A stretch of DNA of 48,025 bases from Opitutales bacterium. GTDB lineage: Bacteria > Verrucomicrobiota > Verrucomicrobiia > Opitutales > UBA953. Both the position numbers and the translations under genes were made by a program. This document shows positions 1-48,025 of this stretch, in pieces. The stretch lies in assembly GCA_009691685.1 (NCBI GenBank), contig SIAU01000007.1, forward strand, positions 1 through 48,025, in the 5' to 3' direction. A model generated the notes under the pieces. That model did no database searches and had not been told where the DNA came from. It saw only the letters and a program-made list of their open reading frames with translations. Position 1 is the first letter of the stretch, and every line of letters begins with the position of its first letter.

Positions 1-503
1 GCACCCGTGTGTAGTTCGACCACGGGGGCTCCGGTCGAATGTGCTGCTTCAATCTGTTTGTCGTTCGCTTCAATAAAAAGCGATACTTCACATCCAGCTG
101 CTTTAAGCGCCTGTACGGTTTCTTTTACTCGCTCAAATTGTTTAACTACATCTAAGCCACCTTCCGTGGTCACTTCTTCTCTGGATTCGGGAACCAGACA
201 CACGGCAGCCGGTTTCAGTTTTTTGGCGAAGACCACCATTTCGGCAGTGCAGGCCATTTCTAAATTTAAACGTACACCAGCAAGTTGTGCGATGGCGTAG
301 ACATCTTCTTCTTGAATGTGTCGACGATCTTCACGCAGGTGCACGGTGATCCCGTCAGCTCCGGCAAGGAGAGATTCGCGGGCAAAAGATACAGGGCTAG
401 GTTCGGCGTGGATAGATTGATGCGCCCCACGGTATCGAGCTTGGCGTAGCGTCGCTGCGTGATCGATATTTACCCCAAGTAGAATGGTACGTTTGGAATT
501 CAT
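1..503 (-). CDS. pdxJ: Pyridoxine 5'-phosphate synthase PdxJ (3' part beyond window)
   Basis: PdxJ condenses 1-deoxyxylulose 5-phosphate with 3-amino-2-oxopropyl phosphate to make pyridoxine 5'-phosphate in the DXP-dependent vitamin B6 pathway (cytoplasm). I translated the reverse strand from the ATG at 503: residues 8-21 read [14 protein letters not shown] and residues 50-62 read [13 protein letters not shown], both family hallmarks, followed by NLEMA near residue 80. About 167 of the usual roughly 240 residues are visible; the C-terminus lies left of position 1. It is the last gene visible in the minus-strand run, 42 nt after the uvrA stop. No Shine-Dalgarno is seen before the start. Confidence 0.93.
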
Positions 504-545
504 TAACCTATGAGTATTTCATTCAATTAAATGACTTAAGCCAAT

Positions 546-3500
546 TTATTTTATCTTACCTCTTTTTAAGGTGGCAGCTAACGCCGGAGCGGTTGGTGAA
601 TCTTTACGTTTTGCGAGTGCTTCGGGGTCTCCGGCATGTAAAAGCTGTCCGCCGTTCTGACCGCCTTCGGGTCCGATTTCTACCACCCAATCTGCTTCAG
701 CAATCACGTCGGGGTGATGCTCGATCACGATGACGGTATGGCCTTGATCGACCAAGGCGTGCAGTAGCTCGATAAGTTTTTTACAATCAGATTGGTGCAG
801 CCCGATAGTGGGCTCTTCTAATAAATATAAGTTGGGACGGATTTGTCCGCGTGCCCGCTCTCTAAACGTGGGCAGGCCTTTGGCTAATTCGCTCACCAAC
901 TTTAATCTTTGGGCCTCACCGCCTGAAAGAGTCGGGCTGCTTTGACCTAAGGTTAAATAACCCAAGCCCGTTTTGGTCATCAGGGCGCAGAGGTCTTTTA
1001 ATTTAACATCGAAGGAGAAAAATTCGGCTCCCTCTTCAAAAGTCATATTTAATAAATCACCTGCTGATTTTCCATTCCAGCGAATCGCCCGCGCGGCATT
1101 ACCGTAACGCAAACTTCCGCATTCTTCACAGGGTACATAAGTGTCGGGCAGAAAACTCATTTCTAATTTAATTCGACCCGCACCCGAGCAGGCTTCACAG
1201 CGTCCGCCCGATGTATTGAAGGAAAAGAAACTCGCATTATGTCCGCGAATCGAAGCTTCAGGAAGTGCGGCGAGTCGCTCACGAATGATATCCCACGCTC
1301 CAATATAAGTGGCAGGGGTGGATCGCGGTGTTTTGCCGATGGGTTCTTGGTCAACGATGACTAATTGACGGAATGATTTTAAGCCCGTGATAGACTGGAA
1401 AGAAATTTCACCCTGATTAGAAATTAATGCGAGGGCCTCTTTGCCGGTTATCCCATCTTTCTTTTTGGAAATCGCCCAACCAGCCGCGGGCGCAATGAGG
1501 TCAGTCATTAAAGTACTTTTGCCCGCACCCGATACTCCACAAACTACCGATAGTCGACCAGTGGGGAATTTTACATCAAACCCTTTTAGATTTCGCAGAC
1601 AGGCATTTTTCAATTTCACCCATTCAAGCGTATTATTCTTTTCAGTGATGGGTCGGCGGCTTCCGCGTAATGGGTGAAGGATGGCGGTTTTGAGAGACTG
1701 CCCGGTAACTGATTTTTTATTGGCTTCAAGACCAGCGGCTGTTCCTTCAGCGATGATTTGTCCGCCATGCACGCCCGCCCCTGGCCCCATATCGATAATA
1801 TTATCCGCGGCCCGCATGGTGTCTTCATCGTGTTCAACCACGAGCACGGTGTTACCTCGATTTCTTAGTTCTTTGAGTGATTCAATCAGTCGGTCATTGT
1901 CTCGGGGGTGTAATCCAATACTCGGCTCGTCTAATATATAGAGTGCACCGGAGAGGGTGGACCCCAGCTGAGCGGCGAGGCGTATGCGTTGTGACTCTCC
2001 ACCCGAGAGTGTGTCCGCACCGCGATCGAGTGAGAGATAGCCCAAGCCCACGGAACTTAAGAATTTTAAACGTGCCGAGATTTCAGGAAGTAGGGCCTGT
2101 ATGATGGCTTTTTCTCGCGCCTCGCCCTGCAGACTTTTCAGGAATTTTAAAGCTTCGTCTGGTTGAAGCTTTAGAAGTTGAGGCAACGAAAGTTTTTGTT
2201 CCTGTGCTCCGATGAGTTTAACTGCTCGACCGATGGGTCCGAGCCGTTGACCTTGGCAATCCGGACAAACGCTATCACTCACGCGGTCACCGAGAGCATT
2301 CTCATTGAGCGTTTCTTCTTCGTCGGCAGAGAATTTCGTAACTTCTAATCCGTGACCTCGACAAGTAGGGCACCATCCGCGTGGTGAATTCCAGGATAAG
2401 TGTTTCGGGTCAACCTCGGGGAAGGATTCGCCCGTCGCTGGATCACTTCTCGAGGTTGAAAGATAAAGGAGCTGCTTCCCCTGTTCATTAATTAAAAGAC
2501 AGGCACCTTTACTGGTAGTGAGAGTCTTGCGTATTAAATTTCTTAATGAGGCGTCGCCGTCTTCTTTGGTTTCATCAGGGTGCGAAATAATGCCATCGTG
2601 ATTAATAGTCGCTAGAATCACATCGACGTCGTGTTCGTTATAACGATCGAGTCCACTAAAGCCATCGACGGGGATGATTTGATTATCACAGCGTAAATGA
2701 GTGTAGCCATGTGCTTCGGCCCATTCCGCGAGTGGGCGGTGATGTCCTTTGCGTGAACGGACGAGGGGTGCCCCGATTAATATTTTGCCCCGCTTTAGGT
2801 TTTTAATATTTTTAGATATAATTCTTACGACCGCATCTTCCGTCATTTCGGTTAAAGGCTCGCCGGTGGTAGGACTGTGTAAAATCCCGGCCCGAGCAAA
2901 GAGCACGCGTAGGAATTGAGCCACTTCGGTGACGGTTGCGACCGTAGATTTAGCTGAGCCGCGGGTGACACGTTGTTCAATGGCTACGGTCGGCGGTAAG
3001 CCGGAGAGTGAATCGATATCCGGCTTAGGTAATTGTTCTACAAACTGCCGGGCATAAGCAGAAACACACTCTAAGAATCGCCTTTGTCCTTCAGCGAATA
3101 GAATATCGAAAGCCAGAGTTGATTTTCCTGATCCCGAAACACCCGTCATCACTGAAAGTGAACCGTGCGGAATTTTTACCGAAATATTTTTGAGGTTATG
3201 TTCTCGGGCGCCCGTGAGGGTGATAGCTGTAGGTCGCGGAGCACTGACATAATTTGTTTTTGCATCAAAGGCTTTGTCTTCTAGAGCGAGATATTTCCCG
3301 GTGGTTGTTTTTCCTTGGGCGACTACTTCAGGCGTTCCCTCGGCAATCAGTTTTCCGCCCCGCGGTCCAGCTTCAGGACCTATTTCTACGAGCCAATCGC
3401 AAGATTTTAAAACATCAAGATGGTGTTCTACGACGATGAGTGAGTGGCCGGCATCGGTGAGTCGTTGGAGTAATTTAATTAATTTAGAAACATCTTCGCG

Positions 3501-6056
3501 GTGTAATCCGGTGGTGGGTTCATCAAGCAGTAAGAGTGAACCGGTTTTTGATGGATCAAGTCGCGACAAATAACGCACCAGTTTTAAGCGCTGCGCTTCA
3601 CCACCCGATAAGGTGGTCAAAGGTTGTCCCATCGAAAGATAACCCAGGCCGACTTCTTCTAATACACTGAGTTGATTACTGGCAGGAGTTCGCCCACCGA
3701 GAAAAACACGAGCTTCGGTTACCGACATCGCTAATAAATCGGCCACGGATTTGCCGTCGAACTTGAAAGCTAAGATTTCATCACGGAAGCGTTTACCATT
3801 ACAGGAGGGGCAAGGCAGGGCGACGTCGGACACGAATTGCATCTCAACCGTTTCCCAGCCCGCTCCACCGCAGCGTTCACATCGTCCTTCCCCGGCGTTA
3901 AAAGAAAAATGTGATGGGGTGAGTCCCGCTACTTTGGCCGCATCGGAATTACCGAGTAAATTTCTAATAGCATCCCAGGCTCCGACATAAAGAGCGGGAT
4001 TAGAGCGTGAAGTGCGCGCGGCTGGTGATTGGTCAATGACGGCGACTTCTGCTGGATCCACGTCAAAAATTAATTTTCCATTCAGGGGATTGCTGGCGTC
4101 TTCGTCATCTAAATTTCCCCGTCCAATGACTTGGTGTAGTAGGGTTGATTTTCCTGAACCCGATACGCCACAGAGTCCGACGAGTTTACCTAGGGGCAGG
4201 GTGCCGGAAAAATTATTTAAATTATTAATGCTGATATTTTCAATACGCAGACGCGGAGTGGCATTAGTCACGGGTCTGATTTTGCGTGGTTCGACTTTTC
4301 GTTTACCCGAGAGCCATGCTCCCGTTGCGGAGTCTTTAATTTTTAAAATGCCATCGGGCTTACCCTGATAGAGGCAATAGCCACCTTGTGCACCGGGCTG
4401 AGGTCCAATTTCAATTAACCAATCGGCGGCCCGCATCACAGATTCATCGTGCTCCACTACCACCACCGTATTACCTTGATCGACCAGACTTCTTAAAATG
4501 GTTACCATCTTGGATAAGTCGCGGGCGTGCATGCCCACGCTAGGCTCATCGAGTACGAAAATCGTATCCGCTAAACAGGCACCGAGGCATGAAGTGAGAT
4601 TAACACGTTGAATTTCACCACCGGAAAGGGTCCGAGATAATCGATCAAGAGTCAGATAATTTAAACCGACCGCTTCTAAATAACCCAGGCGTGCTAAAAT
4701 AGCTTCGAGGGCGTGATTCGCTGGATGGCGGGAATTCTTTGGGGCGTGAGGCAGAAGTAACTCTTTAAGTTCTTTAACGGGGATGGCGTACAGATCAGCG
4801 AGTGTTTTATTTTCCCATTTCCAGAATAAGGATTCCGCACAAAATCTTTTTCCGTGGCATTGCGGACATTCTTCGTAGGCCCGCCAGCGCGACAGATACA
4901 TGCGCACATGCATTTTGTACGTGCTGGACTCGAGCCAGCGGAAGAAACCTCTGATCCCGTACCATTTAGATTCCCATTCGCCAGATTCGTATGTGGGGTC
5001 ACCCTCTTCGATAAATTTCCGGTGGCTTGCAGATAATTTATTCCAAGGAACATCCATCGGAATATTTTTCTTTTTACAGGCCCGTTGCATATCTTTCTGA
5101 CTTTCTCCGTAAACGGCTCCTTGAAAAGGGGCGATAGCACCCTCGGCCAAGGTAGTATCCTGCTGCGGAATAATTTTTTTCCAATCCAGTCCGATGACTC
5201 TTCCAAATCCGCGACAGCACGCACAGGCCCCAATGGGTGAGTTGAAAGAAAAGAGAGCAGGGGTCGCGGCTCTAAATTTTTTACCGTTAACGGGAGACTC
5301 TAGTACTTCACTGAAGCGGGCAATTTCGGTGCCGTCTTCATTAATTAATCGCATTCTTCCGCCCCCTAAACGAAAAGCGCTTAGAGTAGCTTCGTGAAAG
5401 CGAGAATTTGCGGCGGGTTCAATTTTAACACGATCCTGAATGAGCAAAATTTCAGATTCACCTTCCGGGATTTTATCATCACCGAGACTCACTCTTTTAT
5501 TTTTAATATAAGCACGGGTAAAGCCTGCTCGAATAAATTCATCGGCGATAGCTTCCCAGGTGAGTCCTTCGGGTTTTTGTAAGGCAAAGGTAATGACCAC
5601 CGATTGGTCGCGGTATTTTTTCAGACAGATTTCCCAGGCGGTATCGGGTCCTTGGGGGGTGATTGGTTCGCCGCTGGCGGGGTCGATGAGTTGTGCGCGG
5701 TGTGCAAACCAAACTTTAAACCAATCGCAAAGTTCGGTCATTGTGCCGACATTGGAGCGCGAGGTACGGACCGTGTTGCCTTGTTTAATCGCGACCGACG
5801 GGCGGATGTTTTCGGCGGAGTCGAGTGCGGGTGCAGGAAGTAGTTCTAAAAACTGACGGACGTATGGGCTAAACGTTTCAACGTAGCGTCGTTGGCCTTC
5901 GGCGTGGAGGGTGTCAAAAACGAGAGATGACTTGCCGGCTCCGCTGAGTCCAGTGACGACGATCAACTTTCCAATCGGAATATCGATATCAAAACCCTTG
6001 AGATTATTTTGGCGAACTCCACGGAGTCGGATGGCGTTGGGGCGACTGGTGGTCAT
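546..6056 (-). CDS. uvrA: Tandem-fused excinuclease ABC subunit UvrA (two UvrA modules, ~1836 aa)
   Basis: UvrA is the ABC-type damage sensor of nucleotide excision repair and loads UvrB on DNA. This protein is twice the usual ~940 residues and holds two complete UvrA modules, hence four ABC halves. Walker A motifs lie near residues 36 (GLSGAGKSS), 630 (GVSGSGKST), 975 (GVSGSGKST) and 1510 (GVSGAGKST); LSGGE signatures lie near 480, 820, 1355 and 1710. The C-terminal zinc finger of each module is intact (CERC..CPSC; CEAC..CEEC). The CPxC pair of the N-terminal zinc finger is missing in both modules. I chose the ATG at 6056; an in-frame TTG at 6068 adds four residues. Such fusions are known in Chlamydiae and other PVC bacteria. 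It lies 43 nt downstream of the formyl-THF cyclo-ligase gene. Confidence 0.95.
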   Translation of the reverse strand: MTTSRPNAIRLRGVRQNNLKGFDIDIPIGKLIVVTGLSGAGKSSLVFDTLHAEGQRRYVETFSPYVRQFLELLPAPALDSAENIRPSVAIKQGNTVRTSRSNVGTMTELCDWFKVWFAHRAQLIDPASGEPITPQGPDTAWEICLKKYRDQSVVITFALQKPEGLTWEAIADEFIRAGFTRAYIKNKRVSLGDDKIPEGESEILLIQDRVKIEPAANSRFHEATLSAFRLGGGRMRLINEDGTEIARFSEVLESPVNGKKFRAATPALFSFNSPIGACACCRGFGRVIGLDWKKIIPQQDTTLAEGAIAPFQGAVYGESQKDMQRACKKKNIPMDVPWNKLSASHRKFIEEGDPTYESGEWESKWYGIRGFFRWLESSTYKMHVRMYLSRWRAYEECPQCHGKRFCAESLFWKWENKTLADLYAIPVKELKELLLPHAPKNSRHPANHALEAILARLGYLEAVGLNYLTLDRLSRTLSGGEIQRVNLTSCLGACLADTIFVLDEPSVGMHARDLSKMVTILRSLVDQGNTVVVVEHDESVMRAADWLIEIGPQPGAQGGYCLYQGKPDGILKIKDSATGAWLSGKRKVEPRKIRPVTNATPRLRIENISINNLNNFSGTLPLGKLVGLCGVSGSGKSTLLHQVIGRGNLDDEDASNPLNGKLIFDVDPAEVAVIDQSPAARTSRSNPALYVGAWDAIRNLLGNSDAAKVAGLTPSHFSFNAGEGRCERCGGAGWETVEMQFVSDVALPCPSCNGKRFRDEILAFKFDGKSVADLLAMSVTEARVFLGGRTPASNQLSVLEEVGLGYLSMGQPLTTLSGGEAQRLKLVRYLSRLDPSKTGSLLLLDEPTTGLHREDVSKLIKLLQRLTDAGHSLIVVEHHLDVLKSCDWLVEIGPEAGPRGGKLIAEGTPEVVAQGKTTTGKYLALEDKAFDAKTNYVSAPRPTAITLTGAREHNLKNISVKIPHGSLSVMTGVSGSGKSTLAFDILFAEGQRRFLECVSAYARQFVEQLPKPDIDSLSGLPPTVAIEQRVTRGSAKSTVATVTEVAQFLRVLFARAGILHSPTTGEPLTEMTEDAVVRIISKNIKNLKRGKILIGAPLVRSRKGHHRPLAEWAEAHGYTHLRCDNQIIPVDGFSGLDRYNEHDVDVILATINHDGIISHPDETKEDGDASLRNLIRKTLTTSKGACLLINEQGKQLLYLSTSRSDPATGESFPEVDPKHLSWNSPRGWCPTCRGHGLEVTKFSADEEETLNENALGDRVSDSVCPDCQGQRLGPIGRAVKLIGAQEQKLSLPQLLKLQPDEALKFLKSLQGEAREKAIIQALLPEISARLKFLSSVGLGYLSLDRGADTLSGGESQRIRLAAQLGSTLSGALYILDEPSIGLHPRDNDRLIESLKELRNRGNTVLVVEHDEDTMRAADNIIDMGPGAGVHGGQIIAEGTAAGLEANKKSVTGQSLKTAILHPLRGSRRPITEKNNTLEWVKLKNACLRNLKGFDVKFPTGRLSVVCGVSGAGKSTLMTDLIAPAAGWAISKKKDGITGKEALALISNQGEISFQSITGLKSFRQLVIVDQEPIGKTPRSTPATYIGAWDIIRERLAALPEASIRGHNASFFSFNTSGGRCEACSGAGRIKLEMSFLPDTYVPCEECGSLRYGNAARAIRWNGKSAGDLLNMTFEEGAEFFSFDVKLKDLCALMTKTGLGYLTLGQSSPTLSGGEAQRLKLVSELAKGLPTFRERARGQIRPNLYLLEEPTIGLHQSDCKKLIELLHALVDQGHTVIVIEHHPDVIAEADWVVEIGPEGGQNGGQLLHAGDPEALAKRKDSPTAPALAATLKRGKIK

Positions 6057-6099
6057 CGGACCGCTCAACGGACTGCATAAGTGATTTTTAGCAAACCGA

Positions 6100-6681
6100 C
6101 TACGCAGGTTTAATATAAATTATTTGAGAGGGTGTAGCCATCGCGTGCATCACTATATCATGTGCTTCATGGGGAATAGCATCAACCACCTGAAAATCAT
6201 AACCGTACCCAAGAAAATAAGCGGTTGGACTAGCCTGGGCGAGTAGCCGATCGTAAAAACCTGCGCCGTGACCTAAGCGATTTCCTCGGCGATCAAAACC
6301 AATACCAGGTACGAGAAAGAAATCAATCTGAGTCGGGTTGATGCGCGGGCAGTTAATTTTTGGTTCAAGAATTTCTAAGGACGAGAGTTCTAAATCCTGA
6401 AAACTTTTAATTTCATAAAGTTCAGGCTGTCCCTCCGAATTGACTTTAGGGAGGACGCATCTCTTTTCTGAATTTAGAAGATTTTGCAAAAGCTGTGTCG
6501 TCGGTAATTCGCCTTGGAAAGACGCATACAGGCAAACCACTTTTGCGTTTTGCCATTCGGGTAGATGGACAATTTTTGCTTCAGCGGCAATCGCCGCAGC
6601 TTCGCGCTGGGGAGCTCCGACGGACTCGCGTGAACTTTTTAATTCCTGCCGCAGTCGCACTTTTACTTCCTGCGGATCCAT
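6100..6681 (-). CDS. 5-formyltetrahydrofolate cyclo-ligase
   Basis: The enzyme (MTHFS, YgfA/Fau type) converts 5-formyl-THF to 5,10-methenyl-THF with ATP, returning a storage or inhibitory folate to one-carbon metabolism. At 193 residues it has the normal family length. The substrate/ATP loop is at residues 123-146, with VPGIGFDRRGNRLGHG followed by AGFYDRL, matching the family's VPG.AFD..G.RLG.G.G.YDR pattern. The ATG at 6681 lies 2 nt after the ctaB stop, so the two are probably co-transcribed. In many bacteria this gene sits near 6S RNA (ssrS); I see no 6S-like structure here. Confidence 0.9.
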   Translation of the reverse strand: MDPQEVKVRLRQELKSSRESVGAPQREAAAIAAEAKIVHLPEWQNAKVVCLYASFQGELPTTQLLQNLLNSEKRCVLPKVNSEGQPELYEIKSFQDLELSSLEILEPKINCPRINPTQIDFFLVPGIGFDRRGNRLGHGAGFYDRLLAQASPTAYFLGYGYDFQVVDAIPHEAHDIVMHAMATPSQIIYIKPA

Positions 6682-6683
6682 AG

Positions 6684-7598
6684 TTAGAACAGACGATTAA
6701 GAGTGAGGGTGAGAAGGATGACAGGGAGATAAAGTATCGACGCGAGGAAGAAAGGTTTGGCGACTTCGTTCCGGCGATGGGGTAGCATAAAATCGAGACT
6801 GAGTTTTAAAAAGATGATACTTGCGATGAGGGACACCCAGATAAACGGGCTCATCCAGCCTTTCAGGGTTGAAGTGCAATCGGGTGCAAAAAATGTTTGG
6901 GCAATCGCACTCACCACGAAGAGCATCGGAATCATGAATGAAATCGACCACAGTGCAGCAGAGCGTCCGGTGGGATCGGCCACGGTGGCGATTTTAAATC
7001 CGCCGCGTTCATAATCATTTCGACACATGACAGCGAGAGACATGAAGTGAGGAACTTGCCAGAAAAAGAGTAGGGCAAAAAGCCACCAGCCCATCGTATC
7101 AATTGCGCCTAATTTTGTGGCCGTGCCGATGATGGGTGGAATCGCGCCTGGGAGTGAGCCAACCAGCGTGCACCAAGTTGTTTTTGTTTTAAGCGGTGTG
7201 TAGAAGAGTAAGTAGGAGACCACTGTCGCGAGGGTGAGAAGTCCGGCCAAGGTGTTGGCTCCTTTCCAAACCAAACCTACCCCGACGATACTTAAAAACG
7301 TTCCAAAAATAAGGGCGTGGAGTGGTTTAATCAAACCACTGGGCAATGGACGGAACTTGGTGCGATCCATTTGGCTGTCGGCCTGCCGTTCCATCCACAT
7401 ATTAAGTGCCCCACATCCTCCTGCGGCGAGTGCGGTGCCGAGTGCGAGTGATACGAGTCCCTTGGAGTCAACTCCGCCTTGGGGATGAGGATTACTACAG
7501 AAATATCCAGTGAGTGCGGTCAGTACGGAAAGAAAAGATAAACGCGGTTTAGTTAGCTCCCAATAGGCGGCGGGGATTGATCCAGCTTTGGAGCTCAT
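6684..7598 (-). CDS. ctaB: Protoheme IX farnesyltransferase (heme O synthase)
   Basis: CtaB/CyoE is a membrane UbiA-family prenyltransferase that adds a farnesyl group to heme B, giving heme O. The 304-residue product starts with LTKPR at residues 15-19 and has the Mg-prenyl-diphosphate motif N..D..MDRT at residues 66-80 (NMWMERQADSQMDRT). The second acidic loop reads CRNDYERGGFKI. The rest is a series of hydrophobic segments, as expected for eight to nine membrane helices. It follows ctaA by 35 nt. The pair makes heme A for aa3-type cytochrome oxidase, which is not in this window. Confidence 0.95.
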   Translation of the reverse strand: MSSKAGSIPAAYWELTKPRLSFLSVLTALTGYFCSNPHPQGGVDSKGLVSLALGTALAAGGCGALNMWMERQADSQMDRTKFRPLPSGLIKPLHALIFGTFLSIVGVGLVWKGANTLAGLLTLATVVSYLLFYTPLKTKTTWCTLVGSLPGAIPPIIGTATKLGAIDTMGWWLFALLFFWQVPHFMSLAVMCRNDYERGGFKIATVADPTGRSAALWSISFMIPMLFVVSAIAQTFFAPDCTSTLKGWMSPFIWVSLIASIIFLKLSLDFMLPHRRNEVAKPFFLASILYLPVILLTLTLNRLF

Positions 7599-7633
7599 AC
7601 GTTGGTGGTGACGATTTTAATTAAAGGTTAAAG

Positions 7634-8551
7634 TTAATTCCGTCGATGCATCAGAGCAACTTGGGCACAGAGAGTGGAGAATAGGGCGGCACCTATCACC
7701 AGGTGAATCGTTCGAACATGAGGATTCAAAGGTAATTGTATGCTTAAAATCCCGAGCGTGATTTGTATGGTCAAAAGAACTAATAGTGAAATCCAGCGGT
7801 GAGCAGGTCGCTGACCGGACAAAGCAAAAACAATCACGAGAATGCCAGCGAGGAGTGCTCCGCCGCGGTGCAAACTATTAATCACCTGGGGTAGTCCGGC
7901 GCCGTTAGGGATAAAAAGTTCGTAGGTGGTTGGCTGGGTTGCCCAAAGGGTGAAATGATTTTGGCGCATGACTGCCCCCATCAGAATGACACTTAATAAA
8001 AGAATTAAACTAATCCATCCGCTGACTATTTCAAAACGGGTAGAGTGGTTGGTACTATTTTGCCAAAGTTTCGTGTGACTCATTGCGACGACGGCTAAGA
8101 CGGCGATGGTGAGTTGAGCGTTCACGGCGTGGCCTATGGCGAAGCTGACCGCTTTAAAATTTCCATCTCCACCAATATTTAATTGGTCGAGCAGCACACG
8201 TAATCCGCCGAGTAGACCTTGAAAAATAATTAATCCTAAAAGTAGATAGGAAGCCTGACGAATCAGTGGTCGTTTTTCCCAGCGACGATGAGTCCAGGCG
8301 ATGGCGATACAAAATAAACCCAGCCCAGTCGCTGCTAATCGGTGGGAGTGTTCGGCAAACTTATCAATTTCGGTGAGCCAACCGGGAGGATTGAGTGAGC
8401 CGTTGGAAAGTGGCCAATCGAGAAAAGCCATGCCCGCTCGGATGCTGGTCGTGAATCCACCGGCTTGCAGAACGAGTACCGCCCACACCAGTGCACTTAA
8501 GCACAGCCATTTCAAAAATGGATTAGGAAGTGAAACCGGTGAATCCTTCAT
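7634..8551 (-). CDS. ctaA: Heme A synthase (COX15/CtaA)
   Basis: CtaA oxidises heme O to heme A in the membrane. The 305-residue protein has about eight hydrophobic segments and the paired histidines expected as heme ligands: H68 and H70 (EHSHR), H141 (IGHAVNAQL), H228 (SLHRGGA) and H283 (TIHLVIGA). The first periplasmic loop (MAFLDWPLSNGSLNP) lacks the cysteine pair seen in Bacillus-type enzymes, so it fits the cysteine-less class. It lies 5 nt after sufE and 35 nt before ctaB, in one probable transcript. Its presence implies an aa3-type oxidase and aerobic respiration. Confidence 0.93.
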   Translation of the reverse strand: MKDSPVSLPNPFLKWLCLSALVWAVLVLQAGGFTTSIRAGMAFLDWPLSNGSLNPPGWLTEIDKFAEHSHRLAATGLGLFCIAIAWTHRRWEKRPLIRQASYLLLGLIIFQGLLGGLRVLLDQLNIGGDGNFKAVSFAIGHAVNAQLTIAVLAVVAMSHTKLWQNSTNHSTRFEIVSGWISLILLLSVILMGAVMRQNHFTLWATQPTTYELFIPNGAGLPQVINSLHRGGALLAGILVIVFALSGQRPAHRWISLLVLLTIQITLGILSIQLPLNPHVRTIHLVIGAALFSTLCAQVALMHRRN

Positions 8552-8556
8552 AGTGA

Positions 8557-8979
8557 TTATGAATGAGATAATACGGCTTTGGCAAAATTACGAATTTTAG
8601 AAACTAAATTTGATAATCCGTTGCGACGATTCGGAGAAAGATGCTGGGTAATGCCTACTTCAGCTAAGAAGTCGGCATCCGTTTGTGCTACCTCTGCCAC
8701 GGTAGCGCCTTCGTAGAAATCACAAACCAGTGAGGCGATGCCTTTGGTGATTAAGGAGTCCGCATCGCACTGAAAATGACAGCGGCCATTTTTCGTAGTG
8801 GGGATGAGCCAAAGATTGGAGGTACACCCTTCGATTAAAAATACATCGAGCCTTAGATTAGCGGGCAGCCCGGGTGCTGATTTTGCTCGGTCGATGACAT
8901 ATTGAAAGCGTTCGTGGTGATCAGCGAACGGTTCTAGTTCAGCGATGAGAGCCGCCCGTTTTTCTTGAATGTTTGGCAT
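8557..8979 (-). CDS. sufE: SufE-type cysteine-desulfurase sulfur acceptor
   Basis: SufE takes persulfide sulfur from SufS and hands it to the SufBCD scaffold during Fe-S cluster assembly. The 140-residue product carries the acceptor cysteine at C52 in EGCTSNLWL, the position and context of the E. coli SufE active-site cysteine (GC.S..W). The C-terminal NRRNGLSNLVSKIR matches the family's R..G...M...I pattern. The gene is packed 3 nt after the TPR gene and 5 nt before ctaA. No SufS or SufBCD is visible, so those genes must lie elsewhere. Confidence 0.9.
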   Translation of the reverse strand: MPNIQEKRAALIAELEPFADHHERFQYVIDRAKSAPGLPANLRLDVFLIEGCTSNLWLIPTTKNGRCHFQCDADSLITKGIASLVCDFYEGATVAEVAQTDADFLAEVGITQHLSPNRRNGLSNLVSKIRNFAKAVLSHS

Positions 8980-8982
8980 GCT

Positions 8983-10815
8983 CTAGCGTCCGGAAAGGGC
9001 CTTCATATCTAAATCAGGGCGGGACAACGGAGCGATAGATTTTTCGAGACGGTTGGCCTGCTCTTTAGAAAGTTTTGCTTCCGAACGTAACCACGAAAGT
9101 GCTTCGTGCCAAATGAGAGGGGAAGGGCGACGCATTTTTAATAACTCTTCGAGGTCGTCGGCTACAGATTTTCTGGTGCCATAAGCGTCGACGGTGCCAG
9201 CGAGAATTCGTGCACCGATATAGTCAGCCTTCAGTTGAGAATATTTCGGATGCAACTTCACCCCTATTTCCAAAACCCGAACGGCGGCATCACTTGCGCG
9301 TACCACTTTCAATTGTCGACCCACCGAGCGATAAGCTTCGGGACTTAGGTTCGGTGTTTTCAGAAATTCGGTGAGATAACGATCACCGATATTTCGATCG
9401 CTCTTCGCGGCGACATCATCTTTTTTCGGGCGGGCATGATAAGCGACGCCGAGGAGGGCTTGGATGATAGATTGATTAGAGGTGAAGAAACCTTTTTCAG
9501 CTGAATTGACCTGTTGATATTGAGCAATTGCTTCCTCGGGGTGGCCACCGTTGATTAAGGATTCAAGATGAAGTGCCACAAAGGTAGCCCGTTCAAAGCC
9601 ACGATTTGCGGCCGCGTTAGCTAACGTTGAAGTCATTCCTTCATAGCCACGTTCCGCGGCGAAATTGGCGAGTGCGAGCATGGCTGCAGAATTCCCCGAA
9701 AATTTTTCGGCGATGAGTTGGAGTTCTTTTTCGTAGTCATCTTTGAGTCCGAGTCGGTCGAGAATTAATAATTTTTGTAAATGGGGGAAGGGTGCTTTTT
9801 CATCTAAGCCAATCCGCTCATTGGTGACCGTGAGAGCAATTTTTGGTTTCCCCATTAATAAATGAAAGCGCGCGAGCTGTGCGTAGATTGCATCTTTAGC
9901 GTTACCCGAAAATTGGGAGGTTTTCGATTCTAGGTAACTGATGGCCTCGGTAGTTTTGCCACCGTCGAAAAGTGCCCGGGCTTTTAAAAGTAATCCGCGG
10001 GCGTTTTCATCGAGACCATTTAGATTTATAATATTAACGGTCTCGGCGTAGCGCCCGACCCAGTAAAGTGAAGTGGCGGCGGCTAGAGAGATTGTTTGGC
10101 GGCTGGATGGCGGAAGATCTTTTCCGTTCTTCAGCATGAGGAGGCTTTGCTCGATGACTTCGTCGTCGCGTTCCACTAATTGAAGAAGTTGGAAGTAGCG
10201 GTCCAAATAATCCCTGCCCAAGGTGTCGGTAATATTAAGATAATCTAGCCCACGGCGGAGGGTTTGAACTGCATCTTCTGTCCGACCATAATTATTATGT
10301 AAAATATTGGCTAATAACAACTTAGCCTTAGTGTTACCCGGGCTAATACGGACGGCAATTTGGGCCATTTTATAGGCCTCAGGTATCTTATTTAATTTTT
10401 GGGCTTCGAGGGCCTGGGTCAGGTAGTAGTCGCCCACTCTAATAAGATGTTCTTCGCGGATGGCGGCGGCGCTTTCGGGGTGGTCGGAGATTTTCGATAA
10501 AGCGAGTCTGACCCATTGTTTAAGGGTCGAATCTTCGATGAGGTCCGATTTAATGATCGAAATACGGACGTAGGATTGAGTGGCTTCGACTCCTTTGGTG
10601 AGGGGCAGGCCGGAGAGGAGGATCAATTCTGCGTCGGTCTGCTCCTTGGAGCTGTTTTTCAGAGTTTTATCTGTTTTTACAGTACCAGGCGGGGTGGTAG
10701 CGGGGGGCGTTTGGGTGTTACTCGGAGCCTGTTTTCCAGGTTCGGCGTTAGCGGCAAAACCCTGTGAACATAGGGTTAAAATAGCTATTACAAGAGTGGA
10801 GAGGGGGCGAAACAT
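8983..10815 (-). CDS. Exported TPR-repeat protein of unknown role
   Basis: The 610-residue protein starts with a signal peptide (hydrophobic stretch at residues 7-22, cleavage likely after GFA-A near residue 22). A Pro/Thr/Gln-rich linker follows (residues 25-60), then a long all-helical region with TPR-like repeats, for example around residues 125-200 (YYLTQALEAQKLNKIPEAY, then AKLLLANILHNNYGRTEDA). TPR arrays mediate protein contacts; no catalytic motif is visible. It is the first gene of the minus-strand run that continues into sufE, ctaA and ctaB, and is divergent from rpsL. I cannot assign a specific function. Linkage to respiration or metal cofactor genes may only reflect shared transcription. 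Confidence 0.8.
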   Translation of the reverse strand: MFRPLSTLVIAILTLCSQGFAANAEPGKQAPSNTQTPPATTPPGTVKTDKTLKNSSKEQTDAELILLSGLPLTKGVEATQSYVRISIIKSDLIEDSTLKQWVRLALSKISDHPESAAAIREEHLIRVGDYYLTQALEAQKLNKIPEAYKMAQIAVRISPGNTKAKLLLANILHNNYGRTEDAVQTLRRGLDYLNITDTLGRDYLDRYFQLLQLVERDDEVIEQSLLMLKNGKDLPPSSRQTISLAAATSLYWVGRYAETVNIINLNGLDENARGLLLKARALFDGGKTTEAISYLESKTSQFSGNAKDAIYAQLARFHLLMGKPKIALTVTNERIGLDEKAPFPHLQKLLILDRLGLKDDYEKELQLIAEKFSGNSAAMLALANFAAERGYEGMTSTLANAAANRGFERATFVALHLESLINGGHPEEAIAQYQQVNSAEKGFFTSNQSIIQALLGVAYHARPKKDDVAAKSDRNIGDRYLTEFLKTPNLSPEAYRSVGRQLKVVRASDAAVRVLEIGVKLHPKYSQLKADYIGARILAGTVDAYGTRKSVADDLEELLKMRRPSPLIWHEALSWLRSEAKLSKEQANRLEKSIAPLSRPDLDMKALSGR

Positions 10816-10928
10816 GCTGGGGGCCTCATCCTTGCCAATCGTAGCGGATTTGTCTCTCTAAAAAATCGGTCGCAATGCCCAAAAATTGGCCCCGACTGAA
10901 GAAATCTTAAAATCGTAGCACTTTCCGC

Positions 10929-10956
10929 TTGCACGGGGGTGTTGGACTTCTATGCC
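10929..10956 (+). promoter_or_regulatory. Candidate sigma-70-type promoter of the ribosomal cluster
   Basis: TTGCAC at 10929-10934 and TATGCC at 10951-10956 are separated by 16 nt in the 172-nt divergent region between the TPR gene and rpsL. A start near 10963 would leave a leader of about 25 nt before the rpsL ATG. This is the only wide gap upstream of the 31-gene run, so it is the natural place for its main promoter. The match is modest and rests on the E. coli consensus. Confidence 0.4.
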
Positions 10957-10987
10957 TCAACCCTCTTTTCCCTAATTTCTTAGGTCC

Positions 10988-11371
10988 ATGCCTACCATCA
11001 ACCAGCTCGTCCGTAAACCTCGCCTCCAACCGAAGGCTAAGTCCAAGTCACCCGCCTTGAACAACTCGCCCTTCCGTCGTGGCGTTTGTGTCCAGGTGAT
11101 GATCCGTACTCCGAAGAAACCAAATTCGGCGCAACGCAAAGTCGCGAAGGTTCGTCTGACGAATGGACAAGAAGTCATTACTTATATTCCTGATGAAGGC
11201 CATAAGCTCCAAGAACACTCCGTCGTCTTAGTACGCGGTGGTCGTGTGAAAGATCTTCCTGGTGTTCGTTACCACATCGTCCGCGGACCTCTCGATTGTT
11301 CGGGAGTTGAGAAGCGTCGTCGCTCACGTTCCAAATATGGCGTTAAGCGTCCGAAGGAAAAGAAAGTCTAA
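10988..11371 (+). CDS. rpsL: 30S ribosomal protein uS12
   Basis: uS12 sits at the decoding centre and influences accuracy. The 127-residue product has TPKKPNSA at residues 41-48; lysine there is the streptomycin-sensitive type. [10 protein letters not shown] at 87-96 contains D89, the usual beta-methylthiolation site. The C-terminus [10 protein letters not shown] is standard. It opens the str-type segment (rpsL, rpsG, fusA). The leader before the ATG (ATTTCTTAGGTCC) has no Shine-Dalgarno core. Confidence 0.98.
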
Positions 11372-11399
11372 TTCCTAAACTTTAGAATCTCACTTACTC

Positions 11400-11873
11400 A
11401 TGTCACGTCGTCGTAAAGCAGTTAAACGCATTCACCTTCCAGACGCTCGCTACGGCAGCACTTTGGTTAGCCAACTCATCAACATCGTGATGAAGTCTGG
11501 TAAGAAATCCATCGCCCAAAGTATTGTCTATGGTGCGATTGAAAAAGTTTCTGAGAAATTAGTTAAAGGTAACCCCGTAGAATTACTCTTGGGTGCTTTA
11601 GAAAATTGCCGTCCTAAGCTTGAAGTAAAAAGCCGCCGCGTGGGTGGTGCTACTTACCAAGTTCCAGTCGAAGTTAGCCACGAGCGCCAAAACAGTATCG
11701 CCCTTCGCTGGGTAGTTCAATCTGCGGCCGGTCGCAAAGGAACCTCGATGCCTGAAGCACTCGCTGCCGAAATCGTTGATGCTTACAACAACACCGGTAA
11801 CGTGGTGAAGAAGCGCGAAGAAACTCACAAGATGGCTCAAGCTAACCGCGCCTTCGCTCACCTTCGCTGGTAA
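11400..11873 (+). CDS. rpsG: 30S ribosomal protein uS7
   Basis: uS7 nucleates assembly of the 30S head and lines the E site and mRNA exit. The 157-residue protein begins MSRRRKAVKRIHLPD and includes GKKSIAQSIVYGA and the VGGATYQVPVEV segment typical of the family. The C-terminus KMAQANRAFAHLRW is the conserved end. It lies 28 nt after rpsL and 48 nt before fusA. The leader lacks a Shine-Dalgarno motif. Confidence 0.98.
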   Translation: MSRRRKAVKRIHLPDARYGSTLVSQLINIVMKSGKKSIAQSIVYGAIEKVSEKLVKGNPVELLLGALENCRPKLEVKSRRVGGATYQVPVEVSHERQNSIALRWVVQSAAGRKGTSMPEALAAEIVDAYNNTGNVVKKREETHKMAQANRAFAHLRW

Positions 11874-11921
11874 ACTATTCTCGAAATTTAACTTTTTAGG
11901 CCGAACTCCCAGTTACGACCC

Positions 11922-14069
11922 ATGTCCACCACTCTTTCCAAACTCAACTCTCCGAACCGTAAGTTCCCTTTAGAACATACGCGTAATATCGGTATTGCTG
12001 CTCACATTGACGCAGGAAAGACGACGACTACTGAGCGTATTCTTTTCTACACGGGCGTCGTGCATAAGATGGGTGAGGTTCATGATGGCACGGCGACAAC
12101 CGATTGGATGGAACAAGAGCGTGAGCGTGGTATCACCATCACCGCTGCTGCGATTTCTGCCGGTTGGAAAACTAAAGAAGGTCCATTTGCTGAAATCGAT
12201 CACCGTATCAACATCATCGATACTCCTGGTCACGTTGACTTTACCGCCGAAGTGGAGCGTTCGCTCCGTGTTTTAGATGGCGCTGTTGCGGTATTCTGCG
12301 CGGTCGCTGGTGTTCAGCCTCAATCAGAAACGGTTTGGCGTCAGATGAACAAGTACCACGTTCCCCGTGTGGCCTTCGTCAACAAGATGGACCGTACAGG
12401 TGCAGATTTCTTTGGTGCAGTGGATGACATTCGCCAAAAATTAAAAGGTAACGCACACCCTCTCTTTATTCCGATCGGCCAAGGCGAAGACTTCAAGGGC
12501 ATGATCGATTTGATTAAGAACGTCGCCTACGTGTACGACGAGACCGATCCTCGCGGTATGAAGTTCGACACCGTCGAAATTCCTGAAAAACAAAAAGAGG
12601 AAGCCAAGAAATGGCGCGATAGCTTACTCGAAGCTTTAGCTGACTTTGATGACGTTTTAGCTGGTAAATATTTAGAAGGACAAGAAATCAGCATTGAAGA
12701 AGTTCGTTTCAGCATTCGTAAGGCCACCCTCTCGATGAATTTCATCGGCGTGATTCCTGGTTCTGCTTTCAAAAATAAAGGCGTCCAAATGTTGCTCGAC
12801 TGCGTTGTCGACTTCTTGCCTTCCCCTATCGACATGGGCGGCCAACGTGCGTTTACCGATGACGGTGATTCCGAAATCAAAATTAATGCGGACGACAGTC
12901 AGAAAGTTACCGGTCTCTGTTTTAAACTTTGGGCGGATCCCTTTGTGGGCCAATTAGTTTTCTTCCGTGTTTATCGCGGACAATTGAAGAAGGGTGATAA
13001 TCTTTATAATCCTCGCACTCGTTCCAATGAACGTATCTCGCGCATTGTGTTATTGCGTGCGATGGATCGCGAAGAAATCGACGTCGCTTACTCAGGCGAC
13101 ATTTGTGCGATTATCGGACCGAAAGATGTAATCACTGGTGATACACTCACCCTCGAAGACGATTTAGTTCTCGAGCCACCTACTTTCGCAGATCCTGTTA
13201 TCTCGATGTCCATCGAGCCAAATTCCAAGGGCGACCAAGAGCGTCTCTCGCTTGGTTTACAGCGCTTAGCTAAAGAAGATCCCACTTTCAAAGTTTCCTC
13301 TAATCCGGAAACTGGCCAAACCCTCATCTCTGGAATGGGTGAGTTGCACTTAGAAATCATCGTCGATCGCTTGAAGCGCGAATTTAAAGTCGAAGCTAAA
13401 TCAGGCAAGCCACAGATTTCTTATCGCGAAACCATTACGCTTAGCTCGGAAGGCGTCGGTAAATTTATTCGTCAGTCCGGTGGTCGTGGTCAATACGGTC
13501 ACGCCGAAATCACACTCGAGCCTAACGTGGGCAAGGGCCAGGAAGTTGTTAACGAAATCGTCGGTGGTGTAATTCCAAAAGAATACATTAAGCCAACCAT
13601 CGAAGGCATCAACGAAGCTGCGAATAATGGAACGGTTGCTGGCTATCCAGTAATCGATTTCAAAGCCCGTATCATTTTTGGATCTTTCCACGAAGTCGAC
13701 TCGAACGAAATGGCCTTCAAGATGGCTGGTATCTTTGCGTTCAAAGAAGCGATGAAAGATGCAAAGCCTATTTTACTTGAGCCGATTATGAAGGTCGAAG
13801 TCGTGACCCCTGAAGAATATCAAGGTGACATCATGGGTGACTTAAATCGTCGTCGCGGACAAATCCAAGGCATGGAAACGAAGAACGGTCTCTGTAACAT
13901 TAACGCTCTCGTTCCTCTTGCTGAAATGTTTGGCTATGCCACTGATGTACGTTCCCTTTCTAAAGGTCGTGCCTCTTACACCATGGAACCAAGCAATTTT
14001 GCGCAAGTTCCTGCCGCTATTTTAAAGCAAGTCGTCGAGACTTCTTCTCGCGCTCCTGCTCGAACCTAA
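11922..14069 (+). CDS. fusA: Translation elongation factor G
   Basis: EF-G is the GTPase that drives translocation and, with RRF, ribosome recycling. The 715-residue product carries G1 AHIDAGKT (27-34), the switch region ERGITIT (68-74), G3 DTPGHVDF (100-107) and G4 NKMD (154-157). Domains II-V follow, with [10 protein letters not shown] in domain IV and [19 protein letters not shown] near the C-terminus. Directly after it comes rpsJ with a gap of only 28 nt; there is no tuf gene in between, unlike the E. coli str operon. Confidence 0.98.
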
Positions 14070-14097
14070 TTTACCAACCCCCAAAAAATTCTTATCG

Positions 14098-14409
14098 ATG
14101 GCCAGCATAATGAAAATTCGTATTAAACTTAAAGGTTTCGATTACCGCATGGTGGATCAATCCGCCACGGAGATTGTCGACACTGCTAAGCGCACCGGTG
14201 CCCGTGTTTCGGGTCCGATTCCTTTACCAACCTCGATCGAGCGCCTCACCGTGAATCGCTCACCCCACGTTGATAAAAAATCCATGGATCAATTCGAAAT
14301 CCGTACGCACAAGCGTCTGATCGAAATTATTGAACCCAATTCCCAAACGGTTGATGAGCTGCGCAAGCTCAACATGCCATCCGGCGTGAATATCAACATC
14401 ATCGCTTAA
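14098..14409 (+). CDS. rpsJ: 30S ribosomal protein uS10
   Basis: uS10 is a 30S head protein and, as NusE, can also take part in antitermination. The 103-residue sequence has [17 protein letters not shown] and the family signature GPIPLPT followed by [11 protein letters not shown], ending in VNINIIA. I use the ATG at 14098; a second in-frame ATG at 14110 (MKIRIKL) is closer to the usual length and cannot be ruled out. It starts the S10-operon segment and is followed by a 129-nt gap with predicted RNA structure. Confidence 0.97.
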
Positions 14410-14485
14410 CCCTTAACTTTCAACCTCAACCCTCAAACGCAGGCCAACAGGACCAAAGATTCCGTAAGGACATCCAAAGCCTAAA

Positions 14486-14528
14486 GCAGGTCATCACTGA
14501 CCCAACGACTTCTCACGAAGTCACCTGC
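14486..14528 (+). promoter_or_regulatory. Candidate structured leader of rplC
   Basis: In the 129-nt gap between rpsJ and rplC, GACTTC (14507-14512) and GAAGTC (14517-14522) form a 6-bp stem around the loop TCAC. The stem is extended outward by GCAGGT (14486-14491) pairing with ACCTGC (14523-14528) across a one-sided 15-nt bulge. The structure ends 10 nt before the rplC ATG. There is no U-tract, so it is not an intrinsic terminator. Position suggests translational feedback of the S10 segment, but no protein ligand can be named. Confidence 0.4.
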
Positions 14529-14538
14529 CTCTTAGAAA

Positions 14539-15171
14539 ATGAAACACCAACTACTCGGTAAAAAAATCGGAATGACCCAGGTCTATGACGCGGAGAATAA
14601 CCTCGTCCCTGTTACGGTCGTCCAAGCTGGTCCTTGTCCTGTCACCCAGGTCAAGACCGTCGAAACTGATGGCTACCATGCCGTGCAAATCGGTTTCGGT
14701 GCCAACAAAGAGAGTCGTCTCTCTGCGGGCGAAATCGGCCACTTGAAAAAGGCCGGCGTCTCCGCCCACAATCATTTACAGGAAATTCGCCTCACGGCCG
14801 CTACGGAAGTTAAAGTCGGTGATGTCTTCACTGTCGAAAAATTTACCGCGGGCCAAATGGTCGACGTTATCGGCACCGTTAAGGGCCGTGGTTTCCAAGG
14901 CGTCATGAAGCGCCACGACATGTCGGGTCAGCCTGATTCGCACGGTCACATGATGCACCGCCGAATTGGTTCGATCGGTATGCGTCAAACCCCTGGTCAC
15001 GTTTTCAAAGGAAAGCGTATGCCTGGTCACATGGGTGCAGTGCGTCGCACTGTGCAAAACCTTCGCGTCGTGCAAGTGCTCGCCGAGAAGAATCTCCTCC
15101 TTATCAAGGGAAGTTTCCCTGGTGCTAATGGCGAGCTTGTGCTCGTCCGCCCCGCCAAAAAATCCAAGTAA
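14539..15171 (+). CDS. rplC: 50S ribosomal protein uL3
   Basis: uL3 is an early assembly protein whose internal loop reaches the peptidyl-transferase centre. The 210-residue protein starts MKHQLLGKKIGMTQVYD and has the conserved KGRGFQGVMKRH, then GSIGMRQTPGHVFKGKRMPG. The glutamine in MRQTPG matches the position methylated by PrmB in many bacteria. It is separated from rpsJ by the structured 129-nt leader, the widest gap inside the cluster. Confidence 0.98.
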   Translation: MKHQLLGKKIGMTQVYDAENNLVPVTVVQAGPCPVTQVKTVETDGYHAVQIGFGANKESRLSAGEIGHLKKAGVSAHNHLQEIRLTAATEVKVGDVFTVEKFTAGQMVDVIGTVKGRGFQGVMKRHDMSGQPDSHGHMMHRRIGSIGMRQTPGHVFKGKRMPGHMGAVRRTVQNLRVVQVLAEKNLLLIKGSFPGANGELVLVRPAKKSK

Positions 15172-15194
15172 AACTCTAACCACTATTTGCTGAT

Positions 15195-15821
15195 ATGAAG
15201 CTCAAAGTTTATAAATCCGACGGTGCATCTTTCACTGAGAAAGAATTCGATATTCCTTCCTTCGAGGGCGACAAAGGCGTCGCACTCTTAAAGCAGGTTG
15301 TCGTTTCTTACCAAGCGAACAAACGTCAAGGTACATCCAAGACTAAGGACTACGGCGAAGTCGCTGGTTCTGGTGTGAAGATGCTGCCCCAAAAAGGTTC
15401 GGGCGGATCTCGTCACGGCGACAAGCGCGCTCCTCAACTTTACAAAGGTGGTATTGTTTTTGGTCCTCGCCCTCGCGATTGGTCCAAGACGATTACCGTT
15501 CAAGCTAAGAAAATTGCACTCCAACGTGCACTCTTCGATCTCGCTGCCGATGGTGGCCTCGCCGTCATCGAGCGCTTTGAATTAGCTAAACCGAAGACCG
15601 CTCTCTTCGCTAAAGTTCTCAAGAATGTTAGCCCAGAAGGAAAACGTCTTCTCGTGATCGACAGCAGCTGGACCGACTCAGTTCTTAAAGCGAGTCGCAA
15701 TCTAAACCGCGCGATCTTCTCAAATTCTTCCAATCTCAATGCTTTCGATTTAGTCAAAACACCTCGTGTTCTGATTACGCTCGAAGGTTTAACCAAAGTG
15801 CTCGAACGCACCAAAAACTAA
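15195..15821 (+). CDS. rplD: 50S ribosomal protein uL4
   Basis: uL4 binds 23S rRNA and lines the exit tunnel; in E. coli it also represses the S10 operon. The 208-residue sequence includes the tunnel-loop region with KRQGTSKTKDYGEVAGSG, then QKGSGGSRHGDKRAP and FGPRPRDW, as expected. If this lineage uses uL4 feedback, the structured leader upstream of rplC is the obvious place to look. It is 23 nt after rplC and 5 nt before rplW. Confidence 0.97.
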   Translation: MKLKVYKSDGASFTEKEFDIPSFEGDKGVALLKQVVVSYQANKRQGTSKTKDYGEVAGSGVKMLPQKGSGGSRHGDKRAPQLYKGGIVFGPRPRDWSKTITVQAKKIALQRALFDLAADGGLAVIERFELAKPKTALFAKVLKNVSPEGKRLLVIDSSWTDSVLKASRNLNRAIFSNSSNLNAFDLVKTPRVLITLEGLTKVLERTKN

Positions 15822-15826
15822 AAACT

Positions 15827-16114
15827 ATGAAGCCCGCTTCCGACATCATCAGTCGCCCTATTCTCACTGAAAAAGCTTCCGGCCTCGCCGAAGCGAACAA
15901 GTATGTTTTCGAAATTCTTCCTGGGGCTGACCGCGTCCAAGTGAAGACCGCCATCGAAGCAAACTTCAAGGTGACTGTTATCAAAGTGAACATTCTTATC
16001 CGTAAAGGAAAAGCTCGCCGCAGTCGTTTAGGTGAAGGTTCCAACTACACCGAGACGGTTTCTCGCCGCGCCATTGTTACCCTTAAAAAAGGTGACGTCA
16101 TCTCACTCGCTTAA
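15827..16114 (+). CDS. rplW: 50S ribosomal protein uL23
   Basis: uL23 lies at the tunnel exit and is a docking site for trigger factor and SRP. The 95-residue protein shows the typical start with ISRPILTEKAS and the core NKYVFEILPGADRVQVK, then IEANFKVTVIKVNIL. The basic KGKARRSRLGEGSNY segment corresponds to the rRNA-binding extension. It starts 5 nt after rplD, so coupled translation is likely. Confidence 0.96.
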   Translation: MKPASDIISRPILTEKASGLAEANKYVFEILPGADRVQVKTAIEANFKVTVIKVNILIRKGKARRSRLGEGSNYTETVSRRAIVTLKKGDVISLA

Positions 16115-16127
16115 TTAGCCGCCTCCC

Positions 16128-16988
16128 ATGTCTATCATTTCTTCACGTCCTATTACCCCCGGCCAACGTTTCTTGGTTCGCGTTAAGACCGAGAACCTCC
16201 ACAAGGGTCGTCCGGAGCGTCAGCTTACCGAAAGCAATCACCGCGCGCGTGGTCGTAATTGCTACGGCCGTATCACTTCACGTCGTCGGGGCGGAGGTCA
16301 CAAAAAACTTTATCGTACTATCGATTTCCGTCGCGATGTTTTAGACCAACCAGCGACTGTCTTACGGATTGAATACGATCCAAATCGTACCGCCCACCTC
16401 GCCTTGCTCGAGTATGCTGACAAGACTCACACTTACATTTTAGCACCCGATGGTCTAAAAGAAGGTGATGTGATTGTGAGCACGAATAAGCCACAAGAGC
16501 GGCTCACTCCTGGTCTCTCGTTGCCGTTACGTTTAATTGCCCCTGCCACTTTCATTCACTGTGTGGAAATCGAACCCGGTCGTGGTGCCCAAATCGCCCG
16601 CTCCGCAGGTGGTTTCGCCCAGTTGATGGGTATCGAGTTAGATCGCGCTATTTTACGCATGCCTTCCGGTGAACAACGTTACATCAATGCCGACTGTCGT
16701 GCGACTGTGGGTATCGTTGGAAATCTTGAACACCAAAATGCTAGCCTCGGTAAAGCCGGCCGTAGTCGCTGGATGGGTCGTCGTCCACGTGTTCGTGGTA
16801 TGGCGATGAATCCAGTGGATCACCCGAACGGTGGTGGCGGTGGTAAATCTAAAGGTGGAGGCGGTCGCCAACATCTTAAATCACCTTGGGGTCAGCTCGC
16901 TAAGGGTTTCCCAACACGTACCAAGGCTAAGGCCTCGAACAATCAAATCATCGTGCGCCGTAACGGTCGCAAAGTGAAACAAGCATAA
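16128..16988 (+). CDS. rplB: 50S ribosomal protein uL2, with unusual HPN motif
   Basis: uL2 helps join the subunits and is needed for peptidyl-transferase activity. The 286-residue protein has GRITSRRRGGGHKKLYR and IEYDPNRTAHLALLEY, as in all bacteria, and the C-terminal rRNA-binding region near residues 221-270. The normally very conserved VDHPHGGGEG reads VDHPNGGGGG here (DNA 16816-16845). The second histidine is asparagine, and a Gly/Lys-rich insert KSKGGGGRQ follows. The first histidine (E. coli H229 equivalent) is kept. The frame is clean, so this is not a sequencing frameshift. Confidence 0.97.
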   Translation: MSIISSRPITPGQRFLVRVKTENLHKGRPERQLTESNHRARGRNCYGRITSRRRGGGHKKLYRTIDFRRDVLDQPATVLRIEYDPNRTAHLALLEYADKTHTYILAPDGLKEGDVIVSTNKPQERLTPGLSLPLRLIAPATFIHCVEIEPGRGAQIARSAGGFAQLMGIELDRAILRMPSGEQRYINADCRATVGIVGNLEHQNASLGKAGRSRWMGRRPRVRGMAMNPVDHPNGGGGGKSKGGGGRQHLKSPWGQLAKGFPTRTKAKASNNQIIVRRNGRKVKQA

Positions 16989-16994
16989 TTTACC

Positions 16995-17273
16995 ATGTCA
17001 CGCTCTCGTAAAAAAGGATTCTTCGTCGACCCACATTTAGTGGACAAGATCGCTGCTGCTCAAAAAACCAGCAACCGTAAGCCCATCAAAACGTGGTCAC
17101 GTCGTTCGACGGTTACTCCTGAATTCGTAGGCCTCAATCTCGAGGTTCATAACGGTAAGGCCTTCATTGCTGTGTACATCACAGAAAATATGGTCGGACA
17201 TAAACTCGGTGAGTTCGCTCCAACGCGCACCTTCCGTCAACACACTCAACCTTCACGTAAGGAAGCCCAATAA
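16995..17273 (+). CDS. rpsS: 30S ribosomal protein uS19
   Basis: uS19 sits in the 30S head and contacts uS13 and the A-site tRNA region. The 92-residue product begins [19 protein letters not shown] and contains [17 protein letters not shown] and [15 protein letters not shown], all standard. In nearly every bacterium rplV follows directly; here an exported-protein gene starts 5 nt after the stop codon. Confidence 0.97.
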
Positions 17274-17278
17274 TCTTT

Positions 17279-17620
17279 ATGCGTTTCAGTCACTCAATCT
17301 TCGCGGTGTTCGTTGCTATGGTTCTTACCATTGTAGCGGAAGCGCGTATGTTGGGTTCAGCTGAAGCCGAAGGTCGAGCCAAGGTAATCCAAGTGATCGC
17401 TGGAAATAACACTGACTTAGTCGTCGTGTCCGGTGGTTATAATTGTGGTCTTCGTCCAGGTGCCGTTTGCACCGTCACTCACGAAGGCCGTGCTTTTGGT
17501 TCGGTGATTGTGGCCGAAGCGACCGAACAACGCGCTATCGCACTTATCCTTTCACTCGATTCTTCAACGCAAATTACGTCGGGCGACACGATCACCCTTC
17601 GTCCTAACCCACGCATTTAA
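17279..17620 (+). CDS. Small exported protein embedded in the S10 operon
   Basis: This 113-residue protein is not ribosomal. Residues 8-20 are a hydrophobic export signal (AVFVAMVLTIVA) with a likely cleavage near residue 22 or 23. The mature part has the pattern of a small beta barrel: VVVSGGYNCGLRPGAVCTV, a G-F-G turn (RAFGSVIVAE), then ITSGDTITLRP. This recalls the FlgT C-terminal/BAM-type barrel pattern in which a glycine-rich turn precedes a 'GD.v.l' end; that is resemblance by eye only. Two cysteines (C56, C64) could form a disulfide. Gaps of 5 nt to rpsS and 23 nt to rplV, and base use like its neighbours, suggest stable residence and co-expression with ribosomal genes. Confidence 0.8.
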   Translation: MRFSHSIFAVFVAMVLTIVAEARMLGSAEAEGRAKVIQVIAGNNTDLVVVSGGYNCGLRPGAVCTVTHEGRAFGSVIVAEATEQRAIALILSLDSSTQITSGDTITLRPNPRI

Positions 17621-17643
17621 TTCTCTAAACACTTTATCACGTC

Positions 17644-17982
17644 ATGGAAGTTCACGCCTCTACTCGTTTCGCTCGTATGTCACCCCAAAAGGTGCGCGAA
17701 GTTGCACGTCAAATCCAAGGTTTGCCCGCTGAAGAAGCCATCCAGCTTCTCCGCTTCATCCCTCGTAAGTCCGCGCGCTTACTCGCGAAGACTTTGGCTA
17801 GTGCCATCGCCAACGCGGAGAACAATCACCAATTATCATCCAACGATCTCATTGTGGTTTCCGCCACCGTTAATCAAGGTCCCGTGCTCAAGCGCTCTAT
17901 GCCTGCCGCTCGTGGTTCCGCTCACCCTATTCATAAATCGATGAGTCATATCCGTATCGCTCTCGGTTCATCCACTAAATAA
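17644..17982 (+). CDS. rplV: 50S ribosomal protein uL22
   Basis: uL22 has a loop that reaches into the exit tunnel, where changes can give macrolide resistance. The 112-residue protein has MSPQKVREVARQIQGLP at the N-terminus, AIANAENNH in the middle, and the tunnel hairpin with GPVLKRSMPAARGSAHPIHK followed by SMSHIRIAL. All are standard. It is separated from rpsS by the inserted exported-protein gene. Confidence 0.97.
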   Translation: MEVHASTRFARMSPQKVREVARQIQGLPAEEAIQLLRFIPRKSARLLAKTLASAIANAENNHQLSSNDLIVVSATVNQGPVLKRSMPAARGSAHPIHKSMSHIRIALGSSTK

Positions 17983-18001
17983 ACCAACTTAAAAGACTAC
18001 A

Positions 18002-18643
18002 ATGGGACAGAAAGTAAATCCAATCGGCTTCCGTTTAGCCGTTCGTCGTAACTGGGAATCTCGCTGGTTTGCAACTAAGCGCGATTTCCCTTCCTTCATT
18101 CTTGAAGACTACCGCATCCGCGAGTTCCTCAAAGAGAAGCTCCGCCAAGCTGCTGTCCCTCGCATCTTTATCGAACGTGCTGGTCCTAAAGTCCGCGTGC
18201 GCATTTGGACGGCTCGTCCTGGTGTCGTCATCGGCCGTAAGGGTGATGAACTTAAGAAGCTCCGTGAAGAAATCCAAAAAGTTGCCGGTAAGGCAAAGCT
18301 TGAGGACGTGATTCTCGAAGTGAACGAAGTCAAACGCCCTGATCTCGTGGCTCAATTGGTTGCGGAAAACGTAGCCTTACAATTAGAGCGTCGTATTTCT
18401 TTCCGTCGTGCGATGAAGAAAGCGATTCAATCGACCATGCAAAATGGTGCCGATGGTATTCGTTTACGTCTCGGTGGTCGTTTGGGTGGTGCCGAAATCG
18501 CCCGGGTGGAATCCGCCCGTGTTGGTCGCGTTCCTCTCCATACGCTCCGCGAAAATATCGACTACGGATTTGCGGAAGCCCGCACCGTTTACGGCAAACT
18601 CGGCATCAAGTGCTGGATTTGTGCTAAGGACTCCGAGTTTTAA
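18002..18643 (+). CDS. rpsC: 30S ribosomal protein uS3
   Basis: uS3 forms part of the mRNA entry channel and its helicase together with uS4 and uS5. The 213-residue product begins MGQKVNPIGFRL and includes the KH domain loop GVVIGRKGDE near residues 74-83. The C-terminal domain includes GIRLRLGGRLGGAEIAR. The C-terminus KCWICAKDSEF is short, without the basic tail seen in some phyla. It is 19 nt downstream of rplV. Confidence 0.97.
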   Translation: MGQKVNPIGFRLAVRRNWESRWFATKRDFPSFILEDYRIREFLKEKLRQAAVPRIFIERAGPKVRVRIWTARPGVVIGRKGDELKKLREEIQKVAGKAKLEDVILEVNEVKRPDLVAQLVAENVALQLERRISFRRAMKKAIQSTMQNGADGIRLRLGGRLGGAEIARVESARVGRVPLHTLRENIDYGFAEARTVYGKLGIKCWICAKDSEF

Positions 18644-18676
18644 TTCTTAAAAAACCCACTCTAACTTTTTCATAAC

Positions 18677-19105
18677 ATGGCAAATTTACAACCCGCTCGC
18701 ACCAAATGGCGCAAACACCGCAAAGGAAAAATTCGCGGCAATGCTACCGCTTGTAACACGCTCGCTTTTGGTGACTTCGGTATCCAATCGCTCGCTCGTG
18801 CTCGCATTCCTGCAAATCAAATTGAGGCTGCTCGTATTGCAATTTCTCGCGCGCTTAAACGTAAGGGAAAAATGTGGATGCGGATCTACCCCCACACTCC
18901 GGTAACTCGTAAACCTGCCGAAGTCCGCATGGGCTCTGGAAAAGGTAGCGTTGAGTACTATGTGGCGGTGATCAAACCCGGCACGATGCTTTTTGAAGTA
19001 GGTGGCGTACCCATCACCGTAGCGCGTGAAGCGATGCGTTTGGCCGATACTAAACTTCAAGTCCGTTGCCGCTTTTTGGCCCGTGAAGAACTCGAAAAAT
19101 ACTAA
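18677..19105 (+). CDS. rplP: 50S ribosomal protein uL16
   Basis: uL16 organises the A-site tRNA binding region of the 50S subunit. The 142-residue sequence has the TKWRKHRKGKIRG start, then MWMRIYPHTPVTRKPAEVRM and MGSGKGSVEYYVAVIKPG, all hallmarks. The leader (ACCCACTCTAACTTTTTCAT) is pyrimidine-rich without a Shine-Dalgarno core and resembles the leader of the next gene, rpmC. Confidence 0.97.
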   Translation: MANLQPARTKWRKHRKGKIRGNATACNTLAFGDFGIQSLARARIPANQIEAARIAISRALKRKGKMWMRIYPHTPVTRKPAEVRMGSGKGSVEYYVAVIKPGTMLFEVGGVPITVAREAMRLADTKLQVRCRFLAREELEKY

Positions 19106-19138
19106 ACTTAAAAACTAACCCACTCATACATTTTCTCG

Positions 19139-19360
19139 ATGCGTACCTATCAGAAAGATAAACCCTCCGCTGCTTCGGCTCTCCGCAGCCTGGCTCCTAC
19201 CGAGTTACAGAAGCGCGTGCGTGAAGCTCGCGAAGAACTTCTCCAACTCCGCCTCCGTAAGGCCACCGGCGCAGTCGAAAACTCTGCTCGTTTCCGTGTG
19301 CTCCGTGCCGATATCGCCCGTTGCCTCACGCTTTTGAATTCCAAAACCACCACTAAATAA
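19139..19360 (+). CDS. rpmC: 50S ribosomal protein uL29
   Basis: uL29 is a small helical protein next to uL23 at the tunnel exit. The 73-residue product has the family core LQKRVREAREELLQLRLRKA followed by TGAVENSARFRVLRADIARC. The roughly 15-residue N-terminal stretch before the core (MRTYQKDKPSAASAL) is a little longer than in E. coli (63 aa). Start ATG is at 19139. Confidence 0.95.
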   Translation: MRTYQKDKPSAASALRSLAPTELQKRVREAREELLQLRLRKATGAVENSARFRVLRADIARCLTLLNSKTTTK

Positions 19361-19372
19361 TTTTTAAATCCC

Positions 19373-19654
19373 ATGTCTGAGTCACGTTCCAATCGTAAAA
19401 ACCTCATCGGTTTTGTTGCCACCCGTTCGGGCGACAAGTCCGTGAAAGTAAATTGTCAATTTACCGTTCTTCACCCCGTCTACGGCAAAGAAGTAAAACG
19501 TCGTACCGTCTTACACGCTCATGATGAAAAGAATGAGTGCAAGGTTGGCGATAAAGTTGAAATCATGGAAACCCGTCCGCTTTCCAAATTAAAGCGCTGG
19601 CGCATCGTTCGCATCGTCGAAGCTGCGAAAGTCGCTATCCAATCAGCCGAATAA
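19373..19654 (+). CDS. rpsQ: 30S ribosomal protein uS17
   Basis: uS17 is an OB-fold primary 16S rRNA-binding protein. The 93-residue product includes [16 protein letters not shown], then [19 protein letters not shown] and [19 protein letters not shown], matching the family signature GD.V.I.E.RPLSK.K. It is 12 nt downstream of rpmC and ends with a short tail rich in alanine and valine. Confidence 0.97.
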
Positions 19655-19673
19655 TCCTCTAATACTTTTTAAT

Positions 19674-20039
19674 ATGCTTCAAATGCTTTCCAGGCTCGAC
19701 GTAGCCGACAACACAGGTGCCCGCCAAGTGCAGATGATTCGCCGTCTCGGCCAAATCAAAGACACTGCTGGCATCGGTGATGTCATTATTTGTTCCGTCA
19801 AAGATTCCACCCCTGATGCTCAATGCAAAAAGGGTAGTGTCGTCCGCGCCGTGATTGTGCGTACCGTGGCTCCGATTCGTCGTAACGACGGCAGCTACTT
19901 ACGTTTTGATACCAACGCCGTCGTGATTCTCGACGACAATGGTAATCCTAAAGGTACCCGTATCTTCGGGCCGGTTGCGCGCGAACTCCGCGGCAAAAAC
20001 TTCATGAAAATCATTTCCCTCGCTCCCGAGGTTCTCTAA
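19674..20039 (+). CDS. rplN: 50S ribosomal protein uL14
   Basis: uL14 lies at the subunit interface and is the binding site of the silencing factor RsfS. The 121-residue product begins [19 protein letters not shown] and includes [19 protein letters not shown] and [11 protein letters not shown], then [12 protein letters not shown], the conserved C-terminus. It is 5 nt from rplX. Confidence 0.97.
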
Positions 20040-20044
20040 TTACC

Positions 20045-20326
20045 ATGTCTAAGACTGATATCAAAAGGGGTGACGAAGTTGTCATCATCGCCGGTGCCGA
20101 AAAAGGCAAACGCGGCGAAATCCTTACTTACGATCGTGCTGATGAGCGCGTCACCGTAAAAGGCCTCAACCTCGTTAAGCGCCACCTCAAGCGTGCCCAA
20201 GATGGTACCGGTGGTATCACCGAGAAGGAAGCAACCATTCATCGCTCTAACGTGATGCTGGTCGCACTCTGGGATGCTCGCCAAAGCAAAAAGCCTGCCG
20301 CTAAAAAAGCGAAGGCTACTAAATAA
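20045..20326 (+). CDS. rplX: 50S ribosomal protein uL24
   Basis: uL24 is a KOW-domain protein that starts 50S assembly. The 93-residue sequence has the KOW motif IKRGDEVVIIAGAEKGKRG near residues 5-23 and VKGLNLVKRHLKRAQDG, followed by EKEATIHRSNVML. It ends in a short Lys/Ala tail (KKPAAKKAKATK), a type of basic tail also found on bL17 in this cluster. Confidence 0.96.
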   Translation: MSKTDIKRGDEVVIIAGAEKGKRGEILTYDRADERVTVKGLNLVKRHLKRAQDGTGGITEKEATIHRSNVMLVALWDARQSKKPAAKKAKATK

Positions 20327-20359
20327 TATTACGAAACCCCCCGAGAAATTTTCACTCAA

Positions 20360-20944
20360 ATGTCCAAGCCCTATCTAAAAAAGGTTTATCTCGAGAAGGT
20401 CGTCCCTGAGCTCCTCAAAGCTCGCGGCTACAAGAATGTTCACCAAGTACCTAACTTGACGAAGATCGTTCTCAACTCTGCTTTCAAAGCGGAAGCTGAC
20501 AAAGGCCACATGGCTGAAGTCGTCAAAGAGATAACAAAACTTTCAGGTCAAAAGCCTGTCATCACCCGCGCGAGCAAGAGCGTGGCGAATTTCAAAGTTC
20601 GTCAAGGCATGCCTCTCGGTTGCATGGTCACCTTACGTGGCCCTCGCATGTGGGAATTCTATCTTCGCTTAACCGCAGTAGCCCTTCCGATGATTCGCGA
20701 CTTCCGTGGTACCTCTAACCGTTTAGACGGTCGTGGTAATTATTCTCTCGGTATCACCGACCACACCATCTTCCCTGAAACTCAGGCTGATGGATCTCAA
20801 CGCGCCAACATTGGTATGGACGTAGTCATCGTGACTACGGCGAATACCGATGACGAAGGCCGTGAACTCTTGCGCATGCTCGGCATGCCATTCCGTCGTT
20901 CCTCCGCTGCCACCGAAGCAGCCGCTACCGCCGCGAAGGCCTAA
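20360..20944 (+). CDS. rplE: 50S ribosomal protein uL5
   Basis: uL5 binds 5S rRNA and contacts the P-site tRNA. The 194-residue product has NVHQVPNLTKIVLN, then QKPVITRASKSVANFKVRQG and MPLGCMVTLRG, the family core. GRGNYSLGITDHTIFPE is the conserved C-terminal segment. The last 15 residues are an Ala/Thr-rich tail that is longer than in E. coli (179 aa). Confidence 0.97.
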   Translation: MSKPYLKKVYLEKVVPELLKARGYKNVHQVPNLTKIVLNSAFKAEADKGHMAEVVKEITKLSGQKPVITRASKSVANFKVRQGMPLGCMVTLRGPRMWEFYLRLTAVALPMIRDFRGTSNRLDGRGNYSLGITDHTIFPETQADGSQRANIGMDVVIVTTANTDDEGRELLRMLGMPFRRSSAATEAAATAAKA

Positions 20945-20968
20945 CCTTTATCATAAAAAAATACTAGT

Positions 20969-21274
20969 ATGGCAAAAGAGTCCGTCATTCAACGCTCCCT
21001 TAAGCGCCAACGCTTAGTTGCAAAATATGCAACTCAACGTGCGGAGCTTAAAAAGATTCTCGCGAGTCCGAAGACCACCGAAGAAGAGTTTTACGCAGCT
21101 CAACGCAAGTTGACCAAGCTGCCCCGTAACTCTTCTCGCGTTCGTCATAAGAATCGCTGTGCAATTTCTGGTCGTCCCCGTGCGTTCATTCGCAAGTTCG
21201 GCCTCTCCCGTATCACCTTCCGCGAATTGGCTCTTGGCGGTCAAATTCCCGGTGTCACTAAAGCCTCCTGGTAA
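20969..21274 (+). CDS. rpsN: 30S ribosomal protein uS14 (long, zinc-free type)
   Basis: uS14 helps assemble the 30S head. At 101 residues it is the long form, with [11 protein letters not shown]-type sequence ([20 protein letters not shown]) but no CxxC pairs, so it should not bind zinc. The end [11 protein letters not shown] is the standard C-terminus. The leader is AT-rich (ATCATAAAAAAATACTAGT) with no Shine-Dalgarno. Confidence 0.97.
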
Positions 21275-21292
21275 CCCACGAAAACTACGAAC

Positions 21293-21691
21293 ATGTCTGC
21301 ATCCAACGATACAATCGGAGATTTTCTGACCTCCATCCGCAACGCCTCTAAGGCCGAACGCCCCACGGTCGTGATCCAATGGTCACGCCTCCGCGAAGGT
21401 GTTGCTCGTATTCTTACTGAGTCCGGTTACGTCGCTCATTTCCGCAAGGTTGAGCGCGACGAAAAGCCTGCTCTTGAATTAACTCTCAAGTACGTCTCTG
21501 GCGTACCTGCGATCACCAGCATCGAACGCGTGTCCACTCCGGGTCGTCGTGTTTATGCTGGCTACTCATCTGTGCCCAAAGTGATTGGTGGCATGGGAGT
21601 TTCTATTCTCACCACCTCACGCGGCGTCATGACTGATGCTGAAGCCCGTCGCCAAAAAGTGGGCGGCGAACTCCTCGCCAAAGTCTGGTAA
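21293..21691 (+). CDS. rpsH: 30S ribosomal protein uS8
   Basis: uS8 is a primary 16S rRNA binder and in E. coli represses the spc operon by binding rplE mRNA. The 132-residue product begins with DTIGDFLTSIRNASKAERPT and ends VGGELLAKVW, with the family signature ISTSRGVMTD-type segment (ILTTSRGVMTDAEARR). It is 18 nt after rpsN and 25 nt before rplF. Confidence 0.97.
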   Translation: MSASNDTIGDFLTSIRNASKAERPTVVIQWSRLREGVARILTESGYVAHFRKVERDEKPALELTLKYVSGVPAITSIERVSTPGRRVYAGYSSVPKVIGGMGVSILTTSRGVMTDAEARRQKVGGELLAKVW

Positions 21692-21716
21692 CCCTCAACC
21701 CTCAATACTTAAATCT

Positions 21717-22253
21717 ATGTCACGCATTGGTAAACAACCCGTCAATTTCCCCGCTAACGTAAAAGTAGCGGTGTCAGGACAAACCGTTTCTGTTGAAGGT
21801 CCCAAAGGGAAACTCACACACAAATTTCCCTCTCAAATTGGAGTTACGGTCGACAAATCTGTCGTCCAAGTTGCCGATCTGAGTGAGAAAAAAGAAGCAG
21901 GTGCACTCTTCGGAACCACTCGCGCTATCATCCGTAATATGGTTGAAGGCGTTGAAAAAGGTTACTCCAAGACTTTACTCATCGAAGGCGTTGGTTTCAA
22001 AGCCATCCTTAAGGGTAATGTTTTAGATTTAGCTTTAGGCTATTCTCACCCGATTCGTTACACCGTTCCTGCGGGCGTTACTGTTGTGGTGACCGATGGC
22101 ACGAAGCTCGTCATCAGCGGTCCTGATCGCCACATGGTTGGTCAAGTCGCTGCTTCCATCAAACTCTACAAACCTGTTGAGCCTTACAAAGGTAAGGGTG
22201 TTCGCGTTGAAGGCGAATTCGTCCGCCGTAAGGAAGGCAAGAAGACTGCTTAA
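21717..22253 (+). CDS. rplF: 50S ribosomal protein uL6
   Basis: uL6 lies near the factor-binding site of the 50S subunit. I place the start at the ATG at 21717 (MSRIGKQPVNFPANVKV), giving 178 residues, close to the usual 177-180. The open frame runs upstream into rpsH in another frame, and that longer start has no family support. GPKGKLTHKFP and the C-terminal VRVEGEFVRRKEGKKT are typical; E. coli has YADE/VVRTKEAKKK in the same place. Confidence 0.97.
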   Translation: MSRIGKQPVNFPANVKVAVSGQTVSVEGPKGKLTHKFPSQIGVTVDKSVVQVADLSEKKEAGALFGTTRAIIRNMVEGVEKGYSKTLLIEGVGFKAILKGNVLDLALGYSHPIRYTVPAGVTVVVTDGTKLVISGPDRHMVGQVAASIKLYKPVEPYKGKGVRVEGEFVRRKEGKKTA

Positions 22254-22273
22254 TTTCTTTAACGTTTTTATTT

Positions 22274-22636
22274 ATGAAACTTTCCAAAAAGAATTTACTC
22301 ATGCAGAAGCGCCGCTGGCGCATTCGTAAAGCGGTACGTGGTACCTCCACCCGTCCCCGCCTCGCTTTGAAGTTAACCCACCTTCATCTCTACGCTCAAG
22401 CGATTGACGATGATCGTGGTGTAACGCTCGTTGCAACTTCGACCACTTCCAAAGATTTACGCGGCAAAAAACTCCGTCCTTCAGTGGCCGGTGCTGCGGA
22501 CTTCGGTGCTGCGTTCGGCGAAAAAGCCAAAGCTGCTGGACTCACCACTCTGGTCTTCGACCGCGCTGGTCGTCGCTACCACGGAGCGGTTAAATCATTT
22601 GCTGACGCCGTGCGTAAAGCCGGACTTATTTTCTAA
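22274..22636 (+). CDS. rplR: 50S ribosomal protein uL18
   Basis: uL18 binds 5S rRNA with uL5 and bL25. The 120-residue product has RRWRIRKAVRGTSTRPRLAL near the N-terminus, then LTHLHLYAQAIDD and the conserved C-terminal half ending FDRAGRRYHGAVKSFADAVR and KAGLIF. It is 20 nt after rplF and 6 nt before rpsE. Confidence 0.96.
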   Translation: MKLSKKNLLMQKRRWRIRKAVRGTSTRPRLALKLTHLHLYAQAIDDDRGVTLVATSTTSKDLRGKKLRPSVAGAADFGAAFGEKAKAAGLTTLVFDRAGRRYHGAVKSFADAVRKAGLIF

Positions 22637-22642
22637 AATTAC

Positions 22643-23278
22643 ATGAGCGAAGAAACCAATAACGCAGCGCCAGCACCCGCGCCGGCCCCTACTAATGCGC
22701 CTGCTAATGCGCCTGCTAATCAAGGCGGCGATCGTCGTGGCCAAGGAAATCGTCGTGGTCAAGGTGGCCAAGGCGGTGGACAAGGTCGCCCACCTCGTCG
22801 CGATAATCGCAACGAAGCTGCTGCTTCTGAATTCAATGACAAAGTCGTCCACGTTAACCGCTGTTCAAAAGTGGTTAAGGGTGGCCGCCGTTTTAATTTT
22901 GCAGCCCTCGTGGTTGCCGGTGACGGCAAGGGTCGCGTCGGCGTAGGTTATGGTAAAGCCAAAGAAGTTCCTGATGCTATTCGCAAGGGTACTGATCGTG
23001 CTCACCGTGCTCTCGCTACTTACAATCTTCGTAATAACACCATTCCTCATGAAGTGATTGGTCGTGCTGACGGCGGCGTCGTTATGCTTCGTCCCGCCGC
23101 TCCTGGTACCGGCCTAATCGCGGGTGGTGGTGTGCGTGCTGTTCTCGAAGTGGTCGGACTAAAAGACGTTCTCTCGAAATCGATGGGATCGAATAATCCT
23201 CAAGCGATTGTTAAAGCGACACTGGATGGTCTTTCCCAACTCCGCACTCTCGCCCAAATTAAAACTCTTCGCAGCTAA
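22643..23278 (+). CDS. rpsE: 30S ribosomal protein uS5 with low-complexity N-terminal extension
   Basis: uS5 lines the mRNA entry channel and helps decoding accuracy. The conserved core starts near residue 64 (DKVVHVNRCSKVVKGGRRF) and includes GDGKGRVGVGYGKAKEVPDA. In front lies an extension of about 60 residues: first Ala/Pro/Asn-rich, with a 12-nt DNA repeat (GCGCCTGCTAAT) in tandem, then Gly/Gln/Arg-rich (RRGQGNRRGQGGQGGGQGR). E. coli uS5 is 167 residues; this one is 211. The extension is likely disordered and, from its arginines, could bind RNA. The ATG at 22643 has no better internal alternative. rpmD (uL30) does not follow; rplO does. Confidence 0.96.
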   Translation: MSEETNNAAPAPAPAPTNAPANAPANQGGDRRGQGNRRGQGGQGGGQGRPPRRDNRNEAAASEFNDKVVHVNRCSKVVKGGRRFNFAALVVAGDGKGRVGVGYGKAKEVPDAIRKGTDRAHRALATYNLRNNTIPHEVIGRADGGVVMLRPAAPGTGLIAGGGVRAVLEVVGLKDVLSKSMGSNNPQAIVKATLDGLSQLRTLAQIKTLRS

Positions 23279-23293
23279 GCTTAAATTATACTT

Positions 23294-23749
23294 ATGAAAC
23301 TTCACTCTCTCCCAGAAATCAAAGGTTCAACCCACCGTCACAAAGTGCTCGGTCGTGGGCGCGGTTCCGGTCACGGTAAAACCTCCGGTCGCGGTCACAA
23401 AGGTATGAAAGCCCGTTCGGGTGGCGGTCACCGTCCAGGTTTTGAAGGCGGTCAAATGCCTCTCTACCGTCGTTTACCTCACCGTGGTTTCAAAAATGTT
23501 AACCGCATTGACTACGCCGTAATCAACTTACGCGACATCGAAGACTTGAAGGGCAAAGCTATCGATCTCGCTTCACTCAAAGCTGAACGAGTCATCCGTA
23601 AAAACGTCGACCTGCTTAAAGTTTTAGGCACCGGCGAAATTACGCGGGCAGTCACTGTCACCGCACACCGTTTCTCTGAATCAGCTAAAAAGAAAATTGA
23701 AGCTGCTGGTGGTAAGGTTGTGGAGCTCGCGGTTGCCGCAGCTGAATAA
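23294..23749 (+). CDS. rplO: 50S ribosomal protein uL15
   Basis: uL15 is a late-assembly 50S protein. The 151-residue sequence has the glycine/arginine-rich N-terminus (LGRGRGSGHGKTSGRGHKG), then ARSGGGHRPGFEGGQMPLYR and LPHRGFKN, all characteristic. The C-terminal domain ends VTVTAHRFSESAKKKIEAAG. It follows rpsE by 15 nt, so the uL30 gene normally between them is absent. Confidence 0.97.
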   Translation: MKLHSLPEIKGSTHRHKVLGRGRGSGHGKTSGRGHKGMKARSGGGHRPGFEGGQMPLYRRLPHRGFKNVNRIDYAVINLRDIEDLKGKAIDLASLKAERVIRKNVDLLKVLGTGEITRAVTVTAHRFSESAKKKIEAAGGKVVELAVAAAE

Positions 23750-23766
23750 CCACCCAGACCTCCGCG

Positions 23767-25293
23767 ATGTTTTCGGCCTTCGCCAATTGCTGGAGGATAC
23801 CTGAACTAAGGGCCCGTCTTATTGTGACGGTGGCCCTTATTTTCGTTGCCCGGATTGGAGCGAATATCCCGTTGCCGGGTATCGACCCTAAAGACATTTT
23901 AGAATATTATAATTCGATGGCCGATCAAGCATCGGGTGGAGTGGTCGCCATGTATAATATGTTCACGGGTGGTGCTTTGCTCAAAGGTGCGATTTTCTCC
24001 TTAGGCATAATGCCCTACATCAGCGCATCGATTATCATGCAGCTGATGTCGGCCGTCGTTCCTTCCATCGCCCGTTTACAACAAGAGGGTGATGTCGGTC
24101 GTCAGAAAATCGCGCAGTACTCTCGCTACCTCACCATCGCCATCGCTATCGTTCAATCGGGCTTGTTACTCGGCGCTTTTTGTAATCCTGGAAAAGTTGG
24201 ACAGGCTTTAGGACTTGGAAATTTCACGGGTACCATCGTCGTGATGGAAAGCAAAACCCTTTTCGTCCTGCTCGGGATTTGTCTCTTAACCGCGGGTTCG
24301 ATTGTCATGCTTTGGTTGGGTGAACAAATCACCCAACGCGGCATTGGTAATGGTACATCCGTTTTAATCACGATTGGTATTTTGGCTGATATTCCAGGGG
24401 CGATCACCTCATTCGCAAGCGTTGCGTTTGGTGGTAAGATTGGAGCGACTGAAGCCAGTGGCCAAGGCTGGGAAAAGGCCGTCGGCATGATTATTTTATT
24501 CGCTCTCGTGACGGCGGCGATGGTGGCCATCAACCAAGCGGTTCGCAAAATCTCTATTCAATACGCCCAACGCATGGTCGGCCGTAAAATGTATGGTGCC
24601 CAATCCAACTATTTACCTCTTAAAGTAAATTACGCGGGCGTGATGCCGGTGATTTTTGCGGGAGCCATTTTAAGTTTCCCGCCGATGTTGCTTAATCCGT
24701 TAAGCACCCTTACCCCGACTTTAGGTTTTCTGCATGACTGGGCGGGAGTATTTCAAACACAAGGATGGTTCCATTATATTTCCTACGCGGTCTTAATCTT
24801 CGGATTCAGTTACTTCTGGATTTCTATTATGTTCCGTCCGGTACAAATCGCGGATGATCTTAAAAAGAATAATGGTTACATTCTTGGAGTGCGTCCTGGT
24901 GAACATACCGCGCAGTTCCTCGACTTCGTGATGACCCGTCTGACCGTGGCCGGTTCGTTATTCCTTCTCATTATCGCGTTGATGCCCGACCTCTTCACCT
25001 TCCAATTAGGATTCCCGATGCGTCTGGCCAGTTTCTTAGGCGGTACGGGTGGACTAATCACTGTGGGTGTGATGTTGGACACCATGCGCCAAATCGAAAC
25101 GTATCTTCTGCAAAGTAATTATGAAGGATTCTTGAAGAAAGGTCGCATTGGCAGCTTACCCGTTCCTCAATCAGGTTTACGTAATGGCGGGGAAGAATCT
25201 GCTTTAGGTTCGATGCCCAAGATTTGTTTCACGATTTTCTTTCTCGGTATAGCTGCATGGGTAGCTAATCACTGGGAATCTTTTGTTAAGTAA
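23767..25293 (+). CDS. secY: Preprotein translocase channel subunit SecY
   Basis: SecY is the membrane channel of the Sec translocon, acting with SecE, SecG and SecA. The 508-residue protein has about ten membrane segments. Family motifs include the N-terminal ELRARLIVTVALIFVARIGA, the plug region around IPLPGIDP, GIMPYISASIIMQLM in helix 2, and RGIGNGTSVLITIGI in the middle. The C-terminal EGFLKKGRIG fits the cytosolic tail. It is longer than E. coli SecY (443), mainly through loops near residues 130-150 and 310-340. The start is immediately after rplO (17 nt). Confidence 0.97.
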   Translation: MFSAFANCWRIPELRARLIVTVALIFVARIGANIPLPGIDPKDILEYYNSMADQASGGVVAMYNMFTGGALLKGAIFSLGIMPYISASIIMQLMSAVVPSIARLQQEGDVGRQKIAQYSRYLTIAIAIVQSGLLLGAFCNPGKVGQALGLGNFTGTIVVMESKTLFVLLGICLLTAGSIVMLWLGEQITQRGIGNGTSVLITIGILADIPGAITSFASVAFGGKIGATEASGQGWEKAVGMIILFALVTAAMVAINQAVRKISIQYAQRMVGRKMYGAQSNYLPLKVNYAGVMPVIFAGAILSFPPMLLNPLSTLTPTLGFLHDWAGVFQTQGWFHYISYAVLIFGFSYFWISIMFRPVQIADDLKKNNGYILGVRPGEHTAQFLDFVMTRLTVAGSLFLLIIALMPDLFTFQLGFPMRLASFLGGTGGLITVGVMLDTMRQIETYLLQSNYEGFLKKGRIGSLPVPQSGLRNGGEESALGSMPKICFTIFFLGIAAWVANHWESFVK

Positions 25294-25302
25294 GTTTTCG
25301 GA

Positions 25303-26064
25303 ATGATTGATTTGAAGTCTGATGATGAAGTAAAACGAATGCGGGCTGCATGCAGTGCCGCCGCTCGTGTTTTGCAGGACTTAGTCAGCTTGGTGGTTCC
25401 AGGAATTTCTACCGCTGGTTTAGATTCGGCCGCGCGTGGTTTAATGTTACGCCACGGCTGTGAAAGCGCCTGCTACGGCTATGTGGTCGGCGGTTTAACT
25501 TATCCCGGATACGTTTGTATTTCGCTCAACGATGAAGTCGTTCACGGTATCGGATCGCCCAGCCGAATTATTCGCGACGGTGATTTAGTTTCTTTGGATG
25601 TCGTCGTTCGTCGCGATGGATTTATCGGCGACAACGCTCGAACCATCACCGTCGGTAAGGTCAGCCCTGAAGCTAAAGCTCTCTGCGTTGAGACCGAAAA
25701 AGCCCTTCATGCGGGGATCGCCGCCGTCCGACCCGGAAATCGGGTAGGGGATATCTCGGCCGCCATCCAGGCCTCCCTCGGCCCCGGGGGATATGGCATC
25801 GTCCGGGACTTCGTTGGCCATGGCGTAGGCCGAAAAATGCACGAGGAACCCCAGATCCCCAACTTTGGCAAGGCAGGTACTGGACCTAAGTTATTGGCTG
25901 GTATGTGCTTAGCAATCGAGCCCATGGTTAATTTAGGCTCACCTAAGATCATTATGGGAGCCGATGGATGGACTGCCCGGACCGCAGATGGCAAGGTTTC
26001 TGCCCATTTTGAGCACACCGTGATGGTGACCGAAATGGGTGCGGAAATACTAACCTTACCTTAA
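25303..26064 (+). CDS. map: Type I methionine aminopeptidase
   Basis: MetAP removes the initiator methionine from nascent proteins. The 253-residue product has the expected metal ligands in order: two aspartates in LVSLDVVVRRDGFIGDNART, the histidine in GHGVGRKMHEEP, the glutamate in CLAIEPMV, and the final glutamate in SAHFEHTVMVTE. It lacks an N-terminal zinc finger, so it is the simple type Ia form. It begins 9 nt after secY. The genes that often follow map (infA, rpmJ) are missing and rpsM comes next. Confidence 0.96.
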   Translation: MIDLKSDDEVKRMRAACSAAARVLQDLVSLVVPGISTAGLDSAARGLMLRHGCESACYGYVVGGLTYPGYVCISLNDEVVHGIGSPSRIIRDGDLVSLDVVVRRDGFIGDNARTITVGKVSPEAKALCVETEKALHAGIAAVRPGNRVGDISAAIQASLGPGGYGIVRDFVGHGVGRKMHEEPQIPNFGKAGTGPKLLAGMCLAIEPMVNLGSPKIIMGADGWTARTADGKVSAHFEHTVMVTEMGAEILTLP

Positions 26065-26142
26065 CTCAATTTTTTGCTTTCAAATCCCCCAAGAACCCAC
26101 AAGTTCCGACCTCTTTCCCACCTTCTAAACAGCCCGGACCCT

Positions 26143-26523
26143 ATGCCACGAATCCTCGGAGTAGATATACCCAACAACAAAAAAGTAGAGTACTCGCTTC
26201 GCTACATCTATGGTATCGGCCCCCGCCGTGCCACAGAAATTTGCGAAGCTCTCGGCTTTGATCCCGCCATGCGCGCTTCGAATCTTTCGGAGGAGCAATT
26301 AAATAAAATCGTCGAGTACATCGTTCGTATGGGTTACAAGTGTGAAGGTGATTTACGTCGTGATATCGCACAAAATCTCAAGCGTCTCCAAGCGGTAAAA
26401 TGTTATCGTGGACTCCGTCACTTCCGCGGACTTCCCGTTCGTGGTCAGCGTACACGTACTAATGCACGTACACGTAAAGGTAAGCGTAAGACCGTCGGCG
26501 TTGCCGCAGCTCCTTCTAAATAA
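26143..26523 (+). CDS. rpsM: 30S ribosomal protein uS13
   Basis: uS13 forms intersubunit bridges from the 30S head. The start at 26143 ([19 protein letters not shown]) gives 126 residues, the usual length; the open frame reaches further upstream but the added residues are not family-like. [20 protein letters not shown] and the C-terminal [20 protein letters not shown] are diagnostic. It heads the alpha-operon segment after a 78-nt gap in which I see no rpmJ or promoter. Confidence 0.97.
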
Positions 26524-26550
26524 TCTTTAAATAACTAAACTAATTTTACG

Positions 26551-27102
26551 ATGAGCGAAGAAGCACCCAAGACTCCTAAAGTACGTAAGCCTAAAGCTGC
26601 GTCACCTGAAGCGGCCGCCCCTGCGGTTGCTCCTGAAGTAGTTGCACCTGTTGCAGCGGAGGCCACCCCACCCGAGCGCAAAGAAATTACTGCGAAAGAA
26701 TTATTAGGTGAAGACATCGGCGAAATTAAAGTTCGTCGCGCCAAAGGTTCCAAAAATATCACCGTCGGAATCTGCCACATTTTAGCTACCTTCAATAACA
26801 CCAAAGTGACGATTACGGATACCAATGGTAATGTGATCTCTTGGGGTTCTGCTGGTCGTCACCAATTCCGTGGTTCCCGCAAATCTACGGCGTATGCTGC
26901 TCAAGTGGTTTGCCAAGAGGCCGCTAAGTTAGCGATGGCTCACGGATTAAAAGATATTTCAGTACGTGTTAAGGGTCCAGGTATGGGTCGTGATAGTGCG
27001 ATTCGTGCGCTCCAAGTTCTCGGACTTAATGTTACCTCGATTCTCGATACGACTCCAATTCCTCATAACGGTTGCCGCCCTCCTAAGCGTCGCCGCGTTT
27101 AA
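26551..27102 (+). CDS. rpsK: 30S ribosomal protein uS11 with Ala/Pro-rich N-terminal extension
   Basis: uS11 sits on the 30S platform near the mRNA exit. The conserved core begins around residue 66 ([20 protein letters not shown]) and ends at the standard [10 protein letters not shown]; it contains [13 protein letters not shown]. Before it is an extension of about 55-60 residues rich in Ala, Pro, Glu and Val (for example [20 protein letters not shown]). E. coli uS11 is 129 residues against 183 here. No internal start codon gives the usual length with a clear signal, so the extension is probably real. rpsD follows after a leader with two competing hairpins. Confidence 0.95.
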
Positions 27103-27114
27103 TTTTTCGACTTA

Positions 27115-27155
27115 CCGTCCGGCTATGGCAAACCGGGCGGGTTCTATCATCCGCC
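27115..27155 (+). promoter_or_regulatory. Candidate rpsD leader with two mutually exclusive hairpins
   Basis: In the 76-nt rpsK-rpsD gap, CCGTCCGG (27115-27122) pairs with CCGGGCGG (27133-27140) in an 8-bp stem with one G-U pair and a 10-nt loop. The GGCGG part (27136-27140) can instead pair with CCGCC (27151-27155). The two stems share bases, so only one can form. The site ends 24 nt before the rpsD ATG. uS4 is a known autoregulator in other bacteria; its involvement here is inference. There is no U-tract. Confidence 0.35.
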
Positions 27156-27178
27156 ACAAATACCAAAAATAATAAATC

Positions 27179-27787
27179 ATGTCTCGTTACACTGGACCCA
27201 CGACCAAGCTGAACCGTCGCTTTGGCCAAAATATCTTCCCCACCTCTAAAGGTGAGGAACGCCGTCCGTACCCACCCGGTATCCACGGTAAGACCACCCG
27301 CCGAAAAGTTTCGGAGTATGGTGTTGGTCTTAATGAAAAACAGAAACTTCGTATGATGTACGGTCTGACTGAGAAACAGTTCCGCTTATCCTTCGAACGC
27401 GCTAAGCGTATGGGTGGTGTCGCTGGTGATAATTTCCTCCGCATTCTCGAAACTCGTTTAGACAACGTTGTCTATCGTCTGGGTTTTGCTAACTCCCGCT
27501 CCGCTGCTCGTCAGCTCGTCTCTCACGGACACGTCCGCATCGACGGCCATAAAGTAGACGTCGCTAGCTTTACCGTAGCTCCTGGACACGAAATTGAGAT
27601 TCGTGATCGCACTTCTTCTAAACAACTCGCTACCCGTGCCATCGAAGAAGGCCAAGGTCGTGTTGTGCCTGCTTGGTTAGTTACCGTTGCTGAACAACTC
27701 AAAGGACAAATGGTCCGTGAGCCAGCGAAGGAAGAACTATCTCGCGACATCAATGTTCAGATCATCGTTGAATTCTACAGCCGCTGA
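27179..27787 (+). CDS. rpsD: 30S ribosomal protein uS4
   Basis: uS4 is a primary 16S binder and part of the mRNA entry helicase. The 202-residue product has PYPPGIHGKTTRRKVSEYG and the S4 domain RLGFANSRSAARQLVSHGHV followed by RIDGHKVD. There are no N-terminal CxxC pairs, so it is the zinc-free form. The frame ends DINVQIIVEFYSR, the standard C-terminus. rpoA follows after 37 nt. Confidence 0.97.
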   Translation: MSRYTGPTTKLNRRFGQNIFPTSKGEERRPYPPGIHGKTTRRKVSEYGVGLNEKQKLRMMYGLTEKQFRLSFERAKRMGGVAGDNFLRILETRLDNVVYRLGFANSRSAARQLVSHGHVRIDGHKVDVASFTVAPGHEIEIRDRTSSKQLATRAIEEGQGRVVPAWLVTVAEQLKGQMVREPAKEELSRDINVQIIVEFYSR

Positions 27788-27824
27788 TCCAACCGCCAAC
27801 CAAAACAACCAACTACTAAAAGAC

Positions 27825-28841
27825 ATGACCAAGCGCCTCGGAAAATTCGAACTACCCAAGGGCCTCAAAAAAGAGGAATCCTCAGCCACCCCCACTTTTG
27901 CTCGCTACTTCGCAGAGCCATTCGAGGCCGGTTTCGGCCACACGATTGGCAACTCGCTACGTCGCGTGCTCCTCAGCTCTATCGAGGGCGCTGCGATTTC
28001 CGCAGTGATGATCGAAGGAGTGCAGCATGAGTTTCAACCGATCGACGGCGTTGTTGAAGACGTCACCGAAATCGTTCTCAACCTTAAGAAAGTTCGTATT
28101 CGCACTGAAGCGAATAAGCGCGAATCTTTCAAAGGTCGTATCGACGTTAACAAAACCGGAGTGGTTAAAGCTTCGGACATCGTTTTCGAAAACAAGACTG
28201 GTTCAGTTTCAGTGGTCAATCCTGACACCGTCATTTGCACCATCGACCGTAAGCGTACTTTCACTGCTGAAGTAGAAGTAAGCGTCGGACGTAGCTGGGC
28301 ATCCGCTGAAGAAAACAAAAAAGCCGAACAGTCCATCGGTTCTATCCCTGTTGATTCACTTTTCTCCCCTGTAACTTTAGTAAAGTACGCAGTGGAGAGC
28401 ACCCGTGTTGGTCAAATGACCGATTACGATAAGCTCGTTTTAGAGATTTCGACCGATGGTCGCATCACTCCAGACGAAGCTTTAAAAGAAGCGTCGGCTA
28501 TCCTCCGTCACCACCTCGCCGTATTTGATACCGTTTCAACTGATCCCGTTGAATTCGAATCAGGTAAATCTGAAGTGAGCGAAGAAGCTAATCGCCTCCG
28601 TAAATTACTGAACATGTCTGTTAACGAAATCGAACTTTCGGTTCGTGCCGCTAACTGCTTGAACAACGCGAACATTAACACAGTCGGCGAACTCGCGATG
28701 AAGTCCGAACAAGAAATGCTCAAGTACCGCAACTTCGGTAAGAAGTCTCTTAACGAAATCAAAGCAAAGCTCGAGCAATTGGGTCTGTCTCTCGGACAGA
28801 AAATTGATGAGCGCTTATTAGATAAAGGTGTAAACTCGTAA
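27825..28841 (+). CDS. rpoA: RNA polymerase alpha subunit
   Basis: The alpha dimer nucleates RNA polymerase, and its C-terminal domain contacts UP elements and activators. I place the start at the ATG at 27825 (MTKRLGKFELPKGLKKEE), giving 338 residues; the frame is open further upstream inside rpsD but that part is not family-like. The N-terminal domain has FGHTIGNSLRRVLLSSIEGA. The C-terminal domain has ELSVRAANCLNNANINTVGE, with the arginine that matches E. coli R265, and YRNFGKKSLNEIKAKL. Confidence 0.97.
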   Translation: MTKRLGKFELPKGLKKEESSATPTFARYFAEPFEAGFGHTIGNSLRRVLLSSIEGAAISAVMIEGVQHEFQPIDGVVEDVTEIVLNLKKVRIRTEANKRESFKGRIDVNKTGVVKASDIVFENKTGSVSVVNPDTVICTIDRKRTFTAEVEVSVGRSWASAEENKKAEQSIGSIPVDSLFSPVTLVKYAVESTRVGQMTDYDKLVLEISTDGRITPDEALKEASAILRHHLAVFDTVSTDPVEFESGKSEVSEEANRLRKLLNMSVNEIELSVRAANCLNNANINTVGELAMKSEQEMLKYRNFGKKSLNEIKAKLEQLGLSLGQKIDERLLDKGVNS

Positions 28842-28856
28842 TCGAGAAATCAGAAC

Positions 28857-29324
28857 ATGCGTCACCGCTCTCACCATAACGTCCTCGGCGTCAAAACCGC
28901 CCACCGTCGTTCCCTCGTTGCCAACCTGGCTGCAGCACTCATCAAGAATGCTCGTATCACCACCACGCTCTCCCGCGCCCGTGCTGTCCGTCCTTTCGCC
29001 GAACGTTTAATCACGCTCGCTAAGAAGGCTGAACAGTCCGCTGACAAGAGCGTCAAACTGCACTACTATCGTTTGGCCATGGCTCGCTTACGCGATGAAT
29101 CCGCTGCCAACCTTCTTTTCAAAGAACGGGTTAAGCAGTTCATGACTCGCAATGGTGGCTTCACACGTATCTACAAGCTCAACGTCCGTAAGGGCGATGC
29201 TGCTGAAACTGCGCTTATCGAATTAGTCGGTAAAGATGACAAAGCTCCCGCTTTAACACCTAAGGCTAAAACTGCACGTAAGCCTAAGGTTGCTAAGGAA
29301 GAAGCGTCAGCAGCCACTGCCTAA
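28857..29324 (+). CDS. rplQ: 50S ribosomal protein bL17 with Lys/Ala tail
   Basis: bL17 is a bacteria-specific protein near the tunnel exit. The core begins MRHRSHHNVLGVKTAHRRSL and includes the conserved ITTTLSRARAVRPFAERLIT and RNGGFTRIYKL. The protein is 155 residues against 127 in E. coli; the extra length is a C-terminal tail of Lys, Ala and Thr (KAKTARKPKVAKEEASAATA). It is the last gene before the terminator that ends the cluster. Confidence 0.97.
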   Translation: MRHRSHHNVLGVKTAHRRSLVANLAAALIKNARITTTLSRARAVRPFAERLITLAKKAEQSADKSVKLHYYRLAMARLRDESAANLLFKERVKQFMTRNGGFTRIYKLNVRKGDAAETALIELVGKDDKAPALTPKAKTARKPKVAKEEASAATA

Positions 29325-29345
29325 GCGCTAAAAACATAAACTTAA

Positions 29346-29386
29346 CGAGACGCGTCATTGTTCCTAGTGACGCGTCTCGCTTTTTT
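29346..29386 (+). terminator. Intrinsic terminator of the ribosomal cluster
   Basis: A perfect 12-bp stem, CGAGACGCGTCA (29346-29357) and TGACGCGTCTCG (29368-29379), encloses a 10-nt loop and is followed by C and six T residues (29381-29386). It lies 21 nt after the rplQ stop. No comparable structure is visible between rpsL and rplQ, which supports a very long transcript. Confidence 0.92.
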
Positions 29387-29410
29387 AATCAAAACCCCTA
29401 ATTTTCAACC

Positions 29411-29647
29411 ATGCTTCAGCCTATCGACCTCGATGTCTTTTTGGCCTGTCTCGTCGCCGCGGTTATTGGGGCACTTTTCTTTCTGCAATTTTGGTACGAC
29501 CGGCGCGATGCTTTGCTTTCGGATCACCGTCGCTTGAGCTCCGTTTTTTCCTGCACCCGTTGCAGTTTTACCTATGTACGCCCGCGTCGTCGAGCAGAGG
29601 CCTCCTGTCCGCAATGTGGCTGGAATAACGCCCGTCTTAAATTTTAA
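29411..29647 (+). CDS. Small membrane-anchored zinc-ribbon protein
   Basis: This 78-residue protein has one hydrophobic helix at about residues 9-28 ([20 protein letters not shown]) and then a basic stretch. A compact zinc-ribbon pattern follows: C48-x2-C51 (CTRC) and C66-x2-C69 (CPQC), separated by 14 residues. I do not recognise a named family. It may be a membrane-tethered metal-binding or assembly factor. It starts 25 nt after the cluster terminator and 14 nt before guaA, so it is probably expressed with guaA. Confidence 0.7.
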
Positions 29648-29661
29648 CCTCCAGCATTTTT

Positions 29662-31215
29662 ATGAATCAACGGTCCATCGCTATTCTTGATTTTGGTTCA
29701 CAACTTACCAAGGTCATCGCCCGACGCGTCCGTGAATGCAATGTTCACTCCCGCATTTATGCGTTCGATGTCTCAGCGGAAACCCTCCGTGCGGATGGGG
29801 TCATCGGCGTTATTTTTTCAGGCGGACCTTCGAGTGTTAAAGCTAAGGGATCCCCTCGCCCTCAATCAGAAATATTTGAAATGGGCTTACCGATTCTCGG
29901 TATTTGTTACGGCGTGCAGTTAATGGGGGAGATGCTGGGCGGCCAAGTGGCAAGTAGTCAGCATCGCGAATACGGCCATGGCATGTTATCGTTCCGTCCG
30001 AAGAAGTCCGAACTCTTACACGGATTAAAATCGCCCTTACGCGTTTGGAATTCGCACGGGGATAAAGTGACACGCCTGCCCAAAGGCTTTCACGCCGTAG
30101 CGGGTACAGAGAATTCTAAGAATGCCGTCGTTGAAGATACTCGCCGGAGATTTTACGGAATCCAATTCCACCCCGAAGTAGCTCACTCGGAGCGCGGCTT
30201 AGAAATCATCAAAAACTTTTTGTTCCGGATTTGTAAATGTAAGCCGAATTGGGTGATGGGTGATTACGTTGAAACGGCTATTCAAGATATCCGCAATCGG
30301 GTAGGGGACTCCCACGTCATCTTAGGACTATCCGGTGGTGTTGATTCATCCGTCGCTGCCGCCCTCATTCAAAAGGCTATCGGCAAACAACTTACCTGCG
30401 TATTTGTAGATAATGGCTTGCTCCGCCTGGGTGAACGTCAACAGGTCGAGAAAATGTTCCGCGGAAAATTTAAAGTGGATCTTCGCGTCGTCGATGCGTC
30501 TGCTATCTTTTTGAAAAAATTAAAAGGTGTGAGAGATCCTGAGAAGAAACGTAAAATTATCGGACGTGAATTTATCGCTGTCTTTGATCGCTCGGTAAAA
30601 GACCTAGCTAAAAAAGGTAAAGTAGAGTTCTTAGCGCAGGGCACGCTTTATCCTGATGTCATTGAATCGATTTCACCGGGTGGCGGTCCAGCGGTGACGA
30701 TTAAGAGTCACCACAATGTGGGCGGCCTACCGAAGCGCATGAAATTAAAACTCCTCGAGCCATTGCGTGAGTTATTTAAGGATGAAGTACGAGCTCTCGG
30801 TGAAGCCTTAGGCTTACCTAAAGAGATGGTCTGGCGTCACCCTTTCCCAGGCCCTGGTTTAGCAGTGCGTATTTGTGGTGATATTACTCCCGAGCGACTA
30901 GAGATTCTTCGTAAAGCCGATGATATCTTTATTAACGAATTAAGAACGTCCGGAAACTACAGCAAAGTCTGGCAGGCCTTCGCGGTCTTTCTTCCCGTGC
31001 GGAGCGTGGGTGTGATGGGTGATGGCCGCACCTATGATAATGTTTGTGCGCTGCGCGCCGTTACCTCTTCGGATGCGATGACCGCCGATTGGGCACGTTT
31101 GCCGTATGATGTTTTACAACGCGCCTCTACCCGAATTATTAATGAAGTTAAGGGCATCAATCGCGTCGTGTACGATGTTTCGTCAAAGCCCCCCGCTACC
31201 ATCGAGTGGGAGTAG
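29662..31215 (+). CDS. guaA: GMP synthase (glutamine-hydrolysing)
   Basis: GuaA turns XMP into GMP, taking ammonia from glutamine. The 517-residue enzyme has the class I amidotransferase triad: C82 (GICYGVQ), H170 and E172 (FHPEVAHSE). The ATP-pyrophosphatase domain follows with SGGVDSS at 224-230, and then the GuaA dimerisation domain with [12 protein letters not shown] and the C-terminus KPPATIEWE. Its stop codon is one base before the left 63-bp repeat of the acyltransferase island. Confidence 0.97.
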
Positions 31216-31216
31216 G

Positions 31217-31279
31217 CAATCTCTTTGCCCCGTTGACACTTTATCGCTTAGGGTTTTGATTAAGTCCTGTGTCCGAGCC
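31217..31279. repeat. 63-bp direct repeat, left copy (decayed dnaX 5' end)
   Basis: This copy is identical over 63 bp to 32408-32470. It begins 1 nt after the guaA stop and contains TTGACA (31233-31238), TTGATT (31256-31261) and GTG at 31269. Reading from that GTG gives only MSEPV before TAA at 31284, whereas the right copy continues into full dnaX. The left copy therefore appears to be the former dnaX promoter and start, separated from the gene by the inserted segment. If still active, its promoter would fire antisense to the acyltransferase gene. Confidence 0.93.
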
Positions 31280-32407
31280 TGTTTAAGTGTATCTCCGCAG
31301 TGCTATTTTCTTAAGTTTTAAGGCAGGTTTCTCAATGAGATACCAAGAGATAAAAGCCATGCAGATAGTGCATAGCATTGCTGAAACAAAACTTATTGGG
31401 GTCCCTTGGATTTTACAAAAAAGCCACAGATTTACTATAGGCATATGGTATATATATATTCCATATGAAATATCGTTTCCACCGAGCACTTGATCGGAAA
31501 GAGAGGGATTTGTGTAAGCCAGTCTAAACATTAATAGGCATAATAAGATAAAACTTATAAAGTTAATGTTATTCCCGGTTCCTAAATTATATTCTAAGGC
31601 AAAGAAGTAGGTTACCACATAAAGCCCGAGATAAATGAGGGGGTTTATCGAAAGAATTTTTGCCTGCAGATTTCTGTTTGTTGAAATATATGCACCTACC
31701 ATAAACATGTAAAACCAAGGTGCGAATGAGACCACCATGAGTTTTTCTGCTACACTGCTTTTTTCATTTAAAAATGTGTTTAATAAATTTACCAACACGA
31801 GAATAAACGCCAGGGAAATACTTATTTTTTTGTATTTAGTGTAGAGAAGGAAAAGTAATGGAGTTAAAATATAAAACTGGAGCTCAGCGGAGATAGTCCA
31901 AAGGCTACCATTAATTGCTCCTACACCATACGCTCTTAAGAAATCGGGATTATAAAACTGAAAAAAAGTTAATGACGTAAAAACCCAAGTAAAAAAATCT
32001 TTGGATATATAACTTTGTGTCTCTAAATATCCGCTAATAAATAATGATAATAGTGTGACAACGAAACAAAAAAACAAAGCAGGATAAAGACGTAGAAATC
32101 TATTTATAAAAAACGTCCCCAATTTCTTTTCTTTGATATTAGAAAATGATTGGTATATTAGATATCCACTTATAAAAAAGAAAATTGGAACGCCTGGGAA
32201 ATATTGTAGTATTGAAAAAATTACAGCAGGCAGTTTGATATTCAAATGGTTTGCTGTGTGCAATATGGCTACTTGGGTGGCAGCAAGCAGTCTAATCAGA
32301 TCCAAGTTGTTCACTGCGACTGTTGATTTCATTTTAGTTTGGGCTTTAAAACTTGTTTTTTAAATAGCTAAGGTCCCGATTTTAGCAAGTGTCTGTTGGC
32401 AACAAAA
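31280..32407. mobile_element. AT-rich inserted segment bounded by the 63-bp repeats
   Basis: The 1128-bp segment between the two repeats holds one complete gene on the opposite strand to all neighbours and is clearly richer in A+T than the genes on either side. No transposase, integrase or terminal inverted repeat is visible. The flanking 63-bp identity is far longer than an ordinary target-site duplication and regenerates the 5' end of dnaX, as site-specific or homology-driven integrations do. The mechanism is unknown; calling it acquired DNA is inference. Confidence 0.6.
31283..32332 (-). CDS. Acyltransferase 3 family membrane protein (OafA/NodX/ExoZ-like)
   Basis: Such proteins transfer acyl groups, often acetyl, to sugars of lipopolysaccharide, capsule or other glycans, from the inner membrane. 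The 349-residue product has the family start DLIRLLAATQVAILH (residues 11-25, catalytic-site histidine H25) and FFFISGYLIYQSF near residue 51. About ten hydrophobic segments follow and the end is basic (LKLKKIALRRYT). Codon and base use are strongly AT-rich, unlike guaA and dnaX, which suggests transfer. It stands alone, without other polysaccharide genes, so the substrate cannot be named. The stop codon lies only 4 nt inside the left repeat junction. Confidence 0.88.
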   Translation of the reverse strand: MKSTVAVNNLDLIRLLAATQVAILHTANHLNIKLPAVIFSILQYFPGVPIFFFISGYLIYQSFSNIKEKKLGTFFINRFLRLYPALFFCFVVTLLSLFISGYLETQSYISKDFFTWVFTSLTFFQFYNPDFLRAYGVGAINGSLWTISAELQFYILTPLLFLLYTKYKKISISLAFILVLVNLLNTFLNEKSSVAEKLMVVSFAPWFYMFMVGAYISTNRNLQAKILSINPLIYLGLYVVTYFFALEYNLGTGNNINFISFILLCLLMFRLAYTNPSLSDQVLGGNDISYGIYIYHMPIVNLWLFCKIQGTPISFVSAMLCTICMAFISWYLIEKPALKLKKIALRRYT

Positions 32408-32470
32408 CAATCTCTTTGCCCCGTTGACACTTTATCGCTTAGGGTTTTGATTAAGTCCTGTGTCCGAGCC
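32408..32470. repeat. 63-bp direct repeat, right copy (functional dnaX 5' end)
   Basis: This copy is identical to 31217-31279. It carries the likely dnaX promoter and the first codons of dnaX (GTG TCC GAG CC). Just beyond it the two copies still resemble each other weakly (CCTGTT against CCCGTC) before diverging. The two copies lie in direct orientation, so recombination between them would remove the acyltransferase gene and restore guaA-dnaX adjacency. Confidence 0.93.
32424..32452 (+). promoter_or_regulatory. Candidate dnaX promoter (possibly leaderless transcript)
   Basis: TTGACA at 32424-32429 is a perfect -35 match; TTGATT at 32447-32452 follows after 17 nt (or TTTGAT after 16). Transcription would start near 32458-32460, at or beside the GTG start codon, so the mRNA may be leaderless. 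The -10 match is weak. The whole element is duplicated at 31233-31261. Confidence 0.45.
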
Positions 32471-33971
32471 CGTCTTTCAAGTTATTGCCCGCCGCTGGCG
32501 CCCTCGTCGCTTTGACGAATTGGTGGGCCAAGAACACATTGTACGTACATTGAGTAATGCTTTAAAGACAAAGCAACTCGCCCACGCCTACCTTTTTGTG
32601 GGTCCTCGCGGTACGGGAAAAACCACCACCGCTCGTATTCTAGCAAAAGCATTAAACTGCGGTAAGGAGACTAATCCAGATTTCTCGGTCGACGATCCGG
32701 TTTGCCAAGAAATTGAACAGGGCAACTGCTTGGACGTCATTGAAATCGATGCCGCCTCGAATCGTTCAATCGATGATGCCAAAAAAATCCGTGAAGAGTG
32801 CCAATACCCTCCCGTAAATTGTCGTTTCAAAATATTCATCATCGACGAGGTGCACCAGTTAACGAAAGACGCCTTTAATACTTTATTAAAAACTCTCGAA
32901 GAGCCACCCGCTTGGGTAAAATTTATCTTAGCGACCACCGAAGCTGACAAAGTCCTTCCCACCATCACTTCACGTTGTCAGCGCCTCGAATTTCATCCCA
33001 TCGCCGAAGAAGTTATTGCGGCTCAATTAGCGCGCATTGTTAAGGCCGATGGAGTGCAAGCCGAGCCCGCAGCGCTAAATGCGATTGCTCGTATCGCTAA
33101 TGGCGGAATGCGCGACTCCCAGTCTATTTTAGATCAGGTAATTTCTTTCTCTGGAAAAAAGGTTACCGAAGTCGATGTGTTATCCATTTACGGCCTAGCT
33201 TCGGCTCAACAAATTTCTGATTTAGCAAAAGGTATCGCCCAGAGCGATGCGAAGTCAGTCATCGCACTATGCGATAAATTTCACGCCGAAGGTCGTGATT
33301 TAATGCGCGTGATGAATGATCTCCAATTATTAGTCCGCTCCGCTGTGCTCGATGCAGTTAAACAGGGTGGCAACAGTGCGCATCTCGGTGCACCACTCAC
33401 TACGGAGAAACTCGTCAGCTTTTTGGAATGCTTGCAGACCAGTGAACAGGGCATTCGCTACGGACTTTCACCCAGAGCGAATTTTGAAGTCACTTTACTT
33501 AAAGCGATTGAACAGTGTAAGACGCGACCGATTGATCATCTCATCAAAGACGTCGCCGCCGCTGCAGCCAGACTTCCTCGGGAGTCTGGCCAAAAAAAAA
33601 TAAACAGTTCGCAACCGACACCCGCGGTTGAGGCGCCCTCGGAACCGGTCAAGGTAGTGGTCCAGGAATCTGTCTCGCCCGAAGTGGATATCGATGAAGA
33701 CCAAACCTCTGTCACAGAACTTTCGGTGAGCGATGAGGCGGGCATTATCATTGATGAAAAGATCAGTGATTATAAATTTGAAATACCTGCAGGCCCGGCG
33801 ACTCGCCCCGTTGAATCAGCTAAACCCCTTTTTCCAGGCGACAAAGATTTTGATGCCGCCGTAAAAGCCATGCCCCAAGGTCTAAAAGATAAACTGAAAG
33901 AAACCTTGGGAGCTGAGTTTACCTCTCTGCGCTCCGTTTCGGCAGATAAACTGCACCGCCCGCAATCCTAG
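32460..33971 (+). CDS. dnaX: DNA polymerase III tau (and probable gamma) subunit
   Basis: DnaX is the ATPase of the clamp loader and links polymerase to helicase. The 503-residue tau form starts at GTG 32460 (MSEPVFQVIARRWRPRRFDE). It has Walker A GPRGTGKT (48-55), IIDEVHQL with D129/E130, and sensor SRC at 171-173. Of the four cysteines of the usual zinc module only the first and last seem present (C67, C82); an extra C90 follows. An A9 run at 33592-33600 right after a stem-loop lies at the end of domain III; slippage there would give gamma-like products of 380 or 390 residues. The stop codon overlaps the next gene's GTG by one base. Confidence 0.96.
   Translation: MSEPVFQVIARRWRPRRFDELVGQEHIVRTLSNALKTKQLAHAYLFVGPRGTGKTTTARILAKALNCGKETNPDFSVDDPVCQEIEQGNCLDVIEIDAASNRSIDDAKKIREECQYPPVNCRFKIFIIDEVHQLTKDAFNTLLKTLEEPPAWVKFILATTEADKVLPTITSRCQRLEFHPIAEEVIAAQLARIVKADGVQAEPAALNAIARIANGGMRDSQSILDQVISFSGKKVTEVDVLSIYGLASAQQISDLAKGIAQSDAKSVIALCDKFHAEGRDLMRVMNDLQLLVRSAVLDAVKQGGNSAHLGAPLTTEKLVSFLECLQTSEQGIRYGLSPRANFEVTLLKAIEQCKTRPIDHLIKDVAAAAARLPRESGQKKINSSQPTPAVEAPSEPVKVVVQESVSPEVDIDEDQTSVTELSVSDEAGIIIDEKISDYKFEIPAGPATRPVESAKPLFPGDKDFDAAVKAMPQGLKDKLKETLGAEFTSLRSVSADKLHRPQS
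33567..33600 (+). promoter_or_regulatory. Stem-loop plus A9 slippage site inside dnaX
   Basis: GCCAGACTTC (33567-33576) pairs with GGAGTCTGGC (33581-33590) in a 10-bp stem with one G-U pair and the tetraloop CTCG. After a single C come nine A residues. Loss of one A reads CAA AAA AAA TAA and stops at codon 380; gain of one A stops after codon 390. Both shifted frames stop at once, at the domain III/IV boundary, as expected of a site that makes gamma from tau. A9 slippage in Thermus dnaX is the precedent. Confidence 0.65.
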
Positions 33972-34426
33972 TGAAAGCGGTCTGCGAGATTGGTTTGATT
34001 TCGGATACCCACGGATTACTTCGCCCCGAAGCCATCGTAGCCCTAGAAGGTTGTGATGTGATACTGCATGCAGGTGATGTAGGAGGCTCGTTAATTATAG
34101 ATACCTTAACTCAGTTTGCGCCAACCTTTGCCGTTGGCGGAAACTGTGATATCGAAGAAACCTTTCCTGATTATTTCACTGCTGAATACGTGGGTAAAAA
34201 ATTACTCATGGTCCACGGACATCTACCGCTTGATGAATATCAGTTTAAACCTGATATTATTATTACGGGACATTCCCACATTCCGCTGATTGAGCAGGAT
34301 AAAAATATTTTACGGATTAATCCAGGGAGTGCCGGGCCTAAACGTTTTAAACTTCCAGTCACCGTAGCTCGACTGACCATTTCTAGTGGAACTCTCGTCG
34401 CACGTATCATTACCTTAAACGTTTAA
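33971..34426 (+). CDS. YfcE/MJ0936-type metallophosphoesterase
   Basis: The family hydrolyses phosphodiesters with two metal ions; natural substrates are often unknown. The 151-residue protein shows all ligand motifs: SDTHG (D12, H14), HAGD (D36), GGNCD (N58), VHGH (H81, H83) and GHSH (H100, H102). It starts with GTG at 33971, sharing one base with the dnaX stop codon, and its own stop overlaps the hrpB ATG (TAATG). This tight packing implies translational coupling of dnaX, this gene and hrpB. Confidence 0.88.
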   Translation: MKAVCEIGLISDTHGLLRPEAIVALEGCDVILHAGDVGGSLIIDTLTQFAPTFAVGGNCDIEETFPDYFTAEYVGKKLLMVHGHLPLDEYQFKPDIIITGHSHIPLIEQDKNILRINPGSAGPKRFKLPVTVARLTISSGTLVARIITLNV

Positions 34427-36957
34427 TGAGTTTAGATTTACCCATCGACAAATTAAAGCTGGATTTACAGGCGGCCTGTACTCGTTCGCGTCGGATTGTT
34501 TTAAGTGCTCCCACGGGATCAGGAAAATCTACGCGTCTCCCGCAAATGTTGGTGGATATGAAATGTGTGGAAGGTCAAATCCTCATACTCCAGCCGCGTC
34601 GTATGGCCGCTCGCTTGTTGGCCCGTCGCGTGGCTCAGGAGCGTGGTGTGAGATTAGGCGGCGAAGTGGGTTATCAAATTCGTTTCGAAAGAGTGGAGTC
34701 TGCCGAAACTAAAATAAAATTTATTACGGAGGCTTTATTACTTCGACAGATCGCGAGCGATCCCACCTTGCGTGGCATTGGGGCGATTATTTTTGATGAA
34801 TTTCACGAGCGTAATATTCATTCCGACGTCGCATTGAGTTTAGCTCGTCAACTTCAGGAAAAACACCACCCGGATTTATTATTAGTAGTCATGTCGGCTA
34901 CTCTGGATACCGCCGGAGTTTCACAATGGCTTAAACCCGCGGAGACTTTAATATCCGACGGGCGGACTTACCCCGTGGCAGTAGAATACGCACCGACAAT
35001 ACGAACGTCCACTCAGCCCATTTGGGATAGAGCGGCAGAGCAAGTAGCTCGATTACTTCGTGAAGAATCAACGGGCGATATTTTAGTTTTCATGCCAGGT
35101 GCGTATGAAATCATGAAAACGATTAACGCCGTTAAGTTCCTAAAAGAAGCTGTCGGTGTGCAGGTCTTACCCTTGCACGGAGAACTTTCAGTGAGCGAAC
35201 AGGATAATGCCGTTCAGGAATCTAATCAGCGTAAGGTGATCGTCGCAACCAATGTAGCCGAAACTTCTTTAACCATTCCCGGTGTTCGCATGGTGGTGGA
35301 TGCAGGATTAGCTCGCGTTGCCCGCTATGATCCTATTCGCGGCATCGATACCTTGTTGATTGAGCCCATTGCTCAGGCCTCGGCTGAACAGCGTGCAGGG
35401 CGTGCGGGGCGAACGGGTCCTGGTCGCTGCATTCGCCTGTGGTCACATACCGACCATCAATCACGTCCGCTCCGCGAAACACCCGAAATCAAGCGGATGG
35501 ATTTAACAGAAACCATTTTACTGCTCTTATCGATGGGCTGGAGTGACGTTGAAAATTTCCCGTGGTATGAGAGTCCAAATGCTCAAGCGCTCACTCAGGC
35601 GTTCACAGTTTTGAAAGACATTGGTGCGATTGATGAAAATAATCTCTTAACCCCACTTGGTAAAAAAATGGCGGTATTCCCAGCGCACCCACGCTATGCG
35701 CGCATGTTGATGGCTGCCGCTGAACTTAATTGTGTGAGCGAAGTGGCGACGATTGCTGGACTCAGCCAGGGGCGGGATATTTTACTAAGAAAAGTGGATG
35801 AGTCTGCTGAACGCGCCCGTGAAAATATTAAAACGTCAGAAGGCTCCGACTTTTTTTTACGAATGGCATTATTACAAAAAGCCCAAGACCTAAAATTCGA
35901 CGCCGATGCTTGTCAGAGGATGGGTATTCAAGGTCAGGCTGCTCGCCAAGCTGATCAAGCGGCTCAACAGTTTTTAAGAATAGCCGATGGCCAAGGTTTT
36001 AGAATTAACCATGAGCCTGCCTTGCCCGAACAAATTCAAAAAGCTATTTTAGTTGGATTTATTGATCGATTAGCGGTGCGACTAGATGCGGGTACTTTGC
36101 GCTGTGCCTTAGTGCATAATCGTCGTGGCGAATTGAGGCGCGAATCGATGGTTCGTTCAGCTAAACTTTTAGTCGCTGCTGAGATTGATGAAATTCAAAC
36201 ACGAGGTGAAGTGACTACATTTTTAAGTCTAGCCACCGAAATTAAAGAAGAATGGTTAAAGGAATTATTTCCGAGTGAGTTTTTTAACCAGAATTTTGTT
36301 AAGTATGATGCGACGCAGCGAAGAGTGGTGACAAGGGTGGAGCGCCGCTTCCGTGATTTAGTTTTAGAGTCTAGCGAACGAGAGGGCGCCACGAGCGATG
36401 AAGCCTCGCAGCTCCTAGCAACGGAGGTTTTGGCTGGAAGATTGGAATTAGAAAAATGGGATAATACGGTAGACGCCTGGATCAACCGCTTGAATTTTCT
36501 AGCGAAGCACTGCCCCGAATTAAGCATTCCCGTCTTTGATGAATCGGGAAAACGAATGGTGGTGGAAGAAATTTGTCAGGGCGCCGTTGCCTATCGCGAT
36601 ATTCGAGATCGTCCGGTCATGTCCGTCGTACGTGGCTGGTTAACCCACGAACAATTATTAGCTTTAGATTCCTACTGTCCTGAAAAAATACTATTACCCC
36701 GTAAAAAGCATCCTGCGAAAATTGAGTATACAAATGACGGCGAGGCCTTGATTGAGGCGACCGTGCAAGAACTGTACGATGTTCCCGGCTCTAAACTTAA
36801 GGTATGCCAAGGTAGGGTGCCGATGGTGATATGTATTCAGTCGCCTGCTCGTCGCACCCAGCAACGCACCACAGATTTAGACGCATTTTGGAAGGGGTCT
36901 TATGAATTGGTTAAGAAGGAATTAAAAGGTCGTTACCCTAGGCACGAGTGGCGCTAA
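34426..36957 (+). CDS. hrpB: ATP-dependent RNA helicase HrpB
   Basis: HrpB is a DEAH/RHA-family superfamily 2 helicase thought to act on RNA. The 843-residue protein has motif I APTGSGKST (28-36), motif II DEFH (124-127, the HrpB variant of DEAH), motif III SAT (157-159) and motif VI QRAGRAGRTGPG near residue 325. A ratchet/HA2-like region and the HrpB C-terminal domain follow, ending in ELKGRYPRHEWR. That C-terminal 'KGRYPKH.WP'-type ending is typical of HrpB. The start overlaps the previous stop by one base. Confidence 0.95.
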   Translation: MSLDLPIDKLKLDLQAACTRSRRIVLSAPTGSGKSTRLPQMLVDMKCVEGQILILQPRRMAARLLARRVAQERGVRLGGEVGYQIRFERVESAETKIKFITEALLLRQIASDPTLRGIGAIIFDEFHERNIHSDVALSLARQLQEKHHPDLLLVVMSATLDTAGVSQWLKPAETLISDGRTYPVAVEYAPTIRTSTQPIWDRAAEQVARLLREESTGDILVFMPGAYEIMKTINAVKFLKEAVGVQVLPLHGELSVSEQDNAVQESNQRKVIVATNVAETSLTIPGVRMVVDAGLARVARYDPIRGIDTLLIEPIAQASAEQRAGRAGRTGPGRCIRLWSHTDHQSRPLRETPEIKRMDLTETILLLLSMGWSDVENFPWYESPNAQALTQAFTVLKDIGAIDENNLLTPLGKKMAVFPAHPRYARMLMAAAELNCVSEVATIAGLSQGRDILLRKVDESAERARENIKTSEGSDFFLRMALLQKAQDLKFDADACQRMGIQGQAARQADQAAQQFLRIADGQGFRINHEPALPEQIQKAILVGFIDRLAVRLDAGTLRCALVHNRRGELRRESMVRSAKLLVAAEIDEIQTRGEVTTFLSLATEIKEEWLKELFPSEFFNQNFVKYDATQRRVVTRVERRFRDLVLESSEREGATSDEASQLLATEVLAGRLELEKWDNTVDAWINRLNFLAKHCPELSIPVFDESGKRMVVEEICQGAVAYRDIRDRPVMSVVRGWLTHEQLLALDSYCPEKILLPRKKHPAKIEYTNDGEALIEATVQELYDVPGSKLKVCQGRVPMVICIQSPARRTQQRTTDLDAFWKGSYELVKKELKGRYPRHEWR

Positions 36958-37000
36958 AGGGTCGTTTGACTAAATCGGTCGGGTGATATAAAAATTATTA

Positions 37001-37681
37001 ATGCAGTTTGCTGGTAAAACACTTTGGTCGGACTTGCCTCTTCATGTCGTTGATTTCGAAGGCAGTAATCGTACAGGCGTGATCGAGTACGGTGTGGTTA
37101 CGTTATTGAAGAAAGAAATTTTTGCGACGGCGACCAAAATACAGGGTGCCCGTGTGAACCTATCCACACTGGATACGCAATGTCATGGATTGAGTGATCG
37201 GGATTTAATTAATCAGACTCCTTTTGAAAGTGAATGGGATTATTGGGTTTCCCTCCGTCGCACTGGAATCTTTGTGGCCCATAATGCTTCAGTGGAATCT
37301 CAGTTGCTACGGCTAACCTGGCCAAGGCCTTCGGCAGTTCCTTCGTTGGAAGAGGGTGTCCAGACAGCCGAGTGGGGGCCTTGGATAGACTCGTGTCGTT
37401 TGGCCCGACTTTGGATACCCACTTTGGGTGACTATAAATTAGCCTCATTGATTAAGCTATTCAAGTTACAGGGCCAGTTAGACGTCTTAGCCGAGCGCTA
37501 TTGTCCGCTGCAGCGTCGTAAGTATCACTGTGCACTCTATGATGCCCTCGCTTCGGCCCTTATTTTAAGGACGCTTTGCGCAGGGGAGGGTCGGTCCCAA
37601 CTTACGGTATCTCAACTAGTCCAAGATAGTCTGAGTTTACCTGCTCGTGAGGATAGCATGCAGGGAGAGTTCGATTTATAA
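37001..37681 (+). CDS. DEDDh 3'-5' exonuclease (DnaQ/epsilon-like)
   Basis: The 226-residue protein carries an exonuclease core of the DnaQ superfamily: D18 and E20 (VVDFEG), HNASVE at 94-99, the third acidic motif near D130 (WIDSCRLARL), and H176...D181 (HCALYDALA). These are the residues that hold two metal ions. It could be a proofreading epsilon-like subunit, a DNA repair exonuclease or an RNase; sequence alone does not decide. It lies 43 nt after hrpB, near dnaX, which may hint at DNA replication but is not proof. Confidence 0.82.
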   Translation: MQFAGKTLWSDLPLHVVDFEGSNRTGVIEYGVVTLLKKEIFATATKIQGARVNLSTLDTQCHGLSDRDLINQTPFESEWDYWVSLRRTGIFVAHNASVESQLLRLTWPRPSAVPSLEEGVQTAEWGPWIDSCRLARLWIPTLGDYKLASLIKLFKLQGQLDVLAERYCPLQRRKYHCALYDALASALILRTLCAGEGRSQLTVSQLVQDSLSLPAREDSMQGEFDL

Positions 37682-37730
37682 AAATTTCCGCTTCACACCT
37701 TACCACTTAAGTATCTAGATAATCTACTCT

Positions 37731-38732
37731 ATGGCTTCAAAATCTCCTATTCGTGTTTCTGTAACAGGTGCCGCTGGCAATATCGGTTACGCCGCCATAT
37801 TCCGAATCGCCTCAGGCGCCGTGTTTGGTGCCGATCAGCCCGTTGCTTTAAACTTAATTGAAGTGGGTCCTGGTTTAAATGCTTTAGCGGGTGTAGTCAT
37901 GGAACTCCAAGATTGTGCGTTCCCTTTGCTCACCGACGTCGTTGCTACCGGAGATTTAGATGAAGGATTCAAGGATGCCGATTGGTGTCTCTTAATTGGT
38001 GCCGTTCCACGTAAAGATGGCATGGAGCGAAAAGATTTATTAGGTATCAACGGAAAAATTTTCATCGGACAAGGACAGGCGATTGCGCGTTCAGCCAAGA
38101 AGTCCGTTAAAGTTTTAGTCGTGGGTAATCCTTGCAACACCAACGCCTTAATTGCTCTACGTTCGGCTGCGGGATTAAAAGAAGAAAATTTCTTTGCGAT
38201 GACTCGTCTCGATGAGAATCGTGCGAAGTCACAGCTGGCGAATAAAGCGGGCGTGCATAACTCCGTGGTTAAGAATGTAGCTATTTGGGGAAATCACTCT
38301 TCTACGCAGTATCCTGACTTCACTCATGCCACCATTGCGGGCAAACCTGCCACTCAAGTAATTTCGGATCACGCATGGTTAAAAGAAACTTTCGTCAATG
38401 ACGTCCAAAAGCGTGGTGCCGCTGTGATTAAAGCACGTGGGGCTTCTTCGGCAGCTTCGGCAGCGAATGCTGCCCTCGATACTCTGCGTAATTTACATTT
38501 TGCAACGCCCGCTGGTGAATGGCATTCGGTAGCGGTTTTATCGAAGGGTGATTATGGTATTACCCCAGGAATTATGTTTGGATATCCTATTCGTACTCTC
38601 GCCGATGGCTCTTGGGAAATCGTCAAAGGATTAGCGGTCGACGAATTTTCGCGCGGGAAAATTTCGATTACCGAAAAAGAGTTACTAGAAGAGCGTGCCA
38701 CCGCGTCGGAAGCGCTCGGCCTAAAACTCTAA
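37731..38732 (+). CDS. mdh: Malate dehydrogenase
   Basis: Mdh oxidises malate to oxaloacetate with NAD in the TCA cycle. The 333-residue product has the dinucleotide loop GAAGNIGY (13-20), the substrate arginines R94 and R100 ([13 protein letters not shown]), the D161/R164 pair ([10 protein letters not shown]) and the catalytic histidine H189 ([11 protein letters not shown]). This belongs to the MalDH class closest to the cytosolic and chloroplast enzymes. It ends 4 nt before the stop of the convergent DUF362-like gene, with no terminator between. Confidence 0.96.
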
Positions 38733-38736
38733 GCGA

Positions 38737-39738
38737 TTATTCGGCTTTCAGTTTTATCAGGGTGATGTCAGCCGGGCGACAGGTACCCAGTTTAATTTCA
38801 CCATTATTGGCGGCTGAGAAAATAGCGGGCTCAGGGCGAATGGGCTCAACGTTACGCTCGGTTCTTCCGCCGTTAATTTTTTGCAGTCCAATGTAGTCGA
38901 GAATCACCGGATTGGCACTAGCGAGGATGGTTTTTTCTGACTTACACCAGCTCGCGTCAAAGCTCGGTCCGCCCAGTACTTGAAAGTTTTCTAACGAAAC
39001 AATATTAAGAATATTCTTTGTGGAAAGTTCGGGTATCGCGCAAACTTCAATGGCTACCTTAGAAGCATTCGCGGGGTTGTCGTTGAATCGCTCGCTATTA
39101 GCGATGCTTCCCAGCGAGGCGGAGCCAATCGCGCCAAAAACCCCGAGCGCTTTGCTGTCAGATATCACGGGCAGATTAATCCAAAAATCGACTTCATCGA
39201 ATAAGGTTTTGGGGAGAACGCTGATCCGATTATCGCCCCAGGCCACGGTCGGAGAGCCGGGACGTGGCATGACCTGATTTTCATAACAAAGTTTTTTATC
39301 CTTTGCCCAGTTAGTCGCTTCGGCTTCGAAGGCTATCACGGGTAGACCTTCAAAAGTTTGTGGATCGGTACGGAGCGCAGGCAGGAAGCCGCATTCACGT
39401 AAGCTTTGTAGATTAGCATCACACAGAATAATCGAGTCTCGACTGAAGCCTCGTTTTTCGAGGGCCTGACTCAGGGCACGAATGAGTGGTTTGGGTGTGG
39501 CTAAGCCGAGTCCCGACTGTGAAGAAATTTTCAATCCACATTTTCCGAGTTTGCCTGGTTTCAGTCCGACGCCCGTTTGTTTTTCAAATTCTTCAAGGAT
39601 GCTATCCACTGCATGGGTGTAATGTTTGTCGCTGAAGCCTTGAAGCTTTTGCTCGATGAGTAGCGACTTGGGGTCGGTGACAGCATCTAGGCTTAACACT
39701 AGGCTGCAAAAAGCAAAGAGAGTGAACAAGCGACGCAT
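38737..39738 (-). CDS. Exported DUF362-like protein
   Basis: I place the start at the ATG at 39738, because it begins a clear signal peptide (MRRLFTLFAFCSLVLSLDA); an upstream in-frame start at 39816 adds 26 non-hydrophobic residues. The mature protein resembles the DUF362 fold family: LIRALSQALEKRGFSRDSII with an acidic turn, the central FWINLPVISDSKALGVFGAI, then SASLGSIANSERFND, and near the end WCKSEKTILASANPVILDYI. DUF362 proteins are often linked to iron-sulfur or redox roles; here no ferredoxin cysteines are seen, so the role is open. It is convergent with mdh and divergent from the MFS gene. Confidence 0.75.
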   Translation of the reverse strand: MRRLFTLFAFCSLVLSLDAVTDPKSLLIEQKLQGFSDKHYTHAVDSILEEFEKQTGVGLKPGKLGKCGLKISSQSGLGLATPKPLIRALSQALEKRGFSRDSIILCDANLQSLRECGFLPALRTDPQTFEGLPVIAFEAEATNWAKDKKLCYENQVMPRPGSPTVAWGDNRISVLPKTLFDEVDFWINLPVISDSKALGVFGAIGSASLGSIANSERFNDNPANASKVAIEVCAIPELSTKNILNIVSLENFQVLGGPSFDASWCKSEKTILASANPVILDYIGLQKINGGRTERNVEPIRPEPAIFSAANNGEIKLGTCRPADITLIKLKAE

Positions 39739-39821
39739 CTTTAGATACTCCACTAAAAGTAGTCTTTCGCAAGTTTGCTCTTTAGATTGCAGACTTACTG
39801 GGCAGTCTCTAACCATTCAAC

Positions 39822-41156
39822 ATGCCCGAAGCCGCGCCCTTACCCCAACGTCGAATTTTGGGACTCATTTTTTTGACGGTCTTCATGGATATCATCGGAT
39901 TCAGTATCATTATCCCTCTTTTTCCGCATCTCTTAAATCATTATATAACAACCGAAGGTGCACAGGGCACTTTGATTGGCATGTTGTCATCCGCCGCTGA
40001 ATGGCTGGGCGGCACCACGACATTTCAGAAGACAGTCTTGTTTGGTGGATTGTTGAGCACGTTATATTCTTTGCTCCAATTTATTTTTTCACCCATTTGG
40101 GGTTCACTCTCCGATCGTTACGGTCGTCGCCAAATTTTAACCATCACGCTCGCGGGTAATGCACTCTCTTATATTATTTGGATTTTTGCCGGACAATTCT
40201 GGGTGGTCGTTTTAACCCGACTCATCAGTGGAATGATGGCGGGCAATATTGCCGTAGCGAGTGCCGCGGCTGCTGACGTTACCGATGAGAAGGAACGCAC
40301 CAAGGGTATGGCGATTGTCGGGGTGGCGATTGGGATGGGCTTTTTAGTTGGTCCAGTGATTGGTGGTCTCTCGACCGTCTTGAAACCCATCTACGAAGCT
40401 AATCCGTTTTCCACTCCAGCCTTTATCGCTGCCACGATGGCAGGCCTCAATTTTATTTTAGTACAGATGTATTTTCCGGAAACACTTGCGGAAAAGAATC
40501 GAGCGCAACACGACTCTAAGCGTCCCTCGGTTTTTGACTTAGCCAATGTTGAATCACGTGCCGTTCGCCGTACTTCACTCGCCAATCTCATTTACCAAGT
40601 CGCTTTCACGGGTATGGAAAACACCGTTGTCTTCCTCACATTCTTTTTATTCGCCTACAGTGCGCACGATAATGTTTACCTATTTTTATTTAATGGTACC
40701 TGCTTAATTATCGCTCAAGGATTTGCACGATTGTTGGTGAAAAAGATTGGTCAGCGCGGAGTGGTCATGGCGGGAATGATTTTAGCGATTATCGCTTTTA
40801 CTTTAGTAGCACTGATTCCTACTCCCACGTCCGAGTCGCCCATCGCGAGTTGGGGTAAGCCAGTGTTTTATGTTGGCATGGGAATCCTTTCTTTTGCGAC
40901 GGGTTTAATTTTACCAAGCGTGTCTGCATTGGTCTCACTTTATTCAAGTCCGAGTGACCAAGGTCGAAATTTAGGAATTCTCCGATCAGCCGGCTCACTC
41001 GCTCGGGTCATCGGACCTCTCAGTGCGGCGTTTCTGTATTTTAAAACCGGGTCGCACCAATGGGTTTATTTTGGCGCTGCACTCTTAATGCTTCCCGCAC
41101 TTTGGGTGGTACGCGGCTTGCCCGATCCACATAAAGTTCAGAACACTAATTCTTAG
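39822..41156 (+). CDS. MFS transporter, DHA1/TetA-like
   Basis: The 444-residue protein has about 12 hydrophobic segments. Helix 1 reads LTVFMDIIGFSIIIPLFP, similar to the start of TetA-type drug exporters, and the loop 2-3 signature is GSLSDRYGRRQ (motif A). Helices 4-5 contain RLISGMMAGNIAVAS and GFLVGPVIGG (motif C-like), which points to an antiporter. The substrate cannot be told from sequence. An unusually long loop lies between helices 1 and 2 (about residues 40-70). The last 11 bases overlap the 3' end of the convergent protoporphyrinogen oxidase gene. Confidence 0.87.
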   Translation: MPEAAPLPQRRILGLIFLTVFMDIIGFSIIIPLFPHLLNHYITTEGAQGTLIGMLSSAAEWLGGTTTFQKTVLFGGLLSTLYSLLQFIFSPIWGSLSDRYGRRQILTITLAGNALSYIIWIFAGQFWVVVLTRLISGMMAGNIAVASAAAADVTDEKERTKGMAIVGVAIGMGFLVGPVIGGLSTVLKPIYEANPFSTPAFIAATMAGLNFILVQMYFPETLAEKNRAQHDSKRPSVFDLANVESRAVRRTSLANLIYQVAFTGMENTVVFLTFFLFAYSAHDNVYLFLFNGTCLIIAQGFARLLVKKIGQRGVVMAGMILAIIAFTLVALIPTPTSESPIASWGKPVFYVGMGILSFATGLILPSVSALVSLYSSPSDQGRNLGILRSAGSLARVIGPLSAAFLYFKTGSHQWVYFGAALLMLPALWVVRGLPDPHKVQNTNS

Positions 41157-42483
41157 AAATTTTCTGGGCGAGGGAGTGACCGCCCCGAATCACTTGCATT
41201 AAAGAGATTCCGCCGCGGAACGCTCCATGAAAATAGAGGCCAGCATTTTTTGATTCAACCAGCGCTAAGCTATTTTCCCGTTCAGTCTGCCCCAGGGTGT
41301 ATTGGGGAATAGATTGCTCCCAACGTTGAATCCATTCCTTTTCGGGTCGGGCCGTGATTCCGAGAGTCTCTTTGAATTCGCGATCCAGAATCTCCCCCAG
41401 TGCGATATCCGATTTAGCTGCCATGTGGGGTTGGCGGGCTCCGCCAATAAAACTAGTAAGAAGTATTTTCCCATCCGGTGCTCTTGATGGTAAAACAGAC
41501 GATGAGAAAAGCGTCCCTAAAATATCCCGTTTTTCGGATTGAGGAACTAAATAACCAAAGCCGTTGAGTGAATGCGGAACATCGGACTGATTATAGCCTC
41601 GCGCTATCACGGTAACACTCGGCGATGGAGCCCATTTCCAATCTTCTAAATCTTTTAAGATTTCGAAGGGTAGGGCCGAGGACCACTGCCAATGGGGGAT
41701 AGTAATAATTAAGTTTTTAGCCCAACCTCCATGCTCTTCACCACGAGTGTTACGCCAAGCCACCTGCCAACCCCCTTGGCTCTTTTGCATCAGGGTTAAG
41801 TGACAGCCTAGTTCTATCGTGTTTTTAAGACTATCCGCCATTGCCTCGGCCAATGCTTGCATGCCGTTTTTGAATCCGATGATGGCGCGTCCTTCTTTTT
41901 TGCTTTTGATAAGACCGAGTAAAACGGAACGATGATTCTTTTCGAGTTCAGTTAAAAGTGGAAAACAGTTTTCAATCATCAACGCTCGGGGATTACCAGC
42001 GTGGGTACCCGCGATGACCGGATCTATGAGTAGTTCAGCCGCGGCTGAACCAAATCTTCGCGAAATAAAATTAAAAACCGACTCGTTCTTTATTTTACTA
42101 CGAGCGATAAATACTTCGGAGAGCAGGCGTAATTTTTCACTGAAAGAGAGTAGGTCCGATTTTAAAAGAGAAGAAGGTTGAGCGTTGAGGGTATGAAGTT
42201 TGCCGCGCGAAAGAATAAAGCGGTTTGCGGCACTGCTATCGGCCCAAAGAATTTCTTTATCCAATCCATAGCCACGCAGAATTTTCAGATCACCCTCGCC
42301 GTTAGTCTGTAAAGTGTTGGGTCCCGTTTCGACAATCCAGCCCTCTTGGTTGATGGTTCGGATGGACCCCCCAACACGTTGAGAAGATTCTATGACTTTA
42401 ACTTTAGCGCCCGATTTATTTAGTTCATGAGCTACAGCCAGGCCGGCTGGTCCAGCTCCTAGAATGATGGTATCGAGGCTCAC
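41146..42483 (-). CDS. hemY: Protoporphyrinogen oxidase (HemY/PPOX type)
   Basis: The enzyme oxidises protoporphyrinogen IX to protoporphyrin IX, the penultimate step of heme synthesis, using FAD and oxygen. The 445-residue product starts at GTG 42483 with the FAD-binding loop GAGPAGLAVAHE (9-20), followed by SQRVGGSIRT and the PPOX feature GWIVETGPNTLQ. The middle has RRFGSAAAELLIDPVIAGTH, matching the family's F..Y.VDPF.SGV.AG region. The end YFHGAFRGGISLMQVIRGG fits the C-terminal FAD contact. It complements ctaA and ctaB earlier in the window. Confidence 0.9.
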   Translation of the reverse strand: MSLDTIILGAGPAGLAVAHELNKSGAKVKVIESSQRVGGSIRTINQEGWIVETGPNTLQTNGEGDLKILRGYGLDKEILWADSSAANRFILSRGKLHTLNAQPSSLLKSDLLSFSEKLRLLSEVFIARSKIKNESVFNFISRRFGSAAAELLIDPVIAGTHAGNPRALMIENCFPLLTELEKNHRSVLLGLIKSKKEGRAIIGFKNGMQALAEAMADSLKNTIELGCHLTLMQKSQGGWQVAWRNTRGEEHGGWAKNLIITIPHWQWSSALPFEILKDLEDWKWAPSPSVTVIARGYNQSDVPHSLNGFGYLVPQSEKRDILGTLFSSSVLPSRAPDGKILLTSFIGGARQPHMAAKSDIALGEILDREFKETLGITARPEKEWIQRWEQSIPQYTLGQTERENSLALVESKNAGLYFHGAFRGGISLMQVIRGGHSLAQKISKN

Positions 42484-42540
42484 TCTTTCATCTTTCTCTA
42501 ATTGGCTGATAAATAGAGACTAAAGTGAGTTTATGCTCAT

Positions 42541-42580
42541 TGCTTAAAAATAGGCAATACTGCTCAAAAATAGGCAATCG
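42541..42580. repeat. Tandem 20-bp repeats upstream of glnN, possible enhancer sites
   Basis: TGCTTAAAAATAGGCAATAC (42541-42560) is directly followed by TGCTCAAAAATAGGCAATCG (42561-42580). Seventeen of 20 positions agree. Each unit has a TGC-N10-GCA half-dyad, and copy 1 sits in ATTGC-N10-GCAAT. A spacing of 20 bp places both on the same DNA face. They lie about 55-95 bp before the predicted sigma-54 start, where an NtrC-like activator would bind. Confidence 0.6.
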
Positions 42581-42608
42581 GCGTTGTGAATGTTTCTGGA
42601 TTGTGCCG

Positions 42609-42624
42609 TGGCACACTGGGTGCT
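42609..42624 (+). promoter_or_regulatory. Sigma-54 (RpoN) promoter of glnN
   Basis: TGGCAC at 42609-42614 and TGCT at 42621-42624 have the exact GG-N10-GC spacing of the -24/-12 sigma-54 promoter (consensus TGGCACG-N4-TTGCW). The match is strong except for two positions. It lies 26 nt before the glnN ATG; a start near 42635 would leave a leader of about 15 nt. Nitrogen-regulated glutamine synthetase genes are classic sigma-54 targets. Confidence 0.65.
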
Positions 42625-42649
42625 GATTAGAGGGGTATATTTTCTAATA

Positions 42650-44803
42650 ATGAGTACCAACCCAGCCCGTCAAAGTGCAATTGCTTCAATTGCCTCTCAA
42701 CCTCGTCTCGAAGGGACGTTCGACTTCCGTAATGAGAAGATCGATCTCATCTACGGACAAAATGTTTTCTCACTCGAGAAAATGGAAAAGCGTCTACCCA
42801 AAGACATTTTCAAATCTCTCAAGTCGAGCATCGAGACGGGTAGCAAACTGGATGGCACGGCAGCGGACATTGTTGCTTCAGCAATCAAGGATTGGGCGCT
42901 GGAGTGTGGGGCAACTCACTACGCCCACGTCTTTTATCCTCTCACCGGTTTCACCGCTGAGAAGCACGATACTTTCTTCGAGCCCAATGGTACTGGTACC
43001 CTCGCACAATTCTCTGGTAAGGCTTTAATCCAAGCTGAGCCTGACGCTTCATCGTTCCCGAACGGTGGCCTTCGCTCAACTTTCGAAGCTCGTGGTTACA
43101 CGGCGTGGGACGTCACTTCACCTGCTTATATTTTCGATGGCGAAAACGGTTCAACCCTTTGCATTCCGACGGCGTTCGTTTCATGGAAGGGTGAGGCACT
43201 TGATAAAAAGACTCCCTTACTTCGCTCGATGCAGGCTGTGAATCGTGCTGCTCAGCGCGTGTTAGCACACTTCGGTAAGAAAGTTGGATTCATCAGCGCA
43301 TCCTGCGGTCCAGAACAAGAATACTTCTTAATCGATTCTCGTTTATTCCATTTACGTCCTGACCTCTATACCTGTGGTCGTTCTCTCTTCGGTTCTAAAC
43401 CAGCGAAGGGACAAGAATTTGAAGACCAATACTTCGGTACTATTCCTGATCGCGTGCTCGCCTGCATGATGGAAACCGAACGCGAGTGTTTCAAACTCGG
43501 TATTCCAATTAAGACCCGTCACAACGAAGTGGCTCCTGCGCAGTACGAAGTAGCTCCGATTTATGAGTCTGCTAACGTAGCGCACGATCACCAAATGTTA
43601 ACCATGACGCTGCTGCGTCGCGTTGCTACCAAACACGGCTTCGTTTGTCTTCTCGCTGAGAAACCATTCGCAGGCGTGAACGGTTCTGGTAAGCACGTTA
43701 ATTGGTCCATCGGTGGTCCGGGCGTAGGCAATCTTCTCGAGCCGGGTAACGATCCTCACACCAACGCACAGTTCCTTGCTTTCTGCTCGGCCGTGATTCG
43801 TGCCGTAGATTTACACCAAGGTTTACTCCGTGCTTCTGTTGCCTCTGCAGGTAACGATCACCGTCTCGGTGCGAACGAAGCTCCACCCGCAATCATCTCG
43901 ATTTACTTGGGCGATATGCTCAACGAAGTGATCGAACAAGTTAAAGCCAGTGGTGCCGCATCCAGCTCACGCAAAGGTGGCACGATGACTCTCGGTGTGG
44001 ATACTTTACCCGTACTTCCCAAAGATGCTGGTGACCGTAATCGTACCAGTCCTTTTGCCTTCACTGGAAATAAATTCGAATTCCGTGCCGTAGGTTCTGC
44101 CTTCTCTGTAGCCGGTCCATTGACTGTGTTAAATACAATCATGGCTGACTCACTCGATATGTTGGCTGACGAACTCGACGTCGAAATGAAGTCCACTAAG
44201 GATTTCAATATCGCCCTCCAAAAAGTTCTCAAAGCGATTCTTACCAAACACGGACGTATCATCTTCAATGGTAATGGATACTCTGAAGAATGGCACAAAG
44301 AAGCGGAGAAGCGTGGACTCAAGAATCTCCGCACCACTCCTGAGGCACTTCCTGAAATCGTTTCCAAAGCTGCCGTCGAATTATTTGAACGCCAAAAAGT
44401 TCTCAGCAAAGACGAGTTACACTCACGCGAAGAAATCTACACTCACTCTTACGTCTTGTCCGTTAAGACCGAGGCGAAGTTAACGTCTGAGATTGCACGC
44501 ACGCTCCTGTTGCCTGCCGCATTTAAATATGCGATCGAACTCACCGCCGTGGCTGATAGCAAATCGGGCAAGAAGTTACGCTCCGAAATCCTCGCGCTTG
44601 CCGATCAACTGTCTGACGCGATTGACGCCTTAGATAAAGAACGTGCGGTTGAGTCCGACACCCACAGCAATGCTAAGCACGCCTGCGCTAAGGTTCTGCC
44701 TGCCATGTTGAAGGTTCGTGCTGCCGCTGATGCCCTTGAAGAGTTAGTGGCCGACGAATATTGGCCATTACCTTCCTACCAAGAGCTTCTCTTCCTCCGC
44801 TAA
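42650..44803 (+). CDS. glnN: Glutamine synthetase type III
   Basis: GSIII makes glutamine from glutamate, ammonia and ATP as a large dodecamer, distinct from GlnA (GSI). I place the start at the ATG at 42650 ([20 protein letters not shown]), giving 717 residues, normal for the family (about 700-730); an upstream in-frame start at 42590 would lie before the sigma-54 promoter. Family signatures are [10 protein letters not shown] near residue 223, [12 protein letters not shown], and the ATP/glutamate loop [19 protein letters not shown] near 343. The C-terminal half is the helical GSIII-specific region. Likely regulated by nitrogen through RpoN. Confidence 0.95.
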
Positions 44804-44826
44804 GCCTTCCCGGCCTAGCCGATATC

Positions 44827-44862
44827 ATGGGTCGAGTCTTCACAGACTCGGCCCATTTTTTT
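44827..44862 (+). terminator. Intrinsic terminator of glnN
   Basis: ATGGGTCGAGTCT (44827-44839) pairs with AGACTCGGCCCAT (44844-44856) in a 13-bp stem with one G-U pair around the loop TCAC, followed by six T residues. It lies 23 nt after the glnN stop codon. Confidence 0.9.
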
Positions 44863-44882
44863 ACCTGGAAAGATCGGCCAAC

Positions 44883-44910
44883 AAAAAACCCGCCAGGGTC
44901 GGCGGGTTTT
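44883..44910 (-). terminator. Intrinsic terminator of rpsU
   Basis: Read on the minus strand, CCCGCC-GACCCT-GGCGGG is followed by TTTTTTG, a G/C-rich 6-bp stem flanked by A and T runs that extend it. It is 26 nt beyond the rpsU stop. The plus strand has TTTT after the same stem, so it could also act as a second stop for glnN transcripts. Confidence 0.85.
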
Positions 44911-44936
44911 GGGTTAGATAACCTAAGTCGGTCGAC

Positions 44937-45137
44937 TTAGTTGTTATCCCACTTCTTACGGAGGTAGCTATTGAAGTTCTTCACCTTGGTCTTACGACGG
45001 CGACGTTCACATGGCTTTTCATAGCCACGTTTAGCGCGGACGTCTTTGATTACGCCCTCGCGGTCGATTTTTTTCTTAAGGCGGCGGAGAGCCTTATCGA
45101 TGGTCTCGCCTTTACGTATCTTGATTTCTACAGACAT
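44937..45137 (-). CDS. rpsU: 30S ribosomal protein bS21
   Basis: bS21 sits on the platform beside the 16S 3' end and affects mRNA recruitment. The 66-residue product has the standard core IRKGETIDKALRRLKKKIDR followed by EKPCERRRRKTK. Its start ATG at 45137 has CTGATTAATC before it, with no Shine-Dalgarno. On the minus strand TTGACG at 45187-45182 may be a -35 box, but no good -10 follows. The last codons overlap an inverted repeat (44917-44948: GATAAC-CTAAGTC..GACTTAG-TT-GTTATC), so the mRNA 3' end is structured. Confidence 0.95.
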   Translation of the reverse strand: MSVEIKIRKGETIDKALRRLKKKIDREGVIKDVRAKRGYEKPCERRRRKTKVKNFNSYLRKKWDNN

Positions 45138-45290
45138 GATTAATCAGTTGGAGGGTTGAAAGAACAGAGTCTGGTCGGGGTCGTCAACCCAGAAACCACG
45201 ACTTTTTAGGATGTGAAAAACTTATCAAGAAAGGCAGATATCACGCTTGCGGAGGGGGTAAAGCACGGCAATCGTGGCAAACAACCCTCG

Positions 45291-48025
45291 ATGTACCTCA
45301 AGGAAATCGTAGCCAACGGATTCAAAAGCTTCGCCGATCGTACTCGAATTGAGTTACGCCCCGGAGTCACGGCTGTCGTTGGACCCAATGGCTGCGGAAA
45401 ATCGAACATCGTGGACGCCATTCGCTGGGTACTCGGCGAGCAAAGTGCCAAGTCCCTCCGCGGACAGAGCATGCAAGATGTTATCTTCAGTGGTACAGAT
45501 ACCCGTAGGCCACTTCCCCAGTGTGAAGTAGAATTAATTTTCGCGGATTGTGAAAAAGAACTGGGAACGGCTTTTGCAGAAGTTTCCGTCATGCGTCGTC
45601 TGTATCGCGAAGGTACGAGCGACTATTTTTTAAACGGTAAGTCGGCTCGCCTAAAAGATATTCAACGTCTGTTCATGGATACGGGTATCGGACGGATGTC
45701 TTACTCGTTCATGGTCCAAGGACAGATCGAACAAGTTCTTTCTTCTAACCCCTCAGAGCGTCGTTATCTTTTTGAAGAAGCGGCCGGTATCACTCGTTAT
45801 AAATCGCAACGGAAAGAGGCGCTGAATAAATTATCGGGCGTTGATGCTAACTTAGCACGTGTCACCGATGTGATTGGTGAAGTGGGTCGACAAATTTCTA
45901 GTCTCCGTCGCCAAGCTGCTAAAGCTCTTCGCTACCGTCGCTTAAAACATCGCTACACTCATTTAGATTTAGCCTGGCAGACCAAACAGTTTATCGATCG
46001 TCGCCAACAAGTGGAAAAGCTGGAAGGTGAAGCCAAGGCCAGCCGCACGGAAGTACAGTCGTTGTCCGATAGTTTACAGACCCGCGAATCAGCCCTCGCC
46101 GCCACCCGGGCGGCCCGCATTGAATTAGCGGAACTCGTCCAACGCGCCCAGCAGGCTTTGTTTGATTTACGGACGGCTCGTGAAAATTCCGAATCCGAAG
46201 CACGCACTGCCGATTTAAGATCGCAAGATTTGACGGCGCGCTTGGCTGATATTCGTCGCGAGGCTGCGGAAGCTGAACAAGCGATTACTGAATATGAAAC
46301 ACGCTTACGTGGGAGTACCGATGTTAAATCGGCCGCCGCGGGCGATGTTTCAGTTGCCGATGCCAGCTTCCGTGAAAAAACCGCAGAGGTAGATCAACTT
46401 GGACGATTAGTCACGGAGTCCGAAGTTCGCTTACGTATGGCGCGCCAAGATATTTTAATTGCGGAAGGTGAAATGACACGGGCACGTGGAGATGTTACTA
46501 ATTCAGAAATTGATTTACGCGGACACCAGACACGCTTGGTCGATTTAAATGATTCACTCACGCAAGCCAAAGCCGAACGTCACGGTTTAGAGCTTCGCGC
46601 CAACGCAAGCGCGACAGTCGTAAGCACCCGTCACCAAGATTTGCAAACTGCGCGTAGCACCGAAAGTGCCGCGACTGACAAGGTGAAGGTATTCTATAAT
46701 GATTTCCGTTCACTTCAGCTGACCATTTCCGAACAAGATCGTATCGTTGCTAAACTTTCAGCTCAGTTAGGTTTACTGGAACAAATGCAATCGCGTCTCG
46801 AAGGATTCTCCGATGCAGCGAAAGCCGTTTTACGCGGAGAACTTTCGGACGGTAAAGAAGCGGGCAAAGCATTGGCTGATCTCGTCAGTGTGACCGACGC
46901 CTCTGTCGCTGGTCCTTTAGAGAGTATTCTCGGTGCAGCTTCTGAAGCGGTTGCTTTGGATAATATTGATTTCTTACCTGGTATCGTATCGCAGATGGGC
47001 GAACGTGAGTTAGGTCGCGCTGTATTCCAAGTGGAAGCACCGCAAACTCAAAAATCTTCAGTAAACGCGCCTACTTGGCTCCGTCAGGCATCCACCGCGG
47101 TTCAACCCAAGGCCGCCATTCACGCTCGCCTCATCTCTAACCTTTTCGATGGATGCTATATTTGTGATAGCTTGAGCGATTTCCTTAAATGGTGGCGCAC
47201 TAACCCTGGCTTCGAATTCTTTTTAGTGGCAACCACGAGTGGTGATCTCGTCGATCGTCGCGGTCTGGTCTTCGCCGGTCGTCCGCGCAAAGCGTCTACA
47301 GGTGCTGCGATGGGCGTATTTTCACGCGAGAGCGAAATTCGCTCCGTCCGTCAAAAACTGGAAGAAGAAAACGATAAACTCACCACGCTCAACGAGCAGG
47401 CGATCAGTTTACAAAGTCAGATTGATGAAGCCGAAGCTAATTTAGTTAATTTACGTTCATCCACTGAAGCTGCAGCGGAAGAACTTTCGGTCGCTCAAGC
47501 CGATGAACGTTCCGCACGTGCTACTTTAGCAGCGATGGACGAAAGAATTTCTCGCGAGCAGCGTTTGTTAGATGAAACCGAAGTGGCTAAAGGTGAATCC
47601 ATTATTCGCCGGAATCGCGCCCAAGATTTATTATCAGCCAAAGACGGCCAAGTGGCCGGTCTGCGTCAGGCCATTGTTGATGGCGAACAAGATGTTGAAC
47701 GTCGTCGCAAAGATGCTGAAACCCGACGCTCTCTCTTAGGCGATGTGCGTCTAAGCTTAGCGGAACAACGTCAACGCCTCGAATTGGCAGGCCGCGAATT
47801 AGCCGACTTAGAATCACGCAAAATTGAAGCGACCGCTCGCTTGGTTGCTCGCCGTACGGAAGGGCAGAATAGTGAGCGCGCGATTGCCGAATTAAAAGCT
47901 CAGGCGCAAACGGCTCGGGAAAACTCTCAGCGTCTCGCCGGCGAAATTGAAACTTCAACTAACGCTCTGGCAGGTCTGCGTGATGAATTAAGTCAGAAAG
48001 ATTCTGTTTTAGAATCGGAAGACCG
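45291..48025 (+). CDS. smc: Chromosome segregation protein SMC (3' end beyond window)
   Basis: SMC dimers extrude DNA loops and, with ScpA/ScpB, organise and segregate chromosomes. From the ATG at 45291 (MYLKEIVANGFKSFADRTRI) I read an open frame to the window end, about 911 codons of an expected 1150-1250. Walker A is GPNGCGKSN (31-39), then WVLGEQSAKSLRG and the conserved DTGIGRMSYSFMVQGQIEQV. FEEAAGITRYK marks the end of the N-terminal head. A long coiled coil follows, then the hinge at about residues 504-660 (VLRGELSDGKEAGK, VAGPLESILGAASEAVALDN), then the returning coil. The C-terminal LSGGE/Walker B head is outside the window. It is divergent from rpsU. Confidence 0.96.
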   Translation, partial: MYLKEIVANGFKSFADRTRIELRPGVTAVVGPNGCGKSNIVDAIRWVLGEQSAKSLRGQSMQDVIFSGTDTRRPLPQCEVELIFADCEKELGTAFAEVSVMRRLYREGTSDYFLNGKSARLKDIQRLFMDTGIGRMSYSFMVQGQIEQVLSSNPSERRYLFEEAAGITRYKSQRKEALNKLSGVDANLARVTDVIGEVGRQISSLRRQAAKALRYRRLKHRYTHLDLAWQTKQFIDRRQQVEKLEGEAKASRTEVQSLSDSLQTRESALAATRAARIELAELVQRAQQALFDLRTARENSESEARTADLRSQDLTARLADIRREAAEAEQAITEYETRLRGSTDVKSAAAGDVSVADASFREKTAEVDQLGRLVTESEVRLRMARQDILIAEGEMTRARGDVTNSEIDLRGHQTRLVDLNDSLTQAKAERHGLELRANASATVVSTRHQDLQTARSTESAATDKVKVFYNDFRSLQLTISEQDRIVAKLSAQLGLLEQMQSRLEGFSDAAKAVLRGELSDGKEAGKALADLVSVTDASVAGPLESILGAASEAVALDNIDFLPGIVSQMGERELGRAVFQVEAPQTQKSSVNAPTWLRQASTAVQPKAAIHARLISNLFDGCYICDSLSDFLKWWRTNPGFEFFLVATTSGDLVDRRGLVFAGRPRKASTGAAMGVFSRESEIRSVRQKLEEENDKLTTLNEQAISLQSQIDEAEANLVNLRSSTEAAAEELSVAQADERSARATLAAMDERISREQRLLDETEVAKGESIIRRNRAQDLLSAKDGQVAGLRQAIVDGEQDVERRRKDAETRRSLLGDVRLSLAEQRQRLELAGRELADLESRKIEATARLVARRTEGQNSERAIAELKAQAQTARENSQRLAGEIETSTNALAGLRDELSQKDSVLESED

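Follow-up and report, generated by a model that had tools for sequence, protein, structure and literature searches.

Few gene strings in bacteria are as conserved as the S10 operon, and an exported-looking frame lodged between two of its genes raises the question of whether that frame is real, how far it reaches in the phylum and what its product might do. The window, that is, the whole stretch of 48,025 nucleotides analysed here, comes from a freshwater bacterium and carries an otherwise standard S10-spc string, in which rpsS (S19, 16995-17273) and rplV (L22, 17644-17982) follow each other on the forward strand in an order that is conserved in relatives. Between them, on the same strand, a frame of 113 codons with an ATG start occupies positions 17279-17620. 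It begins 5 nt past the rpsS stop (17273) and is separated from the rplV ATG (17644) by 23 nt, exactly as the first-pass annotation had placed it. At 22643-23278 of the window, the rpsE frame is extended at its N-terminus by a long segment with many Ala-Pro and Gly-Arg-Gln residues.

The 17279-17620 frame proved to be a genuine gene. An orthologue was found in 21 of the 25 genomes of the genus, the window's included (the others at 45-90% identity), and at every locus where both flanking genes were read it lay between rpsS and rplV; completeness is 64-85% in the four genomes where no match was obtained. Purifying selection acts on the mature part of this short form, with a within-genus dN/dS of 0.12-0.28 in pairs with dS ≥ 0.15, and in the two most divergent genus pairs the signal region changes faster than the mature part. 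The orthologues at the same place, together with the mature dN/dS, rule out a chance or misread frame. In addition, the codon adaptation index of the gene (0.69) lies within the range of the ribosomal genes (0.686-0.783), while unrelated genes of the window mostly fall at 0.35-0.67, which bears out the earlier observation that its base use is like that of its ribosomal neighbours. At one genus locus (L013, genome G004), near a contig end, rplV is only 68% identical to that of the window and rpsC is cut, the neighbours being at 84-85%; this is perhaps an assembly join.

The same gap was then read in an order sample of 132 genomes; rpsS and rplV share a contig in 118 of them. Of these 118, 62 have the gene inside a gap of 339-609 bp, and in the other 56 it was absent and the gap was at most 221 bp. 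All gaps above 230 bp hold the gene and all gaps below 230 bp lack it, the latter being nearly all empty with clean junctions. No gene remnants were found in the gene-less gaps tested, and in the longest empty gap of the order (218 bp; L132, genome G114) the profile finds none. A 63rd order genome has the gene at a locus split across two overlapping contigs. A suspected tandem pair in genome G086 turned out to be a single gene, seen on both of two contig ends that overlap over 387 bp (98.7%). A scan of named genomes gave 43 loci, nearly all labelled as Opitutae, Opitutales or Verrucomicrobia MAGs. Presence in the rpsS-rplV gaps of the order rules out a recent insertion in one species. Since about half of the order genomes lack the gene, healthy ones of 2-6 Mb included, it must be dispensable or replaceable. 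Some families have the gene, some lack it and others are mixed, as would be expected if the gene is old and was lost on several occasions.

The N-terminus of the window protein, MRFSHSIFAVFVAMVLTIVAEA, resembles a signal peptide. A probable Sec signal would cover residues 1-22 (17279-17344, forward strand) with a predicted cut after AEA, as judged from the sequence, the hydrophobic N-termini of the orthologues and the low model confidence of this segment. Signal-peptide calls were made by eye and with a simple hydrophobicity rule in a script. Among the 61 distinct frames read in the order, nearly all have a hydrophobic start and the barrel at the end; 48 comply with the rule and the remaining 13 keep a hydrophobic segment. 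A signal-like N-terminal segment is found in nearly all family members, short and long, and the window protein is thus probably exported by Sec to the periplasm. After the presumed cleavage site, P-x-[FW]-V occurs in 29 of 65 short forms. Many long forms have an RSLT or RSLK motif just past this site (L162, L168, L170, L172, L175, L181, L188).

The mature part was predicted by AlphaFold2 to form six strands (residues 33-107, pLDDT mostly >90), with a poorly modelled N-terminus. From this model, the fold matches and the conserved residues, a six-stranded FlgT_C-like beta barrel was assigned to residues 32-107 (17372-17599, forward strand). The signal-like start and beta-rich mature part described in the first-pass annotation were therefore both recovered. 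Conserved positions in the short forms (D46, G53, G57, G61, L89 and G102-D103) are mainly turn glycines and hydrophobics, and the family alignments show no catalytic-looking set of conserved polar residues. Nearly all orthologues of the window genus and of one sister genus end in R(A/P)NPR(I/L)-stop (17600-17617 in the window; L002-L021, L035), an unusually constant C-terminus that was not found in the rest of the order nor in the long forms.

The window protein matched no Pfam and no NCBIfam family and, with no known family match and a signal-like N-terminus, it does not qualify as a ribosomal protein. FlgT (3w1e) was rank 2 in its Foldseek search, and a second fold comparison gave a list filled by F1-ATPase crown barrels, with Z about 10. 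A PDB profile search with the short forms gave no significant relative, and a fold search against viral proteins gave nothing significant. Of the Pfam families that 62 short forms matched at E ≤ 0.1, none was FlgT_C (PF16538).

The short-form profile also matched frames of 216-390 residues in the majority of the remaining class genomes, with E down to 1e-16 per genome, and the rpsS coordinates place many of these right after rpsS. In a class sample outside the order (29 genomes, chosen mostly one per family), a protein of 234-290 residues fills the rpsS-rplV gap in 19 genomes and the gap is at most 148 bp in nine. In the one left (L178, genome G206) the gap measures 552 bp, and neither a recognisable relative of the gene nor a clear family reading frame was seen in it. 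In other classes of the phylum, the family gene was found in the gap in at least 16 of 26 genomes, a count that is not a frequency because these genomes were preselected for having a match somewhere. The long form is also present in genus g76. The search of this gap across Verrucomicrobiota thus gave relatives in the order, the class and other classes. The assumption that rpsS-rplV rarely holds extra genes does not apply to this phylum, where 62/118 order and 19/29 class genomes have the gap filled. The small protein first described is real, but that description was too narrow, as it is the short form of a family that in other orders and classes usually carries a coiled-coil rod.

The layout of the long form consists of an export signal (in nearly all), a long coiled coil and then the same barrel, and AlphaFold2 accordingly predicted long helices followed by the barrel. 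Profile-profile comparison (hhalign 99%, E 9e-18) shows that the barrels of the short and long forms are homologous. FlgT was Foldseek rank 1-2 for the long form, with Z of 11.6 (8z5n) and 11.4 (3w1e) and an rmsd of 2.0-2.1 over 75-77 residues. FlgT_C gave sub-threshold Pfam matches in seven of 19 long forms (best E 5e-4), and no family member among the matches listed passed its gathering cut-off. Since FlgT comes first in both fold comparisons of the long form and second in the Foldseek list of the window protein, the barrel of FlgT C-terminal type guessed at earlier is correct as a statement on fold; as a family assignment it fails, the Pfam cut-off not being passed.

Barrel distances track rpsS+rplV distances in the order (Spearman 0.41) and in the other classes (0.54), with 0/500 permutations reaching these values, and among the 19 class long forms the correlation was not significant (115/500 permutations). 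Vertical inheritance is consistent with the data, because barrel distances follow those of the flanking genes in the order and in the other classes. The gene was probably put between rpsS and rplV before the sampled Verrucomicrobiota classes diverged, and the simplest reading would be that the long form is ancestral and that the rod was lost in the window's order. The literature searched gave no paper that deals with a gene in the rpsS-rplV gap of Verrucomicrobia, and no text match was found there for Akkermansia essential-gene data. The family is thus phylum-wide and apparently undescribed, with a known fold at a surprising place.

A further protein with the same C-terminal barrel was found at 11 loci of the order (hmmsearch E 4e-11 to 9e-5). 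These paralogues have a membrane segment and a coiled coil before the barrel, two of the 11 being seen only partly or weakly. In seven loci from several families of the order (L141, L142, L143, L144, L146, L147 and L150), the paralogue adjoins the glucose-6-phosphate isomerase gene (four Pfam-confirmed, the rest by sequence). Some of these pgi-side proteins give sub-threshold FlgT_C matches, the best with 24.7 bits against a cut-off of 27. At L145, another membrane coiled-coil frame comes after a similar gene.

The explanation that we favour, and whose chances as a whole we put at about even, is that of a Sec-exported protein of the periplasm that works through a small FlgT_C-type beta barrel, serves as a docking or spacer element for envelope growth and is made in step with ribosomes. 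The gene would have entered the rpsS-rplV gap before the sampled classes split. Outside the window's order, most lineages would carry the barrel at the end of a coiled-coil rod, and in the Opitutales-like order of the window the rod would have gone, leaving the signal, a short linker and the barrel. If translated from the S10 mRNA, the protein would be made in proportion to ribosomes and hence to growth rate. It would then act as a constitutive, non-enzymatic component of the growing envelope, the barrel binding a periplasmic partner. This docking role is the best guess because known FlgT_C-like barrels sit in periplasmic rings and no catalytic-looking residues are conserved. The genus and order orthologues, the dN/dS and the codon index agree with the original idea of a long-resident, exported-looking and probably highly co-expressed gene, while the part in envelope growth or quality control that came with this idea is a putative one. 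The relatives at the same spot across Verrucomicrobiota suggest that the product is a new envelope factor whose synthesis keeps pace with that of ribosomes. An exported-looking protein kept in the S10 operon across the phylum implies selection for such synthesis. It would offer a direct route to studying the coupling of envelope growth and translation in Verrucomicrobiota, and the gene itself is a candidate phylum marker.

Other roles were weighed against this one. An MreC-like cell-shape adaptor, in which a periplasmic rod and barrel link the peptidoglycan elongation machinery to the membrane, is unlikely. The long form does have the same broad plan as MreC, which appears at Foldseek rank 17 (2j5u, E 7e-3), and some long forms give sub-threshold MreC matches. 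However, only one barrel is predicted and FlgT is the better fold fit; the MreC core (PF04085) gave no match for the window protein and a match in one of 19 long forms, at E 0.0018. Moreover, a true MreC was found in 123 of the 132 order genomes, with or without the S10-operon barrel gene, including the window's own genome, where it lies elsewhere, on G000:C11. An accessory of an outer-membrane ring, like FlgT in the Vibrio flagellar ring or TsaP at type IV pilus secretins, is also rather doubtful. In its favour, the long form finds FlgT as its top fold match, the barrel stretch gives weak profile matches to TsaP or LysM-protein chains (3jc8, E 0.039; 6ve2, E 1.4), and nearly every genome of the order has secretins. 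Against this, genome G102 (98% complete) has the barrel gene and no secretin match, and nearly all gene-less genomes keep their secretins. In addition, no LysM domain was seen among the Pfam matches listed for the window protein, short forms and long forms, and the FlgT N-terminal and middle domains were not found, the short form being signal plus barrel and the long form rod plus barrel. No co-occurrence of the gene with either of the two envelope systems tested in the order, secretins and MreC, was found, and such co-occurrence is uninformative because both are nearly universal.

Two further readings were weighed. The gene could be a neutral passenger, kept only since its deletion would disturb an essential operon; its absence with clean junctions in about half of the order and its faster evolution than the ribosomal neighbours speak for this. 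It is nevertheless improbable, given a mature dN/dS well below 1, a fold conserved over the phylum and ribosomal-like codon use. Very improbable is a cis-acting role, in which the signal peptide takes S10-operon polysomes to the membrane, or a sensed export state (SecM-type arrest) tunes rplV and later genes. The frame does look exported, lies within a ribosomal operon with junctions of 5-23 nt, and has in the window genus and one sister genus the R(A/P)NPR(I/L) ending, which we take to be loosely like RAxP arrest endings. Ribosome-bearing internal membranes, reported from PVC bacteria (PMC4452313), were also counted in its favour. However, conservation lies in the mature barrel, the signal evolves more quickly in the two pairs that have diverged most, and neither the remainder of the order nor the long forms have the C-terminal motif. 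Likewise very improbable is a secretion-linked regulator that, by export from S10-operon polysomes at the membrane or by stalling upon failed export, would couple ribosomal-protein synthesis to envelope and secretion capacity across Verrucomicrobiota.

The PVC signature protein (CT421.2 family), common to all PVC phyla, is described as about 53-80 aa long (PMC3444138). It is shorter than the window protein and reported also from Chlamydiae, Planctomycetes and Lentisphaerae. The crown barrel of the F1/V1-ATPase alpha/beta subunits has the same six-stranded topology (rmsd mostly 1.6-3.3 over 66-76 residues), but only the fold is common, as the window protein has no ATPase domain, is 8-20% identical and looks exported. 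TsaP, the secretin-associated LysM protein, shows weak profile matches on the barrel stretch; no LysM domain was found in the present family, and in at least one of the genomes that carry the gene there is no secretin match. MreC shares with the long form the plan of a membrane-near start, a coiled coil and a barrel; unlike MreC, which has two barrels, the long form has one predicted barrel, and the true MreC is a separate protein in the same genomes. The pgi-adjacent proteins share the barrel with the S10 gene and keep a membrane segment and a rod, being paralogues and not the S10 gene itself. FlgT, which is part of the Vibrio H ring (PMC7693769), has in its C-terminal domain (PDB 3w1e, 8z5n) the barrel fold predicted for the present family, which in turn is free of the N and M domains, lies in a ribosomal instead of a flagellar gene neighbourhood and, in its long form, carries the barrel together with a coiled-coil rod.

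Follow-up and report, generated by a model that had tools for sequence, protein, structure and literature searches.

The locus lies between guaA and dnaX in a 48,025-bp stretch of draft genome, the whole of which was analysed and is called the window here. Both neighbouring genes are intact, and the segment between them carries one acyltransferase gene on the minus strand and is flanked by two copies of a 63-bp direct repeat (Table 1). Comparison within the window showed that the two copies are identical over 63 bp, and the extended comparison gave 98% identity over 66 bp, that is, one mismatch. The duplicated stretch begins just past the end of guaA and extends to codon 4 of dnaX. In the left copy the start is followed directly by a stop (GTG TCC GAG CCT GTT TAA), which yields only MSEPV-stop, and the right copy opens an intact dnaX of 503 codons. 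The first-pass annotation, which had described a perfect repeat, an abortive left start, a preserved dnaX 5' end and an AT-rich acyltransferase gene on the opposite strand with no recombinase beside it, was borne out on each of these points by sequence comparison, reading frames, composition and Pfam.

Table 1. Positions of the genes, repeat copies and conserved motifs at the guaA-dnaX locus of the window
Feature	Position	Strand	Evidence
guaA, left neighbour, intact	29662..31215	+	ORF; Pfam GATase and GMP_synt_C
Left repeat copy (63 bp) with dnaX leader, GTG start and initial codons; reads MSEPV-stop	31217..31279	+	Exact repeat
TTTGCCCCGTTGACAC, left copy, containing genus-conserved CCGTTGACA	31224..31239	+	Junction comparison
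Inserted segment, apparently foreign, 1,128 bp, 33.6% GC	31280..32407	.	Composition; site empty in 44/55 genus genomes
Acyltransferase-3 gene, 349 aa, full length	31283..32332	-	PF01757 9.7e-29; nearest kin found proteobacterial, 47-60%
Right repeat copy (63 bp) with the leader and start of intact dnaX	32408..32470	+	Exact repeat
TTTGCCCCGTTGACAC, right copy, containing genus-conserved CCGTTGACA	32415..32430	+	Junction comparison
dnaX, right neighbour, intact	32460..33971	+	ORF; Pfam DNA_pol3_delta2; relatives

Repeat pair and inserted segment

The draft genome (57 contigs, 88% complete) was searched for further copies of the 63-mer as the first-pass annotation had proposed, and only the two places at guaA-dnaX were found. 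Within the window the pair is the sole exact direct repeat of at least 24 b at 50-8,000 b spacing. One further pair of this kind was detected in a 337,611-b sample from other contigs of the same genome; it measures 32 b with copies 155 b apart and by eye looks like tRNA genes. At 200-6,000 b spacing, exact pairs reached 22 b at most in this sample and 20 b at most in sequence from related genomes (443,165 b), so the 63-bp repeat stands far above background. No second repeat of comparable length and closeness was present in the 386 kb of the window's genome that were examined. The repeat is real as assembled.

A TTGACA hexamer in the repeat sits within the core CCGTTGACA, which was present in 46/46 measured genus junctions with both genes (window included). 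The label promoter-like, given to it before, is owed to the -35 hexamer and this conservation, and the promoter scan called no promoter at the site. The remaining leader upstream of dnaX is variable among these junctions. Rfam gave no match up to E 1 across 29300-32600. On the other side of guaA, the rplQ-guaA spacer (window 29325-29661) is near-constant at 336-346 bp in 20/20 relatives and has no Rfam match.

The GC content of the insert is 33.6% vs 48.7% for the window. The Acyl_transf_3 profile matched the encoded protein over positions 2-325 of 326, practically its full length. By ORF list and Pfam the insert has no recombinase gene; it has no second ORF of at least 80 aa and, the single ORF of that size being the acyltransferase, no transposase. 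Its ends contain no inverted repeat of at least 18 b; exact inverted matches between its terminal 60 b stretches reach 7 b at most.

Relatives of the acyltransferase were sought by a pattern-led search, which reaches only part of them. The nearest kin found was from Sphingomonas soli (60%), followed by beta- and alphaproteobacterial records (47-57%) and Chitinophagaceae (45%). Within the genus, 6/54 other genomes gave weak matches of 25-34% identity. No kin was found in viral contigs; phages gave 24 records, with 27-30% identity in the best 10 of 24, and plasmids gave 121 records, all below 60% and about 30% in the best 10 of 121. Horizontal acquisition is the best explanation of a gene whose nearest kin found belong to other phyla or classes. 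Judged by its family, its probable role is the acylation of a surface glycan. The gene contexts of two nearer kin (L073 and L074, not the two nearest) consist chiefly of metabolic and transport genes with no clear glycan cluster, and in L074 the kin gene adjoins one for an SGNH protein that matches Acyl_transf_3 below threshold.

The guaA-dnaX junction in the genus and in a sister species

Among 55 genus genomes, the guaA-dnaX site was empty in 44, occupied in 3, broken in 1 (the sister species G060) and unreadable in 7 (G006, G007, G017, G022, G027, G071 and G073). Since the site is empty in 44/55, the acyltransferase segment is an insertion, as had been claimed, and an ancient gene order carried by all relatives is at odds with these counts. 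The empty junctions measured with both genes (43/44) have 50-53 bp from the guaA stop to the dnaX start; in the 44th (G031) the contig starts at the guaA stop and a 53-bp spacer follows. Of 20 order-level genomes, 17 were read upstream of dnaX, most over about 2 kb and one over about 300 b, and none of the 17 showed guaA there; the gene pair therefore appears to be specific to the genus.

The occupied junctions measure 1,244 bp in the window, 1,121 bp in G020 and 696 bp in G062. Their cargos belong to three families, acyltransferase-3, Methyltransf_24 and hexapeptide transferase, respectively, and all lie on the minus strand; surface-glycan roles are likely for all three, as far as family membership can tell. 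The G020 insert (L115, G020:C153, 2079-3162) is an independent insert with a methyltransferase gene, and is bordered by two guaA 3'-end copies agreeing at 14/16 positions. Its left copy has the island consensus GAGTGGGA, and its right copy has GAATGGGA, as do the closely related G023 and G032. The guaA gene of G020 was considered as carrying a donor tract, and this was rejected, as none was seen. The G062 insert (L123, G062:C4, about 975-1670), with a hexapeptide transferase gene, showed no exact repeat of at least 20 b. The three occupied junctions therefore have three distinct boundaries: the guaA 3' end, no repeat, and the 63-bp dnaX leader of the window. In the window, the sequence preceding the right copy bears a weak likeness to the guaA end (12/22), which was not accepted as an att site.

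The first-pass annotation had proposed to look in relatives for empty sites and for other cargo with the same 63-bp boundary: empty sites and other cargo were found, and the boundaries of the other cargo are different ones. Its suggestion of a variable trait holds in that occupancy varies within the genus and two other genomes carry other single genes; gain and loss within a population was its own inference. The idea that guaA-dnaX is the most variable junction here was rejected. Inserts of at least 500 bp were counted in 20 relatives selected for long contigs, with the window and G020 not among them, and occurred in 1/20 at guaA-dnaX vs 5/20 at hrpB-37001 (junction matching window 36958-37000) and 8/20 at 37731-38737 (junction matching window 38733-38736).

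The broken junction deserves closer description. G060 and the window share 91.0% DNA identity in guaA, 91.9% in dnaX and 91-94% overall at the locus. In G060, contig C54 (90.5 kb) stops after guaA and contig C47 (97.5 kb) starts before dnaX; the end of C54 and the start of C47 share exactly 55 bases, and this 55-mer begins at the left-edge base of the window's repeat. A second draft genome thus branches at the same base as the repeat. From about 120 G060 contig ends 39 were taken, three of which read as N and were dropped, and among the 36 ends compared five pairs overlap by exactly 55, the guaA-dnaX pair being one of them; 55 therefore looks like the word length of the G060 assembler. With about 120 ends in 1.5 Mb, a chance break at one given base was estimated at the order of 1 in 10,000. 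Other stretches of at least 55 b common to the window and G060 were passed without a break, 107 in the 20 kb of C54 next to the junction and 31 in the initial 20 kb of C47, so the presence of the window's species in the G060 sample explains the branch poorly. A strain variant within G060 is possible. The G060 bin yielded only chance-level pieces of about 20-27 b of the insert and no acyltransferase kin; the inserted piece may have been too short to be binned.

Among eight chosen genus genomes, only G060 has a full-length match to the 63-mer. Spacers are mostly 95-100% identical between the window and G060 (one 83%), and identity at the junction is not above that of most other spacers, so the shared dnaX leader alone proves nothing. 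The fourfold-site distance between the two genomes is 0.455 for guaA and 0.326 for dnaX (first 1,101 b). If the left copy were unconstrained and predated the G060 split, about 10-14 changes would be expected in it, and 0 were observed. Consequently, either the duplication postdates the split, or recombination has kept the copies identical, or the left copy is under constraint; combined with the branch in G060, the lack of changes leaves interspecies exchange, conversion or repeated use of one site.

Origin of the insertion

Our preferred reading, held tentatively and with slightly less than even confidence, is a non-integrase (illegitimate) insertion in which one acyltransferase gene of horizontal origin came in and 63 bp of the target were duplicated. 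It is favoured because the target is duplicated exactly with both neighbours intact, and neither a recombinase nor a terminal inverted repeat is present. Foreign acyltransferase DNA would have entered between guaA and dnaX by an illegitimate event that doubled 63 bp of the target, possibly staggered-break repair, or a polymerase switching onto the incoming DNA and back. Selection may have retained the insert, as the guaA end and the dnaX leader and start were spared, and insertions damaging these would have been lost. Later, homologous exchange through guaA and dnaX could have carried the segment from one relative to another, and its precise loss would be possible by way of the repeats. Separate, selection-filtered events fit the other single genes with other boundaries in G020 and G062. 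Ku was found in 0/9 genomes tested, which makes classical end joining unlikely. A ComEC-family domain was found in 9/9, and its support for DNA uptake is weak because the same search was also positive for the E. coli control.

The lack of Ku weighs against this reading, as do further points. A length of 63 bp is long for a duplication from illegitimate insertion, and an unguided event would not be expected to recur at the very base where G060 branches. Illegitimate insertion would thus need the insertion to be shared or exchanged between the species, and then, given zero changes, would also need conversion, exchange or constraint.

The main rival, which we regard as rather unlikely, is a Campbell single crossover, in which a circle carrying the acyltransferase gene and the 63-bp stretch, possibly excised earlier from the same locus in a relative, integrated and left one 63-bp copy on either side. 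The exact geometry, the identical copies and the two intact neighbours all suit it, and a reusable circle explains the boundary in the sister species better than illegitimate insertion does. The repeat also exceeds the 30-bp RecA threshold quoted in the passages on such repeats in PMC2884548. However, the circle must already carry the dnaX leader of this species, which accounts for reuse and not for origin. Homology as short as 63 bp would be expected to recombine rarely. The entry of circular DNA with the 63-mer, already suggested in the first-pass annotation, thus agrees with the geometry, but no such molecule was found and a 26-mer of the repeat had 0 exact matches in viral contigs.

Integration by a site-specific recombinase supplied in trans is improbable; the 63 bp would then be the identity common to the att sites of a cassette-like system directed at the 5' end of dnaX. 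Such an enzyme might well leave an exact repeat by which the end of a gene is restored, as the first-pass annotation had argued for an unrecognised cassette system, and G060 branches at the same base; moreover, the G020 insert with its guaA 3'-end copies (14/16) follows the pattern of guaA-targeting islands in the passages on them in PMC7775301, and a further recombinase could be missing from a draft that is 88% complete. Against this, Phage_integrase-domain matches numbered only 2 in the window's genome, both on other contigs, and 2 in G060, as many as a housekeeping Xer pair would give, which they may be; G020 and G062 had 4 and 3, respectively. Furthermore, three inserts have three different boundaries and the guaA motif GAGTGGGA occurs only once in the window. 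A dedicated recombinase at this site has no direct support.

It is quite doubtful that integrase-free single-gene cassettes exist here. In such a system, circles with one 63-bp copy would use the dnaX leader and start as a recurrent point of entry and exit, at the same base in at least two species of the genus, and would exchange surface-modifying genes with dnaX rebuilt each time. An assembly artefact, with a short contig or strain variant joined through a 63-b shared stretch, would suit a draft of 57 contigs and a repeat of assembler-word order (a sample of the draft's own contig-end overlaps revealed no word length), but G060 branches exactly at the left edge with 107 other shared stretches unbroken nearby, and two other genomes carry inserts at guaA-dnaX, so the misassembly objection is weakened and the artefact improbable.

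Significance and comparison with known systems

The locus shows how a pair of core genes can take up foreign DNA between them harmlessly, in that the insertion duplicates the leader and start of the neighbour. If the same boundary has been reused in the sister species, it would offer a simple and checkable integrase-free route for the swapping of bacterial surface genes. At the least, the 63-bp pair serves as a clean marker, as the stretches examined contain no second repeat of like size and spacing.

DDE-type insertion sequences and transposons do not match the segment, which has no transposase, a longest terminal inverted match of 7 b and a duplication of 63 bp. An integron gene cassette would call for an attC site and an integron integrase in the genome, and Phage_integrase-domain matches in the draft number only two. 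The acyltransferase resembles phage O-antigen acetylase genes such as oac of Sf6 in being a related enzyme and a mobile surface-modifying gene; unlike there, identity is 27% only and the insert holds no phage gene.

Genomic islands at the guaA 3' end, e.g. ICERspD18B, target guaA and have the consensus GAGTGGGA, according to the passages on them in PMC7775301. The window shares with the islands so described the neighbourhood and a preserved gene end, and G020 has a repeated guaA end; in contrast, the repeat of the window lies after guaA, over the dnaX leader. GAGTGGGA was found once in the window, at 31204, and not as a direct repeat at the borders, and the insert has no integrase gene by ORFs and Pfam, the domain matches lying on other contigs. 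Small variable segments between core genes, with direct repeats at their base and illegitimate recombination as the proposed origin, are described in part of PMC2884548, where repeats shorter than 30 bp make up 66-94%. Our segment is likewise short, variable, repeat-flanked and placed between core genes, but differs from those described there in a 63-bp repeat with a rebuilt gene start.

Literature searches on dnaX-guaA islands, single-gene insertions, k-mer overlaps and acyltransferase islands found no description of this arrangement among the papers listed, and those on long target site duplications with bacteria returned, by titles and the opening of abstracts, only retrotransposons or other matters. 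By definition, a minimal mobile element is said to be transferred by homologous recombination in its flanks. The concept (Saunders and Snyder 2002, as cited in a passage of PMC4269198) differs from our case in that the insert here is bordered by a 63-bp duplication of the 5' end of a core gene, and that flank exchange is putative. It agrees with our case in that different genomes hold different cargo between the same two conserved genes with no recombinase: the conserved flanks enclose varied cargo (44 empty and 3 occupied by three families among 55 genomes), and the segment is free of a recombinase of its own, with Phage_integrase matches on other contigs only.
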